DNA of 62,195 nucleotides from Clostridiaceae bacterium (GTDB taxonomy: Bacteria; Bacillota; Clostridia; Lachnospirales; Lachnospiraceae). Below are positions 1 to 62,195 of this stretch, one piece after another. The position numbers and the translations under genes were made by a program. The number at the start of each line of letters is the position of its first letter. The stretch's first letter is position 1. The DNA is taken from contig CAJTGF010000001.1 in assembly GCA_910575585.1 (NCBI GenBank), positions 1 through 62,195 on the forward strand. The letters run 5' to 3'. The notes under the pieces are model-generated. The model was not told where the DNA came from, made no database searches, and was given only the letters and a program-made list of their open reading frames with translations.

Positions 1-468
1 ATGATCAATATCAACTATGGAAAGAACGAAAGCCTTTTGTCATCCTGCAGGCCGTTAGAGGAATACTCGTGGCTGGTAGCCCGGATCCGCAAAAACCGGC
101 AGACCATGAAGATAGAGCAGGCGGTAGACAGCGCGATCCAGGATATGCCGGAGGATTTTGAGATCCGGGAGTTTCTGATCGGGCACAGGGCGGAGGTGAA
201 GGATTTGTGCATTACAGAATATAACGAAGCGGAGACCATGCAGATGATCCGTGAAGAGGGCCGCGAGGAAGGCCGAAGGGAGGGGCGTGAGGAGGGCCGT
301 CAGGAAGGCCACAAGGAGGGCCGTCAGGAGGGCCGCGAGGAGGGTAATATCACAACTCTGTATGATTTGTACAGAGATGGAGACATTACTTTGCAGAGAG
401 CCGCTATAAAGGCCGGCATGTCTGAATCCGCTTTTCTCGAAGCGGCAAAAGAGCTTATAGGAACGTAA
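1..468 (+). CDS. Rpn family nuclease/transposase-like protein, 3' part
   Basis: This is the C-terminal part of a protein that resembles the Rpn (recombination-promoting nuclease, PD-(D/E)XK) family. The reading frame is open from the first base, so the first ATG is probably not the true start and the nuclease core lies upstream of the window. Visible are a helical region (residues 1-80), eight tandem four-residue repeats of the REEG type (residues 84-115), and a short tail rich in helix formers (MSESAFLEAAKEL). Highly charged EGR repeats before a short helical tail are common in Rpn proteins of Clostridia. Family assignment rests on this tail alone; the catalytic residues are not visible here. 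Confidence 0.6.
   Translation: MININYGKNESLLSSCRPLEEYSWLVARIRKNRQTMKIEQAVDSAIQDMPEDFEIREFLIGHRAEVKDLCITEYNEAETMQMIREEGREEGRREGREEGRQEGHKEGRQEGREEGNITTLYDLYRDGDITLQRAAIKAGMSESAFLEAAKELIGT
250..345 (+). repeat. Eight tandem 12-bp coding repeats (REEG-type)
   Basis: Eight in-frame 12-base units of the form MGN-GAG-GAG-GGN encode REEG, REEG, RREG, REEG, RQEG, HKEG, RQEG and REEG. Copy number could change by slippage without breaking the frame, because the unit is a multiple of three. Confidence 0.8.
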
Positions 469-472
469 ATTT

Positions 473-506
473 AAAAGAAGCCCCACAGATATCGGGGCTT
501 CTTTTT
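473..506. terminator. Bidirectional intrinsic terminator
   Basis: GAAGCCCC (477-484) pairs with GGGGCTTC (494-501), flanked by AAAA on the left and TTTTT on the right. It therefore can end both the rightward Rpn transcript and the leftward aroF-tyrA-aroA transcript, whose last codon is at 578. Confidence 0.85.
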
Positions 507-577
507 ATCCACTAATTTACAACTTTTATCAGGACAGAACAATTTTTGATCCTGTTTATTATCTGTTTTTGTTTCAA

Positions 578-1858
578 TCACCGCTCTATAAGCCTGCCCA
601 GATCTTCATAAAATCCCGGATAGGAAATATTTACGCACTCCGCCCCAAGGATCGACGTCTCCCCGTCCGCGCACAGCCCGGCCACGGCAAAGGTCATGGC
701 GATGCGGTGGTCCAAGCAGCTGTCAATGACCGCCCCGTGGAGCGGCTTTCCGCCGTGGATGATCATCCCGTCATTGGTGGCTTCCACATCGGCCCCCATG
801 GCGGAAAGATTCCGCGCCATGACCGCGATGCGGTCCGACTCCTTCACCTTAAGCTCCGCCGCGTCGCGGATCACCGTATCGCCCTGGGCAAAGCAGGCCA
901 TGGCGGCGATCACTGGCAATTCATCGATTAAGGTGGGGATCAGGGCCCCCTGGATGACCGTCCCGTGAAGAGAGGAGGAGGACACCAGGATATCCGCGGC
1001 AGGCTCTCCGGAAGCCGTATGTTGATTTAGGAGCTGTATCTGGCCGCCCATGGCTTTTATGACGGTAAGAATCCCTGCTCTGGTAGGATTGATCCCCACA
1101 TCCCGGATCAGGATCTGGGAATTTGGCACCATCAGTCCGGCGCACAAAAAATAAGCGGCAGAGGAGATATCTCCAGGCACAACTACCTTGTTGGCATACA
1201 GTTCCCGGGCCGGTGAGATGACGGCAGTGGTCCCCTCCCTGGAAACATGGGCCCCGAAATGTTTCAGCATGATCTCGCTGTGATCTCTGGACACCCAGGG
1301 CTCCGTCACCCGTGTCTGTCCGTCGGCATACAGGCCGGCCAGAAGGATGGCGGACTTTACCTGGGCGGAAGCTACGGGGGACGTGTAATGGATGCCGCAA
1401 AGAGCGCCTCCACGGATCGTAAGGGGAGCGCAGCCGTTGTCAGGGACGCTCGTTATGGCGGCTCCCATAAGGGTCAAAGGCTCCATGACCCGTTTCATGG
1501 GCCGCCTTTGGATGGAGGCGTCTCCCGTAAGGGTAACGGAAAAATCCTGGGCTGCCAGGATGCCCGAGATAAGCCGCATAGTGGTCCCGCTGTTGCCGCA
1601 GTCCAAGGCCGAATCGGGACACGTAAGCCCCCGCATGCCTTTGCCGTGGACCAGCACTGTATCTCCTTTATTTTCGATGGCGATCCCCATTTTTTGAAAG
1701 CAGGAGATGGTGGACAGACAGTCCGCTCCCTGAAGGTAATGGCAGATCTGAGTGGTTCCGCTGGCGATGGAGCCGAACATCACGCTGCGGTGGGAGATAG
1801 ATTTGTCCCCGGGAATGGAAATCTGGCCGCGAAGTCTTTTTGCTCTGGTAAATTTCAT
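578..1858 (-). CDS. aroA: 3-phosphoshikimate 1-carboxyvinyltransferase (EPSP synthase)
   Basis: Transfers the enolpyruvyl group of PEP to shikimate 3-phosphate, the sixth shikimate-pathway step, in the cytosol. The 426-residue length fits the family. The N-terminal GDKSISHR motif (residues 17-24) carries the substrate-binding Lys, Ser and Arg; the CGNSGTTMRL motif and the RPMKRVMEPL segment follow, and the ESDRIA motif lies near the C-terminus. The SGTT/RPMKRV pattern is closer to Gram-positive (B. subtilis-like) enzymes than to the enterobacterial GNAGTAMRP form. It is the last gene of aroF-tyrA-aroA, 11 bases after tyrA, and is followed by a terminator. Confidence 0.97.
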   Translation of the reverse strand: MKFTRAKRLRGQISIPGDKSISHRSVMFGSIASGTTQICHYLQGADCLSTISCFQKMGIAIENKGDTVLVHGKGMRGLTCPDSALDCGNSGTTMRLISGILAAQDFSVTLTGDASIQRRPMKRVMEPLTLMGAAITSVPDNGCAPLTIRGGALCGIHYTSPVASAQVKSAILLAGLYADGQTRVTEPWVSRDHSEIMLKHFGAHVSREGTTAVISPARELYANKVVVPGDISSAAYFLCAGLMVPNSQILIRDVGINPTRAGILTVIKAMGGQIQLLNQHTASGEPAADILVSSSSLHGTVIQGALIPTLIDELPVIAAMACFAQGDTVIRDAAELKVKESDRIAVMARNLSAMGADVEATNDGMIIHGGKPLHGAVIDSCLDHRIAMTFAVAGLCADGETSILGAECVNISYPGFYEDLGRLIER

Positions 1859-1869
1859 AAAATCTCCCC

Positions 1870-2964
1870 CTAAAAACTAAGATCGTAATGGTATTTTTCA
1901 AGCCGTTTCCAGGCTTTTTCCATGGCTTCCCTGTCATAAAAATCGATTCGCAGAGCCCCTTCTCCCCGCTCCCGGTTATGATTGATCCCGATATTTCGGA
2001 TGCTGATGCCTCCGGCTGCCAGAATGACGGATATGGTGGAAATAGATCCCACCTCGTCGGCAATATCCACCGTAAAGCTGTACTCCGGTTCCACGGACCC
2101 GCGGGTCTTCTCGGAGAAGGTGCTGCGGTACTCTCTGGAGCTTTCAAACAGCCGGTAGATGCCGTCGGCGTCCCTGGCCTCAAGCTGGGCCAAAACAGCG
2201 TGAAGAGACTCCAGGTAGCGCCTTAAAATATGGGACAGATTGGCGCTGTTGGTCATGCAGATCTGCTCCCACATCCGGGGAGAGGAGGAGGCGATCCTGG
2301 TGATGTCCTTAAACCCTCCCGCAGCCAGACGGTTCATAAGGCCGTCCTCCATGTCGCTGTCGCGCACAAGGTTCACCAGGCTGGAAGCCACGATATGGGG
2401 AAGATGGCTGATAGCCGCGGTGATGGTGTCATGGCGCTCATAGTCCAGAACAATGGGGATGGAACCGATGGTCGAGGCCACGGCCACCAGGCGGTCGATA
2501 TTGGTCCGGCGGCTTTTGGCCGTAGGGGTGATGATATAGTAGGCATTTTCCAGAAGGTGGTCGGAAGAATGTTCGTATCCCGTCTTCTCCGACCCGGCCA
2601 TGGGATGACCCCCTACAAACACTTCCTCCATCCCAAGGCGGATCACATGGTTGTGGATGTCGCTTTTGGTGCTGCCTACATCCGTCACAAGGGCGCCCGG
2701 CTTCAGAAAGGGCTTCACTTTTTCCAGGTAAGCCGCGTTGTACTCCACCGGAGTACACAAAAAGATCAGATCACAGGAGGACAGTTCCTCACCGATGCCG
2801 GGAAGGATCACGTCAACGATGCCCTCCTGTTTTGCCTGCTTAAGCTTCTCTGTGGTGCGCATATAGGCCATAACCGTAATGTTTGGGTCAGCGCGCTTAA
2901 GCCCTTTGGCGATGGAGCCGCCTATGAGGCCGAAACCGATAAAAGCAATGGAGGTATCAGCCAT
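1870..2964 (-). CDS. tyrA: Prephenate dehydrogenase with C-terminal ACT domain
   Basis: Oxidatively decarboxylates prephenate to 4-hydroxyphenylpyruvate, committing chorismate to tyrosine. The N-terminal Rossmann motif [14 protein letters not shown] (about residues 11-24) binds NAD(P). The central helical region contains [14 protein letters not shown], typical of TyrA. Residues about 295-364 form an ACT-like domain ([19 protein letters not shown]), which usually provides tyrosine feedback control. Its ATG overlaps the aroF stop codon by one base (TAATG), so translation is probably coupled. Length 364 residues, complete. Confidence 0.96.
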
Positions 2965-3977
2965 TACATGCTCCTTCCCACCAGTCCGGCAAAGGGCCGT
3001 AAGTCGTTCATAAGGGTCTCAAACTGGTCAAAAGTCAGGGACTGGGGACCGTCGGACAGGGCGCAGGAGGGACATGGGTGTACCTCGATCATCAGTCCGT
3101 CGGCGCCCACGGCCACAGCGGCCTTGGCCAGCGGTTCCACATAGGCCCTGACGCCTGTGGCGTGGCTGGGGTCTACGATAACGGGCAGATGGCTTTTGGC
3201 CCGGATAACAGGCACCGCGCTGATATCCAGGGTGTTGCGGGTGCTGGTCTCGTAGGTGCGGATGCCCCGCTCGCACAGCACGATGTTGGGGTTGCCCTCG
3301 GAGATGATGTACTCCGCCGCGTTAAGCCATTCGTCAATGGTGGCGGAAAGGCCCCGCTTTAACAGCACCGGCACCCCTGACTTGCCCGCCTCCTTTAACA
3401 GCTCAAAATTCTGCATGTTTCTGGCGCCGATCTGGAGCATGTCCACATACTTTACGGCAGCTTCGATGGCGTGGGCGCTGGTAACCTCGCAGATGACGTT
3501 AAGACCGGTGGCCTCCCTGGCTTCCTTCATATACGTAAGCCCTTCTTCCTCCAGCCCCTGGAACGAGTAGGGGGAGGTCCTGGGCTTGTAGGCGCCGCCC
3601 CGCAGAAACGATGCCCCGGCCTTTTTGACGGCTGCGGCGGTCTCCATAAGCTGGTCCCTGCTCTCGATGGCGCAGGGGCCGGCCATGACGGTCACATTGC
3701 CCGGGCCGATGAAGGTATTTCCCACAGGGATGACGGAATCTTCAGGATGGAACTTTTTGTTCACCAGCTTATAGCTCTCCGTTACGTTGACCACCTTGTC
3801 CACGCCCTCGGAGATCTCGATGTTGGAGCCGTGAAGCTTTGACTTATCGCCTACAACGCCTACAATGGTCACCTGGTCGCCTTGGGATAAATGGGCATGG
3901 AGCCCTTTGGACTCGATAAGACGGGTTACTTTTTGGACTGCTTCCTCGGAAGCGCTTGGTTTCATAATAATGATCAT
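2964..3977 (-). CDS. aroF: 3-deoxy-7-phosphoheptulonate synthase (DAHP synthase)
   Basis: Condenses PEP with erythrose 4-phosphate, the first step of aromatic biosynthesis. Residues about 1-70 are the ferredoxin-like regulatory domain found on AroF-I-beta enzymes ([14 protein letters not shown]). The TIM-barrel core follows, with [42 protein letters not shown] and [19 protein letters not shown], all matching metal- and PEP-binding segments of this type. AAGGAG precedes the ATG, and a strong promoter lies 50 bases upstream. It is the first gene of the aromatic operon; the regulatory domain suggests feedback inhibition by an end product. Confidence 0.96.
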
Positions 3978-4027
3978 GGCAAATGTCTCTCCTTGATTAG
4001 CTCTGAAATTAGCAAAATGCTTTCCTT

Positions 4028-4056
4028 ATTTTAAGACAAACCCAAAGATTTGTCAA
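4028..4056 (-). promoter_or_regulatory. Sigma-A-type promoter for aroF-tyrA-aroA
   Basis: On the minus strand, TTGACA (4051-4056) and TAAAAT (4028-4033) are separated by exactly 17 bases and point toward aroF, whose start codon is 50 bases downstream. I see no terminator or T-box-like structure in the short leader. Confidence 0.8.
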
Positions 4057-4194
4057 CGCTTTTTTGCTTTAAAGTTTTGGAGTTTAAAGTGAGAAAAATC
4101 CTGCTTTTTGGCCCGGATTACCGAAAAATAAAAGAAAATTTTTTCACGGTTGGAAATTTTATAAAGAGAATATAAAGAAATTATAAATAACTGA

Positions 4195-4223
4195 TTGACA
4201 TTGTCTGGCTCATCTGGTAAACT
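4195..4223 (+). promoter_or_regulatory. Sigma-A-type promoter for the PTS operon
   Basis: TTGACA (4195-4200) and TAAACT (4218-4223) are 17 bases apart. Transcription would begin near 4231, about 20 bases before the antiterminator RNA target. The region between this promoter and the divergent aroF promoter (4057-4194) is AT-rich and shows no gene. Confidence 0.75.
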
Positions 4224-4250
4224 ATACCTGTAAACAAACGAATAAATGTT

Positions 4251-4278
4251 GGATTGTTACTGACAAGCAGGCAAAACC
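4251..4278 (+). promoter_or_regulatory. RAT site (ribonucleic antiterminator) for LicT/BglG-type protein
   Basis: The 28-base element begins GGATTGTTACTG and ends GCAGGCAAAACC. This matches the known RAT bound by LicT/SacT-type antiterminators (for example upstream of B. subtilis bglP). Its last two bases overlap the 5' arm of the adjacent terminator, the arrangement needed for the two RNA structures to be mutually exclusive. Confidence 0.92.
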
Positions 4279-4342
4279 AGTTTTGAATGACATGCAAGCA
4301 CGCAAAAGAAGTCTGTCATTTCAAAAGTGGCTTTTTTATTTT
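4277..4342 (+). terminator. Conditional leader terminator overlapping the RAT
   Basis: CCAGTTTTGAATGACA (4277-4292) pairs with TGTCATTTCAAAAGTGG (4314-4330) with one mismatch and one bulge, followed by CTTTTTTATTTT. Binding of the antiterminator to the RAT would block this hairpin and allow read-through into the antiterminator gene itself and the PTS genes behind it. Confidence 0.9.
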
Positions 4343-4383
4343 CAAAATCCCCCTCACAGGGGCAGATGGTGCATAACAGTAAT

Positions 4384-5211
4384 ATGAGAATTGACAAAGT
4401 GATCAACAATAATGTAGTGAGCGCGCTGGATGAGGACGGCACAGAGGTGGTGGTCATGGGCCGCGGGATCGGTTACCACATGAAGCAGGGCATGGAAGTC
4501 TCCAAGGAGAAGATTGAAAAAGTTTTCCGTCTGGAAAGCCCCGGGACAGCGGGCAGGTTCGGAAGCCTTTTAGAGAAGATCCCTTTGGAACACCTTCAGA
4601 TCTCCACGGAGATCATCGACTATGCCAGGAATGTGCTGAATCGGAAGCTGAACGAGAGCATTTACCTGACATTGACAGACCATATCAATTTTTCCATTGA
4701 GCGCTTTCACATGAAGATGATGTTCTGCAACCCCCTGATCCGGGAGGTGAAAAGCTTTTACAAGGAAGAGTATCTGGTAGGCGAGTACGCCATAGCCTTG
4801 GTGGAGAAAAAGCTGGGCATCCGATTGCCGTCGGACGAGGCGGCGTCCATAGCCCTCCACATCGTCAATGCGGAGTATAACATCAAGATGCGGGATACCA
4901 TTGACATTACCAACCTGATCCAGGAGGTTTTGGGCATCATTGAAGGGTATTTTCAGATGAAGCTGGAGGAACATTCCATCAGCTATGAGAGGCTGATTAC
5001 CCATGTGCGTTTTTTGGCGGAGCGGATCTACTGCAAGGAGCTGTTGGACGAGGGCAGCCCGGAGTTTTGCCAGATGATCGCAAAGCTGTACCCGGAGGAA
5101 TACCAGTGCAGCAGGAAAGTCCGGGAGCACATTGCAAAGCAGTACGAACATTCCGTGACAGATGAGGAGGTATCCTATCTGGCGGTGCATATCAAGCGGG
5201 TGCGGATGTAG
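4384..5211 (+). CDS. LicT/BglG-family PRD-containing transcription antiterminator
   Basis: RNA-binding antiterminator regulated by PTS phosphorylation. Residues 1-55 are the CAT RNA-binding domain (MRIDKVINNNVVSALDEDG); two PRD domains follow. With the start at 4384 (275 residues) the four phosphorylatable histidines fall at H100, H159, H207 and H269, the same numbers as in B. subtilis LicT, which strongly supports this start. An upstream in-frame ATG at 4327 lies inside the leader terminator and is unlikely. A LicT-type RAT and terminator precede the gene, so it probably controls its own operon. EIIA, an HPr-like protein and EIICB follow on the same strand. The inducing sugar is not certain: the target is LicT-like, whereas the transporter is of the glucose/N-acetylglucosamine type. 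Confidence 0.94.
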   Translation: MRIDKVINNNVVSALDEDGTEVVVMGRGIGYHMKQGMEVSKEKIEKVFRLESPGTAGRFGSLLEKIPLEHLQISTEIIDYARNVLNRKLNESIYLTLTDHINFSIERFHMKMMFCNPLIREVKSFYKEEYLVGEYAIALVEKKLGIRLPSDEAASIALHIVNAEYNIKMRDTIDITNLIQEVLGIIEGYFQMKLEEHSISYERLITHVRFLAERIYCKELLDEGSPEFCQMIAKLYPEEYQCSRKVREHIAKQYEHSVTDEEVSYLAVHIKRVRM

Positions 5212-5287
5212 AGCGTTGGCGCGTTTTCGTTTTGGGCTGTAAGGTCAAAGATTCGGGGACGCTGGTTAATAAAAGGAGGCGGTTAGA

Positions 5288-5782
5288 TTGTTTGGAGCGT
5301 TAAAGAAGATGTTGGGAGGCGGCCAGGAAGCCAAGAAAAAGGAGATCCTGGCTCCGGTTTCGGGGACTGTGATCCCCATGAGCCAGGTGGCGGATCCTAC
5401 GTTCAGCCAGGAGATCCTGGGTAAGGGCGTGGCCATTGTGCCGGACTCGGGGACATTTGTTGCCCCGGCGGACGGGGAGGTGACGGTGATGTTTGAGACA
5501 AAGCACGCGGTCAGCATCAAGGCGGACTGCGGGGCGGAATTTATCATCCACATCGGCATGGACACGGTGAACCTTAAGGGGCAGTATTTTACGGCTTGCG
5601 TGGCCCAGGGGGACCGGGTTAAGGCAGGAGATAAGCTGGTGGAGGTGGAACTTGACAAGGTGAAGGAAGCAGGTTACGACGTGACCACTCCCATTGTCAT
5701 CTGCAATACGCCCAGTTTTCCGGCTATGGTATGCCGCACCGGCATGGAAGTGAAGGCCCTGGACCCAGTGATCGAATTATAA
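5288..5782 (+). CDS. PTS EIIA component, glucose family
   Basis: Cytosolic phosphotransfer protein that accepts phosphate from HPr and donates it to the EIIB domain of the permease. The 164-residue protein is close in length to E. coli EIIA-Glc. The two characteristic histidines are in TKHAVSI (H73) and FIIHIGMDTV (H88, the phosphorylated one). The start is TTG, chosen because AAGGAGG lies eight bases upstream and no in-frame ATG fits. It is encoded separately here, whereas in many Firmicutes it is fused to EIICB; the 484-residue EIICB two genes downstream lacks its own EIIA. Confidence 0.94.
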   Translation: MFGALKKMLGGGQEAKKKEILAPVSGTVIPMSQVADPTFSQEILGKGVAIVPDSGTFVAPADGEVTVMFETKHAVSIKADCGAEFIIHIGMDTVNLKGQYFTACVAQGDRVKAGDKLVEVELDKVKEAGYDVTTPIVICNTPSFPAMVCRTGMEVKALDPVIEL

Positions 5783-5793
5783 TATAGAACGTT

Positions 5794-6057
5794 ATGGAGA
5801 GCAGAACATTTGTTTTGAAAGATCTGGAAGGGCTCCATGCCAGAAATTCGGCGAAAGTCGTTATGGCAGCGCAGGATAACGGAGTCCAAAAGATAACCGT
5901 CGGGTGCGGGGGCAGAGAAGCCGACGGGGAAAATATTCTGGAGCTTATGTCTTTGAATGCCAGGTACGGCGCCGAGATTACGGTGACGGCCTGGGGGGAG
6001 AGGGAGCAGGAAATTTTGGAAAAGGTGGAAAAAGCAGTAAATGGCAGTATGATTTAA
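5794..6057 (+). CDS. HPr family phosphocarrier protein (paralogue lacking Ser46)
   Basis: Small 87-residue HPr-like protein between EIIA and EIICB. The catalytic histidine is present in GLHARNSAK (H15), although the usual proline two residues later is Asn. The regulatory serine region, normally KSIMGVMSL, reads ENILELMSL: the position equivalent to Ser46 is Asn47. It should therefore carry phosphate from Enzyme I to EIIA but not be a substrate of HPr kinase. No convincing ribosome-binding site is visible before the ATG, 11 bases after the EIIA stop, so translation may be coupled. It is probably a dedicated carrier; the main ptsH would be elsewhere. Confidence 0.88.
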   Translation: MESRTFVLKDLEGLHARNSAKVVMAAQDNGVQKITVGCGGREADGENILELMSLNARYGAEITVTAWGEREQEILEKVEKAVNGSMI

Positions 6058-6120
6058 ATCCATTCCGGGTTTAAATAGACGAGTCAAACGGCCATTGGCC
6101 GGAAGAAAGGAGCTTTTATT

Positions 6121-7575
6121 ATGATGAAGTATTTCCAAAAACTTGGCAAAGCGTTGATGCTTCCCGTAGCGTGTCTGCCCATCTGCGGTATTCTCATGGG
6201 TATCGGCTACATACTGGCGCCGGCCGCCATGGCAGGCGAGGTTCAGGGCTTTACGGCAGCAGGATTTCTCTACAGCGTAGGTCTGTTTCTGATCAAAGCA
6301 GGCGGCGCATTAATTGACAACATGTCATGGCTGTTCGCCGTCGGTGTGGCGGTAGGCATGTCGGACGACAACGACGGCGCGGCAGGACTGGCAGGACTGG
6401 TATCCATGTACATGATCACAACCCTCTTGAGCAGCGGAACCGTTGCAGGCATCACAGGCAAAGAGGCTGATCCGGCATTCGGCAAGATCGTGAACCAGTT
6501 TGTAGGTATTATCTCCGGTCTTATCGGCGCAACCTGCTACAACAAGTACAAGACCGTGAAGCTTCCCGACGCCCTGGCATTCTTCAGCGGCAGGAGAGCG
6601 GTAGCCATCTTTACGGCTCTCTACTCCATCGCGGCGGCTTTGGTTCTGTTCTTTGTATGGCCTGTTGTTTACGGCTTACTGGTAGCTATGGGTATGACAT
6701 TTATCGGTATGGGCGCTCTGGGCGCGGGAATCTACGCATTCTTCAACCGTCTGCTGATTCCCTTCGGTCTTCACCATGCCCTCAACTCCGTGTTCTGGTT
6801 TGACGTGGCCGGTATCAACGACCTGGGCAATTTCTGGGGGAATACCGGCGTTCTGGGACAGACCGGTATGTACATGACAGGTTTCTTCCCCTTCATGATG
6901 TTCGGACTTCCGGCAGCATGTCTGGCTATGTATCACACGGCAAAACCGGAGAAGAAGCAGATCGCTTACGGCCTTTTGGCATCTGCGGCATTCTGTTCCT
7001 TCTTTACAGGCGTTACAGAGCCCATCGAGTTTGCGTTTATGTTCCTGGCTCCCGGCCTTTATGTGGTTCATGCCCTCCTGGCAGGTATCACGGCAGGCAT
7101 TACCGTGGCTCTTCCCATCCGCGCGGGATTCTCTTTCTCCGGCGGCGCGGTTGACATGGTGCTCAGCTCCTTTACGCCTCTGGCTCAGAACCCATGGCTT
7201 CTGATCCCCATCGGCCTGGCGGTAGGCGTTATTTACTACGTTGTGTTCAGATTTGTCATCACCAAGTTCGACCTGAAGACTCCCGGCCGTGAGGACGACG
7301 ACGACGAAACGTCCGTAGTTCTGGCCAACAACAACTTCACCGAGGTTGCGGCGATTATTCTGGAGGGCGTAGGCGGCGCTGCCAATGTAACTTCCATTGA
7401 CAACTGTATTACAAGGCTTCGTCTGGAGGTAAAAGATTACACGGCCGTGGATGAGAAGAAGATCAAGTCCGCGGGTATTGCGGGAATCATCCGTCCGGGC
7501 AAGACCTCGGTTCAGGTTATTGTAGGAACACAGGTGCAGTTTGTGGCCGACGAATTTAAAAAGCTGTGCAAATAA
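6121..7575 (+). CDS. PTS EIICB permease, glucose/N-acetylglucosamine family
   Basis: Membrane sugar transporter that phosphorylates its substrate during uptake. Residues about 1-385 form the EIIC channel (many hydrophobic helices; FGLHHALNSVFWF and GVTEPIEFAFMF are typical EIIC-Glc/NAG segments). An acidic linker (EDDDDETS) leads to the EIIB domain, whose phosphorylated cysteine is C429 in IDNCITRLRL. Length 484 residues fits an EIICB without EIIA. AAGGAG precedes tandem ATGs at 6121/6124. Glucose and N-acetylglucosamine permeases are hard to separate by eye; NagE-like is my slight preference. Confidence 0.93.
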   Translation: MMKYFQKLGKALMLPVACLPICGILMGIGYILAPAAMAGEVQGFTAAGFLYSVGLFLIKAGGALIDNMSWLFAVGVAVGMSDDNDGAAGLAGLVSMYMITTLLSSGTVAGITGKEADPAFGKIVNQFVGIISGLIGATCYNKYKTVKLPDALAFFSGRRAVAIFTALYSIAAALVLFFVWPVVYGLLVAMGMTFIGMGALGAGIYAFFNRLLIPFGLHHALNSVFWFDVAGINDLGNFWGNTGVLGQTGMYMTGFFPFMMFGLPAACLAMYHTAKPEKKQIAYGLLASAAFCSFFTGVTEPIEFAFMFLAPGLYVVHALLAGITAGITVALPIRAGFSFSGGAVDMVLSSFTPLAQNPWLLIPIGLAVGVIYYVVFRFVITKFDLKTPGREDDDDETSVVLANNNFTEVAAIILEGVGGAANVTSIDNCITRLRLEVKDYTAVDEKKIKSAGIAGIIRPGKTSVQVIVGTQVQFVADEFKKLCK

Positions 7576-7627
7576 CCTTTACAGCCATATTTACAAATGA
7601 AGTGGACAAAATGACATTGAATTTCCG

Positions 7628-7663
7628 TGCTTTCCCCTCTATAATAGAGGGGAAAGCATTTTT
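7628..7663 (+). terminator. Intrinsic terminator of the PTS operon
   Basis: TGCTTTCCCCTCT (7628-7640) and AGAGGGGAAAGCA (7646-7658) form a perfect 13-base-pair stem with a five-base loop, followed by TTTTT. It separates the PTS operon from galE. Confidence 0.93.
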
Positions 7664-7696
7664 AGGTCATGAGATGCGAGAATGGAGGGAAAAGAT

Positions 7697-8716
7697 ATGG
7701 CGATTTTGGTGACCGGCGGAGCCGGCTATATTGGGAGCCACACCTGTGTGGAGCTTTTGAACGCAGGGTACGACGTGGTCGTTCTGGACAATCTGTGCAA
7801 TTCCAGCAAGGAATCTTTAAACCGGGTGGAGGAGATCACAGGAAAGAAGGTGACCTTCTATGAGGTGGATCTTCTGGACCAGCCAAAGGTGAAGATGGTA
7901 TTTGACAATGAGAAGATCGAGTCCGTGATCCATTTTGCAGGACTGAAGGCTGTGGGAGAGTCGGTGTATAAACCTTTGGAGTATTACCATAACAACATTA
8001 CCGGCACCGTGATCCTGTGCGACGAGATGAGAAAGCACGGAGTCAAGAGCATTGTGTTCAGCTCCTCGGCTACGGTATACGGCGATCCGGCATTTGTACC
8101 CATTACGGAGGCGTGTCCCAAGGGCGAGATCACCAATCCTTACGGCCGCACCAAGGGGATGTTGGAGCAGGTGCTGACAGACCTTCACACGGCGGACCCA
8201 GAGTGGCAGATCATGCTCCTTCGGTATTTTAACCCCATTGGAGCCCACGAGTCCGGAAAGATCGGGGAGAATCCCAAGGGCATTCCCAATAACCTCCTTC
8301 CCTATATCACCCAGGTTGCGGTGGGCAAGCTTGTCTGCCTGAGCGTGTTCGGCAATGACTACGATACCCCAGACGGGACCTGCGTAAGGGATTATATCCA
8401 TGTGGTAGACCTGGCCGACGGCCACGTAAAGGCGCTGCAGAAGCTGGAGAAGAGCCAGGGCGGCGTATGGATCTACAACCTGGGCACCGGGACAGGGTAC
8501 AGCGTTCTCGATGTGATCAATGCCTTTGAGGAGGTTAACCAGTTAAAGATCAACTATGTCTTCAAGGATCGGAGAGCCGGGGATGTGCCCCAGTGTTACG
8601 CGGATCCGGCAAAGGCTAAGGCAGAGCTTGGATGGGTGGCCAAGAGAGGGATCAAGGAGATGTGCCAGGATTCCTGGAGATGGCAGAAGAATAATCCGGA
8701 GGGGTATGAGGCGTAA
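7697..8716 (+). CDS. galE: UDP-glucose 4-epimerase
   Basis: Interconverts UDP-glucose and UDP-galactose, supplying galactose residues for surface polysaccharides. The NAD-binding motif [11 protein letters not shown] is at the N-terminus; SSSATVYG and the catalytic YGRTK (YxxxK) follow, and [14 protein letters not shown] is typical GalE. I place the start at 7697 (MAILVTGG, 339 residues) because GGAGG lies eight bases upstream; an ATG 15 bases earlier has no such site. A monocistronic unit between two terminators; no clear promoter is visible in the short upstream gap. Confidence 0.96.
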
Positions 8717-8740
8717 CTTTTTCGGACGGGATGAGAAAGG

Positions 8741-8769
8741 AAAAGCAGGGGGCAAGCTCCCTGCTTTTT
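8741..8769 (+). terminator. Intrinsic terminator after galE
   Basis: AAAAGCAGGG (8741-8750) pairs with CCCTGCTTTT (8759-8768) around an eight-base loop, ending in a T-run. Confidence 0.88.
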
Positions 8770-8914
8770 GCAGATCATTGGAGGCGGTCCGGTCTCAGGT
8801 GTAAAAATAAGATATGTACATCAGGTATTGCCCCACAATATATCGCCCTATAGGTAGATTTTGCTAAAATCGTTAAAAATAGACAAATTTCGATCAAAAA
8901 TTTTTTCAAATCCA

Positions 8915-8943
8915 TTGACATAAAAAAATCTATAGTGCATAAT
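8915..8943 (+). promoter_or_regulatory. Sigma-A-type promoter of the flagellar operon
   Basis: TTGACA (8915-8920) and CATAAT (8938-8943) are 17 bases apart within an AT-rich stretch. The implied transcript has a leader of roughly 200 bases before flgB. Apart from this promoter, the leader hairpin, a second candidate promoter and the galE terminator, the 441-base gap between galE and flgB shows no gene. Confidence 0.75.
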
Positions 8944-8962
8944 TAACATACAAAACGTAAAA

Positions 8963-8993
8963 AACTGCATCCGCAGCTTGCGCGGCGGCAGTT
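8963..8993 (+). other. Hairpin in the flagellar operon leader
   Basis: AACTGC (8963-8968) pairs with GCAGTT (8988-8993) and CCGC (8971-8974) with GCGG (8982-8985), giving a GC-rich stem in otherwise AT-rich leader RNA, about 12 bases after the expected transcription start. No T-run follows, so it is not an ordinary terminator; it could stabilise the mRNA or bind a regulator. Confidence 0.45.
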
Positions 8994-9031
8994 GCTTTTG
9001 CAAAATGAGAAAAGAAACCAGAGGATAGAAG

Positions 9032-9060
9032 TTGATTTTCAAACAGAAAAGTGCTATTAT
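9032..9060 (+). promoter_or_regulatory. Possible second flagellar promoter
   Basis: TTGATT (9032-9037) and TATTAT (9055-9060) are 17 bases apart; an overlapping TATAAT lies at 9058-9063. The -35 box is weaker than in the 8915 promoter, so this is only a candidate. Confidence 0.35.
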
Positions 9061-9157
9061 AATTAAAGTTCGGTCTCAATAAAGGTTGATACCAGTTATT
9101 TACTATTGCAAAAATTTGGACTTTCATGGAAAATAGAAGGAGAGAGGAGAGTATTTT

Positions 9158-9550
9158 ATGTCCGAGATGTACGGTAATGGGCTGGCGCTGACAGAGAAGG
9201 TGTTGGATTTTTTATGGCAGCGGCAGACCATATCTTTGAACAATGTGGCCAATGTAGACACGCCGGGGTTTAAGTCCCAATACATAACGTTTGAAGAAGA
9301 ACTTGGTAAACGGATAAACGATGCCAACAAAACCAGGCGTTCTGCCAGACGGTCCGTGTATGAGGCCATCGGCGATGCCCAGTCATGGCTCAATACTACC
9401 TGGGACGAATCCAGCAGACTGGACGGCAATAATGTGGATATGGACCAGGAACAGGTGGAGATCGTCCGGTCCGCGTATGAATACCAGTACATGTTAAACT
9501 CCTTTAATAATGATATAAACCGTCTCAAGAGCGCAGCCCGGAACTTCTGA
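9158..9550 (+). CDS. flgB: Flagellar basal-body rod protein FlgB
   Basis: Proximal rod subunit exported by the flagellar type III apparatus. The 130-residue protein has the rod-protein N-terminal pattern (NNVANVDTPGFKSQ, residues about 29-42) and the C-terminal segment NNVDMDQEQVEIVRSAYEYQ with its helical tail, as in other FlgB proteins. It opens the long flagellar operon. Its usual partner flgC does not follow; fliE comes next and flgC is found 13 kb downstream. Confidence 0.95.
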   Translation: MSEMYGNGLALTEKVLDFLWQRQTISLNNVANVDTPGFKSQYITFEEELGKRINDANKTRRSARRSVYEAIGDAQSWLNTTWDESSRLDGNNVDMDQEQVEIVRSAYEYQYMLNSFNNDINRLKSAARNF

Positions 9551-9618
9551 TCATTTCCGGGCGGGGACGCCGGATGGGGATAGAGAACAGATTTTAAGAC
9601 GAGGGGATGGAGATAGTT

Positions 9619-9942
9619 ATGGAAGGAGTATCATTTATCACTCCTATGCAGCTGTGGAGCATGGGAAAGATGGGGGGAGGTCTGGACGAAACCCAGACCA
9701 TGCCTTCGCTGAACGCCGAGGCGTCATTGTTTAAAGATGTTTTTAAGAATACGGTCAATCAGGTGAGAGAGACCCAGGCGGATGTGGAATATAAGCAGTA
9801 TCTTTTGAGCACAGGCCAGCTTGACGATGCTCACACCCTGCCCATCGCGGAGGCAAAAGCCAGCCTTAGTCTCGATGTGCTCATTACGTTGCGGAATAAA
9901 ACGTTGGAGTCTTACAACGAATTGATCAAGATGAATGTCTGA
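9619..9942 (+). CDS. fliE: Flagellar hook-basal body complex protein FliE
   Basis: Joins the MS ring to the rod and is an early export substrate. About 107 residues from the preferred ATG at 9619, which has GGAG six bases upstream; an in-frame ATG at 9607 is too close to its own purine run. The C-terminal half (DVEYKQYLLSTGQLDDAH ... LSLDVLITLRNKTLESYNEL) shows the conserved FliE pattern ending in a helix. Confidence 0.93.
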   Translation: MEGVSFITPMQLWSMGKMGGGLDETQTMPSLNAEASLFKDVFKNTVNQVRETQADVEYKQYLLSTGQLDDAHTLPIAEAKASLSLDVLITLRNKTLESYNELIKMNV

Positions 9943-10008
9943 TCTGTGATCAGGGCGCGCGTAAGGGGTATGGATAAGGGGCTGCGGTAAAGAAAAAATG
10001 ACAAAAGG

Positions 10009-11754
10009 TTGGATGAAGAAGTGGATAAGTTAAAAGAAAGCTGGCAAGGTGTCCCGGAAAAGACGCAGAAGATCATCAAAGTAATCGCAGGGGGAACGGC
10101 TGCGATTGCTTTGGTTGCCATTCTGGCCCTGTATTTTCTGGGCGGTAACTCGAACTACTCTACACTGTTTACAGGGCTCAGCCAGGAGGAGGCCACACAG
10201 GTGGTAGGCCTTTTGCAGGATGAGGGGATCGAATATCGCTATGACGCGAACAGCGGGGCTATTAGAGTTCCGGAGGCTATGGTTGAAAAGACCAGGGTGG
10301 ATCTTTTAAGCAAAGGATACCCCAAGAGCGGTTTTGCCTATGATATGTATTTGAACAATACGGGGCTCATGACCACGGAGTCAGACAAGAAGCTGATCAC
10401 CAAGTATGAACTGCAGGACCGTCTGGGAGCTACCATCAGGATGTTTGAGGGCGTTCAGGACGCGAAAGTCACCATTACCGAAGGGACGGAGGCTTTGTAC
10501 GCGTGGGAGGACGATTCGGATGTGGACGCCTCGGCTTCGGTCATGATAACCATGAAGGGCGGCAGCACTCTGACCGCAGACAAAGCCCAGGCGGTGAAAA
10601 ACTTAGTGTCCCATGCCGTTAAAGGGATGAATTTTACCAATGTGGCGGTTTTTGACGCGGAAACCATGATGGAAGTTGCCGGCAGCGGCGACGGGACCAG
10701 CACTACCAGCGCGGCATCGGATCTTGCCAGTCTGACGACTTTGGTGGAGAACAGCATCGCGGCTAATGTGAGACGGGTTCTGGAAAAGCTTTACGGCACA
10801 GGCAATGTGGCCGTATCGGTAAAAGGCACTCTGAATATGGAACGCCTGATCCAGGAGAGTACCCAGTATACGACTCCGGAGAAGATCAACGAGCAGGATA
10901 AGACGGGCATCCTGGAGCGGGAGGATATCACCAGCGAGGGAAGTTCCGCGGCTAATCAGAATGCCGGCGGACTGGTGGGAGCCGACGCCAACGCGGATGT
11001 TCCCAGATATACCAACGAAGACGGCACAGGAGCCGCTGAAGATACATACAGCAATTATACGGCTTCCAGGGAGTGGCTGGTCAATGTGCTCAAGGAACAG
11101 CGCCAGATTGATCCGGGTATTCTGGAGGACACCACCATCGGCGTGGTGGTCATCACGGGAAGGACGGACAGTCCCACACAGGAACAGCTGATCAGGCTGG
11201 TGGCCAATTCCGCAGGTATCCCGGTAGATACGGCGGCGGATAAGATCACGATCATCCGGGATGCCGGCGTGGTGGTGGATGTGCCGGAGCCGGATGAAGG
11301 AAAGCAGACAGGAGGCGGAGTGCTGGAAGTTGTCCGGACCATACCGCTGCCGATTCTGATCGCCATCGGAGCAGGTATCCTGCTGTTGTTGCTGCTGCTT
11401 GTGCTTCTCCTGATCCGGGGCAGAAAACGCAGGAGAGGGGAAGTCATCATGGAAGGCGGTGACTTTATCGACGGCGACGCTCTGTCAGCCGACGGGCTGG
11501 AGGGCGGCGAGAACCTGGCCCTTGCGGAAGAGGGCGCGGGCATGGTTCCTGCCATGAGCGAAGAGGAAGACGAGTTTACGAAGAATGAAGAGATTATGAA
11601 CCTTCGGATGCAGCGCAGCCTGCGTCTGAAACAGAATATCGGAGATTTTGTGGATCAGAATCCGCAGATCGCGGCCAAACTGGTACAGAGCTGGCTGAGA
11701 GGAGAGGAGGTAGACGGCGATGGCGGCAGAAGCAAACGTTCCGGCTCAAAGTAG
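10009..11754 (+). CDS. fliF: Flagellar MS-ring protein FliF
   Basis: Forms the membrane-embedded MS ring that houses the export gate and carries the rotor. Transmembrane helices are near residues 24-43 and 445-465, bracketing a long periplasm-facing region with the ring-building motifs. The cytoplasmic tail ends in the FliG-binding segment FVDQNPQIAAKLVQSWLRG. The start is uncertain: TTG at 10009 sits directly behind AAAAGG, and GTG at 10021 gives a more normal spacing. The 3' end overlaps fliG by 35 bases. Total 581 residues. Confidence 0.95.
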   Translation: MDEEVDKLKESWQGVPEKTQKIIKVIAGGTAAIALVAILALYFLGGNSNYSTLFTGLSQEEATQVVGLLQDEGIEYRYDANSGAIRVPEAMVEKTRVDLLSKGYPKSGFAYDMYLNNTGLMTTESDKKLITKYELQDRLGATIRMFEGVQDAKVTITEGTEALYAWEDDSDVDASASVMITMKGGSTLTADKAQAVKNLVSHAVKGMNFTNVAVFDAETMMEVAGSGDGTSTTSAASDLASLTTLVENSIAANVRRVLEKLYGTGNVAVSVKGTLNMERLIQESTQYTTPEKINEQDKTGILEREDITSEGSSAANQNAGGLVGADANADVPRYTNEDGTGAAEDTYSNYTASREWLVNVLKEQRQIDPGILEDTTIGVVVITGRTDSPTQEQLIRLVANSAGIPVDTAADKITIIRDAGVVVDVPEPDEGKQTGGGVLEVVRTIPLPILIAIGAGILLLLLLLVLLLIRGRKRRRGEVIMEGGDFIDGDALSADGLEGGENLALAEEGAGMVPAMSEEEDEFTKNEEIMNLRMQRSLRLKQNIGDFVDQNPQIAAKLVQSWLRGEEVDGDGGRSKRSGSK

Positions 11755-12787
11755 TCCGGCAGGAAAGCCTGAAGGCGATGCTCCCTTGACCAGCCCCAAA
11801 AGCAAGGCGGCTCTGGTGGTGGTGTCTTTGGGGGCGGACAGAGCGTCCCAGATCTATAAGTATCTGAGCGAGGAAGATATCGAGGAGCTTACATATGAGG
11901 TAGCAAAGCTTGGCAAGACCAGCAACACACAGGTGGAAGCCACGCTGGATGAATTTTATAAGCTGTGTCTCACCCACAAGATGATGACTGACGGCGGCTT
12001 GGATTACGCCAGGAACGTACTGGAAAAGGCGTTCGGCGAATCCACAGCCAGAAACCTTTTGGAAAAGGTATCAAAGACACTGCAGTCCAAGCCTTTTAAT
12101 TTCTTTATGAAGGGGGATCCCAAGGCGCTTTTATCTCTCTTGCAGAATGAGCGTCCTCAGGTCATAGCCCTGATCATGGCTTATATGGAGGCGGAGCAGG
12201 CGGCGCAGGTATTGGAACAGCTTCCGGATGAAAAGCGTATCCTGACTGTGGAGAGCATGGCGCGCATGGACCGGGTATCTCCCGAGGCTATCGCGATCGT
12301 GGAGGAAGAGATGAAGAGAAAGTTTGCTACCATCATCACCAGCGAGGACAATATGAACCTTGGCGGCGTGGACTATGTGGCGGATATGATGAACCATATC
12401 GACCGCGGAAGCGAGCGGAAGATCTTCGAGGAACTGGACAAAAGGAATCCGGAATTGTCCCAGAGCATCCGGGAGAAGATGTTTGTGTTCGAGAATATCC
12501 TGGATATGGACGACAGATCCGTACAGCGTTTTGTAAGAGACTGCGACAGCAAGGATGTGGTGTTTGCCCTTAAGGGATCTTCCGAGGATATGAAAGCCAC
12601 GTTTTTCCGCAATATGTCCAAACGTATGGCAGAATCGGTCCGCGCTGATCTGGAGATCACTACCAATGTCAAGAGAAAAGACGTGGAGGAAGCCCAGCAG
12701 CGTATCGTTAATATCATCCGCAGACTGGAGGATCAGGGTGAAGTGATCATCAAGAAGGGAGGAGCGGATGATGATATCATCCTCTAA
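11720..12787 (+). CDS. fliG: Flagellar motor switch protein FliG
   Basis: Rotor protein that contacts the stator and sets rotation direction with FliM and FliY. The N-terminal domain binds FliF (from about residue 28); the middle domain contains the EHPQ-equivalent segment LQNERPQVIALIMAYM; the C-terminal domain holds the charged torque helix (DRSVQRFVRDCDSKDVVFAL). An N-terminal extension of about 27 residues (PAQSSPAGKPEGDAP) precedes the usual start of homology, but GGAGGT upstream of 11720 supports it. Overlaps fliF and, at its end, fliH. Confidence 0.96.
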   Translation: MAAEANVPAQSSPAGKPEGDAPLTSPKSKAALVVVSLGADRASQIYKYLSEEDIEELTYEVAKLGKTSNTQVEATLDEFYKLCLTHKMMTDGGLDYARNVLEKAFGESTARNLLEKVSKTLQSKPFNFFMKGDPKALLSLLQNERPQVIALIMAYMEAEQAAQVLEQLPDEKRILTVESMARMDRVSPEAIAIVEEEMKRKFATIITSEDNMNLGGVDYVADMMNHIDRGSERKIFEELDKRNPELSQSIREKMFVFENILDMDDRSVQRFVRDCDSKDVVFALKGSSEDMKATFFRNMSKRMAESVRADLEITTNVKRKDVEEAQQRIVNIIRRLEDQGEVIIKKGGADDDIIL

Positions 12788-13676
12788 ACGGGTGATCAAA
12801 CGGCCGGATAAGTCCGGCAGCGTATCTGTGGAGGCGTACCTTCCCCCCACGGAACAGCTTATCAGCAGTCATGCGGTCCCCCAGGCTCCCGTATTTCCCC
12901 GATACACTCCTGACGGGATGAGGGAAGATGATCTGCAGCTGGCTTTAAAGGAGACGGCCTCCTCCATGCCTTCCGACGAGGAAGACATGGAGGGGCTTTC
13001 GAAGGTTTCGGAAGAAGGAAACGGCGATAACAGGAGCCAAGGTCCGGGAAGCTGGCGGGAGGAAGAGGCCAGGATCCTGGAGGATGCCAGAAGAGAGGCA
13101 CAGCAGATCCTGGAGGATGCCGCAAGGCAGGCGGACCGGGAAAGGGAAAGGGCCTTTGAGGAAGGCCGTCAGGAAGGGTATGCCAGAGGGTATGACGAAG
13201 GCTATCAGAAGGCGGAAGAGGAATTTCGGGGCGAGATCCGGGAGCATCTTCAAGAATTTGAGGATGACATGAGGAAAGCTTTGGACGCCGTGGATACGGC
13301 CAGAAAAAATTGTCTCCACACTTACCTGGAGGAGTTGAAAGACTGCGCCATCGCCATAGGCGAGAAGGTGATCCATATCAGTCTGCGCTCCAGCGGCGAG
13401 GTCATCAAACAGATGATTATCTCCGCTACGGAGAAGCTGAAAAAAACGGCATGGGTCAAGATTTACATGGATAAATATGACTATGACATGATGATGGAGG
13501 CGGACGCGAGGGTTATAGACGAACTGTCTCATCTGTCAGACAACATCAAGTTTATTGTCATGGATAAAGAAGACAGAGGGAGCTGCATCATAGAAATGCC
13601 GGAAGAGATCGTTGATGTCAGCGTCAATACACAAATCGAGAACATCAAGGATATACTGGAGAATGTAAGGATATAG
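12768..13676 (+). CDS. fliH: Flagellar export regulator FliH
   Basis: Negative regulator and tether of the FliI ATPase at the export gate. The 302-residue protein has a variable acidic N-terminal third, a long coiled-coil region with the FliH-type GxxxG repeats (EEGRQEGYARGYDEGYQKAE), and a conserved globular C-terminus. It overlaps fliG by 20 bases; GGGAGGAG precedes tandem ATG codons at 12768/12771. Confidence 0.92.
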   Translation: MMISSSKRVIKRPDKSGSVSVEAYLPPTEQLISSHAVPQAPVFPRYTPDGMREDDLQLALKETASSMPSDEEDMEGLSKVSEEGNGDNRSQGPGSWREEEARILEDARREAQQILEDAARQADRERERAFEEGRQEGYARGYDEGYQKAEEEFRGEIREHLQEFEDDMRKALDAVDTARKNCLHTYLEELKDCAIAIGEKVIHISLRSSGEVIKQMIISATEKLKKTAWVKIYMDKYDYDMMMEADARVIDELSHLSDNIKFIVMDKEDRGSCIIEMPEEIVDVSVNTQIENIKDILENVRI

Positions 13677-13701
13677 TACAAAGAAAAGCGGGGAGCCTTT
13701 T

Positions 13702-15003
13702 ATGTTTGAAAAGATACCTCAGCTGGTTGCCAAGTCAGAGACAGTCAGCCACATTGGAAAAATTGAAAATGTAGTGGGAATGTCTATGGAGGCTTCCGGC
13801 GGACGGTCCAGCATCGGGGATATCGTCATGATATACAATGAGGAGCAGAACCGTCAGATGCCTGCGGAGGTAGTAGGGTTTAAGGACGGCAAGATCCAGC
13901 TGATGACCTATGAAGCTACCAGCGGCATTGCGTCAGGGAGCTTTGTGCGCAACACCCGCCACAGACTGAAAGTGCCTGTAGGAGATTTCCTTCGGGGCAG
14001 GATCATCAATGCCATGGGAGAACCTATTGACGGAGGACCTCAATTTCAGTCTGTGAGACATTATACGGTACAGAGTCCTTACATAAATCCCTTAAACCGT
14101 CCTCCCATACGGGAGAGGCTGGAGTTCGGCGTTAAGGCCATTGACGGCCTTAACACCATAGGAAAAGGACAGAGGATCGGGATCTTCGCCGGATCCGGTG
14201 TGGGAAAGAGTACCCTTATGGGCATGATCGCGAAAAACGTAAAGACGGATATCAATGTGATCGCTTTGGTAGGCGAGCGTGGCCGAGAGGTGCTGGAGTT
14301 TATTGAGAAGGACCTTGGCGAGGAAGGCATGAAACGTTCCGTGCTGGTGGTGGCAACTTCCGACCAGCCTGCTATGCTTAGGATGAAGTGCCCTTTGGTG
14401 GCCACCACCATTGCCGAGTATTTTAAGGATCAGGGGTATGATGTGCTGCTGATGATGGATTCCCTCACCAGGTATGCCATGGCCCAGAGGGAGATCGGCC
14501 TTGCCATCGGAGAACCGCCTATCGCCAGAGGGTATACGCCGTCTATTTACGCGGAGTTTCCAAAACTGCTGGAGCGCAGCGGCAATTTTGACAAGGGATC
14601 TATCACAGGGGTTTACACGGTGCTGGTGGAAGGCGACGACACCAACGAGCCTATATCGGATACCGTTCGGGGTATTTTGGACGGCCATATTGTTTTGAGC
14701 CGCCAGCTGGCCAACGAAAATCATTTTCCGGCCATTGACATCGGAGCCAGCATCTCCCGTCTTATGGTGGAGATCGTGCCGAAAGAACACCAAAAAGCGG
14801 CTTCCAGGTTCCGGAACCTTTTGGGGATCTATCAGAAGAATGCGGATCTGATCTCCATCGGGGCGTATAAGAGGGGGAATAATCCGGCGCTGGATGAAGC
14901 TGTTTCCAGGATTGAGGCGATCAACGGATTTTTACAGCAGGGGATTGGGGAGAGTTTCAGCTATGATGAGACATTGGAGCGCATAAGAGCCATCACAGGC
15001 TGA
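13702..15003 (+). CDS. fliI: Flagellum-specific ATPase FliI
   Basis: Hexameric ATPase that drives delivery of export substrates. The Walker A motif GSGVGKST is at residues 164-171; GERGREVLEFIEKDLGEEG and the Walker B-like LLMMDSLTRYAMAQRE follow. A complete 433-residue F1-beta-like ATPase. GGGGAG precedes the ATG, 25 bases after fliH. Confidence 0.97.
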   Translation: MFEKIPQLVAKSETVSHIGKIENVVGMSMEASGGRSSIGDIVMIYNEEQNRQMPAEVVGFKDGKIQLMTYEATSGIASGSFVRNTRHRLKVPVGDFLRGRIINAMGEPIDGGPQFQSVRHYTVQSPYINPLNRPPIRERLEFGVKAIDGLNTIGKGQRIGIFAGSGVGKSTLMGMIAKNVKTDINVIALVGERGREVLEFIEKDLGEEGMKRSVLVVATSDQPAMLRMKCPLVATTIAEYFKDQGYDVLLMMDSLTRYAMAQREIGLAIGEPPIARGYTPSIYAEFPKLLERSGNFDKGSITGVYTVLVEGDDTNEPISDTVRGILDGHIVLSRQLANENHFPAIDIGASISRLMVEIVPKEHQKAASRFRNLLGIYQKNADLISIGAYKRGNNPALDEAVSRIEAINGFLQQGIGESFSYDETLERIRAITG

Positions 15004-15026
15004 TCCTTATACCGGAGGAGTATGAA

Positions 15027-15485
15027 GTGAAACAGTTTCAATATCGATTGGAAACCGTACTGGACTACAAGACCCAGGTTTTGGATAATCTAAAGTCAGA
15101 ACATGCGGTGATCATACAGAGCGTCAACCGAAAGCAGGAGGAGATCCAGGGCCTGCACCAGGAACTGAATGGGATAGAAAGTGAATTTGACAGAACGAAA
15201 GAAGCCGGTGCCACCATACAGAACTACCGGCTATTTGATATGTGCATCGGCCGCATGGAGGAGATCATTGACGAGGAAAAAGAACGGCTGAAGGTTCTTA
15301 GAAAGCAGGAAGAGGCTAAAAAGCAGGAAGTGATCACCGCAAAAGTGGATACCTCCAAATTTGAAAAGTTAAAGGACAGAAAATTTAAGGAATATCAGAA
15401 AGAGGCGGCCAAAGCCGACGAGACATTTATCGAGGAGTTTGTCTCCAACACATCCCTGCGGATACGCCATCAGCACAGAGGGTAA
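15027..15485 (+). CDS. fliJ: Flagellar export chaperone/coiled-coil protein FliJ
   Basis: Coiled-coil stalk protein that couples FliI to the export gate. The 152 residues are almost wholly charged helix (QFQYRLETVLDYKTQ at the N-terminus is a FliJ signature). The start codon is GTG at 15027 with GGAGGAG six bases upstream. Its place directly after fliI fits the usual order. Confidence 0.92.
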   Translation: MKQFQYRLETVLDYKTQVLDNLKSEHAVIIQSVNRKQEEIQGLHQELNGIESEFDRTKEAGATIQNYRLFDMCIGRMEEIIDEEKERLKVLRKQEEAKKQEVITAKVDTSKFEKLKDRKFKEYQKEAAKADETFIEEFVSNTSLRIRHQHRG

Positions 15486-15569
15486 GCAGAGGATTGGATC
15501 ATAACTTGGATGGTCGCAGCCATGTGCTGATGATCATAGATATTATGCAGAAGAAAGGAGGGAGATAGC

Positions 15570-16739
15570 ATGGAGGCAGTTAAGATGCCAAAGGTTGTCC
15601 AGCCGAGAGGCCAGGCAAGGAGCGTATCCGGCGCATCTTCGGATGCTGCAAAGGGGAGCGATGAATTTATGAAACTCCTTCAGGTCAAGAAAGACCAGCC
15701 GCAGCCGGATAAAGCCGACAATAAGCAAACAGAAGTCAAGGACAGCCCAAAGGACCCTGCAGAAGAAATTCCCCAGGATAAGCAGGAAGACACTGGGGAT
15801 ACGCAGGAGCAGATTCCGGCGGAGGACACGGCGGGGCAGGACGCCCTTTTGCAGGCAGCTATGCAGCAGGCCGCAGCCCAGATGACAGGGATCGTCACCG
15901 TGGAGTCGCCTCAGCAGCCGGAAGTTGTGGAGGCAAAGATGGCCGTTGCCATGGAGACGGAGGACGGCAAGGAGGCTTCGGCGGAGGTTTCCTTTACGGA
16001 TAAGGGAATACAGACGCAGCAGCCGGAACAGGGATCCCCAAAGCCTGCCCAGCAGCCGGAGGATCTTCAGCAGAGATCTGACGGGGAGCCAGGACAGGAA
16101 GAGACCGGGCCGAAGGAAGACATCCGGAGAGCCGCCGCAGATAGCAGCGCTCCTAAGGAGGATCCGAAGATCCAGTCCCACAAGGCGGCCGAGACCCAGC
16201 AGCAGCCCCAGAGCGCATCAAAGACAGAGGAAAAGCCAGACAGCATAAACAGTCTTTACGGCGACAGCAAGGCAGATGCAAGGCAGGCTTTTGAGGCTCC
16301 AAAGACAGAGGAGGTCCCATTAAAGACCAGCCAGGAGAATCTGCCGCAGGATCTGGGAAAGATGCTGGCAAACCGGTTTCAGGGAACCGGAAGGGAACTT
16401 ACGGTGGAGCTTGAACCGGCGAATCTGGGAAAACTTACCATCAAGCTGGTCTATGAGGCGGGAAAAGCGGCAGTATCGATTATGGCTACCAATCCCAAGA
16501 CCCTGGAGATCTTAAACCAGAAGGCGGCAGAGATCGCAAGCATTTTGGAGGAAAAGACAGGCCAGGAGACTATGATCTACACGGAGTCGCCGCAGCAGGA
16601 AAGCCAGGAGGAAGATCCCGGCCATAACCACGGCGGACGGGGACAGCGCCAGGGCCAGGAAGAGAAAAACACAGCCGGCCAGGAAGACCGCCGCGACGCG
16701 GAGACTTTTGCCCAGCAGCTTCGGTTAGGTCTTGTGTAA
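15570..16739 (+). CDS. fliK: Flagellar hook-length control protein FliK
   Basis: Molecular ruler that stops hook growth and switches export specificity. Residues about 1-250 are low complexity, rich in Gln, Glu, Pro, Lys and Asp, as expected for the secreted ruler. Residues about 265-345 form the conserved hook-length control domain (LTVELEPANLGKLTIKLVYE). The C-terminal tail is again Gln/Gly-rich. Followed after 18 bases by the hook-cap gene flgD. Confidence 0.93.
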   Translation: MEAVKMPKVVQPRGQARSVSGASSDAAKGSDEFMKLLQVKKDQPQPDKADNKQTEVKDSPKDPAEEIPQDKQEDTGDTQEQIPAEDTAGQDALLQAAMQQAAAQMTGIVTVESPQQPEVVEAKMAVAMETEDGKEASAEVSFTDKGIQTQQPEQGSPKPAQQPEDLQQRSDGEPGQEETGPKEDIRRAAADSSAPKEDPKIQSHKAAETQQQPQSASKTEEKPDSINSLYGDSKADARQAFEAPKTEEVPLKTSQENLPQDLGKMLANRFQGTGRELTVELEPANLGKLTIKLVYEAGKAAVSIMATNPKTLEILNQKAAEIASILEEKTGQETMIYTESPQQESQEEDPGHNHGGRGQRQGQEEKNTAGQEDRRDAETFAQQLRLGLV

Positions 16740-16757
16740 GAGAAAGAAGGAGGATAT

Positions 16758-17570
16758 ATGGCAAAAAGTTTAGGGGCCGTTAGCGGAACCGATAGTCCTT
16801 ATAAGACAGGTGCCTACACGGTAGAACAAAATGACAAGAACACGTTATCCATGACAGGGTATTTTCAGCTTCTGGCCACACAGCTGCAGAATCAGGATAT
16901 GAACAATCCCATGGACAACAGTGAGCTTATGGCCCAGATGACCCAGATGGCCATGGTGCAGTCCATGACATCCATGACAGAGGCCATGAAGACGTCCACA
17001 GCGGTGAACACCCAGACCTACGCAGCCAGTTTGGTGGGTCAGGAAGTGACTATGGCGGTGACAAAAGAAAATTCCTATGGACAAGAGACGCCAGTAGATG
17101 TAAAATATGCTAAGGTGGAGTGGGTTGACTTTACGTCCGGCGATCCTACCATCAAGCTTGAAGACGATCCAAAGAAGTATTCCCTGACTCATTTGGTAGG
17201 CATGGGAAGGGTTCCCAATCCGTTTAAAGATCAGACGGGAGAGTCCTCCGGCACGGATACGGATGGGGATAAGACGCCGGGTACCGGAGACGGGACCGAT
17301 GCGCCTGGAACTACCACCAGGCTGGCTAATCGTTCCAAAAGCTACACATCCAGGCCGCCTATGGCAGGGGATGTGGATGAGTCGGACGACAGAAATGACA
17401 GGAGCATTCTTTCCAATGTAAGCCGGGCAGTGGCTATGACCGCGGGAGTTAATCTGGCGGATTTGGATAAGGAAGACCTGAAAGAGCAGCGTCAGATGAT
17501 AAAAGAGCTGGTCAGCAGCGGCGCGTTCAGCAGACCGGATGAGATCCCGGATCTTACCATCAGACGCTAA
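16758..17570 (+). CDS. flgD: Flagellar hook capping protein FlgD
   Basis: Scaffold at the growing hook tip. The N-terminal signature LSMTGYFQLLATQLQNQDM and the Met/Gln-rich segment (ELMAQMTQMAMVQSM) are typical of FlgD. The C-terminal part is shorter and less ordered than in Proteobacteria: it lacks the full FlgD_Ig/Tudor region and ends in a Thr/Gly/Asp-rich linker and a charged tail of about 90 residues. Confidence 0.93.
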   Translation: MAKSLGAVSGTDSPYKTGAYTVEQNDKNTLSMTGYFQLLATQLQNQDMNNPMDNSELMAQMTQMAMVQSMTSMTEAMKTSTAVNTQTYAASLVGQEVTMAVTKENSYGQETPVDVKYAKVEWVDFTSGDPTIKLEDDPKKYSLTHLVGMGRVPNPFKDQTGESSGTDTDGDKTPGTGDGTDAPGTTTRLANRSKSYTSRPPMAGDVDESDDRNDRSILSNVSRAVAMTAGVNLADLDKEDLKEQRQMIKELVSSGAFSRPDEIPDLTIRR

Positions 17571-17611
17571 GGATATTTGAGGCAAGGGCATTTGGGAAAG
17601 AAGGAAGTAAT

Positions 17612-17992
17612 ATGGGAGTTAATGGGGTAGGCTCTTTTGAGCGCAGACTATCCGGCATCCCCGGCCAGAACACCGCAGCGCCTGGAACGGGGGGGAATGA
17701 TGCAGGCTTTATGACGCTTCTCCAGGAAAGGTCAAAGGTGGGCCTGAATTTTTCCAAACATGCCGCAAAGCGAATGAACGAGAGGGGCATCGCGGTTGAC
17801 AATCAGCTGATGAGCGATCTGGAACATGCCGTGGAAGGCGCCAGAAAGAAGGGCGCAAGAGATGTGGCAGTCATCGGAGCGCAGGGGGTATTTATTGTTA
17901 ACGTGCCCAACAATACGGTGGTTACCACCATGGCTCAAAGTGATATGAGAGAGCGGGTTTTTACTAATATTGACAGTGCTGTCCTGATGTAG
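17612..17992 (+). CDS. TIGR02530-type flagellar operon protein
   Basis: A 126-residue protein of the conserved 'flagellar operon protein' group found between flgD and flgE in many Firmicutes. The recognisable core is LNFSKHAAKRMNERGI followed by a compact alpha/beta region (DVAVIGAQGVFIVNVPNNTVV). Molecular role unknown to me; conserved position implies a role in hook assembly. Confidence 0.85.
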   Translation: MGVNGVGSFERRLSGIPGQNTAAPGTGGNDAGFMTLLQERSKVGLNFSKHAAKRMNERGIAVDNQLMSDLEHAVEGARKKGARDVAVIGAQGVFIVNVPNNTVVTTMAQSDMRERVFTNIDSAVLM

Positions 17993-18019
17993 CAGGACCT
18001 CGTATGAGGGTGTTAGTTT

Positions 18020-18040
18020 CCCCTGCCTGACAGGCAGGGG
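18020..18040 (+). other. Strong hairpin upstream of flgE
   Basis: CCCCTGCCTG (18020-18029) and CAGGCAGGGG (18031-18040) are perfect inverted repeats around one base. No T-run follows and the operon continues, so this is more likely an mRNA processing or stabilising element before the highly expressed hook gene than a terminator. Confidence 0.6.
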
Positions 18041-18067
18041 AAGGGACGCAAGAAAGGAAATGGAAAA

Positions 18068-19060
18068 ATGTTAAGAGCAATGGATTCAGCGGTGGCAGGC
18101 CTTCGGTCTCACCAGAACAAAATGGATGTTGTGGGTCACAATATCGCGAACGTAAATACGTTTGGATTTAAAGCCCAGACCTATACGTTTAAGGAGGCTA
18201 TGTATCAGACTTCCACAGCGTCAACGGCAGGCGGTCAGGCCGGTGGCGTCAACGCGGCTCAGTATGGTTACGGTACTTTGATGGGAAGCATCGGCATGGA
18301 CATGACAGCCAGTACTCCGTCCTATGTGGGAGGATTCAATGCCAGTATAGATGGTGAAGGGTTCTTTATTACAGCTCCATCAAGATTGGGACCTGATAGT
18401 GGTGATGGCATAGAACCTAAAGATTTGAAAGAATATGATTTTGATTATACCAGAGTAGGCCAATTTTTGTTAGACAGTAATGGTTATGTTGTTGACGCTA
18501 ACGGAAATTTTGTTTATGGATTTAGATTAGACCCGGCTAATGTGGGACCGAATGGTGAAGAAAAATATGATGCTAATATGAAACCCTTACGTGTTCCGAA
18601 ACTTGATAAGGACGGTAATCCAACATTCCATACGGATGACAATCAGGACAATGCTTCTACATCGGTTACGATTCAGATCAATAATGCCGGAATCATCACA
18701 GCAACAGTTAAATATGAGAAAAAGGCTGCCACTGCAACTGACCCTGCGGAGATGGACACGAAAGTTTGTACCTTGGGAAAGGTAGCCATCGCTACGTTCC
18801 AGAACCCTAATGGTGTGAGTAAATCCGGCGGTAATTACTATAAAGCAACTAAAAACGATAATACGGGTCCAGGGATTGCGGCAGCGCCTGGCGACGCGGG
18901 AACATCTACGCTTATGGGCGGCTTCATTGAGGCATCCAACGTAGACCTTGCCAAAGAGTTTGCCGACATGATCACAACCCACAGAGGCTTCCAGGCCAAT
19001 TCAAAGATGATTACGGTCAGCGACGAGATGCTTTCGGATCTTGTTGCTATGAAGCGGTAA
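18068..19060 (+). CDS. flgE: Flagellar hook protein FlgE
   Basis: Structural subunit of the hook. The N-terminus (AGLRSHQNKMDVVGHNIANV, then NTFGFKAQ) and C-terminus (GGFIEASNVDLAKEFADMIT, then RGFQANSKMI) are the conserved D0/D1 segments. At 330 residues it is compact. The central, surface-exposed domain (about 18380-18830) is far more AT-rich than the ends: by hand count about 33% GC at 18421-18540 against about 49% at 18901-19020. This suggests replacement by recombination or unusual sequence drift of the exposed domain. Confidence 0.94.
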   Translation: MLRAMDSAVAGLRSHQNKMDVVGHNIANVNTFGFKAQTYTFKEAMYQTSTASTAGGQAGGVNAAQYGYGTLMGSIGMDMTASTPSYVGGFNASIDGEGFFITAPSRLGPDSGDGIEPKDLKEYDFDYTRVGQFLLDSNGYVVDANGNFVYGFRLDPANVGPNGEEKYDANMKPLRVPKLDKDGNPTFHTDDNQDNASTSVTIQINNAGIITATVKYEKKAATATDPAEMDTKVCTLGKVAIATFQNPNGVSKSGGNYYKATKNDNTGPGIAAAPGDAGTSTLMGGFIEASNVDLAKEFADMITTHRGFQANSKMITVSDEMLSDLVAMKR

Positions 19061-19085
19061 TTGTCCTGACAGCGCGGTTGTTTAA

Positions 19086-19157
19086 CTCTATGGGCAGGCG
19101 GTTTTTAGGCCAGCATCAAAAGAGATATTGTCCGGCTTGGCAGCAATGAAGCGTTAA
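19086..19157 (+). pseudogene. Relic of a second flgE-like 3' end
   Basis: An open frame running into a stop at 19155-19157 ends EILSGLAAMKR. The flgE product just upstream ends EMLSDLVAMKR: eight of the last eleven residues are identical, while the third codon positions differ. Preceding residues (VFRPASK) do not match, and a stop lies at 19083. It appears to be the remains of an old tandem duplication of the hook gene's end. The rest of the 19061-19342 gap holds no other convincing gene. Confidence 0.5.
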
Positions 19158-19342
19158 CAGGTAACAGAAAAAGCGAAAACGGGAAACAGAGTATGAAAAG
19201 GCGCAGAAGCAACGATCAAAGGATCATGGACAGAGCCAGACAGGCCCGCAGGGAGAGAATCAGCGGGGAGAGGAAGCGGGAAAACTACGACCTCTCCCCC
19301 CGCAGCGGAGTGAGCCAGGAGGAGCCGGCTGGAGGGCAGAGA

Positions 19343-19540
19343 ATGATAAAGGTGACGCGGCTAAGCGGTGAGATATTGTATTTGAATATTTTTCAGATTG
19401 AATCAATGGAATCAATACCCGAGACCAAGATCAAGATGATGAATGGCTATTATTACCTTGTAAAAGATTCCGAAGATTCGGTTTTAAAGCAGATGAGAGA
19501 ATGGTTTGGATATTTTGGCGCTTCGGGAACACAAGGATAA
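19343..19540 (+). CDS. flbD: FlbD/SwrD-family flagellar protein
   Basis: A 65-residue protein from the preferred ATG at 19343 (MIKVTRLSGEILYLN), with GGAGGG six bases upstream. FlbD proteins are about this size and begin with this motif; in B. subtilis the homologue SwrD promotes flagellar torque through the stator. An in-frame ATG at 19193 would add 50 very basic residues unlike FlbD. Its position directly before motAB fits the stator link. Confidence 0.88.
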   Translation: MIKVTRLSGEILYLNIFQIESMESIPETKIKMMNGYYYLVKDSEDSVLKQMREWFGYFGASGTQG

Positions 19541-19581
19541 AATAAGCGTGTCAGTAATTTTATGTAGGAGGAGAAAATGTA

Positions 19582-20397
19582 ATGGATATATCAACGCTTA
19601 TCGGCTGGGTCATGGCCGTAGGATTGGTTGTTTGGGGAATTGGTTTTAGTAAGCTGGGAAATTTCTGGGATCCACAGAGTTTGGCTATCGTTTTAGGCGG
19701 AGCTATCGCAGCGCTTATTGCCAGCTACCCATTCCGTATCTTGAAAGAAGTGCCAAAACATATTCTCATATGTTTCAGAGGCGGAAAATACAATGTTCCA
19801 AAGCTGGTGGATCAGCTGGTGGATCTTGCCATGCTGGCCAGACAGAGCGGTCTTCTGGCCCTGGAGGAAAAGGCGGAGGAGATCAAGGACCCGTTCTTCA
19901 AGCAGAGTATCTTGAAGATCGTAGATGCTAACGACCCGGACAAGGTTCGCGAGATGCTGGAAAAAGAACTGGACGATATGGCGGCCAGACACGACGAGGG
20001 CGCGGGGCTTTATGAAAAGGGTTCCGCCTATGCGCCGGCTTTCGGTATGATCGGTACTCTGGTAGGTCTGATCAACATGCTGAAAGGTATGAACCTGGGA
20101 GACAGCAGCGGAGCCAGCAACTTAGGTCAGGATATGTCCGTGGCTTTGATCACTACATTTTACGGCAGCGCTCTGGCCAATGTATTCTTTCAGCCGATAG
20201 CTAAGAAACTAAGGGTGCGTCAGGCGGAGGAGGAGCTTTACTGCTCAACGATTGTGGAAGGCGTTATGGCCATTCAGGCAGGCGTGAATCCGCAGATGCT
20301 GAGAGAACAGCTTCTGTCCTGTATGAAACAGTCACAGCAGAAGAAACTTCTGCTGAAAGCGGCTAAGAGCGGCGGCGCCGGCGGAGGTGAAGGCTGA
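19582..20397 (+). CDS. motA: Flagellar motor stator protein MotA
   Basis: Proton-channel stator subunit. Four transmembrane helices are visible (about residues 4-22, 32-50, 149-168 and 178-198), with a large cytoplasmic loop between the second and third that contacts FliG. The conserved segment SAYAPAFGMIGTLVGLINML carries the channel proline region. GGAGGAG precedes the ATG. The stop codon overlaps the motB start (TGATG). Confidence 0.95.
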   Translation: MDISTLIGWVMAVGLVVWGIGFSKLGNFWDPQSLAIVLGGAIAALIASYPFRILKEVPKHILICFRGGKYNVPKLVDQLVDLAMLARQSGLLALEEKAEEIKDPFFKQSILKIVDANDPDKVREMLEKELDDMAARHDEGAGLYEKGSAYAPAFGMIGTLVGLINMLKGMNLGDSSGASNLGQDMSVALITTFYGSALANVFFQPIAKKLRVRQAEEELYCSTIVEGVMAIQAGVNPQMLREQLLSCMKQSQQKKLLLKAAKSGGAGGGEG

Positions 20398-21347
20398 TGG
20401 GTAGGAAAAAGGCTGGCGGAGGCGGCGAAGACTGCGGAAGCTGGATGGATACATATGGGGACATGGTTACCCTGCTTTTGTGCTTTTTCGTAATGCTGTA
20501 TTCCATGTCCGACATTAATCAGCAGAAATGGGAGATGTTTGTAAAGAGTATCTTCCCTAACTCCGGGGATGTGGAGCAGGTGGCCATCAACGAGGAGATC
20601 TCGGAGGGCGAGTTCGATGTGTCCGGCAACCTGGAAAGCGACGAGGAATTGCCGGAGGATCTGGAGGAGCTGTGGCTTACTCTGGTAAATAAGCTGAACG
20701 AAAAAGGCGTGGAGGACGTATCCGTATCCCAGGGGGAGGGATATACATTCGTCGCGTTTGAGAACCACACATTTTTTGCCGGCGACAGTTCTGTGCTGAC
20801 AGCAGAGGCTACAGAGCTTCTGGATATATTCTGTGAGATCATTGCTCCCGAGGTGGATAGGATCTCCCAGATCGAGATCATGGGCCATACGGCCCAGGCA
20901 GATCCCAACAAACCCAACAACCCCAGAACGGACCGGCTTTTGTCAGCCGCCCGCTCGGCGGAGGTTGCGGCATATATTACCAATAAAAATATCATTGATC
21001 CCAGCAAGCTGGTGGGCATCAGTTACGGTCAGTTCCGCCCTGTGGACACCTTTGAGACATCGGAAGGAAGGGCAAGGAACCGACGGGTCGAGTTTTTGAT
21101 TGTGGACGCAGGCGCTGATATCAAGTCCATGAATGACTACTATGACGAGTATTACAGCAGAGTAGATCAGGGCGAAGTAACGATCACAGGAAAAGATTCC
21201 CAGCATCCTGAGGCGGACGGTTTTGCGCCCATCGATGAGGGGAACATGGAGGGAGCGGCCAGCATGGTTCCCGAATCGGACATTTCACCGGACGCGGCTT
21301 TGCAAGCAGCAGATCCGGGCGCAGCAGCAGATGTGCCGGCACAATAA
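20397..21347 (+). CDS. motB: Flagellar motor stator protein MotB
   Basis: Stator subunit that anchors MotA to peptidoglycan. A single transmembrane helix near residues 22-40 includes the essential channel aspartate (GDMVTLLLCFFV, D22). The OmpA-like peptidoglycan-binding domain follows (EIMGHTAQADPN, then DRLLSAARSAEVAAYI and SEGRARNRRVEFLI). The C-terminal about 60 residues are an acidic, Ala/Pro-rich tail. Start overlaps motA by one base. Confidence 0.95.
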   Translation: MGRKKAGGGGEDCGSWMDTYGDMVTLLLCFFVMLYSMSDINQQKWEMFVKSIFPNSGDVEQVAINEEISEGEFDVSGNLESDEELPEDLEELWLTLVNKLNEKGVEDVSVSQGEGYTFVAFENHTFFAGDSSVLTAEATELLDIFCEIIAPEVDRISQIEIMGHTAQADPNKPNNPRTDRLLSAARSAEVAAYITNKNIIDPSKLVGISYGQFRPVDTFETSEGRARNRRVEFLIVDAGADIKSMNDYYDEYYSRVDQGEVTITGKDSQHPEADGFAPIDEGNMEGAASMVPESDISPDAALQAADPGAAADVPAQ

Positions 21348-21374
21348 GAAAGTGAGAAGAGGTGGCTTTTAAAC

Positions 21375-22460
21375 ATGGCAGACGTATTATCCCAAAGTCA
21401 AATAGACGCGCTGTTAAAGTCCATGCAGAATCCTTCCCAAGAACCGGCAGCCAGCACAGCCAGCAGCGGCCCTGCGGAGGAGAAGAAGAAGACAGAGACC
21501 GAACAGGTTAAGTACAGCAAGTATGACTTTTACAGTCCCAGGAAGTTTACGAAAGACAAGATGAAGATCCTCTCAAGCGTATTTGAAAATTACGCGCGGA
21601 TCATTACATCCCAGGTCAACGGCGTATTCCGGGTCATGACGGACATCACGGTGATGGAAGTCCAGGAGCGGCGTTACTATGAGTATGTAAACTCTCTTAA
21701 TGAAAATGATATGGTTACTTTGGTGGATGCCATTATTCCGGAAAACACCAAGAACATGGTCCCCCTGATGATGTATGTGACCCCCGGCATGGTGATCACG
21801 CTCATAGAGCGGATGCTGGGCGGCGGGGAGGACGTGGTAAAGGTGAAGGACGGTTACCGCTATTCGGATGTAGAGATCGCCTTGTATAAGCGGGTTCTTT
21901 CCTATCTGATACAGGCGTTAAAAGATGGCTTCGCCAATTATATAAATATAGACTTCAAGGCCCAGAGGATGGAAGACAATCCCAGCATGATCCAGGATGT
22001 TGGCCTTGATGAGACAGTTGTGATCGTCCATCTTAACGTGGATGTGACGGGTCTTGCAGTGGAACGGATCAAGATATGCCTGCCGGGAACACTGCTTGAG
22101 AATATTTTCCAGGTGATCGACAGCCGCAAGCACATTGCGAGAGGATACGCATTTGAGGATAACAGGGAGACGATCCTTGACAACATCCGTCAGTCGCAGC
22201 TTTCCCTTACGGGCCAGCTTGGCACGGTATTCCTTGACCTTAGCGATATCTACCATCTGCGGGTGGGAGACGTCATTGATATGAGCAAGGGCAAGGATAA
22301 GGAAGTAAAGCTGTTCGTGGAGAAACAGCCCTGGTTTACAGGCAAGATGGGTGTTTACAAGAAAAATGTGGCTATCCGAATCAACAGGCGCCTCTATCCC
22401 GAGGAGGAAGAGGAAGAGCTTGTGACAGAAGAAAACCTGTCCCAGGCGGGAGTTACCTAA
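21375..22460 (+). CDS. fliM: Flagellar motor switch protein FliM
   Basis: C-ring protein that binds CheY-P through its N-terminus. The CheY-binding motif LSQSQIDALL occupies residues 5-14. The middle CheC-like domain and the C-terminal SpoA domain (about residues 265-335) follow. Complete at 361 residues. It directly follows motB; the fliL gene often found before fliM is absent here. Confidence 0.96.
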   Translation: MADVLSQSQIDALLKSMQNPSQEPAASTASSGPAEEKKKTETEQVKYSKYDFYSPRKFTKDKMKILSSVFENYARIITSQVNGVFRVMTDITVMEVQERRYYEYVNSLNENDMVTLVDAIIPENTKNMVPLMMYVTPGMVITLIERMLGGGEDVVKVKDGYRYSDVEIALYKRVLSYLIQALKDGFANYINIDFKAQRMEDNPSMIQDVGLDETVVIVHLNVDVTGLAVERIKICLPGTLLENIFQVIDSRKHIARGYAFEDNRETILDNIRQSQLSLTGQLGTVFLDLSDIYHLRVGDVIDMSKGKDKEVKLFVEKQPWFTGKMGVYKKNVAIRINRRLYPEEEEEELVTEENLSQAGVT

Positions 22461-22538
22461 GGTATGACGGCAGGAAGCTGCGTCAATATAAATATCAAGA
22501 AAATAAAAATATGTTTTTAGAAAAGAGAGGGAAGAACA

Positions 22539-22901
22539 ATGGCTAAGATTATGTTGGTTGATGATGCCGCGTTTATGAGGATGATGGTAAAGAATGCTTT
22601 GACGAAAAGCGGATATGATAACTTCGTGGAGGCTCAGGACGGAGCCGAGGCTGTGAAGAAATACGAGGAGGAAAGCCCGGACATGGTGATTATGGATATC
22701 ACGATGCCCAACATGGACGGACTCCAGGCGCTTAAGAAGATCAGGGAAGCCCATCCCGACGCAAAGATCGTTATGTGTACTGCCATGGGTCAGGAGGGAA
22801 TGGTGGTGGACGCCATCAAATCCGGCGCAAGGGATTTCATCGTTAAACCGTTTAACGCGGACCGTATCGTTCAGACTGTAAATACGATTTTAGGAAATTA
22901 G
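22539..22901 (+). CDS. cheY: Chemotaxis response regulator CheY
   Basis: Single-domain response regulator that carries the chemotaxis signal to the switch. All receiver residues are present: D8/D9, the phosphoacceptor D53 (VIMDITMPNMDG), T81 and K103 (FIVKPF). Length 120 residues. It lies between fliM and the displaced flgC, close to fliY, whose product carries CheC-like phosphatase sites. Confidence 0.97.
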   Translation: MAKIMLVDDAAFMRMMVKNALTKSGYDNFVEAQDGAEAVKKYEEESPDMVIMDITMPNMDGLQALKKIREAHPDAKIVMCTAMGQEGMVVDAIKSGARDFIVKPFNADRIVQTVNTILGN

Positions 22902-22922
22902 TACCGGGCAGGAGGGAGAGAG

Positions 22923-23372
22923 ATGGCTTTTTTGAGTTCGTTTGACATCAGTGCATCCGGTATGAGCGCGCAGCGCATGCGAATGGACATTGCCGCCGAG
23001 AACATCACAAACATTGACACTACCAGGACAGAAGGCGGCGGAGCTTACCGCAGGAAAGACGTAGTATTTGAGAGTTACGGCGGCGACTCATTTCGGGAGG
23101 CAATGAGAAACGCCCTGAGGGGGAAAGGCTTTAAGAACGGCCCGGCAGGCGTCCGGGTGGCGGATATCGTCGAAGACGACAGAGAGATGAAACAGGTGTA
23201 TAACCCAAACCATCCCGATGCGGATGAGAATGGTTTTGTGACCATGCCCAATGTGGATTTGCTGAAAGAGACTGTTGACAGTATGTCTGCAACCAGGTCT
23301 TATGAGGCAAACGTTACGGCTTTGAACGCAATGAAGCTGATGGCGCAAAAGGCACTGGAGATTGGCAAATAA
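22923..23372 (+). CDS. flgC: Flagellar basal-body rod protein FlgC
   Basis: Proximal rod subunit. The N-terminus (FDISASGMSAQRMRMDIAAE) and C-terminus (NVDLLKETVDSMSATRSYEA) are FlgC signatures, and the length (149) fits. In most genomes flgC follows flgB directly; here it lies about 13 kb downstream between cheY and fliY. Ends and reading frame are intact, so this is relocation rather than decay. Confidence 0.95.
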   Translation: MAFLSSFDISASGMSAQRMRMDIAAENITNIDTTRTEGGGAYRRKDVVFESYGGDSFREAMRNALRGKGFKNGPAGVRVADIVEDDREMKQVYNPNHPDADENGFVTMPNVDLLKETVDSMSATRSYEANVTALNAMKLMAQKALEIGK

Positions 23373-23413
23373 TATCCGTGCCGCTTAAAAAATAAGATAA
23401 AGGAGATTGAAAA

Positions 23414-24949
23414 ATGGGCGCTAGCAGCTTTAATGAAATGGAACTGGACGCCATAGGCGAAATAATGAACATCAGTCTCGGCGCCTCAGCAACAGCGGTT
23501 TCCACGATGCTCGGCACCTTGGTGAATATCACCACGCCGGTGGTGTCCGTCCTGACAAGAGACGAATTTGAGTTCAGGCGCATGGAACCGGCTATTGGTG
23601 TTGAGATAGCCTATGTAGAGGGCCTGGATGGCAAGAATATTATGATGTTCCGCCGCGAGGACGTAGGAGTCATCGTGGGGACATTGCTGGGCGAAGATCC
23701 GATGAACACGGATTTCGAGATGGATGAGATCCATATCAGCGCCATCTGCGAAGTCATGAATCAGATGATGGGATCTTCCGCTACGGCCCTGTCAGAGTTT
23801 TTAGGTACGATTGTAAATATATCCACCCCAAAGTCTTTCGACATCGGGGATCCAGAGGATTTTAAAGTTAAATATTTCCCGGAAAAGGACGGTATGGTGG
23901 TAGTTCGGTTCCGCCTGGAGATCGAGGATAAGATGAACAGTGAGTTCATGAACATCATGTCCATCGCTCTGGCTAAACGCCTTCTGGAGCCTTTTGAGGA
24001 TAGTTTTGCGGCTGCGGGGGCAGCTTCTGCCCCGGCTCCTGAACCGGCTCCGGCTTCCGACAGCGGTTCCATCTCCCAGGATGAGATCAATGAGATGCTG
24101 GCAGGGCTTCCCGGGATTCCGTCAGCTCCTGCCCCGGAGGCTTCTTCTTCCGGCGGCACCATGTCCCAGGATGCCATCAACGCCATGCTGGCAGGCGCAT
24201 CGGATACACCTGCTCCGGCTTCTTCTTCCGGCGGCGCCATGTCCCAGGATGAGATCAATGCTATGCTGGCAGGAACATCGGGTCCTGCGGCTTCCGCGGC
24301 TCCGGCTCCTTCCGGCGGCGCCATGTCCCAGGACGAGATCAACGCCATGCTGGCAGGCGGGGCAGCTCCGGTTCAGCCAGCGCCGACGCCGGCTCCTGTG
24401 CCAGCTCCGGCTCCGGCCCCACAGCCTATGCCGCAGCAGCAGATGCCGGTGGGACAGCAGCCATATTACGCTCCATACCCTCCGTCTGCGGGAATGGACC
24501 CCATGGTGATGCAGCTTTTCACCCAGATGCAGCAGACTCAGCTCCAGATGATGGAGATGATGAAATCGGTTTCAGCCAATGCCAAGACTTCAGAGCCAGC
24601 ATCTTCTCAGAAACAGCCGACGGGAGGTTCCATCATAAAACCGTTGGCATCGCCGCCGGTTAAGGATGAGTCGGGGGACGGTGAGGAAGACAAGACGAAT
24701 CAGGAGATGCTGATGAAGGTGCCTCTTGAGATCTCCGTGGAGATCGGCAGGACTAAGAGGCTGGTGAGAGATATTCTGGAATTTACCCAGGGTACTCTGG
24801 TGGTTCTTGACAAGATGGCCGGCGAGCAGGTAGATCTGTTTGTCAATGGCCAGTGCATCGCAAAAGGCGATATCGTAGTCGTAGAGGATAATTTCGGTAT
24901 CCGTATTACAGAGATTGTTTCAAGGGAAATCAACCCGGAAAGCCTGTAA
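23414..24949 (+). CDS. fliY: Flagellar motor switch phosphatase FliY with multiplied CheY-binding motifs
   Basis: C-ring protein combining a CheC-type CheY-P phosphatase domain (residues about 5-195, with both ExxN sites, E16/N19 and E113/N116) and a C-terminal SpoA/FliN domain (about 433-505). B. subtilis FliY has one CheY-binding motif at its extreme N-terminus. Here that N-terminal motif is absent, and the Ala/Pro-rich linker holds four copies of SQDEINAMLAG-type motifs (residues 220-231, 250-261, 276-287, 304-315). At 511 residues it is much longer than the usual about 380. The linker continues with a Pro/Gln/Met-rich stretch. Confidence 0.95.
   Translation: MGASSFNEMELDAIGEIMNISLGASATAVSTMLGTLVNITTPVVSVLTRDEFEFRRMEPAIGVEIAYVEGLDGKNIMMFRREDVGVIVGTLLGEDPMNTDFEMDEIHISAICEVMNQMMGSSATALSEFLGTIVNISTPKSFDIGDPEDFKVKYFPEKDGMVVVRFRLEIEDKMNSEFMNIMSIALAKRLLEPFEDSFAAAGAASAPAPEPAPASDSGSISQDEINEMLAGLPGIPSAPAPEASSSGGTMSQDAINAMLAGASDTPAPASSSGGAMSQDEINAMLAGTSGPAASAAPAPSGGAMSQDEINAMLAGGAAPVQPAPTPAPVPAPAPAPQPMPQQQMPVGQQPYYAPYPPSAGMDPMVMQLFTQMQQTQLQMMEMMKSVSANAKTSEPASSQKQPTGGSIIKPLASPPVKDESGDGEEDKTNQEMLMKVPLEISVEIGRTKRLVRDILEFTQGTLVVLDKMAGEQVDLFVNGQCIAKGDIVVVEDNFGIRITEIVSREINPESL
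24071..24358 (+). repeat. Four imperfect repeats encoding CheY-binding-like motifs in fliY
   Basis: Units at 24071-24106, 24161-24196, 24239-24274 and 24323-24358 encode S/T/A-[I/M]-SQD-[E/A]-IN-[E/A]-MLAG. The nucleotide core (TCCCAGGA then ATCAA) recurs, so the copies arose by duplication. The spacers are Ala, Pro, Ser and Gly rich. Confidence 0.88.
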
Positions 24950-24950
24950 T

Positions 24951-25307
24951 ATGGGAAATTTGACATTGTTCCGTGCAGTATTGACCGTAGCGATCGTACT
25001 GCTGCTTGCATATTGGTGCAGCCGCCTGCTGGCAAGACAGTGGGTGAGAGGGAGCGGGAGCGCGAATCTACAGATCATTGAACAGATCCAGATTGGCCAG
25101 AACCAGAGGCTCCTTCTCCTGAAGGCGGGCAAGACCAATTATCTGATAGGAGTCAGCCAGTCCGGCGTGCAGATGCTGGCGGAAGTGGAAGGTGAGTTTC
25201 AGGCGGCAGAACCAACAAAGCCGGAGCCTTTGACCCAGCTTCCTTTCCGTGATGTTTTGGACAAATATCTGGCGTCCCGTCAGGACAAGAAGGAGGAAGA
25301 CAAATGA
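24951..25307 (+). CDS. fliO: Flagellar biosynthetic protein FliO
   Basis: Small membrane protein that helps assemble the FliPQR export gate. About 118 residues from the ATG at 24951, one base after the fliY stop; one N-terminal transmembrane helix (LFRAVLTVAIVLLLAYW) precedes a cytoplasmic domain with QIGQNQRLLLLKAGKTNYLI, the FliO core. Its stop overlaps fliP by four bases. Confidence 0.88.
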   Translation: MGNLTLFRAVLTVAIVLLLAYWCSRLLARQWVRGSGSANLQIIEQIQIGQNQRLLLLKAGKTNYLIGVSQSGVQMLAEVEGEFQAAEPTKPEPLTQLPFRDVLDKYLASRQDKKEEDK

Positions 25308-25960
25308 GCGACCTTCTGACGCAGTTAAATGGCGGAAGCGTTCCTACCCTTGACATCTTGATGCTGACTACTTTTGCAGCGCTGATCCCTTCCATTGTGG
25401 TGATGATGACCTCGTTTACCAGGACTATTATCATCCTTTCCTTCACAAGGAATGCCATGGGAGTGCAGCAGGCGCCGCCTAATATGGTCATCGTAGGCAT
25501 TACACTGTTCCTTACCTTGTATATCATGAATCCGGTGCTGCAGAGGATCAACGAGGAGGCTTACCAGCCTTACATCAATGATGAGATCACCCAGGAGGAG
25601 GCGGTGGAACGGGCTATGGAGCCGTTAAAGGAATTTATGGTCCGCAACACCTATAAAAGTACCCTGGACAATTTTGTGAGGATGTCCAATACGCCTGAAC
25701 AGGATCAGGCCATTGATTATCCTTTGACGGTTATTGTGCCGTCCTTTATGACCAGCGAGCTGAAGAGAGGATTTACGGCAGGATTTTTGATCTATCTTCC
25801 GTTCCTTTTGGTGGATGTTATCGTGTCCACTACCCTGATGTCCATGGGTATGGTCATGCTGCCTCCGGCTATGATCTCCATGCCGTTTAAACTTCTTTTA
25901 TTTGTGACTGTTGACGGATGGGAACTTTTGTTTTCCAGTATTGTACAGAGTTTCCACTAA
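25304..25960 (+). CDS. fliP: Flagellar export gate protein FliP
   Basis: Core of the type III export gate with FliQ and FliR. Hydrophobic helices and the conserved segments SFTRTIIILSFTRNAMG and LLVDVIVSTTLMSMGMVMLP identify FliP. At 218 residues it lacks a long signal peptide. ATGA overlap with fliO. Confidence 0.96.
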   Translation: MSDLLTQLNGGSVPTLDILMLTTFAALIPSIVVMMTSFTRTIIILSFTRNAMGVQQAPPNMVIVGITLFLTLYIMNPVLQRINEEAYQPYINDEITQEEAVERAMEPLKEFMVRNTYKSTLDNFVRMSNTPEQDQAIDYPLTVIVPSFMTSELKRGFTAGFLIYLPFLLVDVIVSTTLMSMGMVMLPPAMISMPFKLLLFVTVDGWELLFSSIVQSFH

Positions 25961-25981
25961 CGCGGAGAGGGAGAATGACCT

Positions 25982-26245
25982 GTGACAGAGCTGCAGATTC
26001 TTGATATCATGTATCAGACTTTTCAGACAGCGGTGAAACTAACCATGCCGTTTCTGCTGATCAGCATGGTGGTAGGCGTGGTGATCGCCATTTTTCAGGC
26101 GGCTACTCAGATCAATGAGCAGACGCTGACCTTTGTGCCTAAGTTCCTGGCGATCTTAGTGGTCATGGGACTTCTTGGAAGCACGCTTTTAAGTACTCTG
26201 CAGGATTTTTTCCGGCAGATGCTGGTCATCATCGTGGGGAGTTAG
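25982..26245 (+). CDS. fliQ: Flagellar export gate protein FliQ
   Basis: Two-helix export-gate subunit, 87 residues. The segment VGVVIAIFQAATQINEQTL is the FliQ signature. The start is GTG at 25982 with a GGAGAGGGAG purine run upstream. Confidence 0.94.
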   Translation: MTELQILDIMYQTFQTAVKLTMPFLLISMVVGVVIAIFQAATQINEQTLTFVPKFLAILVVMGLLGSTLLSTLQDFFRQMLVIIVGS

Positions 26246-26249
26246 CCTT

Positions 26250-27002
26250 ATGTTTATCCTGTTTGCGTTGATCTTCATGCGGATGACCGGGGCCGTGATG
26301 TTCAATCCGGTGTTGGGAAGAACAAATCTTCCCAGATCCTACAAGGGCGCTTTGATCTTTACCCTGACCCTTATGATGTATATGGGGGTGGAGGGGGAAT
26401 TGTCCCGCACGCCGTCTACGATGCTGGAGTATGGAGTCATGCTGATGCAAGAGCTGATGGTGGGGTTTATCCTTGGATTTTCCATGGAACTGTTTTTCAT
26501 GATCATCCGGTTCGCCTCATCAATCATGGACCACACCATGGGGTTGTCTATGGCGCAGTCCTATGATCCGACTACCAACACACAGATGACGGTTTCCTCC
26601 GGTTTGTTTTATGCTTTTTTGTTCCTTTTGTTTTTGGCGGGAGACGGTCATGTGCGTTTTTTGGGACTGATCATCGGGTCAGTCCGTTTGATTCCCTTCG
26701 GACAAGTGCAGCTTGGGCCGGAGGTGTCCCAGCTGATGCTGGAGATCTTTAAGATCAATATCGTCACAGGGCTGCAGTTCGCCTTTCCCATCATTGCCAT
26801 GGAGATGGTGACAGAGACAGCTGTGGGGATCTTAATGAGGATGATTCCTCAGATCAATGTTTTCGCTGTTAATTTTCAGCTGAAGATCCTGGTGGGACTG
26901 ATGATGTTGGTGTATATGTTCAGTCCTATGTCAGACAAACTGTACATGATCCTGGATGATATGTTTCTATATATGCAGAGACTGATCGCTCTTATGGGTT
27001 AG
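26250..27002 (+). CDS. fliR: Flagellar export gate protein FliR
   Basis: Multi-spanning export-gate subunit of 250 residues, with the typical order of helices and the segment GFILGFSMELFFMIIRFASS. It starts four bases after fliQ. Confidence 0.94.
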   Translation: MFILFALIFMRMTGAVMFNPVLGRTNLPRSYKGALIFTLTLMMYMGVEGELSRTPSTMLEYGVMLMQELMVGFILGFSMELFFMIIRFASSIMDHTMGLSMAQSYDPTTNTQMTVSSGLFYAFLFLLFLAGDGHVRFLGLIIGSVRLIPFGQVQLGPEVSQLMLEIFKINIVTGLQFAFPIIAMEMVTETAVGILMRMIPQINVFAVNFQLKILVGLMMLVYMFSPMSDKLYMILDDMFLYMQRLIALMG

Positions 27003-27090
27003 AGGCATCCCAAGAGCCGGCAGGCTTTTAACGGCAGCCGGGACAGCGTTGGGACCCGGGGCATTTTCGCGCACGAAGGGAGTGGTGAAC

Positions 27091-28164
27091 TTGGCGGAGT
27101 CGAATGGACAGGAAAAGACCGAACAACCAACCGGGAAACGGCTAAAAGATGCCCGGAAGGAAGGTAATGTCTTTCAGAGTAAGGATGCGGTCACAGTGGT
27201 GATGCTGCTGGGTGTTTTTTACATGGTGAAGCTGATGCTGCCCATGATCTACACAACAGCCAGGGACATAAGCATCCATTTCTTTTCCAGGGCTGTCACA
27301 GACAATGCCCTGTCTGCTTCGCCAGGTATCTATACCTATATGGCCATAGCCATGCTTAAGTGTACCATGCCGGTTCTGTTGGTTTCCATGCTGTTGGGGA
27401 TCCTGGGACACGGTGTTCAGACCCGGTTTAACGTCAGCTTTCAGCTATTGAAGCCTAAATTCAGCAAGATGAATCCAATTAACGGCATAAAAAAGATGTT
27501 CGGCATCAAAAAGCTGGTAGATTTGGCCAAGAATCTGATAAAGATTGCACTGTTGCTGGCTTTGTTGTATAATCTATTAAAGGAAGATCTGGTTCAGATC
27601 GCCCGTACCATTGACATGAATATTTATGTGTCGGCAGGGCATATGCTGGAACTGGTGATGGATCTGGTGGTAAAGGTATGCATTGCCTTTGCCGTTGTTG
27701 CGTTTTTTGATTATCTTTACCAGAAATGGGATCATATGAACAACCTTAAGATGACCAAGCAGGAAGTCAAAGAGGAGTTTAAGAATACCGAGGGAAACCC
27801 GGAGATCAAGGGAAGGATCCGAAAGATCCAACGGCAGATGGCCATGGCCCGCATGATGCAGCAGGTTCCCGAGGCGGACGTCATCGTAAGGAACCCTACC
27901 CATTTCGCGGTGGCGTTAAAATATGACCCGGATAAAATGGGGGCGCCTATGGTGGTGGCCAAAGGCCAGGACCACATTGCCCTGCGGATCGTGGAGATCG
28001 GCGAGGAAAACGGAGTGTTCGTCACGGAGAACAAACCTCTTGCAAGAGCGTTGTACGCGTCCTGTGAGGTGGACCGGGAGATCCCGTCGGAGTTTTACGG
28101 CGCAGTGGCGGAACTTCTGGTATATATCTACAAGATGAACCATCGGGAGGATATCTTCCAGTAG
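27091..28164 (+). CDS. flhB: Flagellar export switch protein FlhB
   Basis: Controls the switch of export specificity from hook to filament. Four hydrophobic helices lie in the N-terminal two thirds; the autocleavage motif NPTH is at residues 268-271 when translation starts at TTG 27091, the same position as in known FlhB proteins. That TTG has AAGGGAG eight bases upstream; reading could also begin at TTG 27049, but no good site precedes it. The N-terminus EKTEQPTGKRLKDARKEGNV is typical. Confidence 0.95.
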   Translation: MAESNGQEKTEQPTGKRLKDARKEGNVFQSKDAVTVVMLLGVFYMVKLMLPMIYTTARDISIHFFSRAVTDNALSASPGIYTYMAIAMLKCTMPVLLVSMLLGILGHGVQTRFNVSFQLLKPKFSKMNPINGIKKMFGIKKLVDLAKNLIKIALLLALLYNLLKEDLVQIARTIDMNIYVSAGHMLELVMDLVVKVCIAFAVVAFFDYLYQKWDHMNNLKMTKQEVKEEFKNTEGNPEIKGRIRKIQRQMAMARMMQQVPEADVIVRNPTHFAVALKYDPDKMGAPMVVAKGQDHIALRIVEIGEENGVFVTENKPLARALYASCEVDREIPSEFYGAVAELLVYIYKMNHREDIFQ

Positions 28165-28205
28165 AGAAGGCCAAAGAGGGCGTGGAGGTTTTGGAAAAGA
28201 CGGAT

Positions 28206-28245
28206 GCCGTCACGGCGGATAGCCGTCGGCGCGACGGCTGACGGC
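28206..28245 (+). other. GC-rich hairpin between flhB and flhA
   Basis: AGCCGTC (28221-28227) pairs with GACGGCT (28233-28239), and GCCGTC (28206-28211) with GACGGC (28240-28245). The GCCGTC motif occurs in four arms within 40 bases. No T-run follows and flhA starts 28 bases later. Confidence 0.5.
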
Positions 28246-28273
28246 AAGTGATAAGAGGAATGGAGTTTTTTAC

Positions 28274-30427
28274 ATGAAAAGGTTGCTGAGCTATTCCATA
28301 GTACTGTTTGTACTGACAATTATACTGTTACTGATCATACCGCTTCCGGCAGCTATGGTGGACGTGGCGATCATCATCAACATGTCTTTGTCGCTGATGA
28401 TCCTGATCATTACCATGACCATCAAGGACGCTTTGGAGTTTTCCATCTTCCCGTCCCTTTTGCTGGTGACTACGCTGTTCCGTCTGGGCATCAATGTTTC
28501 CACCACAAGAAACATTCTGACCAGCGGAGGTTCCTCCGGAATGATCATCAAGGCTTTCGGCGACTTCATACTTCAGGGCAACGTGGTAGTGGGTATCGTT
28601 ATCTACATGATCATCGTGCTGATGCAGTTTTTGGTCATTACCAAGGGCGCGGAGCGTGTATCGGAGGTTGCAGCCAGATTTACGCTGGATGCTATGCCAG
28701 GTAAGCAGATGGCCATTGACGCGGACCTGAATTCCGGACTGATCGACGAGCAGGAGGCCAAGGTGCGCCGTGAGAAGATCCAGAGGGAGGCGGACTTCTA
28801 TGGCTCCATGGACGGCGCCACGAAGATCGTAAAAGGCGATTCGATCATGTCGTTGATCACCACGGCCATCAACCTGATCGGAGGGAGCATCATCGGTATC
28901 CTCCAGTCGGGGCAGGCCATCGGCGACGTACTGAATACGTATTCCATCGCCACTGTCGGCGACGGCCTGGTAGGTCAGATCCCGGCCCTTTTGATCTCCG
29001 TGGCTACGGGCATGATCGTTACGAGAGCCGTGTCCGAGGGCAGCCTGAACGAGGACATTTCCAAACAGTTTATGGCTCAGCCGGTGGCGATCATGATAAG
29101 CGGCATTGTTGTGGCGGCTTTAGGGGTCATCCCCGGGATGCCGATTGTGCAGCTGGCTATGGTGTCCATAGGGCTTGTGGCGGGAGGCTTCTATCTTTAC
29201 AGACGGATGGAGGAGGATCCCAAACTTGCCCTGGCAGGCGGAGGCGTCGGCGGTCCGGGAGGCACTTCCTTAAGGAACTTTTCCCCGGAGGGCGAACAGC
29301 AGGAGGAGCCGGAGACGCCCAAGCCGGTCAGCGAGGAAGAATTTTACAAGGATGTCAATAATGTTTACAGTCTGCTTTCGGTGGAAGCCATTGAGATGGA
29401 GTTTGGCTACAGCCTGATACCGCTGGTGGATGAATCCGTGGGCGGACGGCTGATTAACCGGATCATCATATTCCGAAGGCAGTATGCCCAGGATATGGGA
29501 TTTGTGATCCCTTCCATCCGTCTTAGGGACAGTTCGGGGCTTAACACCAATCAGTACTGTATCAAGATTAAGGGCGAGGAAGTGGCCAGGGGAGAACTGC
29601 TGATCGATTATTTTCTGGCGCTGGAGCCGGAGAATCCGGAGGTGGAGATCGACGGCATCGAGACCATCGAGCCGGCCTACGGCATCCCAAGCCGCTGGAT
29701 ACGGCCGGAGGACCGGGAGAAGGCGGAGATCTACGGGTATACGGTCATTGATCCCCTGTCCGTGCTGGTGACCCATTTGTCTGAAGTGGTGAAGCAGCAC
29801 GCCCATGAACTGATCACCAGACAGGAAGTGATCCATCTGGTGGAGAACACCAAGAAGATCTCTCCGGAACTTATAGAAGAGGCGTTTCCCAACTTTATTT
29901 CCTATAGCATGTTCCAGAAGATCCTTACAAGCCTCCTGAAAGAGGGAGTGCCCATTAAGGATATGGAGACGATCATTGAGACGGTCCTTGAGACCGTATC
30001 GGATACAGGCATTCCGGTCAAGGATGTGGACGGCCTGATCGAAAATATCCGCACTGCCTTAAAGCGCACCATTACCCGTATGTACTGCGAAGACGGCAGC
30101 ATGAAAGTCATCACTCTGGATTCGGAGCTGGAGAGGACCATGGTTGGATGTCTCTCCAAGGGCGAGCGGGGATATTATCTTGCGTTAAGCCCCGACGTGC
30201 TCCAGAGCGTGATCAATCAGTTGACGGGCCAGTTGAAAAAGTTCAACAGCCTTTCCCAAACTCCGGTTATCCTGACCTCTCAGGTTATGAGAGTTCATTT
30301 TTACCGGCTGATCGATCAGTTTTATCCCAATGTAAGGGTCCTGTCCTTTAATGAGATCTCCAATAATGTGCAGATCCAGTCCATCGGCAGCCTGACATTG
30401 GAAAACCGCAATCGAGTGGGAGCTTAA
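28274..30427 (+). CDS. flhA: Flagellar export protein FlhA
   Basis: Export-gate platform that binds chaperone-substrate complexes. The N-terminal about 310 residues hold eight hydrophobic helices and the conserved loop KGAERVSEVAARFTLDAMPG; the cytoplasmic domain follows after a Gly-rich linker. Length 717 residues is normal. In Bacillus-type operons flhF and flhG follow; here fliA is next. Confidence 0.97.
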   Translation: MKRLLSYSIVLFVLTIILLLIIPLPAAMVDVAIIINMSLSLMILIITMTIKDALEFSIFPSLLLVTTLFRLGINVSTTRNILTSGGSSGMIIKAFGDFILQGNVVVGIVIYMIIVLMQFLVITKGAERVSEVAARFTLDAMPGKQMAIDADLNSGLIDEQEAKVRREKIQREADFYGSMDGATKIVKGDSIMSLITTAINLIGGSIIGILQSGQAIGDVLNTYSIATVGDGLVGQIPALLISVATGMIVTRAVSEGSLNEDISKQFMAQPVAIMISGIVVAALGVIPGMPIVQLAMVSIGLVAGGFYLYRRMEEDPKLALAGGGVGGPGGTSLRNFSPEGEQQEEPETPKPVSEEEFYKDVNNVYSLLSVEAIEMEFGYSLIPLVDESVGGRLINRIIIFRRQYAQDMGFVIPSIRLRDSSGLNTNQYCIKIKGEEVARGELLIDYFLALEPENPEVEIDGIETIEPAYGIPSRWIRPEDREKAEIYGYTVIDPLSVLVTHLSEVVKQHAHELITRQEVIHLVENTKKISPELIEEAFPNFISYSMFQKILTSLLKEGVPIKDMETIIETVLETVSDTGIPVKDVDGLIENIRTALKRTITRMYCEDGSMKVITLDSELERTMVGCLSKGERGYYLALSPDVLQSVINQLTGQLKKFNSLSQTPVILTSQVMRVHFYRLIDQFYPNVRVLSFNEISNNVQIQSIGSLTLENRNRVGA

Positions 30428-30451
30428 AGTCATGAGAAGGATTGATGCAGA

Positions 30452-31222
30452 ATGGTTCAGATCGATCATTTAGAAGAAAAGACCAACGAGGAACTTCTGG
30501 AGATGTACCGTTTGGAGGGAAAACTGGAAGTTAAGCAGGCCCTTGTGCTCCGTTACCTTTACATAGTAAAGGCTATTGCGTCCCAGATGCGCAATGTCTA
30601 TACCGGATCTCTCCAGATGGAGGATATTATTAATGAAGGCGTTATCGCCATCATGAAAGGTATTGACAGATACGACCCGGAGCGAGATAATAAGTTTGAG
30701 ACATTTATTTCACGGCGCATCAGGGGGATGATCATAGATTTGGTGCGCAAGAACGACTGGATGCCCCGGGATTTCAGGAAGCAGGTAAAGGCCATGGAGG
30801 ATCTGCAGATCTCTCTGGGCCGGAGTCTGGGGCGTCTGCCTGCGGACGAGGAGGTGGCCGATGCTCTGGGGATGGATATCCGGAAGTATCGGAAGCTTCA
30901 GCGCATGAGTGTTATGATGAATGTGCTTTCACTGGATATGATAACCGACGACGAGGGAGAGCACCAGTCTTTGCAGCTTTCCAGCGGAGACGCGGATTCC
31001 CAGCCGGAGAAAGCCTTTTTGAAGATCGAGTCCCGTCAGGTTCTGGCGGAGGCCATCAAAGGGCTGAAGGAGAAGGAACAGATGGTGATCTCTCTGTACT
31101 ATATGGAAGAGCTTAACATGGGGCAGATTGCCCAGATTCTGGGGGTCAGTGAGCCCAGGATCTCCCAGATCCACAGTTCGGCTATCCGAAAGCTGAAAGC
31201 GCATATGAGCAGCTATAAATAA
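30452..31222 (+). CDS. fliA: Flagellar sigma factor (FliA/SigD family)
   Basis: RNA polymerase sigma factor for late flagellar and chemotaxis genes. Region 2 (DIINEGVIAIMKGIDRYDPE, then FETFISRRIRGMIIDLVRKN), region 3 (LGRLPADEEVADALGM) and region 4 (GLKEKEQMVISLYYMEELNM) with its helix-turn-helix are all visible. Length 256 residues. It follows flhA by 24 bases and would direct expression of flagellin genes elsewhere; no clear sigma-28 promoter was found in this window. Confidence 0.95.
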   Translation: MVQIDHLEEKTNEELLEMYRLEGKLEVKQALVLRYLYIVKAIASQMRNVYTGSLQMEDIINEGVIAIMKGIDRYDPERDNKFETFISRRIRGMIIDLVRKNDWMPRDFRKQVKAMEDLQISLGRSLGRLPADEEVADALGMDIRKYRKLQRMSVMMNVLSLDMITDDEGEHQSLQLSSGDADSQPEKAFLKIESRQVLAEAIKGLKEKEQMVISLYYMEELNMGQIAQILGVSEPRISQIHSSAIRKLKAHMSSYK

Positions 31223-31253
31223 GAGTCAGACTGAGAGAAAGGAGGAGATGGAA

Positions 31254-32069
31254 ATGTACCAGGGATTTTACAACCTGACATCGGGCATGCTGACCCAGAG
31301 CAGGAATCTGAATGTGATCAGTAATAATATGGTGAATATCCAGACTCCCGGTTATAAAAAAGATAAGATGGTCAGCACTACATTTCAGGAGGAGATGCTT
31401 TACCGGACCGGACGCCGCTACAAGGATAATCCGGAACCTATAGCCACCACTTCCAAGATCCGGTCTGCGGACAGGACCTATGTGAGCTATGAGCAGGGAT
31501 CTTTTGACATGACGGAGGGGACCTTGGATTTTGCCCTGTCATCCCCGGGGTTTTTCTGCATCGAGACGCCTCAGGGAGTTCGATATACCAGAAACGGATC
31601 GTTCCAGGTGGATGATGAAGGATACCTGTCTTTGAATAATGTGGGCAGAGTCCTGGGAAAGGACGGCCCCATAGCCATTACCAACGAAAACTTCGCCGTC
31701 AGCAATCAGGGCGTCATCAGTGTCAGGATCCAGCCGGAAGCGTCGGATGAGGACGGGGATGACTACGGTTACGATGATGAGGACAGCGAGCCGCAGGTGG
31801 AGATACTGGGTACTCTGCGGATCGTTGACTTCGCGGATTATGAACAGCTTCACAAGGAAGATTACGGCCTGTTCTCCACAGGTCAGGCTCCCCAGGAGCA
31901 GGAGCTGCCTTCCATCCAGTGGCAGGCCCTGGAGAAGTCCAATGTGGATATGGTGGAGGAGATGACCTCCATGATGACATCTCAGAGAGCGCTGCAGAGC
32001 GCGGCCCAGGTGCTTAGGATGTATGACCAGATCATGAGCAAGGCGGTTACGGATGTAGGCAGACTGTAA
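31254..32069 (+). CDS. Flagellar hook-basal body protein, FlgF/FlgG family (FlhO-like)
   Basis: Rod/hook-family protein of about 271 residues. The N-terminus (LTSGMLTQSRNLNVISNNMV, then QTPGYKKDKM) and C-terminus (EKSNVDMVEEMTSMMTSQRA) match the FlgF/FlgG group. I choose ATG 31254, which has GGAGGAG seven bases upstream. The middle contains an acidic insert (SDEDGDDYGYDDEDSEP) not usual for rod proteins. Likely the distal rod pair with the next gene. Confidence 0.88.
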   Translation: MYQGFYNLTSGMLTQSRNLNVISNNMVNIQTPGYKKDKMVSTTFQEEMLYRTGRRYKDNPEPIATTSKIRSADRTYVSYEQGSFDMTEGTLDFALSSPGFFCIETPQGVRYTRNGSFQVDDEGYLSLNNVGRVLGKDGPIAITNENFAVSNQGVISVRIQPEASDEDGDDYGYDDEDSEPQVEILGTLRIVDFADYEQLHKEDYGLFSTGQAPQEQELPSIQWQALEKSNVDMVEEMTSMMTSQRALQSAAQVLRMYDQIMSKAVTDVGRL

Positions 32070-32087
32070 GGGAGGAAGTAAAAGGAT

Positions 32088-32882
32088 ATGTATCAGTCAT
32101 TTTATACCGGAGCCTTGGGCGCCGGAACGTGTATGGCAAAGATGGGGGTTATCTCCAACAACCTGGCCAATATCAACAATGAGGGCTTTAAGCCAAAGAC
32201 AGCGGCGTTTACCGACCTTTTGAACTACAATCTCAACGACTCCGAGAATGCGGTCACGGAACTGATGGCAGGCAACGGCGTCAGGATGCAGAGGACCTAC
32301 TCCAGGTACAATGTGGAGGCCCTTACGCCTACCAACAGCGCCATAGATTTCGCCATCATGGATGAGAACGCGTTTTTCATGCTTCGGGATCCGGTGACCC
32401 AGCAGATCACATACACCAGAGGCGGTCATTTTTATCGTTCTCAGATGGAGGACGGGTATTATCTGATGACGGACGGCGGAAAGCTGGTGCTGGACCAGAA
32501 CGGGGAGCCTCTTAGGGCCGAGGTGCCGGATATCGAGCATATGCTTGAGATGCTGGAGGAGGATTACGAGCCGGAGGAGGAAGAGGAGGAAGAGCTTGAC
32601 GAGGACGAGGAGGATGACAGCCCCCGCTTAAGCGCCTACACGTTCTCGAATCCCAGCCGATTAATGAGCGTGGGAGCCAACGAGTATGTTCCTCCGGAGA
32701 ATATGGAGCCTATTCTGGTGAAGAATGCCAACATCCAAAGCGGCGTGCTGGAGCGGTCCGGCACGGATATGGCCAAGGAGATGGTTCGGATGATCGAATG
32801 TCAGAGAGCTTACAGTTATGCACTTAAGATGGTGATGACATCCGACGAGATTGAGTCTACGATCAACTCTTTAAGAGGATGA
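32088..32882 (+). CDS. Flagellar hook-basal body protein, FlgF/FlgG family (FlhP-like)
   Basis: Second rod/hook-family protein, 264 residues. The N-terminus (YTGALGAGTCMAKMGVISNN) and C-terminus (VLERSGTDMAKEMVRMIECQ) fit the FlgF/FlgG group. Its central domain also carries a long acidic tract (Glu/Asp-rich, about residues 151-173). Paired with the preceding gene; which of the two is FlgF and which FlgG cannot be settled by eye. Confidence 0.87.
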   Translation: MYQSFYTGALGAGTCMAKMGVISNNLANINNEGFKPKTAAFTDLLNYNLNDSENAVTELMAGNGVRMQRTYSRYNVEALTPTNSAIDFAIMDENAFFMLRDPVTQQITYTRGGHFYRSQMEDGYYLMTDGGKLVLDQNGEPLRAEVPDIEHMLEMLEEDYEPEEEEEEELDEDEEDDSPRLSAYTFSNPSRLMSVGANEYVPPENMEPILVKNANIQSGVLERSGTDMAKEMVRMIECQRAYSYALKMVMTSDEIESTINSLRG

Positions 32883-32908
32883 CCACAGAATAAATAGGAT
32901 GATATGAG

Positions 32909-33535
32909 GTGACTATGAGACTGAAAAAATACGAAGATATGAATCTTCAGGAACTGGACGTTATGAAAGAGATCAGCAGCATCGGCACCAGCCATGCTGC
33001 CACGGCTCTGTCCAAACTCCTTCAAAGGGAGATCAGGATCTCGATTCCGGAGATCAATATTCTGGGGTATGAGGAGACCGTAGACCGGCTGGGCTACATC
33101 GAAGAGCTGGTGACAGCCACGCTTGTAAGGATGTCCAACGAGATCGACGGTCTGATGCTGTTTGTATTTAAGATGGATCTGGCCAACGCGGTCTTGGGCA
33201 AGCTGATCGGAATGGAGTATCAGTCTTTCGAGGAACTGGATGAGCTGGCTTACTCGGCTCTGGAGGAAGTGGGCAATATCATCATATGCTCCTATGTCAA
33301 CGCGTTCACCCAGCTGGTAGGGGTGCAGATCGACTTATCCGTTCCCAGTTCCACCGTGAATATGCTGGGCGGCGTTTTGACGGTCCCCATGGCCGAGTAC
33401 GGATATGTAACCGATAAGCTGATGTATATCAACGCGGAATTTATCGTGGATGGCGAGAAGCTTTCAGACGGGCTCTTGATGCTTCCCGATATTGAGTCTC
33501 TTAACAGAATCTTAGAGAAATTAGGTGTTTCATAA
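32909..33535 (+). CDS. cheC: Chemotaxis phosphatase CheC
   Basis: CheY-P phosphatase and partner of CheD. The CheC fold has two active sites of the ExxN type. Here the second is intact (E120 and N123 in EEVGNI), but in the first the Asn is replaced by Ser (E21 and S24 in KEISSIG). Either GTG 32909 (AGGA nine bases upstream) or ATG 32915 could be the start; numbering uses 32909. The stop codon overlaps the cheD start (TAATG). Confidence 0.9.
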   Translation: MTMRLKKYEDMNLQELDVMKEISSIGTSHAATALSKLLQREIRISIPEINILGYEETVDRLGYIEELVTATLVRMSNEIDGLMLFVFKMDLANAVLGKLIGMEYQSFEELDELAYSALEEVGNIIICSYVNAFTQLVGVQIDLSVPSSTVNMLGGVLTVPMAEYGYVTDKLMYINAEFIVDGEKLSDGLLMLPDIESLNRILEKLGVS

Positions 33536-34026
33536 TGGCAGATAAGGAGATAAGGGTAGGTATTGGCGACATGAAGTTTGCCAGAGGTGACAGCTGCGTT
33601 ATTACATATGCTCTGGGTTCTTGTATTGGGATAACGTTTTACGATCCTCTCATCAAACTGGGAGGGCTTCTGCATGTCATGCTTCCGGCCAGAGTGGATC
33701 CAAATGACCCAAAGGTATTTAAATACGCGGACAGCGGGATCCGGGAGACCTTGCGCAAGCTTACGGCTTTCGGCCTGGTGAAGAGCAGGACTGTGGTGAA
33801 GATCGCCGGCGGCGCCAAGATGTTCGAGATGAAGGGAAGCGGTAATTCGGACTTCGGCAATATCGGCGTCAGGAATGCCACCATGGTGAAGAGGGTCCTG
33901 ATGGATGAACGGCTGCGCATCGTGGCCGAGGATATCGGCGGCAGCTACGCAAGGACAATGTTGATCAATGTTTCCAACGGCGACGTGATCATACGCACGG
34001 TGGGGAAACCAGAAAAACATCTTTAG
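33535..34026 (+). CDS. cheD: Chemoreceptor glutamine deamidase CheD
   Basis: Deamidates receptor glutamines and binds CheC. The catalytic cysteine is in YALGSCIGITFYD and the histidine in GGLLHVMLP, as in other CheD proteins. Length 163 residues. Translationally coupled to cheC, consistent with the known CheC-CheD complex. Confidence 0.95.
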   Translation: MADKEIRVGIGDMKFARGDSCVITYALGSCIGITFYDPLIKLGGLLHVMLPARVDPNDPKVFKYADSGIRETLRKLTAFGLVKSRTVVKIAGGAKMFEMKGSGNSDFGNIGVRNATMVKRVLMDERLRIVAEDIGGSYARTMLINVSNGDVIIRTVGKPEKHL

Positions 34027-34042
34027 AGAGGAGAGGATAGAA

Positions 34043-34987
34043 GTGGTGAAAGAAAAAGAGGGAATTCTTCTGGAATCAGGGACGAACGAGATTGAGATCA
34101 TGAAGTTTACCATTGACGGGGAATTTTATGGGATCAATGTGGCTAAGGTAAAAGAGATCATGATGGCAGCCAAAGTAAAGGCTATGCCCCACGCCCATCC
34201 GGCTGTGGAAGGCATCTTTAAACCCAGGGATATCCTGATTACGGTCATTGATCTTGGTTACTACCTGACCAACGAGTACCGGGAGCATGAGGCAAGGGAT
34301 CTGTTTATTGTGACTAACTTTAACAAGATGACCGTAGCTTTCCGGGTACAGAGCATTGAGGGCATCAGCCGTATTTCCTGGAAGGATATCCAGAAGCCGG
34401 ATAAGACCTTGAGCCACGGAGAAGAGGGTGTGGCTACAGGTATTGCCCAGTGCGCGGGAGAATTGGTGACCATCCTTGATTTCGAGGCTATTGTGGCCGA
34501 GATCGCGCCGGAGACTTCCATTCAGATCTCCGAAGTGGAGCAGATGGGCGACAGATCTCTGTGCGACAGCCCCATCGTTATTGCGGAAGATTCCATCCTT
34601 CTGCAGAAGATGATCGACGATTCCCTGCAGACAGCGGGATTTACCAACATCTCCAATTTTAATAACGGCCAGGAAGCCTGGGATTACCTGGATTCGATTC
34701 GCCACGACTCCGATCTGTTTGAAAAGGTGAACCTGATCGTAACGGATATCGAGATGCCGGAGATGGACGGACATCGCCTTACTAAGCTGGTGAAGGATGA
34801 TCCAAGGCTGAAACATCTTCCCGTAGTGATCTTCTCCTCCCTGATCGACGATCAGATGAGGGTCAAAGGAGAGCAGCTGGGCGCTGACGAGCAGCTGACC
34901 AAGCCGGAGATCGGCAATCTGGTCCATGTAATCGACAAACTTCTGGAGCGGTTTGAAAGGATGCGGGATTCTGGAGCAGCGCAGTAG
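34043..34987 (+). CDS. cheV: Chemotaxis coupling protein CheV (CheW-REC)
   Basis: Couples receptors to CheA and is itself regulated by phosphorylation. Residues about 15-160 form a CheW domain and about 175-305 a receiver domain with the acidic pair (IAEDS), the phosphoacceptor aspartate in LIVTDIEMPEMDG and the lysine in TKPEI. The start is GTG 34043 (or 34046) with GAGAGGA upstream. It is the last gene of the flagellar operon; cheA, cheW, cheB and cheR are not in the window. Confidence 0.93.
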   Translation: MVKEKEGILLESGTNEIEIMKFTIDGEFYGINVAKVKEIMMAAKVKAMPHAHPAVEGIFKPRDILITVIDLGYYLTNEYREHEARDLFIVTNFNKMTVAFRVQSIEGISRISWKDIQKPDKTLSHGEEGVATGIAQCAGELVTILDFEAIVAEIAPETSIQISEVEQMGDRSLCDSPIVIAEDSILLQKMIDDSLQTAGFTNISNFNNGQEAWDYLDSIRHDSDLFEKVNLIVTDIEMPEMDGHRLTKLVKDDPRLKHLPVVIFSSLIDDQMRVKGEQLGADEQLTKPEIGNLVHVIDKLLERFERMRDSGAAQ

Positions 34988-35024
34988 GGAGACGAAAGCA
35001 GCACAGGACTGTATGTTGTCAGGC

Positions 35025-35064
35025 GGCAGATTGGCAGATTGGCAGATAGGCGGATAGGCAGATA
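35025..35064 (+). repeat. Five tandem 8-bp repeats (GGCAGATT/A)
   Basis: GGCAGATT, GGCAGATT, GGCAGATA, GGCGGATA and GGCAGATA follow one another without gaps in the spacer between cheV and the secreted-protein gene. The unit is non-coding and could vary in copy number by slippage. Confidence 0.85.
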
Positions 35065-35087
35065 TGCTCCCTGAAAGCAGGGGGCAT
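35064..35087 (+). terminator. Possible terminator at the end of the flagellar operon
   Basis: ATGCTCCCTG (35064-35073) pairs with CAGGGGGCAT (35078-35087) with one G-T pair and a four-base loop. No good T-run follows, so termination may be weak and some read-through into the next gene is likely. Confidence 0.45.
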
Positions 35088-35169
35088 GGTGTCTGACCGG
35101 GCAGAGCTTTAAACTTGCGCCGGACCACAAAGACAAGAGACGGAGGTTTCAGGAAAGGAGAGGCGGACT

Positions 35170-36096
35170 GTGAGAAAACAGATGGCAGGCATTTTGTGCG
35201 GCCTTATGATGGCTGCAGCAGGCGTCATGACGGCGCAGGCCGATGACTGGGCGCTGTCGGATGACGGGAAGCATTGGATGTACATGGAAAGTCCTGGCGA
35301 TCCGGTGAAGGATGAGTGGATCGAGGACGGGGAAAAGCTGTACTATGTGGATGCAAAGGGTTATATGAAAACCGGTTGGGTGACCAACAAGGAGGAAGGC
35401 AAGAAGTATTACATGGGGCCGGACGGAGCCATGGCATTTAACACCTTTGCCGCCGACGGCCGCTATGTGGGGCCGGACGGCACCGGGGTGGAGACGTATG
35501 ACAAATACCGGAAAGCCATCAGGGCCGAGTTAAAGAGTTCTTCCAAGACCAAGACCAAGAACAGTAAGAAGGCAGTAGCCCAGACCCAGCAGTATTTCCT
35601 TGTGACGGACTTAAACCGGGACGGTTACCGGGACCTTGTGGTAATGTGCGGTCAGCAGGGACCGGAAAGTCTTTTAAAAGTGGCTGTATGGGACCCGGAG
35701 GATGAGAAGCTGCAGCTGGCCGCTGAGTTTGACGGGCTGGACTCGGGGATGAAGAGTACCCTTTACCTGGACCCGGAAGGGGAGGAGGTCTGGCTGGAGA
35801 CGTCAGAAAGCAGCGGCGCGATGAATCTTTTCCAGCTGCGAAAAGGGACTACCCTGTTTGATAATGTCTGGAGCTTCAGCATGAAGAAGGACGAGGACGG
35901 CGATCTGCGTTATTATATGAATGAGGACGAGGAGGATCGGGAGACCTGGGAACTCTTCATGAGCAAGGCGAGACAGGAACGGGGCAACACGTCTGTGACC
36001 GGTTATCTGCCGGTTACGGAGGAGAACATTCAGGTTCAGGTGGATCTGGTGCTGGATGAGAGAGAGATCAAGATGTGGAAGAAGGCAGAGGAATAA
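35170..36096 (+). CDS. Secreted protein with choline-binding-like cell-wall repeats
   Basis: A 308-residue exported protein. Residues 1-25 form a signal peptide (MAGILCGLMMAAAGVMTAQA ending before DDW). Residues about 26-110 contain Trp/Gly/Tyr-rich repeats (DEWIEDGEKLYYVDAKGYM, then TGWVTNKEEGKKYYMGPDG) of the CW_binding_1 type, which in pneumococcal proteins bind choline on teichoic acids. The C-terminal part (about 140-308) is not recognised; a DLNRDGYRDLVV segment resembles a calcium-binding/FG-GAP-like repeat. The start is GTG with GGAGAGG upstream. It lies directly before the LicD-containing glycan cluster, so its ligand may be made there. Confidence 0.8.
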   Translation: MRKQMAGILCGLMMAAAGVMTAQADDWALSDDGKHWMYMESPGDPVKDEWIEDGEKLYYVDAKGYMKTGWVTNKEEGKKYYMGPDGAMAFNTFAADGRYVGPDGTGVETYDKYRKAIRAELKSSSKTKTKNSKKAVAQTQQYFLVTDLNRDGYRDLVVMCGQQGPESLLKVAVWDPEDEKLQLAAEFDGLDSGMKSTLYLDPEGEEVWLETSESSGAMNLFQLRKGTTLFDNVWSFSMKKDEDGDLRYYMNEDEEDRETWELFMSKARQERGNTSVTGYLPVTEENIQVQVDLVLDEREIKMWKKAEE

Positions 36097-36117
36097 AACA
36101 GGCAGCGGCAAGATAAA

Positions 36118-36168
36118 AATGTCTCAAAAGGCGGCGGAATGACGCGGGTTGCTTTTTGAGGCATTTTT
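36118..36168 (+). terminator. Intrinsic terminator
   Basis: AATGTCTCAAAAGGC (36118-36132) pairs with GCTTTTTGAGGCATT (36151-36165) with two G-T pairs, followed by TTT. It separates the secreted-protein gene from the glycan cluster. Confidence 0.75.
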
Positions 36169-36201
36169 AGATTTGATGGGCAATGAAAGGGTTATGAACG
36201 G

Positions 36202-37353
36202 ATGAAAATATTGTTTTTACAGTGGAAGTGCGTGGTGGAGCAGAAAGATTTGGAAGATGCTTTTGTTCAGGAGGGCCACAGCCTGGTAAGTTTTTGGTTT
36301 TCTCCCCGCGAGATTCTCTATGGAGATCCTTCGGGCTTTGAAAAAAATGTGACAGAGGTTATGCAGAAGGAACATCCGGATATTGTTTTTACCGTAAACT
36401 ATTATCCGGTTATTACAAATATCTGCAGTAAAAGGAAGATAAAATATGTTTCCTGGGTTTACGATTCCCCATTTGACTGGATGTATTTTAAGGAGATCAT
36501 GGATCCCTGCAATCTGGTTTACACATTCGATAAAGAGCTGGCCATGGAGTTTCACTGCGCAGGCATCAACACGGTGCAATATCTGCCGATGGCAGTGAAT
36601 ACAGATCGTTTGGATATTCTTACGGAAGGGCTGCCCATGATGTATAATGTGTCTTTTGTAGGAAATTTTTACAAGGACGCAGATTTTTTCTCCGAAAAAA
36701 GGTCCCAATTGTCTGATTATACAAAGGGGTATTTGGATGCGGTCAAGGAAGCGCAGCTGAGAATATCGGGGTATAGCCTGGTTTCAGAAGTAATTGGGGG
36801 GGCCGTTTTGGATGAGCTGAGCAAGGTGTATTTACGGTATCCCATTCCCGGTGATCTGCGGACCGATAAGTATTTTATGGCGGAGTCCGTGATCAATCCT
36901 TGGATTACATGCATAGAGCGTATGGGGCTATTGGAGACTGCGGCGAAAAATTTTGGGTTGGATCTGTTTAGCAAAGAGAGAGACTTTATTTTGCCGAACC
37001 TGAACAACCGCGGACCTGTCAGCTACTGTGACGAGATGCCTAAGGTATTCCGGCAAAGCAGGATCAATCTAAATATCAGCCGCAGGGGCATGAGAAGCGC
37101 TGTTCCTCTTCGCTGTTTTGATGTGATGGGCAGCGGGGGATTTCTTTTAAGCAATTTTCAATCCGGTTTTCTGGATATGTTTGTACCGGACCAGGATTTT
37201 GTTTTTTATGACAGCAAAGAGGATTTTGTGCAGAAGATCGGATACTATCTGGCTCATGAAGACGAGAGAGCGGCGATCGCCAAAAACGGTCATGATAAGG
37301 TTGCCGCAAAGCATACATACAGGCATCGGGTGAGGGAAATGTTCAATCAGTAA
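36202..37353 (+). CDS. CgeB-like glycosyltransferase (DUF3880/GT-B)
   Basis: A 383-residue GT-B type glycosyltransferase like those named spore maturation protein CgeB. The N-terminal half carries the DUF3880-like segment (YVSWVYDSPFDWMYFKEI), and the C-terminal half the nucleotide-sugar binding domain (RGMRSAVPLRCFDVMGSGGF). Such proteins are common near flagellar genes in Clostridia, where some modify flagellin; this is context only. First gene of the plus-strand glycan cluster. Confidence 0.8.
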   Translation: MKILFLQWKCVVEQKDLEDAFVQEGHSLVSFWFSPREILYGDPSGFEKNVTEVMQKEHPDIVFTVNYYPVITNICSKRKIKYVSWVYDSPFDWMYFKEIMDPCNLVYTFDKELAMEFHCAGINTVQYLPMAVNTDRLDILTEGLPMMYNVSFVGNFYKDADFFSEKRSQLSDYTKGYLDAVKEAQLRISGYSLVSEVIGGAVLDELSKVYLRYPIPGDLRTDKYFMAESVINPWITCIERMGLLETAAKNFGLDLFSKERDFILPNLNNRGPVSYCDEMPKVFRQSRINLNISRRGMRSAVPLRCFDVMGSGGFLLSNFQSGFLDMFVPDQDFVFYDSKEDFVQKIGYYLAHEDERAAIAKNGHDKVAAKHTYRHRVREMFNQ

Positions 37354-37373
37354 AAGAAAGAGGTGATGAGGAT

Positions 37374-38267
37374 ATGATAAAACCAGATCGGAAATTTTTT
37401 GAAAAAGAGACGCGATGCGATTTTCTGGTAGATGAAAAGATGAAGAAGATCTGGGCCGTGGAACTGGAGATGCTGCAAAGATTTGACGAGGTGTGCAAAA
37501 AGCATGATCTTACCTACTGGGTGTTTTACGGTACTCTCTTGGGGGCGGTGCGCCATCATGGTTTTGTTCCCTGGGATGATGACATTGATCTGGCTATGCT
37601 TCGGGATGACTATGAGAGATTCCAGGCCCTTGCGCCTTATGAATTTACGGAGCCCTATTTTTTCCAAAGTTCTTATACGGACAGGATCGTATGGCCGTTT
37701 TCGAAGATCAGGGACAGCAGGACCACAGGGATTGAATTTCGGGATCTGAAGGATGTGAATCAGGGGATCTTTATTGATGTATTTCCTCTGGATAGTGTGC
37801 CGAGCCTTGATGAGGCGAAAAATGATGATGTTTTTGCGACGCAGATGCTGCTGTGGAATGTTGTCACCGATCCGGCCAGGGTATTGCTGGGCGTGAAACA
37901 GGAGTTAATAGAGGGAAAAAGACGGATAGAAGACGTGCAGATCCTTCTGGATATTTCTAAAAAGGATATTAAAGAAAGGTTCCGGATTTTCGAAAACGCC
38001 AATGTCGCCCGTTTTGGAGAAACCGAGGAAGTAAACTATATAATGGGGGCCTTTGGAGGGAGTAATACTATGAAAAGGGAGTGGTTCCGGGATACGGTGT
38101 ATCTTCCCTTTGAATATATGGAGGTTCCGGTTCCGGCTGAATATGATAAGATCCTGACCCGGCGCTATGGGGATTACCATCGGCCGGTCAAAGGGGGAAG
38201 CACTCACCAGAATATTATCCTGGATCCGGATATGTCTTACAGAGAATATTTTGCCAAATACCTTTAA
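37374..38267 (+). CDS. LicD family phosphotransferase
   Basis: LicD proteins transfer phosphocholine or related phosphoryl groups from CDP-linked donors onto glycans. The diagnostic motifs GTLLGAVRHHG (residues 53-63) and PWDDDID (66-72) are intact. Length 297 residues. In this cluster, with PEP mutase and nucleotidyltransferases, a phosphonate-containing group is a plausible cargo; this is inferred. RBS GAGGTGATGAGG-like purines precede the ATG. Confidence 0.88.
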   Translation: MIKPDRKFFEKETRCDFLVDEKMKKIWAVELEMLQRFDEVCKKHDLTYWVFYGTLLGAVRHHGFVPWDDDIDLAMLRDDYERFQALAPYEFTEPYFFQSSYTDRIVWPFSKIRDSRTTGIEFRDLKDVNQGIFIDVFPLDSVPSLDEAKNDDVFATQMLLWNVVTDPARVLLGVKQELIEGKRRIEDVQILLDISKKDIKERFRIFENANVARFGETEEVNYIMGAFGGSNTMKREWFRDTVYLPFEYMEVPVPAEYDKILTRRYGDYHRPVKGGSTHQNIILDPDMSYREYFAKYL

Positions 38268-38286
38268 AGAAAGGGGAATGTCTGCT

Positions 38287-39015
38287 ATGAGTGTTCTGGT
38301 TTTATCGGATCTCCACGGCAATCTGTCCGCGTTTCAGGCAGTTCTTGACCGGGCGGCAAAGGATCATGACATCACGTCCTGCATCCTGCTGGGGGATCTG
38401 ATCGATTATGGGATGTGTTCCAATGAAGTGATCAAGATGGTTGAGAATTTGCCCTATAAGATCCTATGCAGCATACGTGGGAACCATGAGGATGCGGTGA
38501 TCCGGGACGAATACAGCCGTTTTTCTTCTGACAGGGGACGAGACAGCGCCAGATATACCAGGAGTATCCTGACGCCGGATTCCTGGGACTACTTAAACCG
38601 CAAAATGGCGCCAGATGGAAAAGCGGAATTTGCAGTTAACGGAAAGAAATGCCTGGCAATCCACGGCAGCCTAAAGGATCCGTACTGGAAGAGCATCCGC
38701 CCTGAGGAGGCGCTGGAGGAATATATCGCATATGATTACGTGTTTTCGGGACATTCCCACCTGCCCCACCTGTTTGAGCGGTACTACGGGTGCGCGGATG
38801 GAGTCAGGCGGAACAAAAAGAAAGTGGTATTTATTAATCCCGGTTCTGTGGGACAGCCGAGAAATCTAAATAACCGGGCGCAATTCGCGGTTTTGGATAT
38901 GGAAAATGAACAGATTGTTTTTGAGAAGACAGCGTACGATATTGACAAGGAACAGGCGGCCTTTTGCGGCCGGACAGACGATTTTTATCGTGAAAGACTT
39001 AGATGGGGGATTTAG
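38287..39015 (+). CDS. Calcineurin-like metallophosphoesterase
   Basis: A 242-residue protein of the YfcE/MJ0936-like group. Metal-ligand motifs are SDLHGN (residues 7-12), GDLIDYG, RGNHED and, further on, SGHSHLPH. I choose ATG 38287 because AAGGGG lies ten bases upstream and homology starts at once; an ATG nine bases earlier is too near it. Its role in a glycan cluster is unclear: it could remove phosphate from a pathway intermediate or cleave a nucleotide by-product. Confidence 0.85.
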   Translation: MSVLVLSDLHGNLSAFQAVLDRAAKDHDITSCILLGDLIDYGMCSNEVIKMVENLPYKILCSIRGNHEDAVIRDEYSRFSSDRGRDSARYTRSILTPDSWDYLNRKMAPDGKAEFAVNGKKCLAIHGSLKDPYWKSIRPEEALEEYIAYDYVFSGHSHLPHLFERYYGCADGVRRNKKKVVFINPGSVGQPRNLNNRAQFAVLDMENEQIVFEKTAYDIDKEQAAFCGRTDDFYRERLRWGI

Positions 39016-39018
39016 ACG

Positions 39019-40011
39019 ATGGATTTATATGTGATCAGCGGCGTTACAGGAATGACAGGAAACGAATTGTCCAGAAAGCTGGTGGCCGGCGGACACAGAG
39101 TCATTGGCTTTGACAATTTTTTTGCGTCTTCTATCACGACGGTGGAGGACATTTTGGAAAACCAGTGGTTTTCCTTTTATGAGTTTGACATCAATAACCG
39201 GGAGCAGATGGAAATGCTTCGGGACATGGTCCGTGAGGAGACGGAAATGGGCCGGTTTGACCGGGTGGTCTACATAAACTGCGCGGCAGTGGTCCACACG
39301 GAACATTTCTATCATGTGAACCGGACTTTTGAGACCAATGTGCTGGGAATGAAGGCTTTTTTGGAGCAGGCGGAGGCTGTGGGGGCCGATACGTTTATCA
39401 ACTGTTCCACATCCGAAGTGTACTCCATGAATTCCTGGGGAGAGCATGGGGTGGCGGAGTCGGACTATATCACCATGGCCAACGCCGAGCACAGCCAGAG
39501 AACCAGTTATGCCACGGGAAAGCTTTTGACGGAGTTTTTTATGAAGGAGGCGGTGATGGAGGGCAGGATCAAAGGCTGTTCCATCCGCTTTGCCAATGTG
39601 TACAGCAAAAATGAGCGGTATCCCAAACATATCATCCCACACATTTTGATCCAGCTGAAAGAGCATGGCGGCGTGGAACTGCTGGAGAACTCCAAGGTAA
39701 ATTACCGGACCTTTCTGCACAATGAGGACAGCTGCGGGGCGGTGATCGCTTTGATCCAGGCAGAGGACGCGCTGGACGGTTCTGTGTACAATGTGGCTAC
39801 CGACGAGGAGATCTCCATTCTTGACCTGGTGAAGCTGTGCGCCGAAAAACTGGGGATTGAAAATCCGCGGATCACCTTTAACGGGTACCGGGAGTCTGAC
39901 CCCAAAAGAAGGCTGCTGAATACGGACAAGATAAAGGCCAGGACAGATTGGAGGCCCCATATTACATTGGATCAGGGGATTGCAATGTGTGTTAAGGAGA
40001 TGGCAGATTGA
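39019..40011 (+). CDS. NAD-dependent epimerase/dehydratase (extended SDR)
   Basis: A 330-residue SDR acting on a nucleotide sugar or related substrate. The Rossmann motif reads GVTGMTGNELSRKL (residues 8-21), less canonical than GxxGxxG of GalE but spaced correctly. STSEVYS and the YATGK (YxxxK) catalytic motif are present. Starts four bases after the phosphoesterase gene and overlaps the next gene by four bases, so the three are co-translated. Confidence 0.85.
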   Translation: MDLYVISGVTGMTGNELSRKLVAGGHRVIGFDNFFASSITTVEDILENQWFSFYEFDINNREQMEMLRDMVREETEMGRFDRVVYINCAAVVHTEHFYHVNRTFETNVLGMKAFLEQAEAVGADTFINCSTSEVYSMNSWGEHGVAESDYITMANAEHSQRTSYATGKLLTEFFMKEAVMEGRIKGCSIRFANVYSKNERYPKHIIPHILIQLKEHGGVELLENSKVNYRTFLHNEDSCGAVIALIQAEDALDGSVYNVATDEEISILDLVKLCAEKLGIENPRITFNGYRESDPKRRLLNTDKIKARTDWRPHITLDQGIAMCVKEMAD

Positions 40012-40754
40012 AGATACTGATCGTAACGGTGGCAGGGCTGTCAGCCAGATTCAGCCAGTCTCTGGGATATTCCTGCCTTAAATGCTTATATTATGAGAAC
40101 CGTCCGGAAGAGTCTCTGCTGCACCGCATGCTTTGCCGGGACAGCGGATTTGACCGCTTGGTGATCGTAGGCGGATTTCTGTATGAGGAACTGGAAAATG
40201 CCCTGAAAAGGGATTTTGGGGAGTTTCAGGACAAGATCACGCTCGTGAAGAATGATCATTACGCGGATTATGGGTCCGGCTACAGCCTGTATTTGGCATT
40301 GGACAAGATCAAAGATATGGATTTTTCGGAGGCGGTGTTCGCCGAGGGGGATCTGTATGTGGACAGGGACAGCTTTCGGAAGGTCTGCAGCAGTCCGAGA
40401 AACGTGATAACCTGTAGTCAGGAACCCATATTGGCCAACAAGGCGGTGGCGTTTTACTTTGATTCCGGCTATGGGATCCATTATATTTATGATACCGAAC
40501 ACAGCGCTCTGGAGATCAGGGAACCGTTTTTGGGTATTTTTAATTCCGGGCAGATCTGGAAATTCGCGGATCCCGGGCGCCTTCGCCGGATCACGGAGTC
40601 GGCAGGGGAGAGGGAGAAGAGAGGGACCAACCTGGAACTGATCCAGCGGTATTTCGGGGATCTTTCCAGGGAGCAGTATGAGATCGTCACGTTTAAACAG
40701 TGGATCAACTGCAATACGGTCTCTGATTACCGGATGATAGAAGCAAACGAATAA
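40008..40754 (+). CDS. Nucleotidyltransferase-like protein
   Basis: A 248-residue protein resembling NTP transferase folds of the LicC type, with a divergent N-terminus (IVTVAGLSARFSQSLGYSCL) where the usual G-x-G-x-R loop and conserved lysine region would be, and the acidic metal site AEGDLYVD. Start codon TTG overlaps the preceding stop (ATTGA), with AAGGAG eight bases upstream. It probably activates a small phosphorylated group, but the altered loop leaves substrate and activity uncertain. Confidence 0.65.
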   Translation: MKILIVTVAGLSARFSQSLGYSCLKCLYYENRPEESLLHRMLCRDSGFDRLVIVGGFLYEELENALKRDFGEFQDKITLVKNDHYADYGSGYSLYLALDKIKDMDFSEAVFAEGDLYVDRDSFRKVCSSPRNVITCSQEPILANKAVAFYFDSGYGIHYIYDTEHSALEIREPFLGIFNSGQIWKFADPGRLRRITESAGEREKRGTNLELIQRYFGDLSREQYEIVTFKQWINCNTVSDYRMIEANE

Positions 40755-40775
40755 GGCGAATGTTTGGAGGATTCT

Positions 40776-42344
40776 ATGAGGAGATTTCACAGAAGGCAGC
40801 TATTGGAAAATATCAATATACTCCGGGAGGCAGGCAATGCGCTGAACGGGCAGTCAGGAGAAAAAAAGATCAATTTATGCGCGGATATACAGGAATTTAT
40901 TGCAGCTGTGCTGAGTTTTCTTGACAGCGTGGCCGGGGATGATTCCCTGCTGACAGATGGTTTTGTCCAGTTATACAGGATGCTGCTGAAGGTAAGCCGG
41001 GATGAAATCTCCTCCCAACAGCTGGTGGTTCAGATCGACGAGATGAAAGGCTATGTTGAAAGCAAAGCAGAGACAGATAAACTGGAGATGGCTTTTCTTT
41101 GCTATAAAGCCAGCATGAGCGATTGCCTGGAGAGTGTTTATCTGGCAGCGAAAGAAGATGCTGGATGTGACGCGTACTTTATTCCGATCCCGTATTTTGA
41201 CAGAACCCCGGAGGGGACAATCGGGCAGATGCATTGTGAGGCAGAAGGCTGCTATTCCGACAGGATTTTGCTGACGGACTGGAAGACGTATCGTATACAG
41301 GAACGGCATCCGGATGTTATTTTTATTATGAATCCTTATGATGAGTATAATTATATTACTACGGTCCATCCCGACTTTTATGCCAGCCGTCTGAAAGATC
41401 AGACGGAATTATTAGTATATATACCTTATTATACACATGAAGAGTCCATTGATCCCATTGTGGGATGTCTTCCGGGCGTTCTTTGGGCGGATAAGGTTAT
41501 GGTGCAGTCGGAAAAGGTGAGAGAGCAGTACATCAGCAGCATGATCCGGGAGGGGAAAGGGATTACGCCGGAAACGGCGGGGAAGAAGATAGAGGCGCTT
41601 GGATCACCGAAAACAGATAAAGTGATAACTCATAAAGCGGAAGATTATGAGATCCCCAAAGCATGGCAGAGGCTTCTGACGCCTGATGGGGCAAAAAAGA
41701 AACGGGTGGTGCTGTATAATCTATCTGTATCCTGCGCGCTGGCTCACTCTATGGAGGAGAAACAGCAGCGCTATCTGGATAAGCTGCGGCATGTGCTTGG
41801 GTTTTTCCGGACCAGAAATGATGTGATCCTGTGGTTTCGCCCCCATCCGCTGTTAGGAGAGACGTTTGCGTCCGTTCAGCCTAAGATGTATGAGGAATAT
41901 CAGAATATTATCCGGGAGTATCAGGAATGGGGCGGAGGAATCTATGATGACAGCCCGCAGCTGAACAGGGCGGTTGCCTGGGCGGACGCCTGTTATGGGG
42001 ACAGCAGTTCGGTTAACCTGCTTTTTCAGCTTGTGGGAAAACCGGTTCTTTTGCAGCGCGTGGAGGATGCCGGTAAAGAATTTGCCGTCAGGAAAACGAG
42101 GCAGCAAGTAAAAGAGCAGATGGAACTGCTGATTGGGGACCGGGAACGGTATCATTATTTTATCTATGGCGAGGCGTCGGCCGATGGACAAAAGGGAGAA
42201 TTTGCCTTAGCGGATTTTGTTGAATATATGGATGTGATCAGGGAATACGGACCGGTCCAGTCTGCCAGATACCGCGCGTGTTACGCCAATGCCGACGCAA
42301 CGGCAGGACAAAAGATCTATGAATATGTAAAAAACTTGAAATAG
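40776..42344 (+). CDS. CDP-glycerol glycerophosphotransferase-like (TagF-like) protein with novel N-terminal domain
   Basis: A 522-residue protein from ATG 40776 (GGAGG six bases upstream). Residues about 115-520 look like a GT-B enzyme of the TagF type, including FRPHPLL, the segment DDSPQLNRAVAWADACYGDS, and SSVNLLFQLVGKPVLLQ. Such enzymes polymerise or transfer CDP-activated alditol phosphates. Residues about 1-100 are a separate helical domain (INLCADIQEFIAAVLSFLDS) that is clearly homologous to the whole small protein encoded at 44860-45171. I do not recognise this domain. Confidence 0.78.
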   Translation: MRRFHRRQLLENINILREAGNALNGQSGEKKINLCADIQEFIAAVLSFLDSVAGDDSLLTDGFVQLYRMLLKVSRDEISSQQLVVQIDEMKGYVESKAETDKLEMAFLCYKASMSDCLESVYLAAKEDAGCDAYFIPIPYFDRTPEGTIGQMHCEAEGCYSDRILLTDWKTYRIQERHPDVIFIMNPYDEYNYITTVHPDFYASRLKDQTELLVYIPYYTHEESIDPIVGCLPGVLWADKVMVQSEKVREQYISSMIREGKGITPETAGKKIEALGSPKTDKVITHKAEDYEIPKAWQRLLTPDGAKKKRVVLYNLSVSCALAHSMEEKQQRYLDKLRHVLGFFRTRNDVILWFRPHPLLGETFASVQPKMYEEYQNIIREYQEWGGGIYDDSPQLNRAVAWADACYGDSSSVNLLFQLVGKPVLLQRVEDAGKEFAVRKTRQQVKEQMELLIGDRERYHYFIYGEASADGQKGEFALADFVEYMDVIREYGPVQSARYRACYANADATAGQKIYEYVKNLK

Positions 42345-42402
42345 GGTAGTCCGTCTGCTATAGTATTCTATAGAACATTATTAAAGAATAAGGCGGTGGA
42401 GT

Positions 42403-43578
42403 ATGCTGGGATTAAGTGAAAAGCTGAATATCATGAAGGAAAGCATAAAAGGGCGAAACGCAAAGGTCATGATCATAGGGCTGGGCAGCGTGGGAGGGTA
42501 TCTTCTGGACTATCTTCTCTCGTCAGGGGACAGCGGCTTGGAAGTATACGTGGCGGGGCGCAATGAAGAGAAGATGGTTTCCGATGTGAACATTGTTCGG
42601 GTGGCGTCCCTGATTCGGAACCAGAACCGGACCAATGTGGTGATCAGGTCTGACGTGGATTTGGAGGATGTGGATTCTATTGCCAGGTGCCTGGAGGAGT
42701 GCAGACCGGATATTATCGTAAATTCCAGCCGCGCGTATCCCGGACTGAAATACGGCAGCATTTCCTGGAAAAATGTGCGGGCTTACGGGATCTGGGCGCC
42801 TCTGGCCATCAAATACACGAAGAATATCATGGAGGCATGGCAGCAGGCCAAGAGCAGCGCTGTTGTGATCAACACATCCTATTCCGACGGGGTGATCCCA
42901 TGGTTAAAATCGGCGGGAAAGCCGTATCCGGATTTGGGCAGCGGCAATATTAATCACCTGATCCCCCGGATCAAGTTTGCGGCGGCAGGGGAGTGTGGGA
43001 TCCGGGATTACTGGAATATAGAGATTACCTATGCGGTCAGTCATTTTCATGATGTGGTCATCAGCAAGGAAGGGCAGACAGAAGGCGTGGAGCAGATGAT
43101 CCGTATCCGGTATGGGGAAAAGACGCTGAAACCGGATATGGATAGGATCTTCGCTGCCTGTAAGATTCCCATGCCCACAGACGCAAAGCGCAACATGATG
43201 AATGCCTCCAGCAATTTTGAGATCATACAGGGAATACTGGCGGCAGTGAGAGAGGAGAAAAAGGTCCGTCTGCACTGTCCGGGAGCTTTTGGCGAGATCG
43301 GCGGATATCCGGTGGTTATCGACGGGACAGAAAGGGAGATCAAGGCATACATCGATGAGGCGTGTTTCGACCTGGAGTCTATGAGAAGGAAAAACCGGGA
43401 GTCCATCTATCTGGACGGGATAGAAGCCATTGAAAGCGGAAGTCTTTTCTATACCGATGAACTGATCGAAAAGTGCAGGGATGCTTTTGGGATCACACTG
43501 ATGAAGCAGGTGGCGTTTGAGGAGATCGAAAGCGCGGCTAAGTTTTTGATCAGGGAAGTGATCGAAAAGCAGATTTAG
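42403..43578 (+). CDS. Saccharopine dehydrogenase-like Rossmann oxidoreductase
   Basis: A 391-residue protein with an N-terminal NAD(P)-binding motif (VMIIGLGSVGGYLLDYLL, about residues 22-39) and an INTSYSDG segment, resembling saccharopine dehydrogenase/homospermidine synthase-type folds. Substrate unknown. It sits immediately before phosphonopyruvate decarboxylase, so a role in reducing or modifying a phosphonate intermediate is possible, but nothing in the sequence proves it. Confidence 0.6.
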   Translation: MLGLSEKLNIMKESIKGRNAKVMIIGLGSVGGYLLDYLLSSGDSGLEVYVAGRNEEKMVSDVNIVRVASLIRNQNRTNVVIRSDVDLEDVDSIARCLEECRPDIIVNSSRAYPGLKYGSISWKNVRAYGIWAPLAIKYTKNIMEAWQQAKSSAVVINTSYSDGVIPWLKSAGKPYPDLGSGNINHLIPRIKFAAAGECGIRDYWNIEITYAVSHFHDVVISKEGQTEGVEQMIRIRYGEKTLKPDMDRIFAACKIPMPTDAKRNMMNASSNFEIIQGILAAVREEKKVRLHCPGAFGEIGGYPVVIDGTEREIKAYIDEACFDLESMRRKNRESIYLDGIEAIESGSLFYTDELIEKCRDAFGITLMKQVAFEEIESAAKFLIREVIEKQI

Positions 43579-43613
43579 TCAAAAGCCGGAATGAGAGGGA
43601 GGAGCGGATTAAA

Positions 43614-44732
43614 GTGAATGTTGAGAGATTGACGGAGATCATAGGGGCTGATTTTTTTACCGGGGTTCCGGATTCGCAGCTAAAGGCGCTCTGTGATCAT
43701 TTGTTCCAGAAGTACCAGACAGACCCCAGACACCATGTTATCGGGGCCAATGAAGGCAGCTGCGCGGCTATGGCAGCAGGGTATCATCTTGCCACGGGAA
43801 AGACGCCGGTGGTGTATATGCAAAACAGCGGTCAGGGAAATATGATCAATCCTACGGCCTCTCTGTTAAGCGACAAGGTCTACGGAATCCCGTGTATTTT
43901 TATCATCGGATGGAGAGGAGAGCCGGGCATTCATGATGAGCCCCAGCACGTGTATCAGGGGGAGGTAACGCTGAAACTTTTGGAGGATATGGATATAGCG
44001 GCTTTTGTCATTGACAAGGACACAACGGAGGACATGGCCCGTCACAAGATGGAGGAGTTTGGGAAGCTGCTGGAAAAGGGAAAGTGCGTGGCCTTTGTGG
44101 TCCGCAAGGGGGCGCTGCGTTACGACAAGAAAGCCGTTTATAAGAACCGCCATCTTATGAAGAGGGAGGAGATCATACGCCATGTGGCGCAGGTTTCCGG
44201 GGAAGATCCTATCGTGTCAACAACCGGCAAGGCCAGCCGGGAACTGTTTGAGATCAGAGAAGAAAAGGGGCAGGGCCACGGCTATGATTTTCTCACTGTA
44301 GGTTCCATGGGACACGCATCGTCCATTGCCGCCGGCATCGCTTTTCAGAAGCCGGATAAGAAGATCTGGTGTCTGGACGGAGACGGGGCGGCGCTGATGC
44401 ATATGGGGGCCATGGCTGTCATAGGAGCAGGCAGGCCGGACAATCTGGTCCATATCGTTATGAACAATGAGGCCCATGAAACTGTGGGAGGGATGCCCAC
44501 GGCGGCGGCTAAGGCGGATCTGCCGGGGATTGCCAGGGCCTGCGGCTATGACCGGGCGGTGACGGTGGAGGACTATGAGAGTCTGGACCGGGAGCTGCAA
44601 AAGGCCAAGTCCGGAAAAAGCCTGACTTTTATTGAAGTGAAATGCGCCATAGGGGCCCGGGAGGACTTAGGAAGGCCAACCACGACGCCGCTGCAGAATA
44701 AGCAATGGTTTATGGAGTGCCTGAAAGAATAG
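43614..44732 (+). CDS. aepY: Phosphonopyruvate decarboxylase
   Basis: ThDP enzyme that converts phosphonopyruvate to phosphonoacetaldehyde, pulling the unfavourable PEP mutase reaction forward. The N-terminal half (FFTGVPDSQLKALC; catalytic Glu47 in GANEGSC) and the ThDP motif GDGAALMHMGAM (from residue 256) with the downstream MNNEAHETVGG are characteristic of Ppd rather than acetolactate synthase. Length 372 residues is typical. The start is GTG with GGAGGAG upstream. The PEP mutase gene follows one gene later, confirming the pathway. Confidence 0.93.
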   Translation: MNVERLTEIIGADFFTGVPDSQLKALCDHLFQKYQTDPRHHVIGANEGSCAAMAAGYHLATGKTPVVYMQNSGQGNMINPTASLLSDKVYGIPCIFIIGWRGEPGIHDEPQHVYQGEVTLKLLEDMDIAAFVIDKDTTEDMARHKMEEFGKLLEKGKCVAFVVRKGALRYDKKAVYKNRHLMKREEIIRHVAQVSGEDPIVSTTGKASRELFEIREEKGQGHGYDFLTVGSMGHASSIAAGIAFQKPDKKIWCLDGDGAALMHMGAMAVIGAGRPDNLVHIVMNNEAHETVGGMPTAAAKADLPGIARACGYDRAVTVEDYESLDRELQKAKSGKSLTFIEVKCAIGAREDLGRPTTTPLQNKQWFMECLKE

Positions 44733-44859
44733 GACTGCCTGGGAAATCCTAAGGGGAATGTTTGCGGATGTTGGTTAAGACTGTAAGAAATCTGACGATA
44801 TTATAAAGAGGGGATTTACAGAATGAAGTAAGATAAAAGGCGAGAAATCGGAGGTTTTT

Positions 44860-45171
44860 ATGAACAAATTTCAGAAAAAACAGCTTTTAGGGTGTGTGGA
44901 TGTACTTTGGAAGGCAGAGGAAGAGTTGAAAGAGCAGCAGCCAGGCGCGCAGAAGATTAATTTGTGCGCGGATATGCAGGAATTTACGTTGGCTATGCTG
45001 AACTTCCTCGGTAATATCGAAGAGGAGGATGAGAAATTAACCGACTGTCTTTCCGAGTTATACAAGATGCTGCTGAAAGTCAGCCAGGATGAGATCCCTT
45101 CTGAACAGTTAGAAGCTCAGATTAATCACATCAAAGATCATGTTGAGAAGAAAGAAACCGCGGATAATTAG
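44860..45171 (+). CDS. Small orphan protein homologous to the N-terminal domain of the TagF-like protein
   Basis: A 103-residue, mostly helical, charged protein with no recognised family. It aligns over its whole length with residues 1-100 of the protein at 40776-42344: KINLCADMQEF against KINLCADIQEF, and LYKMLLKVSQDEI against LYRMLLKVSRDEI. It lies 30 bases before the PEP mutase gene and has CGGAGG upstream of its ATG. It could be a stand-alone adaptor that shares a partner with the TagF-like enzyme, or a duplicated regulatory domain. No signal peptide or membrane helix. Confidence 0.8.
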   Translation: MNKFQKKQLLGCVDVLWKAEEELKEQQPGAQKINLCADMQEFTLAMLNFLGNIEEEDEKLTDCLSELYKMLLKVSQDEIPSEQLEAQINHIKDHVEKKETADN

Positions 45172-45201
45172 GAAACAGGTTGTTCGGGGTTAGGAGGTAA
45201 G

Positions 45202-46794
45202 ATGGATAAAGCGAAAAAATTTCGGCAGCTGCTGAATGCTGACAGGCATTTTTTTCTTATGGAGGCTCATGACGGTCTTTCGGCCAAGATTGTTGAGGAG
45301 ACAGGGTTTCCGGCGATCTGGGCCAGCGGCCTGTCCATAACGGCTTCTTTAGGAGTGCGCGATAATAATGAGATCTCCTACACCCAGCTGCTTGACGTGC
45401 TGGAATATATGAATGATGCCTGCGATCTGCCCATACTGGTGGACGGAGATACGGGCTACGGGAATTTTAACAATGCATGCAGACTGGTTCAGAAGCTGGA
45501 GCAGATAGGGATTGCGGCTGTCTGCATTGAAGATAAAAAGTTTCCCAAGACCAATTCATTTTTGGAGACAAAACTTGACGCGTTGGCTGACCCTCTGGAA
45601 TTTGCAGGCAAGATTCGGGCGATGAAGGCCACCCAGAAGAATCCTGATTTTGTGGTGATCGCACGACTGGAATCTCTGATCGTAGGGGCCGGGGTTGAGG
45701 ACGCCGTGAACAGGGCGAAGATGTATCTGTCTGCCGGGGCAGATGCCATATTGGTTCATTCCAAGCGCCCCAATTCCAAGGATATCGACGATTTTCTGGC
45801 AGCCTTTGACAGGAATGTTCCGATTTTTCTTGTGCCGACCAAGTACTATACGGTGCCGGTAAGCCATCTGACCAGGGATAAAAGGGTGCGGGGCATTATA
45901 TGGGCCAATCATAATGTAAGGGCCTGTGTGACCGTGATGCAGGAGATCAGCAAAAAGATATACAACGACTGCTCCATCGCCAATGTGGAAGGGGAGATCG
46001 CGCCTGTGACAGAGATCTTCCGGCTTCAGAAGAATGAAGAGTACCTTGAGATGGAGAAGAAGTATCTGCCGGAGTATTCGAATTTAAGCGCGGTGATCCT
46101 TGCGGCGGGAGGCCCGGGACCTTTGGATTTCGAGAAGCCCAAGTCGCTTCTGAAGATCAACGGAAAAAGCATATTGGAGCATCAGCTGGATGCTTTAAGG
46201 TCCGTAAGATTGTCCAATATTACGGTTGTCAGAGGCTATAAGAGGGATGAGATACAGGCAAAGGATGTAAAACTCATCGATAACCCCAAGTGGAAGGATA
46301 CCAACGCGGCTTACTCCCTTTCTCTGGCGGTACCGGATGTAAAGGAGCCTTATCTGGTTTTGTACGGAGATGTGTTCTTTAAGCGGTATTTGTTGAGAAG
46401 CATTTTGGATTACGCGTCCGAACACCCGTCGTCGGATATGATCCTGGTATGCGTGAAGGAAGATTACATCAAAGGCGGTTATTATCTTAGGCTTAACAAG
46501 AGGCCGGATGTGTTTGGCGATGACGACGAACTGACCGTGATTGATGTCCGCAGAGAACGAGAGGCGGATAAGGATGGGGACGTGGTATATTTCAGCGGAC
46601 TGATGATGGTGAACAATCATCTGGCAGTGCAGCAGCTGCTGGAGGAAGAGGATTGTGAAAACCTGCATATCTCTGATTTTATGGGACATGCGGTGGACAA
46701 GGGGATGAAGCTGTCGGTGATCATGTCATCGAAAGAGGCGATCGTTGATATTAATCTTTTAAATGATCTGATGAAGGCCGGAGAATTACTGTAA
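45202..46794 (+). CDS. aepX: Phosphoenolpyruvate mutase fused to a nucleotidyltransferase
   Basis: Bifunctional 530-residue protein. Residues about 1-290 are PEP mutase, which isomerises PEP to phosphonopyruvate, forming the C-P bond. The signature is E110-D111-K112 with N118-S119 (EDKKFPKTNS), and VDGDTGYGNF carries the metal-binding aspartate. Residues about 296-530 are a nucleotidyltransferase (VILAAGG, EKPKSLLKINGKSILEHQ, metal site LYGDVFF), like the cytidylyltransferase domain fused to PEP mutase in some bacteria (PntC type), which activates a phosphonate as its CMP ester. The loop reads AAGGPGPLDF and lacks the usual arginine. Last gene of the plus cluster, with a terminator close behind. 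Confidence 0.93.
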   Translation: MDKAKKFRQLLNADRHFFLMEAHDGLSAKIVEETGFPAIWASGLSITASLGVRDNNEISYTQLLDVLEYMNDACDLPILVDGDTGYGNFNNACRLVQKLEQIGIAAVCIEDKKFPKTNSFLETKLDALADPLEFAGKIRAMKATQKNPDFVVIARLESLIVGAGVEDAVNRAKMYLSAGADAILVHSKRPNSKDIDDFLAAFDRNVPIFLVPTKYYTVPVSHLTRDKRVRGIIWANHNVRACVTVMQEISKKIYNDCSIANVEGEIAPVTEIFRLQKNEEYLEMEKKYLPEYSNLSAVILAAGGPGPLDFEKPKSLLKINGKSILEHQLDALRSVRLSNITVVRGYKRDEIQAKDVKLIDNPKWKDTNAAYSLSLAVPDVKEPYLVLYGDVFFKRYLLRSILDYASEHPSSDMILVCVKEDYIKGGYYLRLNKRPDVFGDDDELTVIDVRREREADKDGDVVYFSGLMMVNNHLAVQQLLEEEDCENLHISDFMGHAVDKGMKLSVIMSSKEAIVDINLLNDLMKAGELL

Positions 46795-46798
46795 AGAG

Positions 46799-46834
46799 AA
46801 AACTTTCCTGTTGATGCTTAGCGGGAAAGTTTTT
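46799..46834. terminator. Bidirectional terminator between the convergent glycan clusters
   Basis: AAAACTTTCC (46799-46808) pairs with GGAAAGTTTT (46824-46833) around a 15-base loop; T-rich on the right and, read on the other strand, TTTTCTC on the left. It can end both the PEP mutase transcript and the recombinase transcript. Confidence 0.85.
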
Positions 46835-46841
46835 CTATCTG

Positions 46842-47522
<681 letters not shown>

Positions 47523-47530
47523 TTACTTCT

Positions 47531-49237
47531 TCAAATAAGTTTATTTGGCATACTGTTGGACTGCATTATCCTCTCAATATCTTTGGTTATATTACCTTCC
47601 AATGCTCTGGCCTTTTCACGATCCATGCCGGATACGCCGATATAGATCTTTATCTTGGGTTCGGTTCCGCTGGGCCTTAGAACTACGGAACAATTGTTTT
47701 CTAACTGGAATTTAAGAACATTCGCGCTGGGCAATCCCCACAGACCAACGGAGTAGTCCAGACATCTTTTTACCCGTATTCCCCCGACAGATGGGATATT
47801 GCCTCGAAAAAAGTTCATGACGCTCTGCATCTTTAGGAAACCGGAAAAACCTTCGAAGGTGTACGAATGGAGCGTATCCAGATAATAACCATATTGCTCA
47901 TACAATTCATTCCGTTTATCAAGGAGATTTTTTTCCTGGGCAGCGTAATAACTGAACATCTCACAGATCAGAAGCGCGGCGCCGACCCCATCTTTATCTC
48001 TCACATACGAACCGCTTAAATATCCGCAGGATTCTTCAAAGCCAAAGATATATCGTTCCCCTTCATTTTTTTCTTCCAACAGACGGATCTGTTCTCCTAT
48101 ATATTTAAATCCTGTTAGCACATTTATGGTTTTTACCCCATAGTTGTCCGCGATTTTTTCGGCTAACTCTGTAGTTACAATGGACTTTATCATAATCGGA
48201 TCAGAGGGCATCCGGTTATGTGTTACCCTCTGACGGCAAATGTAATCGAAAAGCAGAATGCCGGTTTCATTGCCGGAGAGCAGTGTATACTCCCCGGAAT
48301 GATCTCTGACACCGATCCCCACACGATCGCAGTCAGGATCCGTGGCAATCAATAAATCGCCGTTAAATTTTCTGGCATATTCTATGCCAAGAACCATGGC
48401 GTCCCTAATCTCTGGATTGGGATAGGGGCAAGTCGGAAAGTTACCGTCTGGATGTTCCTGCTCTTTTACCATAATAAGACGGCGGTAGCCCATTTCTCTT
48501 AAAGTTCTGGTAACAGGCATTAAGCCTGCGCCGTTTAGCGGGCTGTATATAATGGTCTGATCTTTATTGATTTTTTCTCCAAACAAAACACTCTGCTTTT
48601 TTACTTCCTGGAAAAAGGTTTCACAAACCGCATTGCTGATATATTGGATTGCGCCTTTTTCCAGCGCTTTTGCGAACTCGATCGTTTTTATGTCCGCAAA
48701 AATATCCAGCTCTGTGATCTCCGCGGAGATATCAGCGGCTGCTTTGGAGGTGATTTGGCATCCATCCGCGTCATATGCTTTATACCCATTATAGGCGCTT
48801 GGATTATGGGATGCGGTGATCATTACGCCGGCCAAACATCCTAAATATCTTACGGCAAAGGAAAGGCACGGTGTTGGCATTAACTGGGGAAAGAGGAACG
48901 CCTTTATGCCGTTAGCTGCAAACACGCATGCCGCTGTCTTACTAAATGTGCTGCTTTTTATCCTGCTGTCATAGCTGATTGCGATGGATCTTTTATTGTC
49001 CGGAAAATTTTTTATTACATAGTTGGCAAGTCCTTGGGAGGCCATGGCAACGGTATATCGATTCATTCGATTGGTTCCCGCGCCGATGATCCCCCGCAGA
49101 CCGCCTGTTCCAAAGGTCAAATGGCTGAAAAAGGCATCCTGGATTTCTTCTTCTTTAAGATTGTTTAATTCTTCTGCCATATCTGCATCTGCAGAGGCTT
49201 TCTCACACCAGCGCAGGTATTCTTTCCGATAATCCAT
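47531..49237 (-). CDS. Phosphoglucomutase/phosphomannomutase
   Basis: Interconverts hexose 6- and 1-phosphates; here probably supplies mannose 1-phosphate to ManC. The phosphoserine motif is GVMITASHNPSAYNGYKAY, the metal site ATDPDCDRVG, the sugar-binding loop GFEESCGYL and the phosphate-binding loop RPSGTEPKIK. From ATG 49237 (AAGGA upstream) the length is 568, typical of the PGM2-like subgroup. Its 5' end overlaps manC by 35 bases. Sugar preference cannot be read from the sequence. Confidence 0.92.
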   Translation of the reverse strand: MDYRKEYLRWCEKASADADMAEELNNLKEEEIQDAFFSHLTFGTGGLRGIIGAGTNRMNRYTVAMASQGLANYVIKNFPDNKRSIAISYDSRIKSSTFSKTAACVFAANGIKAFLFPQLMPTPCLSFAVRYLGCLAGVMITASHNPSAYNGYKAYDADGCQITSKAAADISAEITELDIFADIKTIEFAKALEKGAIQYISNAVCETFFQEVKKQSVLFGEKINKDQTIIYSPLNGAGLMPVTRTLREMGYRRLIMVKEQEHPDGNFPTCPYPNPEIRDAMVLGIEYARKFNGDLLIATDPDCDRVGIGVRDHSGEYTLLSGNETGILLFDYICRQRVTHNRMPSDPIMIKSIVTTELAEKIADNYGVKTINVLTGFKYIGEQIRLLEEKNEGERYIFGFEESCGYLSGSYVRDKDGVGAALLICEMFSYYAAQEKNLLDKRNELYEQYGYYLDTLHSYTFEGFSGFLKMQSVMNFFRGNIPSVGGIRVKRCLDYSVGLWGLPSANVLKFQLENNCSVVLRPSGTEPKIKIYIGVSGMDREKARALEGNITKDIERIMQSNSMPNKLI

Positions 49238-50558
49238 GGCCCATTTCCTTCTGTCCGTATATCTTTTTATCACTTTTTCGAATATCAGACCCAACTTGTA
49301 TCTCGATCAGACTTAATTCTTCATCTGCGATTATGGCATGTCTGCATCCGGAAAGGATGGTTACCACATCTCCCGGATGAACCGTCTGCTCCGCATCATC
49401 AACGATAACCCTGCCTTTCCCGGAAAGAATGGTCCAAATCTCATTTCTGCATTGGTGGCTATGATATTTCATCCGTTTTCCTTTTTGCATCTCTATTTTA
49501 ACTGTCATGGAGCCGGGACGCATATCAAGCACCGAGTAGGTTCCCCATGATTTTTCCGCAAAACTTATATCCGAATCCATCTTCTCAACAAAGGGTTTCA
49601 CATTGTCGCTGGATGTTTTATCTGAGATCAGGATGCCGTCACTGCTGGCCGCGATGAACATATCTTTACAGCCCATGCATAAGATGGGAAGATTCAGCTC
49701 ATTGATTACCTGCGTATTGATGCATTCTTCGTTCAGTATCACCTTTCCCTTTGTCATCTCTTTCATGGTTTGGGCAACCATGCTCCAGTTGCCCACATCT
49801 TTCCATGCTCCCGCGTACCGCATGACCTGAATGCTTTTCTCATTCTCCACAACCGCATAATCAAAACTGATGCTTTCTAATGTTTCATATCGTTTATACA
49901 GATCCCAATAATCCGAAAACTCTATCATATTATGGGCTTTTTCCAACAGATAGCCCAGGCGAAACGCAAAGACGCCGGAATTCCATAAGGCCCCCTGCCG
50001 GATATAACTTTCGGCCAGCTGGGACGATGGTTTTTCTTTGAATTTTTTTACACGGCTTACGTGTCCCAGATCTTCGGGAAGGATATAACCGTATTTTTCG
50101 TTAGGATAAGTCGGCTCAATGCCCATCAAGGTAAGATTCGCTGTTTTCTGCGCCACAAGGCTCTCCAATTGACCAATGGCCTCATAATAGTTATCTTCAA
50201 CATAAGGATCAACAGGGCAGACGATAATGCATTCGTCCTCCAGCGCGTTCAAGTTATCTTTAAGATAAGACGCTGCAAGCGCGATGGCGGGAAAGGTATC
50301 TTTTCTGCATGGTTCTACACAGATCGACAGTTTATCATGTAATTGATTTTTAACGGCGCTAACCTGAGATCTGCTTGTAGCGATGGTGATCTTCGCGTCT
50401 TTATCTACAGACATGATCTGCCGATACACGCGCTGGATCATGGATTCATATACGCCGTCCTCATTTTTAAAAAGGCGAAGGAACTGCTTACTGCGCACAT
50501 CGTTGGAAAGAGGCCATAAACGCTTGCCGCTTCCTCCGGATAACAAGATGATATTCAT
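49203..50558 (-). CDS. manC: Mannose-1-phosphate guanylyltransferase (with cupin domain)
   Basis: Makes GDP-mannose from mannose 1-phosphate and GTP. N-terminal signature LLSGGSGKRLWPLSN, then SKQFLRLF and the substrate segment FKEKPS; the C-terminal cupin (KMKYHSHQCRNEIWTILSGK) is the mannose 6-phosphate isomerase-like part found in bifunctional ManC/AlgA. Start at 50558 (GGGAG eight bases upstream), 451 residues. An upstream in-frame start would add 30 unrelated residues. Confidence 0.94.
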   Translation of the reverse strand: MNIILLSGGSGKRLWPLSNDVRSKQFLRLFKNEDGVYESMIQRVYRQIMSVDKDAKITIATSRSQVSAVKNQLHDKLSICVEPCRKDTFPAIALAASYLKDNLNALEDECIIVCPVDPYVEDNYYEAIGQLESLVAQKTANLTLMGIEPTYPNEKYGYILPEDLGHVSRVKKFKEKPSSQLAESYIRQGALWNSGVFAFRLGYLLEKAHNMIEFSDYWDLYKRYETLESISFDYAVVENEKSIQVMRYAGAWKDVGNWSMVAQTMKEMTKGKVILNEECINTQVINELNLPILCMGCKDMFIAASSDGILISDKTSSDNVKPFVEKMDSDISFAEKSWGTYSVLDMRPGSMTVKIEMQKGKRMKYHSHQCRNEIWTILSGKGRVIVDDAEQTVHPGDVVTILSGCRHAIIADEELSLIEIQVGSDIRKSDKKIYGQKEMGHGLSERIPALV

Positions 50559-50574
50559 TGTGTTTTCTCCCTGG

Positions 50575-51510
50575 CTACAATTCATTAAGATAATGCTCAT
50601 ACATATCATGCATGGCATCAAATATAGAATGCTTCTCACACCAACCAAGCTCTTTTTTTATAAGGTGATTATCGCACCATATAGATGCCGGTTCATTTGG
50701 GCGGATCAAATGATTGTCAATGCGTACCTCAATCGGCATATCAGAGAGGGAAATGATATAGTTTAACAGCTCTTTCAGTTCATAAACCTTTCCGCTTCCA
50801 ATATTATATACTTGGTTTGGCGTTCCCCTTTCCAGAACAAGCCTGTACCCTCTGGCAATGTCTCTTACATCGCTGAAATCTCTTTTCACATGCAGATTTC
50901 CAACGGTTATAACATTAAAATCACTGCCTCTCTTTTTAATCGCCGCCACCTGTCTGCACCAGGACGGTATTACAAAATTGTCTTTTTGCCCTATGCCTGT
51001 GTGATTAAATGCCCTGACATAAAATACGTTTATGCCATATCGTCCATAATAGATCTCACCTATTTTTTCCTGTGTTGCTTTTGATATTGCATAGGGACTC
51101 GCTCCATTGATCAAGCCGTTCTCATTGATCGGAGTGTTTAAAGGCGCGTATTCTTCGCTTGATCCCACTAACAACAAACGGGTGTCAGGTGAATGCTGTC
51201 GGATTCCTTCAAGAATGTTTAAAGTTCCTATGACATTGATCTCCAAGGTCTTCTGCGGGATATCCCAGGACTGCGCCACACTGCTTACTGCGGCAAGGTT
51301 TACAATATAGGTGGGACAGATGTCCTTTATGATGGCCGCGATCTTATTAGGGTCTCTGATATCGGATGCCGCGAAGCTGACATAATCTTGCATACGCTCT
51401 CCTTTAAAAAGGTCGCTTCCATACACCTTATAATTGTTTAAATAAAATTCCTCTGCAAGATAATTTCCTACAAAACCAGAAACACCAAATATTAAAACGG
51501 ATAACTTCAT
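50575..51510 (-). CDS. rmd: GDP-6-deoxy-4-keto-D-mannose reductase (GDP-D-rhamnose forming)
   Basis: SDR that reduces the product of GMD to GDP-D-rhamnose. The NAD(P) motif is [15 protein letters not shown] and the catalytic [11 protein letters not shown] contains YxxxK. Length 311 residues matches Rmd. It overlaps gmd by four bases and precedes manC by 16, forming a gmd-rmd-manC-pgm block. Other reductases (forming GDP-fucose or 6-deoxytalose) are less likely from the sequence. Confidence 0.88.
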
Positions 51511-52550
51511 TGTTTCCTCGCTTTAAAATCGAATTCCCTTTTGGCTAATTGAAGATCATGGTCTGCCATGATCGCGCAGAGCTGCTCATAACTGGTCTTC
51601 TGGGGATTCCATCCAAGCTTTGTTTTCGCCTTTCGGGGATCGCCCAGCAGGTTAACCACATCTGCCGGTCTGAACCACTTAGGATTTACGCATACAAGCA
51701 TTCGCCCTGTTTTTTTATCATAACCTTTTTCATGGATCCCCTGACCTTTCCACTGAAGTTCGATGCCGTCATTGGCAAATACAAGTGTTGTAAATTCACG
51801 TACCGTATGCTGAACGCCTGTTGCGATAACATAATCATCGGGAGCGTCCTGCTGAAGCATGAGCCACATGCATTCGACATAATCTTTTGCATACCCCCAA
51901 TCCCGAAGGGCGTCAAGATTGCCTAACTCCAGATGATCCTGGAGGCCGCAGGCGATTCTTCCGGCAGCAAGGGTTATCTTGCGTGTCACAAAATCTTCAC
52001 CGCGTCTTTCGGATTCGTGATTAAATAGAATGCCATTGCATGTAAACATCTTATAGGCTTCGCGATAGTGCCGGATCATCCAATAGCCGTACAGCTTTGC
52101 CACTGCGTACGGGCTGTAAGGGTGAAAGGGAGTGTCCTCGTTTTGGGGACATTCTTCGACCTTTCCGTAAAGTTCGGATGTGGATGCCTGATAGACGCGG
52201 CATCTCTTGTCCGGATCGGTCATGCGGACTGCTTCCAGAAGCCTTAGCACCCCTAACGCGTCAATATCCCCCGTATATTCAGGGGCGTTAAAAGATACCT
52301 GAACATGGGACTGCGCCGCGAGATTATAGATCTCGTCAGGCTTTATCTCATTTAAAACGCGCGCAAGACTTGAAAAGTCGGAGAGGTCCCCTTCGTGGAT
52401 CCTCAATCTGTCCAGGACATGATCAATACGCGCTGTTGTAGAGACAGAAGACCGGCGGATGATCCCATGTACTTCATATCCTTTTTCAAGTAAAAGTTCC
52501 GCAAGATAGGACCCATCCTGGCCGGTGATTCCTGTTATAAGTGCTGTTTT
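51507..52550 (-). CDS. gmd: GDP-mannose 4,6-dehydratase
   Basis: Converts GDP-mannose to GDP-4-keto-6-deoxymannose. The N-terminal [20 protein letters not shown], the RRSSVS NADP-binding segment, and [12 protein letters not shown] with YxxxK are characteristic. Start at ATG 52550 with AAGGGAG upstream gives 347 residues, normal for GMD. Confidence 0.96.
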
Positions 52551-52579
52551 CATCCAATTCTCCCTTCCACAATTAGATT

Positions 52580-53659
52580 TTACCAATTTCCTAATATAAA
52601 ATCATTTAATTTATACTTGTTAGGCTGGTCTATATCCCAAGGGAAGTAAACGTTTGTCTCCTCAAAGGAATAATAATTTTTATTCAGATAAAGTACCTCT
52701 ATTGTATTTGGTACAATAATGCCATTATCACGTTCCGCGTAATTACAATTATTTCCATGAATCCAGACCGCTTGATGTGTTTCATTCAATTTTTGTAAAG
52801 ACTTTTTAATTCTTTCTTTATTCTCCAATTTTGTTATATTATGAAATTCAAAGATCATTTGTTTAAAATTGCTAATTATGGATGGGGATGCACTTTCTAT
52901 AAAATCATATTCGGCTCCTTCTACATCCATTTTCAATATTAAATTAGTTTCTTCTGTATGCGCATTATTTTTTAAAATAGTTTCTATGGAAAAAAGATGA
53001 TTCATGGAATCATCTTTCCCAGAAATTCCCTCTTTGAAATAGTGGAATTTTTTGTGATATTCGGGAAGACCTGTAATCGTATGATCATACATATATATGT
53101 CTATTCCATACCTTTCCGCCATTTCTCTGTCCCACGAAACATCATCGCATATTCCAAAGCTATAGGCTTTCATATTTGTTTCAATATCATCCAGCATGAC
53201 ATATCCACCATCATTCATCCGCCCGATTCGGACATACTGCTTATTAGAAATAAGGCGTTTGATCCCCAACAATTCTTTGAACTCTTTAAACCATCCTTCC
53301 TTATCGTTCACTGGTATGATTAATGGTTCCAGTACATTAATTATCTCAGCATTAGGGAATTTGATTTTTATTTGGTTATATAATTTATTATTTAATTCCT
53401 TATCTGTTGCGACTAAAAAGAAAAGCAAGCTTTTATCATCCATATTTTCTAAGGAATATAGGGGAAAAATATTTTTATTGTAGTTACACAGTACGTTATC
53501 AATAATATAGTTTTCATGCAGATCATAGGCAGAATTTAAAATATTTTTAAATATCATTCCTTGTTCGCCGAAAGGAAAAATAATCAATTTTTTTTCGGGA
53601 TATTTATTTAAATTTGCCCTAATTATCTGCATATAATGTGAATGGAAATCTATTCCCAT
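52580..53659 (-). CDS. FkbM-type methyltransferase with N-terminal Rossmann-like module
   Basis: A 359-residue protein. The C-terminal half holds the FkbM methyltransferase motif ([18 protein letters not shown]) and GGYVMLDD. The N-terminal about 120 residues begin with a nucleotide-binding-like segment ([18 protein letters not shown]), similar to modules in two glycosyltransferases of this cluster. It could O-methylate a sugar. Base composition is extreme: about 26% GC at 52801-52920 by hand count. The start at 53659 has AGGAGG upstream. Confidence 0.78.
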
Positions 53660-53676
53660 ATTAGAGATGCCTCCTA

Positions 53677-54924
53677 TCATTGTAAAACTTCAATATTTAT
53701 TACCGCTATTCCTAAAGGCATTGTATCATCCGTTCCGTCAACCTGATGATGATTCCATAATTTATTAATTTCAATATCTACCTTTAAGATATCTCCAGAT
53801 GTATAATCATGTTCGATAACAGAGAAAATATCCTGTTCACCTTTTTTGATGCCGATAAATTTTTGTTTTTCCTCGCCTTCTACACAAACAGTTATTTCCA
53901 GTTCTTCAATTTCGTTAATAAAAGATATCTTTATTTTTTTAGGCATATCTACCAAGCTGCGGACAAAAGTTTCACACTTAGTTCCCCTCATCCATTGTAA
54001 ATTGAATCTTCCATTCGCATCATATTCAGGTTTGTAAAATCCATTATGTAAAATAAAGTTTTCACCCGAAATGTCAAAATCCCCTGCCATTCCCTCTCCG
54101 GAATATCTAAGACAAGTTTTAGGAGGATGACCGCTTACAAATTTGAGATATTTGTATCGTACCGGATTATATAACATTTCAGCAGTAGCGGGTTCTACAA
54201 ATTTATGTTCAACTAAATCCCTTCGTACAAAAAAAGCATTGGCTCCCGAAATATTAGTGCCAACAAGAACATATCCTAACTGTTCTCCTAGCTTTTCATA
54301 TGCTTTAAGTGAAGCTCCATGTCTATCAGTTCCGCGCCAAATATAATGTTCGTTATATGGCATAATCCATTCCAGATATGGTGGAAATTTTGCGTTATAT
54401 TCGATTACGACAACTCTGGGGCTTAAACATTTCAATGCCTTCCATACATGATAATCATTTCCGTCAATATCAATACTTAATAAGTCTATCTCTTCCGTAA
54501 AACCTGCTTTTTCAAATAATTGATTAATATTGTTCTTAGTAACATATGAATTTAAAATCTTTAACTGCCCCGATTGAATAACAGAATGAAATTTTTGATT
54601 TATAAAATTACAATATCTTTCTTCACCTTCAATCCAAAGTCCACGCCAATCGTCATAAAGAAGACAGTGAGTATTACTTTCCAGGCCGTCTTGAACCCCA
54701 AATTCAATAAAACGCTTATCGGTATAGCCAATACGTTTAAATATTTCGTGAATAATACCATCTTCATCATTTTGGGAATATACTTTATAGCCAAAAGGCT
54801 CTAAATATAATGAATTTTTAAATCTATTTTCTAACATCACATCCCAACAAAATCCAGCTGTAATAATAAAATTTTCATTCAACGCAACGTTTCCTCTTTT
54901 CCTGATATAATTGTGATCAAACAT
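53677..54924 (-). CDS. FkbM-like/methyltransferase-fold protein
   Basis: About 416 residues. The central part (YSQNDEDGIIHEIFKRIG, RFIEFGVQDGLESNTHCLL, DLLSIDIDGNDYHVWKAL) resembles FkbM-like SAM-dependent methyltransferases, though the motif is altered; the C-terminal about 130 residues look like a beta-sandwich of unknown role. The start is uncertain: ATG 54924 overlaps the upstream gene by eight bases but lacks a ribosome site, while TTG 54879 has AGAGGA nine bases upstream. AT-rich like its neighbour. Confidence 0.65.
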   Translation of the reverse strand: MFDHNYIRKRGNVALNENFIITAGFCWDVMLENRFKNSLYLEPFGYKVYSQNDEDGIIHEIFKRIGYTDKRFIEFGVQDGLESNTHCLLYDDWRGLWIEGEERYCNFINQKFHSVIQSGQLKILNSYVTKNNINQLFEKAGFTEEIDLLSIDIDGNDYHVWKALKCLSPRVVVIEYNAKFPPYLEWIMPYNEHYIWRGTDRHGASLKAYEKLGEQLGYVLVGTNISGANAFFVRRDLVEHKFVEPATAEMLYNPVRYKYLKFVSGHPPKTCLRYSGEGMAGDFDISGENFILHNGFYKPEYDANGRFNLQWMRGTKCETFVRSLVDMPKKIKISFINEIEELEITVCVEGEEKQKFIGIKKGEQDIFSVIEHDYTSGDILKVDIEINKLWNHHQVDGTDDTMPLGIAVINIEVLQ

Positions 54925-56020
54925 AATCCGCAAGTGAAATATGATAATACTTTTCAACAGATTTAATAAACATATCGTTTTGACTTCCGCCAACATTGGT
55001 ATTGCTAAGAGCGCTACTATTGTCAGTAACTACCGGCATTATCTGGCTGTGTTTTCCTCTGACATACACCACCGGGGTATTGTTTTGAATCTGCATAAAT
55101 TTAAGCCATATATCGTCATTTCTCATACAAATATTTTTAAATACCTCTTTATTAAAAAGTTCCTGTGGCATACATCGCGGAGGATAGAGAACGCCGCCAA
55201 CGCCGAGGGCAAACAGTCCCATGGACGGTTTTGCAACACTTTTGCAATCTCCGTCCCACATATTGTAGTTTAAAAGATTTCCGTTCTCATCTTTCATCAT
55301 TCTATGAACCATTCTGGCTGATACAGCGTAAGGATAACGTTTGTAACTTTCCAATAATCCGCTGATCAGATCTTTTTCATAATAAATATCATCATCTACA
55401 GTAATAACGATGTCGTCAGGGTGTTCTTTTATCGCGTAATAATATTTTTTATGAACACTTATATTTTCTGGTCGAACCAGTATCTCTAATCCACGATCAC
55501 GCATAGCAAGCAAACGTTGGGGAACTTTCTCGCCTTCATCCAAATATAATATCACCCGATCTGCCTTAACACTTTGTTCCAGTATACTTTCTATTGTCAA
55601 ATAAGCTCTTGGCAGCCTTTTGGAATAACTTGTTAATGATACGATCACTTTCTGATCTCTAGGTTCTGTGATATTCACCCCAGATTCCTGTAAAAACATC
55701 TTATGGAGTTTATTGTTCATAAAAAAATACCGAAACATTTCAACTCGGATAATTGTATCTTTGAAGTACCATTCGTCAATATCATCGTACCATGTCTTAA
55801 GATATTGTACCGCTTCTCCTCCTGCTGACATAGCGATAATAATGTAATCAATATCATCCAGATTTAACTCTGATGCTGGCTTCACTTCATAACCATAAAA
55901 TTTGGATTTGGATGGAGTCGTTTCGGTAAAGTTCTTTATATGGATAAGATCTTTATTCTGTTGGAAAAAGTCCATATTGTTCCTCGCGATTTCTCCGGTC
56001 CCATATACGATTACATTCAT
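54917..56020 (-). CDS. Glycosyltransferase (GT-A) with N-terminal Rossmann-like module
   Basis: A 367-residue protein. Residues about 1-100 begin MNVIVYGTGEIARNNMDFF, a nucleotide-binding-like module. From about residue 120 a GT-A fold is suggested by VIVSLTSYSKRLPRAYLTIE and the metal-binding DDDIYYEKDL. AGGAGG precedes the ATG. Donor and acceptor unknown; cluster context suggests assembly of the rhamnose-containing glycan. Confidence 0.75.
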   Translation of the reverse strand: MNVIVYGTGEIARNNMDFFQQNKDLIHIKNFTETTPSKSKFYGYEVKPASELNLDDIDYIIIAMSAGGEAVQYLKTWYDDIDEWYFKDTIIRVEMFRYFFMNNKLHKMFLQESGVNITEPRDQKVIVSLTSYSKRLPRAYLTIESILEQSVKADRVILYLDEGEKVPQRLLAMRDRGLEILVRPENISVHKKYYYAIKEHPDDIVITVDDDIYYEKDLISGLLESYKRYPYAVSARMVHRMMKDENGNLLNYNMWDGDCKSVAKPSMGLFALGVGGVLYPPRCMPQELFNKEVFKNICMRNDDIWLKFMQIQNNTPVVYVRGKHSQIMPVVTDNSSALSNTNVGGSQNDMFIKSVEKYYHISLADYV

Positions 56021-56046
56021 AAATAATCCCTTCCTCCTGATCCTGT

Positions 56047-57159
56047 TTACTTTTCTAAAATCTTTTTTACATGCGTAATGGTTTGGTCATCAAGCTCTGG
56101 CCTTATCTGAGACGTTTCAAACAGGATTTTAGGCGTAAGAAGGCTGTCTTCCGGCAATAAAATATCAAATAAACATGGCTTGTCATCCTTTAGCCAATCG
56201 CAGTAATGATCCAGTTCTTTATAAGATGACAGCGCTGCGGCCCTGATTCCATAAGCTTTAGCAATTTTCTGAAAATCGGGAACCGAATAGCCTCCCAAAG
56301 CGGTTGTATTCGCAAATCTGTCGTCATGTTCTAAATGCTGTGTTTCACTGATTTTACCAAGAACTTTGTTGTTTAGAATAAAAATTTTTACAGGCAGTTT
56401 TTCTCTTTTCACGGTCTCCAATTCCTGAATATTCATTTGAAAACCACCGTCCCCAGTAATACAATAAGTAATCATATTTCCCAGAGCAACAGACGATCCT
56501 ATCGCGAAGGGGAGGCCGCATCCCATCGTGCCATAACCGCCGCTGATATGGATTCTTCCTTTATCGCCCTTCAATACCAGAGATTGCGCGCACCAGCACT
56601 GATGCATGCCCACATCAACGGAAACAATTGGGTTTGGAGGTAATAATGATCCGATTTTTTCAACAGCATGGTTCCCGGGCTGTTTATCATAATGATCCAG
56701 TATTCTCTTCGCCTCCATACACTGATTTTTCCAATCCGAGTAGTCAGAGTCTGTTTCCGAAAGAAGCATTCGCATAAAATCCCTGGCATCTGTTTGAAAC
56801 TTTTTTTCGTTTTCTTTAATATTACGGCTTAATTCATATTCATCAATATCACATCGCGCCAATTCTGCTTTTGGAGCAAAATTATCCGTATATCTCCCAA
56901 CCTGACGGATTCCTAACCTTGCCCCTACACTGACAATCAGATCACATTCATTAAGAATCATATTGGCAATTCGATTACCATGTGTTCCAATGAATCCAAT
57001 ATGTAGATGATCCTGTGCAAGGTCCACGCCATTCATCGTAGTTAAAACTGGTATATTCGTTTTACGGGCAAATTCATGAACCATATCAACCGCGTTCGCG
57101 CTCCGTACTCCATTACCCACCAGCAATACTGGCTTGCTGTATGTCGAGTGGAAAATCAA
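56047..57159 (-). CDS. ThDP-dependent acetolactate synthase-like enzyme, C-terminal fragment (frameshifted)
   Basis: Carries the central FAD/nucleotide-like domain (SKPVLLVGNGVRSANAV) and the C-terminal ThDP-binding domain with ITGDGGFQMNIQELETVKRE and the closing ILNN. The frame opens at 57159 in a different register from the upstream fragment, and the first meaningful residues (KPVLLVGNG) directly overlap the DNA that ends the N-terminal fragment. About 25-35 residues of the usual interdomain linker are missing, so an out-of-frame deletion split the gene. It may still be translated from an internal start but would lack the N-terminal catalytic glutamate. Confidence 0.8.
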   Translation of the reverse strand: MIFHSTYSKPVLLVGNGVRSANAVDMVHEFARKTNIPVLTTMNGVDLAQDHLHIGFIGTHGNRIANMILNECDLIVSVGARLGIRQVGRYTDNFAPKAELARCDIDEYELSRNIKENEKKFQTDARDFMRMLLSETDSDYSDWKNQCMEAKRILDHYDKQPGNHAVEKIGSLLPPNPIVSVDVGMHQCWCAQSLVLKGDKGRIHISGGYGTMGCGLPFAIGSSVALGNMITYCITGDGGFQMNIQELETVKREKLPVKIFILNNKVLGKISETQHLEHDDRFANTTALGGYSVPDFQKIAKAYGIRAAALSSYKELDHYCDWLKDDKPCLFDILLPEDSLLTPKILFETSQIRPELDDQTITHVKKILEK

Positions 57160-57646
57160 TGATTACACCTCCTTTCCGCCCCAGCAGCGCCATATTATAA
57201 GCGCGGCTGACTATATCAGGAAATCCTTCACTGCTGTTAGCTGTTACAGAGTATTTTGTAATATTTCTTGTCATTGACACAATATCCATCTCCTGAAATC
57301 CGTTTTGCCGGATACCTGAAAAACCTTTCATCTCATTGATCGGTACATTGCCGCAGATCCCCATCACTGGGTATCCGTCAAACCAGGCATCCGCCAGTCC
57401 GCCCAGGCCATTTACCGCGCCTGGGCCGGATGTTGTAAAATAAACACCTATTTTTCCGCTTGTTCTGGCAAATCCGTCAGCTGCCAAGGAACAGCCTTGC
57501 TCATTGTAGCAGACATGGGTTTTTATCTTATTCTTCTGCCTGTACAGCGCGTCCATAAAAGGTACAATGTATCCTCCTGCATAGCCAAATACGTCCGTTA
57601 CTCCGTGATTGATCAGGAAATCAACTAAATATTCAGAACAGTTCAA
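57113..57646 (-). CDS. ThDP-dependent acetolactate synthase-like enzyme, N-terminal fragment (frameshifted)
   Basis: The 177-residue fragment contains the N-terminal ThDP/PYR domain: GYAGGYIVPFMDAL, the catalytic Glu49 in CYNEQGCSLAADGFAR, and TTSGPGAVNGLGGLADAW. It ends shortly after the domain border (IDFPLDIQ) where the frame is lost. The start codon is TTG 57646, which overlaps the stop of the aminotransferase fusion gene (ATTGA), so the two were once translationally coupled. Together with the following fragment it is an inactivated or damaged ALS-like enzyme gene. Confidence 0.8.
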   Translation of the reverse strand: MNCSEYLVDFLINHGVTDVFGYAGGYIVPFMDALYRQKNKIKTHVCYNEQGCSLAADGFARTSGKIGVYFTTSGPGAVNGLGGLADAWFDGYPVMGICGNVPINEMKGFSGIRQNGFQEMDIVSMTRNITKYSVTANSSEGFPDIVSRAYNMALLGRKGGVIIDFPLDIQQASIAGG

Positions 57647-59529
57647 TATTTTTTCCCCCCTTTTACAGCTTCTATGGTAATTCTGAATTTACGCATAAAA
57701 TCCTTCATTGTGTCCATAGGGGCAACATTGATTCTATAAAACTGTTCTCCGTTATATTCAAAGATTCTGTACAGATATCCCTGTTGGATCATTTCTTCTC
57801 TTACAGCGGCGGCATTAACGCCTGTTATCTTCATATACAAGAAGTTTGTATCAGAACGATATGGATGAACATTCTCCATAGTTGCCAGTTCATGATAAAG
57901 CCATTCTTTGACAGTATGGATTTCTTGACGAATGTGATCATAATAAGCATCATCCTTCAGACATTCCATGGCTGACTTTCTGGCAATAACAGGAAGGCGA
58001 AGGAGCGGCAGATCAAGCCACAGTGCCTTCATGGCCCTTTTGCTTGCGATTCCATACCCTAACCTAAGACCTGCTAAAGCAAAAAATTTGGAAAATGTCC
58101 GGCTGAACATTATGTTATCATATTTGTTTATAAAGTAATTAATATCAATCGGGTCATATTCAAAGCCAAAGTACGCCTGGTCTACAAATACGAACGATAT
58201 GGGATTATTTTTTACAATCTTCTCCAAATCCTCAGGAGTTATTAGATTTCCGGAAGGCATAGCAGGGCTTGTTATAATAATAAATTTAGAGTTGTTTTTT
58301 TGGGCTTTCTGCATTAAGTCATCTATATCATGGTAGCATTTATCACCATCTTCATGAAAATGATAAAATGACTTACTTCCAAAACGGTAATCTACCACGC
58401 CTGGATAATAGCTCCAATGCGGAAGCGGAAGAAGGACATTATCATTCTCGCCGACCATAATGGTAATCATACTTCTTACAATTTCGGATCCGCTATTATG
58501 CAAAAAAATGTTGTCAGATTCAATATTGTATTTTTTTGAAATTTCCACAATAAGATCATCTGTTTCCTGTGAATCATACAAAAACAGTTCCTCAGAAACC
58601 GCTTCGTGAAATGGGATAAGCGCATTTGGAGACGGCCCCCACAGATTCTCATTAAAATGTAGTCTTCCGTGCCTGATATCTGTTTTGACTCCGGCATATC
58701 TGGTTACGCCATTATATTTACCATATAGATCATCCGCGATTACCTTCTTGGAATAGATGGTAAAATCCGGATCAAACATTTCAAACTCTTCAAGCGTATC
58801 AAATTCCAGCACAAGCCCGTCGTTCATTTTATTTGCGGTAATAGGAAGCTCTGAAAAATGGCGGATATGAAAATCGTCAATCAGTAAATTCCAGATTTCC
58901 GGATTCCCATATTCTGCTTCAAGCAGTTCAATAAACTTTTTGGAAAAACTTCTTGACCAGAAATTCGCGCCAATTGTGAACCACTGTTCCTCGCCGCCCC
59001 TTTTAATGCTTTCAATATAGCCCCGTTCATTCTCTACGATACAATATTCATCCGCGAAATTTTTGGTATAGGCACAAGTATAGAAAGACTCATAAACATA
59101 TTGCTGGAAGATGTTTTCTTCGTAATAGTTATCCGCGCAGCAGATATAAGAATTTCCTAAATAATTTCTTGCCGCGTATATCGATGAGACATTATTTTTC
59201 GTGTTATACTCTTGATTCTCAACGAGTATAACATCATACTTGTCCGACAAGTAGGAAAACATCTCTAATTTATACCCGACTACAACAATAATATTAGTAA
59301 TTCCGGCTTCCCTTAACTGGCGAATTTCCCTTTCAATAAGAACTTCACCTCTGACTTCAAAAAGCCCTTTAGGGAGGATTTTAGAGAGAGGCGCACATCT
59401 TTTCGATTCTCCCGCTGCCATAATTATGGCGTTATCAACGTGATACGGCTTTAATAATGCCTTTTCTTTTTCGGTAATTTCTCCTGATCTGTAGCGAGAC
59501 ATCAAGCTGATGAATTCTTCTTTCTTCAT
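57643..59529 (-). CDS. Nucleotidyltransferase/HisC-like aminotransferase fusion
   Basis: A 628-residue bifunctional protein. Residues about 33-260 are a LicC-like nucleotidyltransferase (IIMAAGESKRCAPLSKILPK, metal site CCADNYYEEN). Residues about 275-625 are a fold-type I PLP aminotransferase resembling histidinol-phosphate aminotransferase: HFNENLWGPSPNA, FVDQAYFGF (D450, Y453) and the PLP lysine K481 in SRTFSKFFALAGLRLGYG. The usual NPNNPTG loop reads SPAMPSGNL, with an unusual Ala. The likely job is to aminate a small phosphorylated carbonyl compound and link the product to a nucleotide. Coupled to the ThDP gene downstream. Confidence 0.85.
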   Translation of the reverse strand: MKKEEFISLMSRYRSGEITEKEKALLKPYHVDNAIIMAAGESKRCAPLSKILPKGLFEVRGEVLIEREIRQLREAGITNIIVVVGYKLEMFSYLSDKYDVILVENQEYNTKNNVSSIYAARNYLGNSYICCADNYYEENIFQQYVYESFYTCAYTKNFADEYCIVENERGYIESIKRGGEEQWFTIGANFWSRSFSKKFIELLEAEYGNPEIWNLLIDDFHIRHFSELPITANKMNDGLVLEFDTLEEFEMFDPDFTIYSKKVIADDLYGKYNGVTRYAGVKTDIRHGRLHFNENLWGPSPNALIPFHEAVSEELFLYDSQETDDLIVEISKKYNIESDNIFLHNSGSEIVRSMITIMVGENDNVLLPLPHWSYYPGVVDYRFGSKSFYHFHEDGDKCYHDIDDLMQKAQKNNSKFIIITSPAMPSGNLITPEDLEKIVKNNPISFVFVDQAYFGFEYDPIDINYFINKYDNIMFSRTFSKFFALAGLRLGYGIASKRAMKALWLDLPLLRLPVIARKSAMECLKDDAYYDHIRQEIHTVKEWLYHELATMENVHPYRSDTNFLYMKITGVNAAAVREEMIQQGYLYRIFEYNGEQFYRINVAPMDTMKDFMRKFRITIEAVKGGKKY

Positions 59530-59567
59530 TTTTTAATCCGCCTTTCTGCGAATGTTTTTTCTGATTC

Positions 59568-60791
59568 TTAAAAGCTCCTTTCATTATTAATATTAATTAG
59601 ACACTTTTCCAGAAACTCTTGACTGATGACCTCTGGCTCCATACATGCTATTTGGGAATTATTTATCCCCATTTCCAATAGATAGTTTTTTACTTTCTGG
59701 GAAACGGTAGCGTCCTGGATCGCAATTGCAATATAATCATAGGTTACTTCAAGGATATATTCGGGAGCACATGGCGTGAAACCTCCTATTGTTTGATCCC
59801 TTACATTCTGGTCTATCCATGCAACAACCGAATACTTATGATCCTTCGTTATACTTTCCATAAGTCTGATGCCCGTAAGTCCGGCTCCGTAAACGATGAT
59901 CCGGCTGCCTTCTTTTATAGAAGGGTACGGATATAAAAATCCATTGGAATGATGATAAAAAACATCGTAATCAACTTCAAGCAGTATTCTGGTCATCATG
60001 AAAAGCAGCCTTTTATACATATGAGGAGCGCAATGATGCTTGTCCAGTTCCGTTTTAATTGATTGATAAACCAGGGGAATGCTATGTCTAGCGCGTCTGC
60101 CTGGTAAATGGGTAATTGAGGACGATCTCATGACATAGTAATAACTGGTTTCTCTCATGACATAAACACTGTCTGCTTCCAACAGACAGAGCCAAAAAAA
60201 GACCAGGTCACTTGCTGTCAAAATATTGCTGTCAACCATCATCTGTATCCGCAGATGTAATTCTCTTTTGATTCCCCAGCACCACATACATGGAATCAGT
60301 CTTCTGATAAAACAAACATCTATATCCTGCAGATAAGAACAAATATCAGCGGAAGAATAAGAACCTTCCTCAATACAGGGTTCTTCTAAAGAATAGGTAT
60401 CCCCCCACTGAATATATCGGCCATTTAAATAGACCATATCGGCGCCTGACGAGATACCTTTACGGACCAACGTTTCAATTCTGGTGCTGCCGATCCAATC
60501 ATCTCCGTCTACATTTATGACATATTCACCGGTTGCGGCTTTTGCCCCTGCTTTGCGCGCGCCGACTACGGTACCTTCATTCTCTTTATGGATTACAACA
60601 ATACGTGAATCTTTTTCCGCATAAGTATCACATATTTGGCTGCTCCCATCTGTGGAACCGTCATCTACCAGAATGATCTCCAGATTTTGATATGTCTGGT
60701 GTATGATACTTTCTATACATTTTGCAAGATAATCTTTTACATTATAGATGGGTACTATGATACTGATTAAGACGTCATTATCCATATTCAT
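59568..60791 (-). CDS. Family 2 glycosyltransferase with C-terminal Rossmann-like module
   Basis: A 407-residue protein. The N-terminal GT2 domain is clear (ISIIVPIYNVKDYLAKCIES, LVDDGSTDGS, VDGDDWI). From about residue 308 a nucleotide-binding-like module begins (SRIIVYGAGLTGIRLMESI), similar to modules on two other proteins of this cluster but here at the C-terminus. GGAGG precedes the ATG. Confidence 0.87.
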   Translation of the reverse strand: MNMDNDVLISIIVPIYNVKDYLAKCIESIIHQTYQNLEIILVDDGSTDGSSQICDTYAEKDSRIVVIHKENEGTVVGARKAGAKAATGEYVINVDGDDWIGSTRIETLVRKGISSGADMVYLNGRYIQWGDTYSLEEPCIEEGSYSSADICSYLQDIDVCFIRRLIPCMWCWGIKRELHLRIQMMVDSNILTASDLVFFWLCLLEADSVYVMRETSYYYVMRSSSITHLPGRRARHSIPLVYQSIKTELDKHHCAPHMYKRLLFMMTRILLEVDYDVFYHHSNGFLYPYPSIKEGSRIIVYGAGLTGIRLMESITKDHKYSVVAWIDQNVRDQTIGGFTPCAPEYILEVTYDYIAIAIQDATVSQKVKNYLLEMGINNSQIACMEPEVISQEFLEKCLININNERSF

Positions 60792-60821
60792 TCTTTCCTC
60801 CGATATTTTTAGAAGCCTGAT

Positions 60822-61631
60822 TTATAACTTTACCTTACTTGCCGGGTGAACCTGCCGGTTTTCAAGCGGTGGCAGGTTCATGTAATCTCCATACAGCATT
60901 TTTAAATAGCTATCGTAATGTTTAAAAATCTTAAACGAATACCCTTCAAAGTCCTTTTCCATTGATTGGTCATAGAACTTTCGCGGCATCCCATAACGGC
61001 ATTGCTTTGGGAACGGAAAGGTCACATGACGTACCAGCCGTGTCTTTTTACGGCTGGTTCTGTCGGTCAGCATTTCTAGCTGCCAGAACCAGAAATCCCT
61101 GGGGATTTTGCTGATCAGGGTATACCACGCTCGTAAAAAAGGAGATTTCTCAGCCTTTTTCCCAACACTTGAATACTGTCCCTTACGGATACAGTAACAA
61201 TAGAAGTAATGTAGTCTGCGCAGCATAGGGTTATCCGGAACATTGTCGCAATAAAAAATATCAATACACACACCAGTATGACATTTGACATGTTCTTGTC
61301 CTTCTCTTAGGAAGGTAGTGCCATTCCGCCTCATTTTGGCAAACCCCCAAAGGTAATGTTTATCTGTGCGGTAATCCTGAAGAAAAAAACGTTCCGTGTT
61401 TAACTCTTTCTTGCATGCGTTATAAAATTTTTCGTATTCTTCATGCAGCATGATGATATCCGCGTCATCATCCCATGGTATAAAGCCGTCATGGCGAACG
61501 GCTCCAAGCAGAGTACCTCCGTCCAGAAAATATTGGATATCATATTTTCGGCAGATGCGATCTACCTCTATGAGCATTTCAAGTTCCATTAGCTGGAGTT
61601 TGCGTAGGAGTTCTCCCTCTATCTTGACCAT
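60822..61631 (-). CDS. LicD family phosphotransferase
   Basis: Second LicD protein of the window, 269 residues, with GTLLGAVRHDG (residues 39-49) and PWDDDAD (52-58) intact. It is the first gene of the minus-strand cluster. It would use a CDP-type donor; the fused nucleotidyltransferase two genes downstream is the natural candidate to make it. Confidence 0.87.
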   Translation of the reverse strand: MVKIEGELLRKLQLMELEMLIEVDRICRKYDIQYFLDGGTLLGAVRHDGFIPWDDDADIIMLHEEYEKFYNACKKELNTERFFLQDYRTDKHYLWGFAKMRRNGTTFLREGQEHVKCHTGVCIDIFYCDNVPDNPMLRRLHYFYCYCIRKGQYSSVGKKAEKSPFLRAWYTLISKIPRDFWFWQLEMLTDRTSRKKTRLVRHVTFPFPKQCRYGMPRKFYDQSMEKDFEGYSFKIFKHYDSYLKMLYGDYMNLPPLENRQVHPASKVKL

Positions 61632-61700
61632 GTTTCATCCCTTTCTTTTCGTTTTTCGACAAAGCCTATGTGTGCTAGTTTCGTAATCTGGAATCAATTA

Positions 61701-61889
61701 GTCTGACCAAAAAGCGGCAATGTTCACGAATCGTCTGACGTCATAGGAAAATACCTGCCCAAGTTGTCTGACTTATATGGCAGGATGTGCCCTTTTTTGC
61801 ACAGAAAAACAGATGTTCTGTAAAACGGGAGGGCTGGTCTGTTTATGGGGGTTAAAAAAGGTATACCTTTTTTGATTTAGCCGTCAGAC
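61701..61889. promoter_or_regulatory. Four GTCTGAC boxes upstream of the LicD gene
   Basis: GTCTGAC occurs at 61701-61707, 61733-61739 and 61766-61772, spaced 32 and 33 bases apart (about three helical turns), and its reverse complement GTCAGAC at 61883-61889. The 435-base spacer has no gene; boxes in phase suggest binding sites for a regulator, but no protein is identified. Confidence 0.45.
61854..61873. promoter_or_regulatory. Perfect 20-bp palindrome, copy 1
   Basis: AAAAAAGGTATACCTTTTTT is a perfect palindrome followed by GAT. A near-identical copy lies exactly 125 bases downstream. It could be an operator or a recombination site; it lies between the divergent LicD and cytidylyltransferase genes. 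Confidence 0.6.
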
Positions 61890-61978
61890 TATATATATCT
61901 TATTTATTATCGGCAATATGTATAAAAAATTAACCTTTTTTTTAAATTTAATGGATTTTTGCACCTGAAAATACTTCC

Positions 61979-61998
61979 AAAAAAGGTATACATTTTTT
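61979..61998. promoter_or_regulatory. Near-perfect 20-bp palindrome, copy 2
   Basis: AAAAAAGGTATACATTTTTT differs from copy 1 by one base and is likewise followed by GAT. The two copies are in the same orientation, 125 bases apart, close to twelve turns of B-DNA. It lies about 70 bases before the start of the cytidylyltransferase gene. Confidence 0.6.
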
Positions 61999-62066
61999 GA
62001 TATTTATAAACGAAAACACATCAGATCGACTTTTTACGCTCGTTAAAAATATTGAGGAGAAGCGAT

Positions 62067-62195
62067 ATGAATATAGCAGTGATCATTGCGGGCGGCCTGG
62101 GCCACAGGATGGGGCAGGATATCCCCAAGCAGTTCATAAACGTATTTGATAAGCCAGTTTTGATCTATACTCTTGAAGGATTCCAGAAACATCCC
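62067..62195 (+). CDS. IspD/TarI-type cytidylyltransferase, 5' part
   Basis: The first 43 residues of a gene that runs off the window. MNIAVIIAGGLGHRMG, PKQFINVFDKPVLIYTLEGF match the N-terminus of IspD-like enzymes, which include the MEP-pathway IspD and the CDP-ribitol-forming TarI. GAGGAG precedes the ATG. Next to a LicD gene and surface-glycan genes, a TarI-like role in making a CDP-alditol is the more likely one, but the sequence visible here does not decide. Confidence 0.85.
   Translation, partial: MNIAVIIAGGLGHRMGQDIPKQFINVFDKPVLIYTLEGFQKHP

Follow-up and report, generated by a model that had tools for sequence, protein, structure and literature searches.

The window (the whole stretch of 62,195 nucleotides analysed) contains a ten-gene operon in which phosphonate biosynthesis genes lie with genes for surface-glycan transferases, LicD (PF04991) and a CgeB-like protein (PF13524 and DUF3880), as the initial annotation had proposed (Table 1). 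The open reading frames were confirmed at the coordinates given there; two of the ten have no Pfam match. A glycan island of about 50 kb encloses the operon and has flagellar genes on either side, so the position noted earlier, behind the flagellar operon, has more to it than location: the intact phosphonate operon of a gut-type bacterium sits inside a flagellar sugar-coating gene block. Glycosyltransferases of the CgeB-like/DUF3880 type also adjoin flagellin in locus L118 and at 108.9 kb of the window's own contig. The terminator-like hairpin at the end of the operon is a consensus match only; the search gave 17 such sites, and shuffled sequence gave 11.2 on average.

Table 1. Features of the phosphonate operon, with positions in the window and supporting matches.
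Feature	Position	Strand	Support
CgeB-like/DUF3880 glycosyltransferase	36202..37353	+	PF13524 106 bits, PF12996 60 bits
LicD-family phospho(no)transferase	37374..38267	+	PF04991 161 bits
Calcineurin-like metallophosphatase (MPase), block gene 1	38275..39015	+	PF12850 74 bits
Extended SDR (epimerase/dehydratase/decarboxylase type), block gene 2	39019..40011	+	PF01370 96 bits
DUF6564, LicC/PntC-type nucleotidyltransferase, block gene 3	40008..40754	+	PF20202 310 bits
TagF-like protein, N-terminal domain of ~100 aa	40764..42344	+	PF04464 in alignment relatives
Ross, NAD(P)-dependent oxidoreductase, block gene 4	42403..43578	+	PF03435 26.9 bits, cut-off 25.1
Phosphonopyruvate decarboxylase (Ppd)	43614..44732	+	TIGR03297 450.8 bits, cut-off 312.5
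Stand-alone copy of TagF-like N-terminal domain, 103 aa	44860..45171	+	48% identity over 102 aa
PEP mutase (PepM), C-terminal NTP_transf_3 fusion without signature Arg	45202..46794	+	TIGR02320, PF12804 52 bits
Terminator-like hairpin at operon end	46798..46834	+	17-pair stem, 4 pairs G-C, tail CTATCTGTTA

The metallophosphatase at 38275 (a start chosen after the overlap with licD, the listed reading frame beginning at 38167), the small gene at 44860, which is preceded by GGAGG, and the recurring four-gene block described below were absent from the initial annotation. The TagF-like label used there is fair but weak, since PF04464 matches three of the six members of the alignment at E ≤ 1 and the window protein itself has no confident Pfam match. 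Relatives of this protein immediately precede PepM in the five type-B loci. Recent duplication of its N-terminal domain as the origin of the 103-aa gene is unsupported, because the small protein is 48% identical to the N-domain in the window and 42% identical to that of C. porci, and these two are themselves 39% alike.

PepM and Ppd both score above curated cut-offs, in agreement with their having been called intact. PepM reaches 332.5 bits against TIGR02320 (cut-off 319.55) and 344 bits against the solved PEP mutase 1m1b, and its EDKxxxxxNS motif is found as EDKKFPKTNS. With Ppd as the query, no second match was found in its own genome. The GxGxR signature of LicC, AAGLGTRLRPLTENTPK, reads AAGGPGPLDFEKPK in the nucleotidyltransferase domain fused to PepM, with loss of the Arg; this residue is missing, by eye, in all 13 C-terminal PepM fusions among those listed. 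It is kept in DUF6564, where Arg14 is invariant in seven of seven sequences, and the DUF6564 profile matches LicC 1jyk at 2e-9 and PntC-AEPT 6pd1 at 8e-7. Since the fused domain is without the signature Arg, the separate DUF6564 protein appears, from these comparisons, to be the better candidate for phosphonate activation.

Four of the genes, encoding MPase, SDR, DUF6564, and Ross, form a block whose order is kept in all 14 loci in which it was found, from 13 genomes; Clostridium porci WCA-389-WT-23D1 is among its carriers. The MPase motifs GD-x2-DYG, GNH, and GHSH are invariant in seven of seven aligned sequences, the window included. Similarity of Ross to known families is limited to its N-terminal Rossmann part: PF03435 matches all seven members at E ≤ 1, and this part is like that of carboxyspermidine/saccharopine dehydrogenases (8deb, E = 1.2e-4), whereas the C-terminal two thirds gave no match of note in the searches made (PDB by sequence profile; Pfam and NCBIfam for each member). 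Profile–profile comparison with the saccharopine-dehydrogenase-like proteins L146 and L147 gave a local alignment of 88 columns at 85% probability and a global one of two columns. Arg53 is invariant in the seven aligned Ross sequences, and we take it to be the residue of an NADPH-type motif. Because plasmids and a phage encode distant full-length relatives that are not part of annotated phosphonate loci, the Ross family is not phosphonate-specific.

In agreement with the initial annotation, the cluster is without a class V aminoethylphosphonate (AEP) transaminase or an Fe-type alcohol dehydrogenase (Fe-ADH). Comparison with three references for the class V transaminase and two for Fe-ADH gave no match in the window at E ≤ 0.01, nor in 120 kb of the contig at E ≤ 0.001. 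Genome-wide, PhnW (TIGR02326) gave only weak partial matches, of which the best reached 42 bits, the cut-off being 400.8; for comparison, the transaminase of the genome containing locus L008 scores 257 bits. The fate of phosphonoacetaldehyde at a locus with PepM and Ppd had been described as open, and these absences support that view. Of the two enzymes then suggested to act on it, the aminotransferase fusion at 57643 is unlikely: it is class I/II and HisC-like, the transaminases of the 13 transaminase loci being class V, and it is encoded on the minus strand in a gene set of its own. In the stretches fetched for the other 13 block loci, nothing matches the aminotransferase half of the fusion, apart from 12 residues by which a nucleotidyltransferase match in L120 overhangs. 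Three apparent relatives of the fusion were rejected; a 541-aa gene in L118 is a nucleotidyltransferase–choline kinase fusion, and two matches in L120 are reading frames of 297 and 309 aa, which are too short.

The other suggestion, the oxidoreductase at 42403 (Ross), remains a candidate on genomic grounds, as it recurs with PepM, and only where the usual transaminase and Fe-ADH are absent. PepM is present in all 14 block loci, and none of them has a match to the transaminase or Fe-ADH references at E ≤ 0.01. Searched for independently of PepM, Ross was found in four of 299 Lachnospiraceae genomes, and an order-level survey of 295 genomes gave four strong matches (own genome included in both); in every match of both surveys it lies beside PepM. 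Full-length DUF6564 (at least 290 bits) occurs in exactly the four Lachnospiraceae genomes that have Ross. PepM itself was counted with TIGR02320, replacing a survey with a 530-aa PepM query at E ≤ 1e-40, the counts of which are not used because it misses the other PepM type, present in genomes G150, G669, and G677. PepM was found in 32 of the 299 genomes, own included. The other 31, from 31 genera, have 13 loci with the transaminase, 11 with Fe-ADH, three with the block, and four with none of these, never two together. A transaminase or Fe-ADH is therefore seen in 24 out of 28 PepM loci that are without the block and in none of the four with it (Fisher p = 0.0019). All three kinds of locus are present in G669, of the same genus, which has two block, two transaminase, and one Fe-ADH locus, and G677 has one block and one Fe-ADH locus.

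The operon is a mosaic, with PepM from a different cassette lineage than the four-gene block. Assembly chimerism is unlikely as the cause, because a separate assembly, L004, has the same gene arrangement at 99.64% identity over 21.6 kb.

The gene families, the recurrence and mutual exclusivity of the block, the mosaic origin, and the flagellar context are observed. The operon is probably (at roughly 0.55) one for phosphonate in flagellin glycosylation, or on a surface glycan, with phosphonoacetaldehyde processed through a third branch that is uncharacterised. By family, PepM would convert phosphoenolpyruvate to phosphonopyruvate, and Ppd would decarboxylate this to phosphonoacetaldehyde. The block would then replace the class V transaminase, which leads to AEP, or the PhpC-type Fe-ADH, which leads to hydroxyethylphosphonate (HEP). 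As an NADPH-type oxidoreductase, Ross may reduce or reductively aminate phosphonoacetaldehyde; DUF6564, in place of PntC, may form the CMP-activated phosphonate; the SDR and phosphatase may tailor the head-group or nucleotide conjugate; and LicD and the TagF-like protein may transfer the product to a glycan, for which the flagellin glycan is the likeliest. We infer each reaction after phosphonoacetaldehyde, the CMP activation, and the acceptor; co-occurrence of the block with PepM does not equal a reaction, and the SDR could produce an ordinary NDP-sugar. The unusual final phosphonate that had been suggested is plausible. Carboxyspermidine dehydrogenase carries out reductive amination with aspartate semialdehyde, a model for the joining of phosphonoacetaldehyde to an amine by Ross. 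It is rather unlikely that a previously undescribed phosphonate is made in this way, namely an N-substituted aminoethylphosphonate to which DUF6564 adds CMP, which the SDR and phosphatase then modify, and which flagellin carries.

A simpler chemistry, in which Ross is a non-homologous phosphonoacetaldehyde reductase, the product is plain HEP, and the SDR, MPase, and DUF6564 make a companion NDP-sugar, is doubtful. It requires no new chemistry, it suits the Rossmann fold of Ross with its presumed NADPH-type Arg, and the best solved relatives of the SDR profile are UDP-glucuronate decarboxylases. However, the four genes move as one block, full-length DUF6564 was found only with Ross in the 299-genome survey, and two genomes with an Fe-ADH locus keep the block as well. 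It is improbable that this is an ordinary AEP locus, in which a transaminase encoded beyond the operon, the 57643 fusion for example, makes AEP that is then activated and attached. AEP has been described on the type A flagellin glycan of Clostridioides difficile (PMC8861647), and the known activated form is CMP-AEP, but the genome has no PhnW-like gene above 42 bits, the fusion is class I/II and HisC-like, and the class V references match none of the 14 block loci. Production of a diffusible bioactive phosphonate instead of a decoration, as by PepM clusters elsewhere, is very improbable, as Pfam finds neither a ligase nor an exporter among the ten operon genes, two of which are without a match, and LicD and a glycosyltransferase are there instead.

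A further reading concerns the acceptor and is compatible with the chemistry proposed for the third branch. A capsule or a polymer like teichoic acid as the acceptor, the flagellar position being incidental, is quite possible, though not favoured: TagF-like and LicD proteins are present, Pfam identifies a GDP-mannose dehydratase and a mannose-1-phosphate-guanylyltransferase-like gene near the operon, and by eye several block loci sit among capsule-like genes. Against this, flagellar genes bound the island on both sides and flagellin adjoins the block in L006, L009, and L118. Counting against the favoured reading, only three of the 13 other block loci have flagellin within the fetched stretch, and two transaminase loci, L111 and L008 (the latter outside the survey), have it too. 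With AEP on C. difficile flagellin as a published precedent, flagellin is considered the likeliest acceptor.

The operon can be compared with known systems. The AEP capsule of Bacteroides fragilis, made with AepX, AepY, and AepZ, is a surface-glycan phosphonate dependent on PepM and Ppd, and AepX is a PepM with an N-terminal CTP_transf_like domain, as in the type-A block loci (L033). Here the transaminase is replaced and the setting is flagellar, not capsular. The PntC phosphonyl-tailoring loci described by Rice et al. (2019, PMC6697681) likewise have Ppd, LicD or glycosyltransferases, and a PepM that is joined to nucleotidyltransferases or lies next to them, with the four-gene block here in place of the class V AEP transaminase. 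PF12804 is fused to about 33% of Ppm in that account; the PepM-fused PF12804 here is without the signature Arg when set against LicC. The HEP branch through PhpC (PMC9381506) has in common PepM, Ppd, and an oxidoreductase for phosphonoacetaldehyde, but an unrelated Rossmann protein and three partner genes are present here in place of Fe-ADH. C. difficile also has a phosphonate on a clostridial flagellin glycan, and the paper concerned reports it as pepM-negative and leaves its AEP source open (PMC8861647); here the phosphonate genes are within the flagellar island. Complete phosphonate synthesis inside a Lachnospiraceae flagellar glycan island bears on the origin of flagellin phosphonate.

The two known phosphonoacetaldehyde routes cover 24 of the 32 surveyed Lachnospiraceae PepM genomes, and the exclusive, self-contained block offers direct access to what may be a new phosphonate. 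It also gives a first candidate role for DUF6564 and the Ross family. No paper on DUF6564, and none linking phosphonoacetaldehyde to saccharopine dehydrogenase in a phosphonate context, was found in the open-access literature, and no description of the block was recognised there among the matches listed, including the matching parts of PMC9381506 and PMC12366243. Several parallel loci within a genome do not necessarily mean different products, because G669 has two loci of the same transaminase type. There are more than three kinds of PepM locus, because four of the 31 surveyed have neither block, transaminase, nor Fe-ADH.

The ten genes of the operon encode, in order, a CgeB-like glycosyltransferase, LicD, a calcineurin-like metallophosphatase (MPase), an extended SDR, DUF6564, a TagF-like protein, an NAD(P)-dependent Rossmann oxidoreductase (Ross), phosphonopyruvate decarboxylase (Ppd), a 103-aa protein, and PEP mutase (PepM) fused to an NTP_transf_3 domain. 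Intergenic spacing is -4 to 127 bases and a terminator-like hairpin lies 3′ of PepM. The phosphonate locus reported in the initial annotation is real: PepM and Ppd both exceed curated cut-offs in profile searches, PepM retains the EDKxxxxxNS motif, and surface-glycan transferases share the operon. Searches of the genome with both proteins found no second copy of either; PepM gave two further matches, both aligning with its nucleotidyltransferase half. A separately assembled MAG contig (L004) has the identical arrangement, with 99.64 % identity across 21.6 kb. The resolvase at the operon end, with G+C of 0.49 in pepM versus 0.40 beyond it (positions 46.8-61.7 kb), likely marks an island boundary.

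Coordinates of features in the window and its contig, and in compared loci (L-numbers)
Feature	Sequence	Position	Strand	Basis or remark
FliF, FliG, export ATPase, FlhB, FlhA, CheD, CheW-response-regulator protein	window	10.0-35.0 kb		Pfam
Phosphonate operon	window	36202-46794	+	
Small free-standing copy of TagF-like N-terminal domain, immediately 5′ of PepM	window	44860-45171		no Pfam match
Resolvase	window	46842-47477		operon end
Acetolactate-synthase-like TPP enzyme, split (TPP_N in one frame, TPP_M and TPP_C in the other)	window	57113-57646 and 56047-57159	minus	frames overlap at 57113-57159
Glycan island, including GDP-mannose dehydratase and LicD	contig	to about 86 kb		Pfam for these genes; island mostly by eye, ORF starts
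DegT aminotransferase, NeuB	contig	67.8-75.8 kb		in glycan island
FliD, FliS, FliW, FlgK	contig	88.1, 90.7, 93.0, 95.3 kb		
Two flagellins	contig	105.7, 106.7 kb		
Distant full-length Ross relative, Vibrio phage Va2	L223	8914-10065		annotated hypothetical; no PHROG match
Ppd, transketolase-like gene; PepM also present	L188	426-10056		G669
Ppd, class II aldolase-like and HAD genes	L190	6770-10327		G669; PepM not seen within stretch
PepM, nucleotidyltransferase, Ldh_2 dehydrogenase	L132	8417-11466		Ldh_2, 271 bits
PepM, Ppd, APS-kinase-like gene	L070	8133-12213		additional CTP_transf_like gene
PepM, Ppd, APS-kinase-like gene	L137	7552-14402		
Nucleotidyltransferase-rhomboid fusion adjoining Ppd and PepM	L139	5976-9845		

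The genes MPase, SDR, DUF6564, and Ross form a block that keeps the same gene order at 14 loci from 13 genomes (the window; G669, with two loci; G677; G267; G150; G743; G860; G870; C. porci, L005; a Mediterraneibacter MAG, L006; a Defluviitaleaceae MAG, L007 from G165; an Eubacteriales MAG, L009; and UC5.1-1D2, L010, where several genes are fragmented). Only in the window does a TagF-like gene lie between DUF6564 and Ross. PepM is present in all 14 loci and Ppd in 12; L009 and L118 (G860) have a strong Ppd elsewhere in their genomes.

In 31 other Lachnospiraceae genomes with PepM, one per genus, the PepM neighbourhood contains a class V transaminase of the aminoethylphosphonate (AEP) route (AT; 13), an Fe-alcohol dehydrogenase of the hydroxyethylphosphonate (HEP) route (Fe-ADH; 11), the block (3), or none of these (L132, L136, L137, and L139); none of the 31 fetched neighbourhoods holds two. 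With the window counted, AT or Fe-ADH occurs in 0 of 4 block loci versus 24 of 28 others (p = 0.0019). The initial annotation's statement that the cluster has neither gene agrees with the absence of matches at E<=0.01 in all 14 block loci, the window and ten beyond the survey included. This applies to matches to three AT and two Fe-ADH references within the 6 to 22 kb fetched around each locus, in some cases truncated by contig ends; aminotransferases of another kind, or genes lying farther away, could be missed.

Loci retrieved through PepM cannot test a link to PepM, therefore Ross was used alone as the query, without reference to PepM. Counting the window's genome, it matched 8 of 295 order-level genomes (four strongly, E<=3e-57; four weakly and over partial length) and 4 of 299 Lachnospiraceae genomes, and every strong match in either search adjoins PepM. 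Association with PepM in the 299 genomes gave Fisher p = 1.1e-4 (0.001 leaving out the window), although co-occurrence p-values are only a guide, as related genomes are not independent. Full-length DUF6564 (>=290 bits) is in the same 4 of 299 genomes; another 20 genomes match only in part (<=34.1 bits), in several cases within other PepM-fused nucleotidyltransferase domains. The neighbourhood survey that had been proposed finds Ross recurring beside PepM, in loci without AT or Fe-ADH.

The block would represent a recurring further branch of phosphonoacetaldehyde metabolism. G669, of the window's genus, has two block, two AT, and one Fe-ADH loci, plus two Ppd loci composed differently; G677 has one block and one Fe-ADH locus. 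In G669 the block keeps its own PepM and Ppd in a cell already holding the AEP and HEP routes, which favours a distinct product; however, one route can also be duplicated, as the two AT loci of G669 illustrate. The seven above-cut-off Ppd genes of this genome (L176, L186-L191) are spread over at least three kinds of phosphonoacetaldehyde locus.

For Ross, reduction of phosphonoacetaldehyde to HEP and reductive amination would both fit, unranked. Similarity to carboxyspermidine and saccharopine dehydrogenases (E = 1.2e-4, widest profile) covers the first ~90 residues from the Rossmann-fold start; profile searches matched nothing convincing in the remainder. Arg53, presumably the NADPH-type motif residue and suggestive of NADPH use, is invariant across seven close sequences. 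Distant full-length relatives (23-30 % identity) are in one phage and 13 plasmid records. In six neighbourhoods examined (one phage, five plasmids), they adjoin alanine racemase and HAD hydrolase genes (four rhizobial plasmids) or other genes, and none contains an annotated phosphonate gene, so the family is not confined to phosphonate loci.

The block loci are of two lineages, type A and type B (the C. porci type), and the window is a mosaic. Its Ross, SDR, MPase, and DUF6564 have 42-75 % identity to type A versus 23-35 % to type B, and Ppd likewise groups with type A (60-69 % versus 28-35 %), whereas PepM has 65-81 % identity to type B versus 30-35 % to type A. All four block-gene trees (13 rows; the broken L010 excluded) separate type A from type B (support 100/100), the window falling next to same-genus G677 (80/86 to 100/99); in the PepM tree it is inside the B clade (100/100). 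AU tests, on groups chosen after the trees had been seen, rejected window PepM with G677 (p = 4e-5) and window Ross with type B (p = 0.003). In one type-A PepM, that of L033, a CTP_transf_like domain is fused at the N-terminus, whereas in type B the fused domain is C-terminal and of NTP_transf_3 type. As the block occurs with either, it, rather than the PepM fusion, is the conserved unit.

The PepM-fused nucleotidyltransferase domain has AAGGPGPLDFEKPK where LicC has AAGLGTRLRPLTENTPK, and by eye the signature Arg is in none of the 13 C-terminal fusions inspected, one being the window's near twin L004. We infer that DUF6564 occupies the place PntC has in AT loci, because it keeps this Arg (7/7 aligned sequences) and its profile matches LicC and PntC, the fused domains being without it. 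Published work shows that PntC makes CMP-AEP (PMC6697681).

Flagellar genes lie on both sides of the operon and glycan island; a third flagellin-like match is on a different contig. Of the 13 other block loci, three (L006, L009, L118) include flagellin in the fetched stretch; among AT/Fe-ADH loci it occurs in 1 of 24 in the survey (L111) and in L008, which is of AT type and not part of the survey. L118 combines flagellin with PepM, LicD, the block, and a DUF3880 glycosyltransferase as in the window. Flagellin phosphonate has precedent, since in C. difficile the flagellin GlcNAc carries AEP; that species is reported as pepM-negative (both PMC8861647), whereas in the window phosphonate genes lie amid flagellar genes and could supply flagellin phosphonate from within. 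Flagellin is the likeliest candidate acceptor.

Among the other PepM loci, L132, in a genome with no Ppd above cut-off, perhaps reduces phosphonopyruvate rather than decarboxylating it. L070 and L137 represent another unexplained variant, which L072 resembles, judged from ORF starts.
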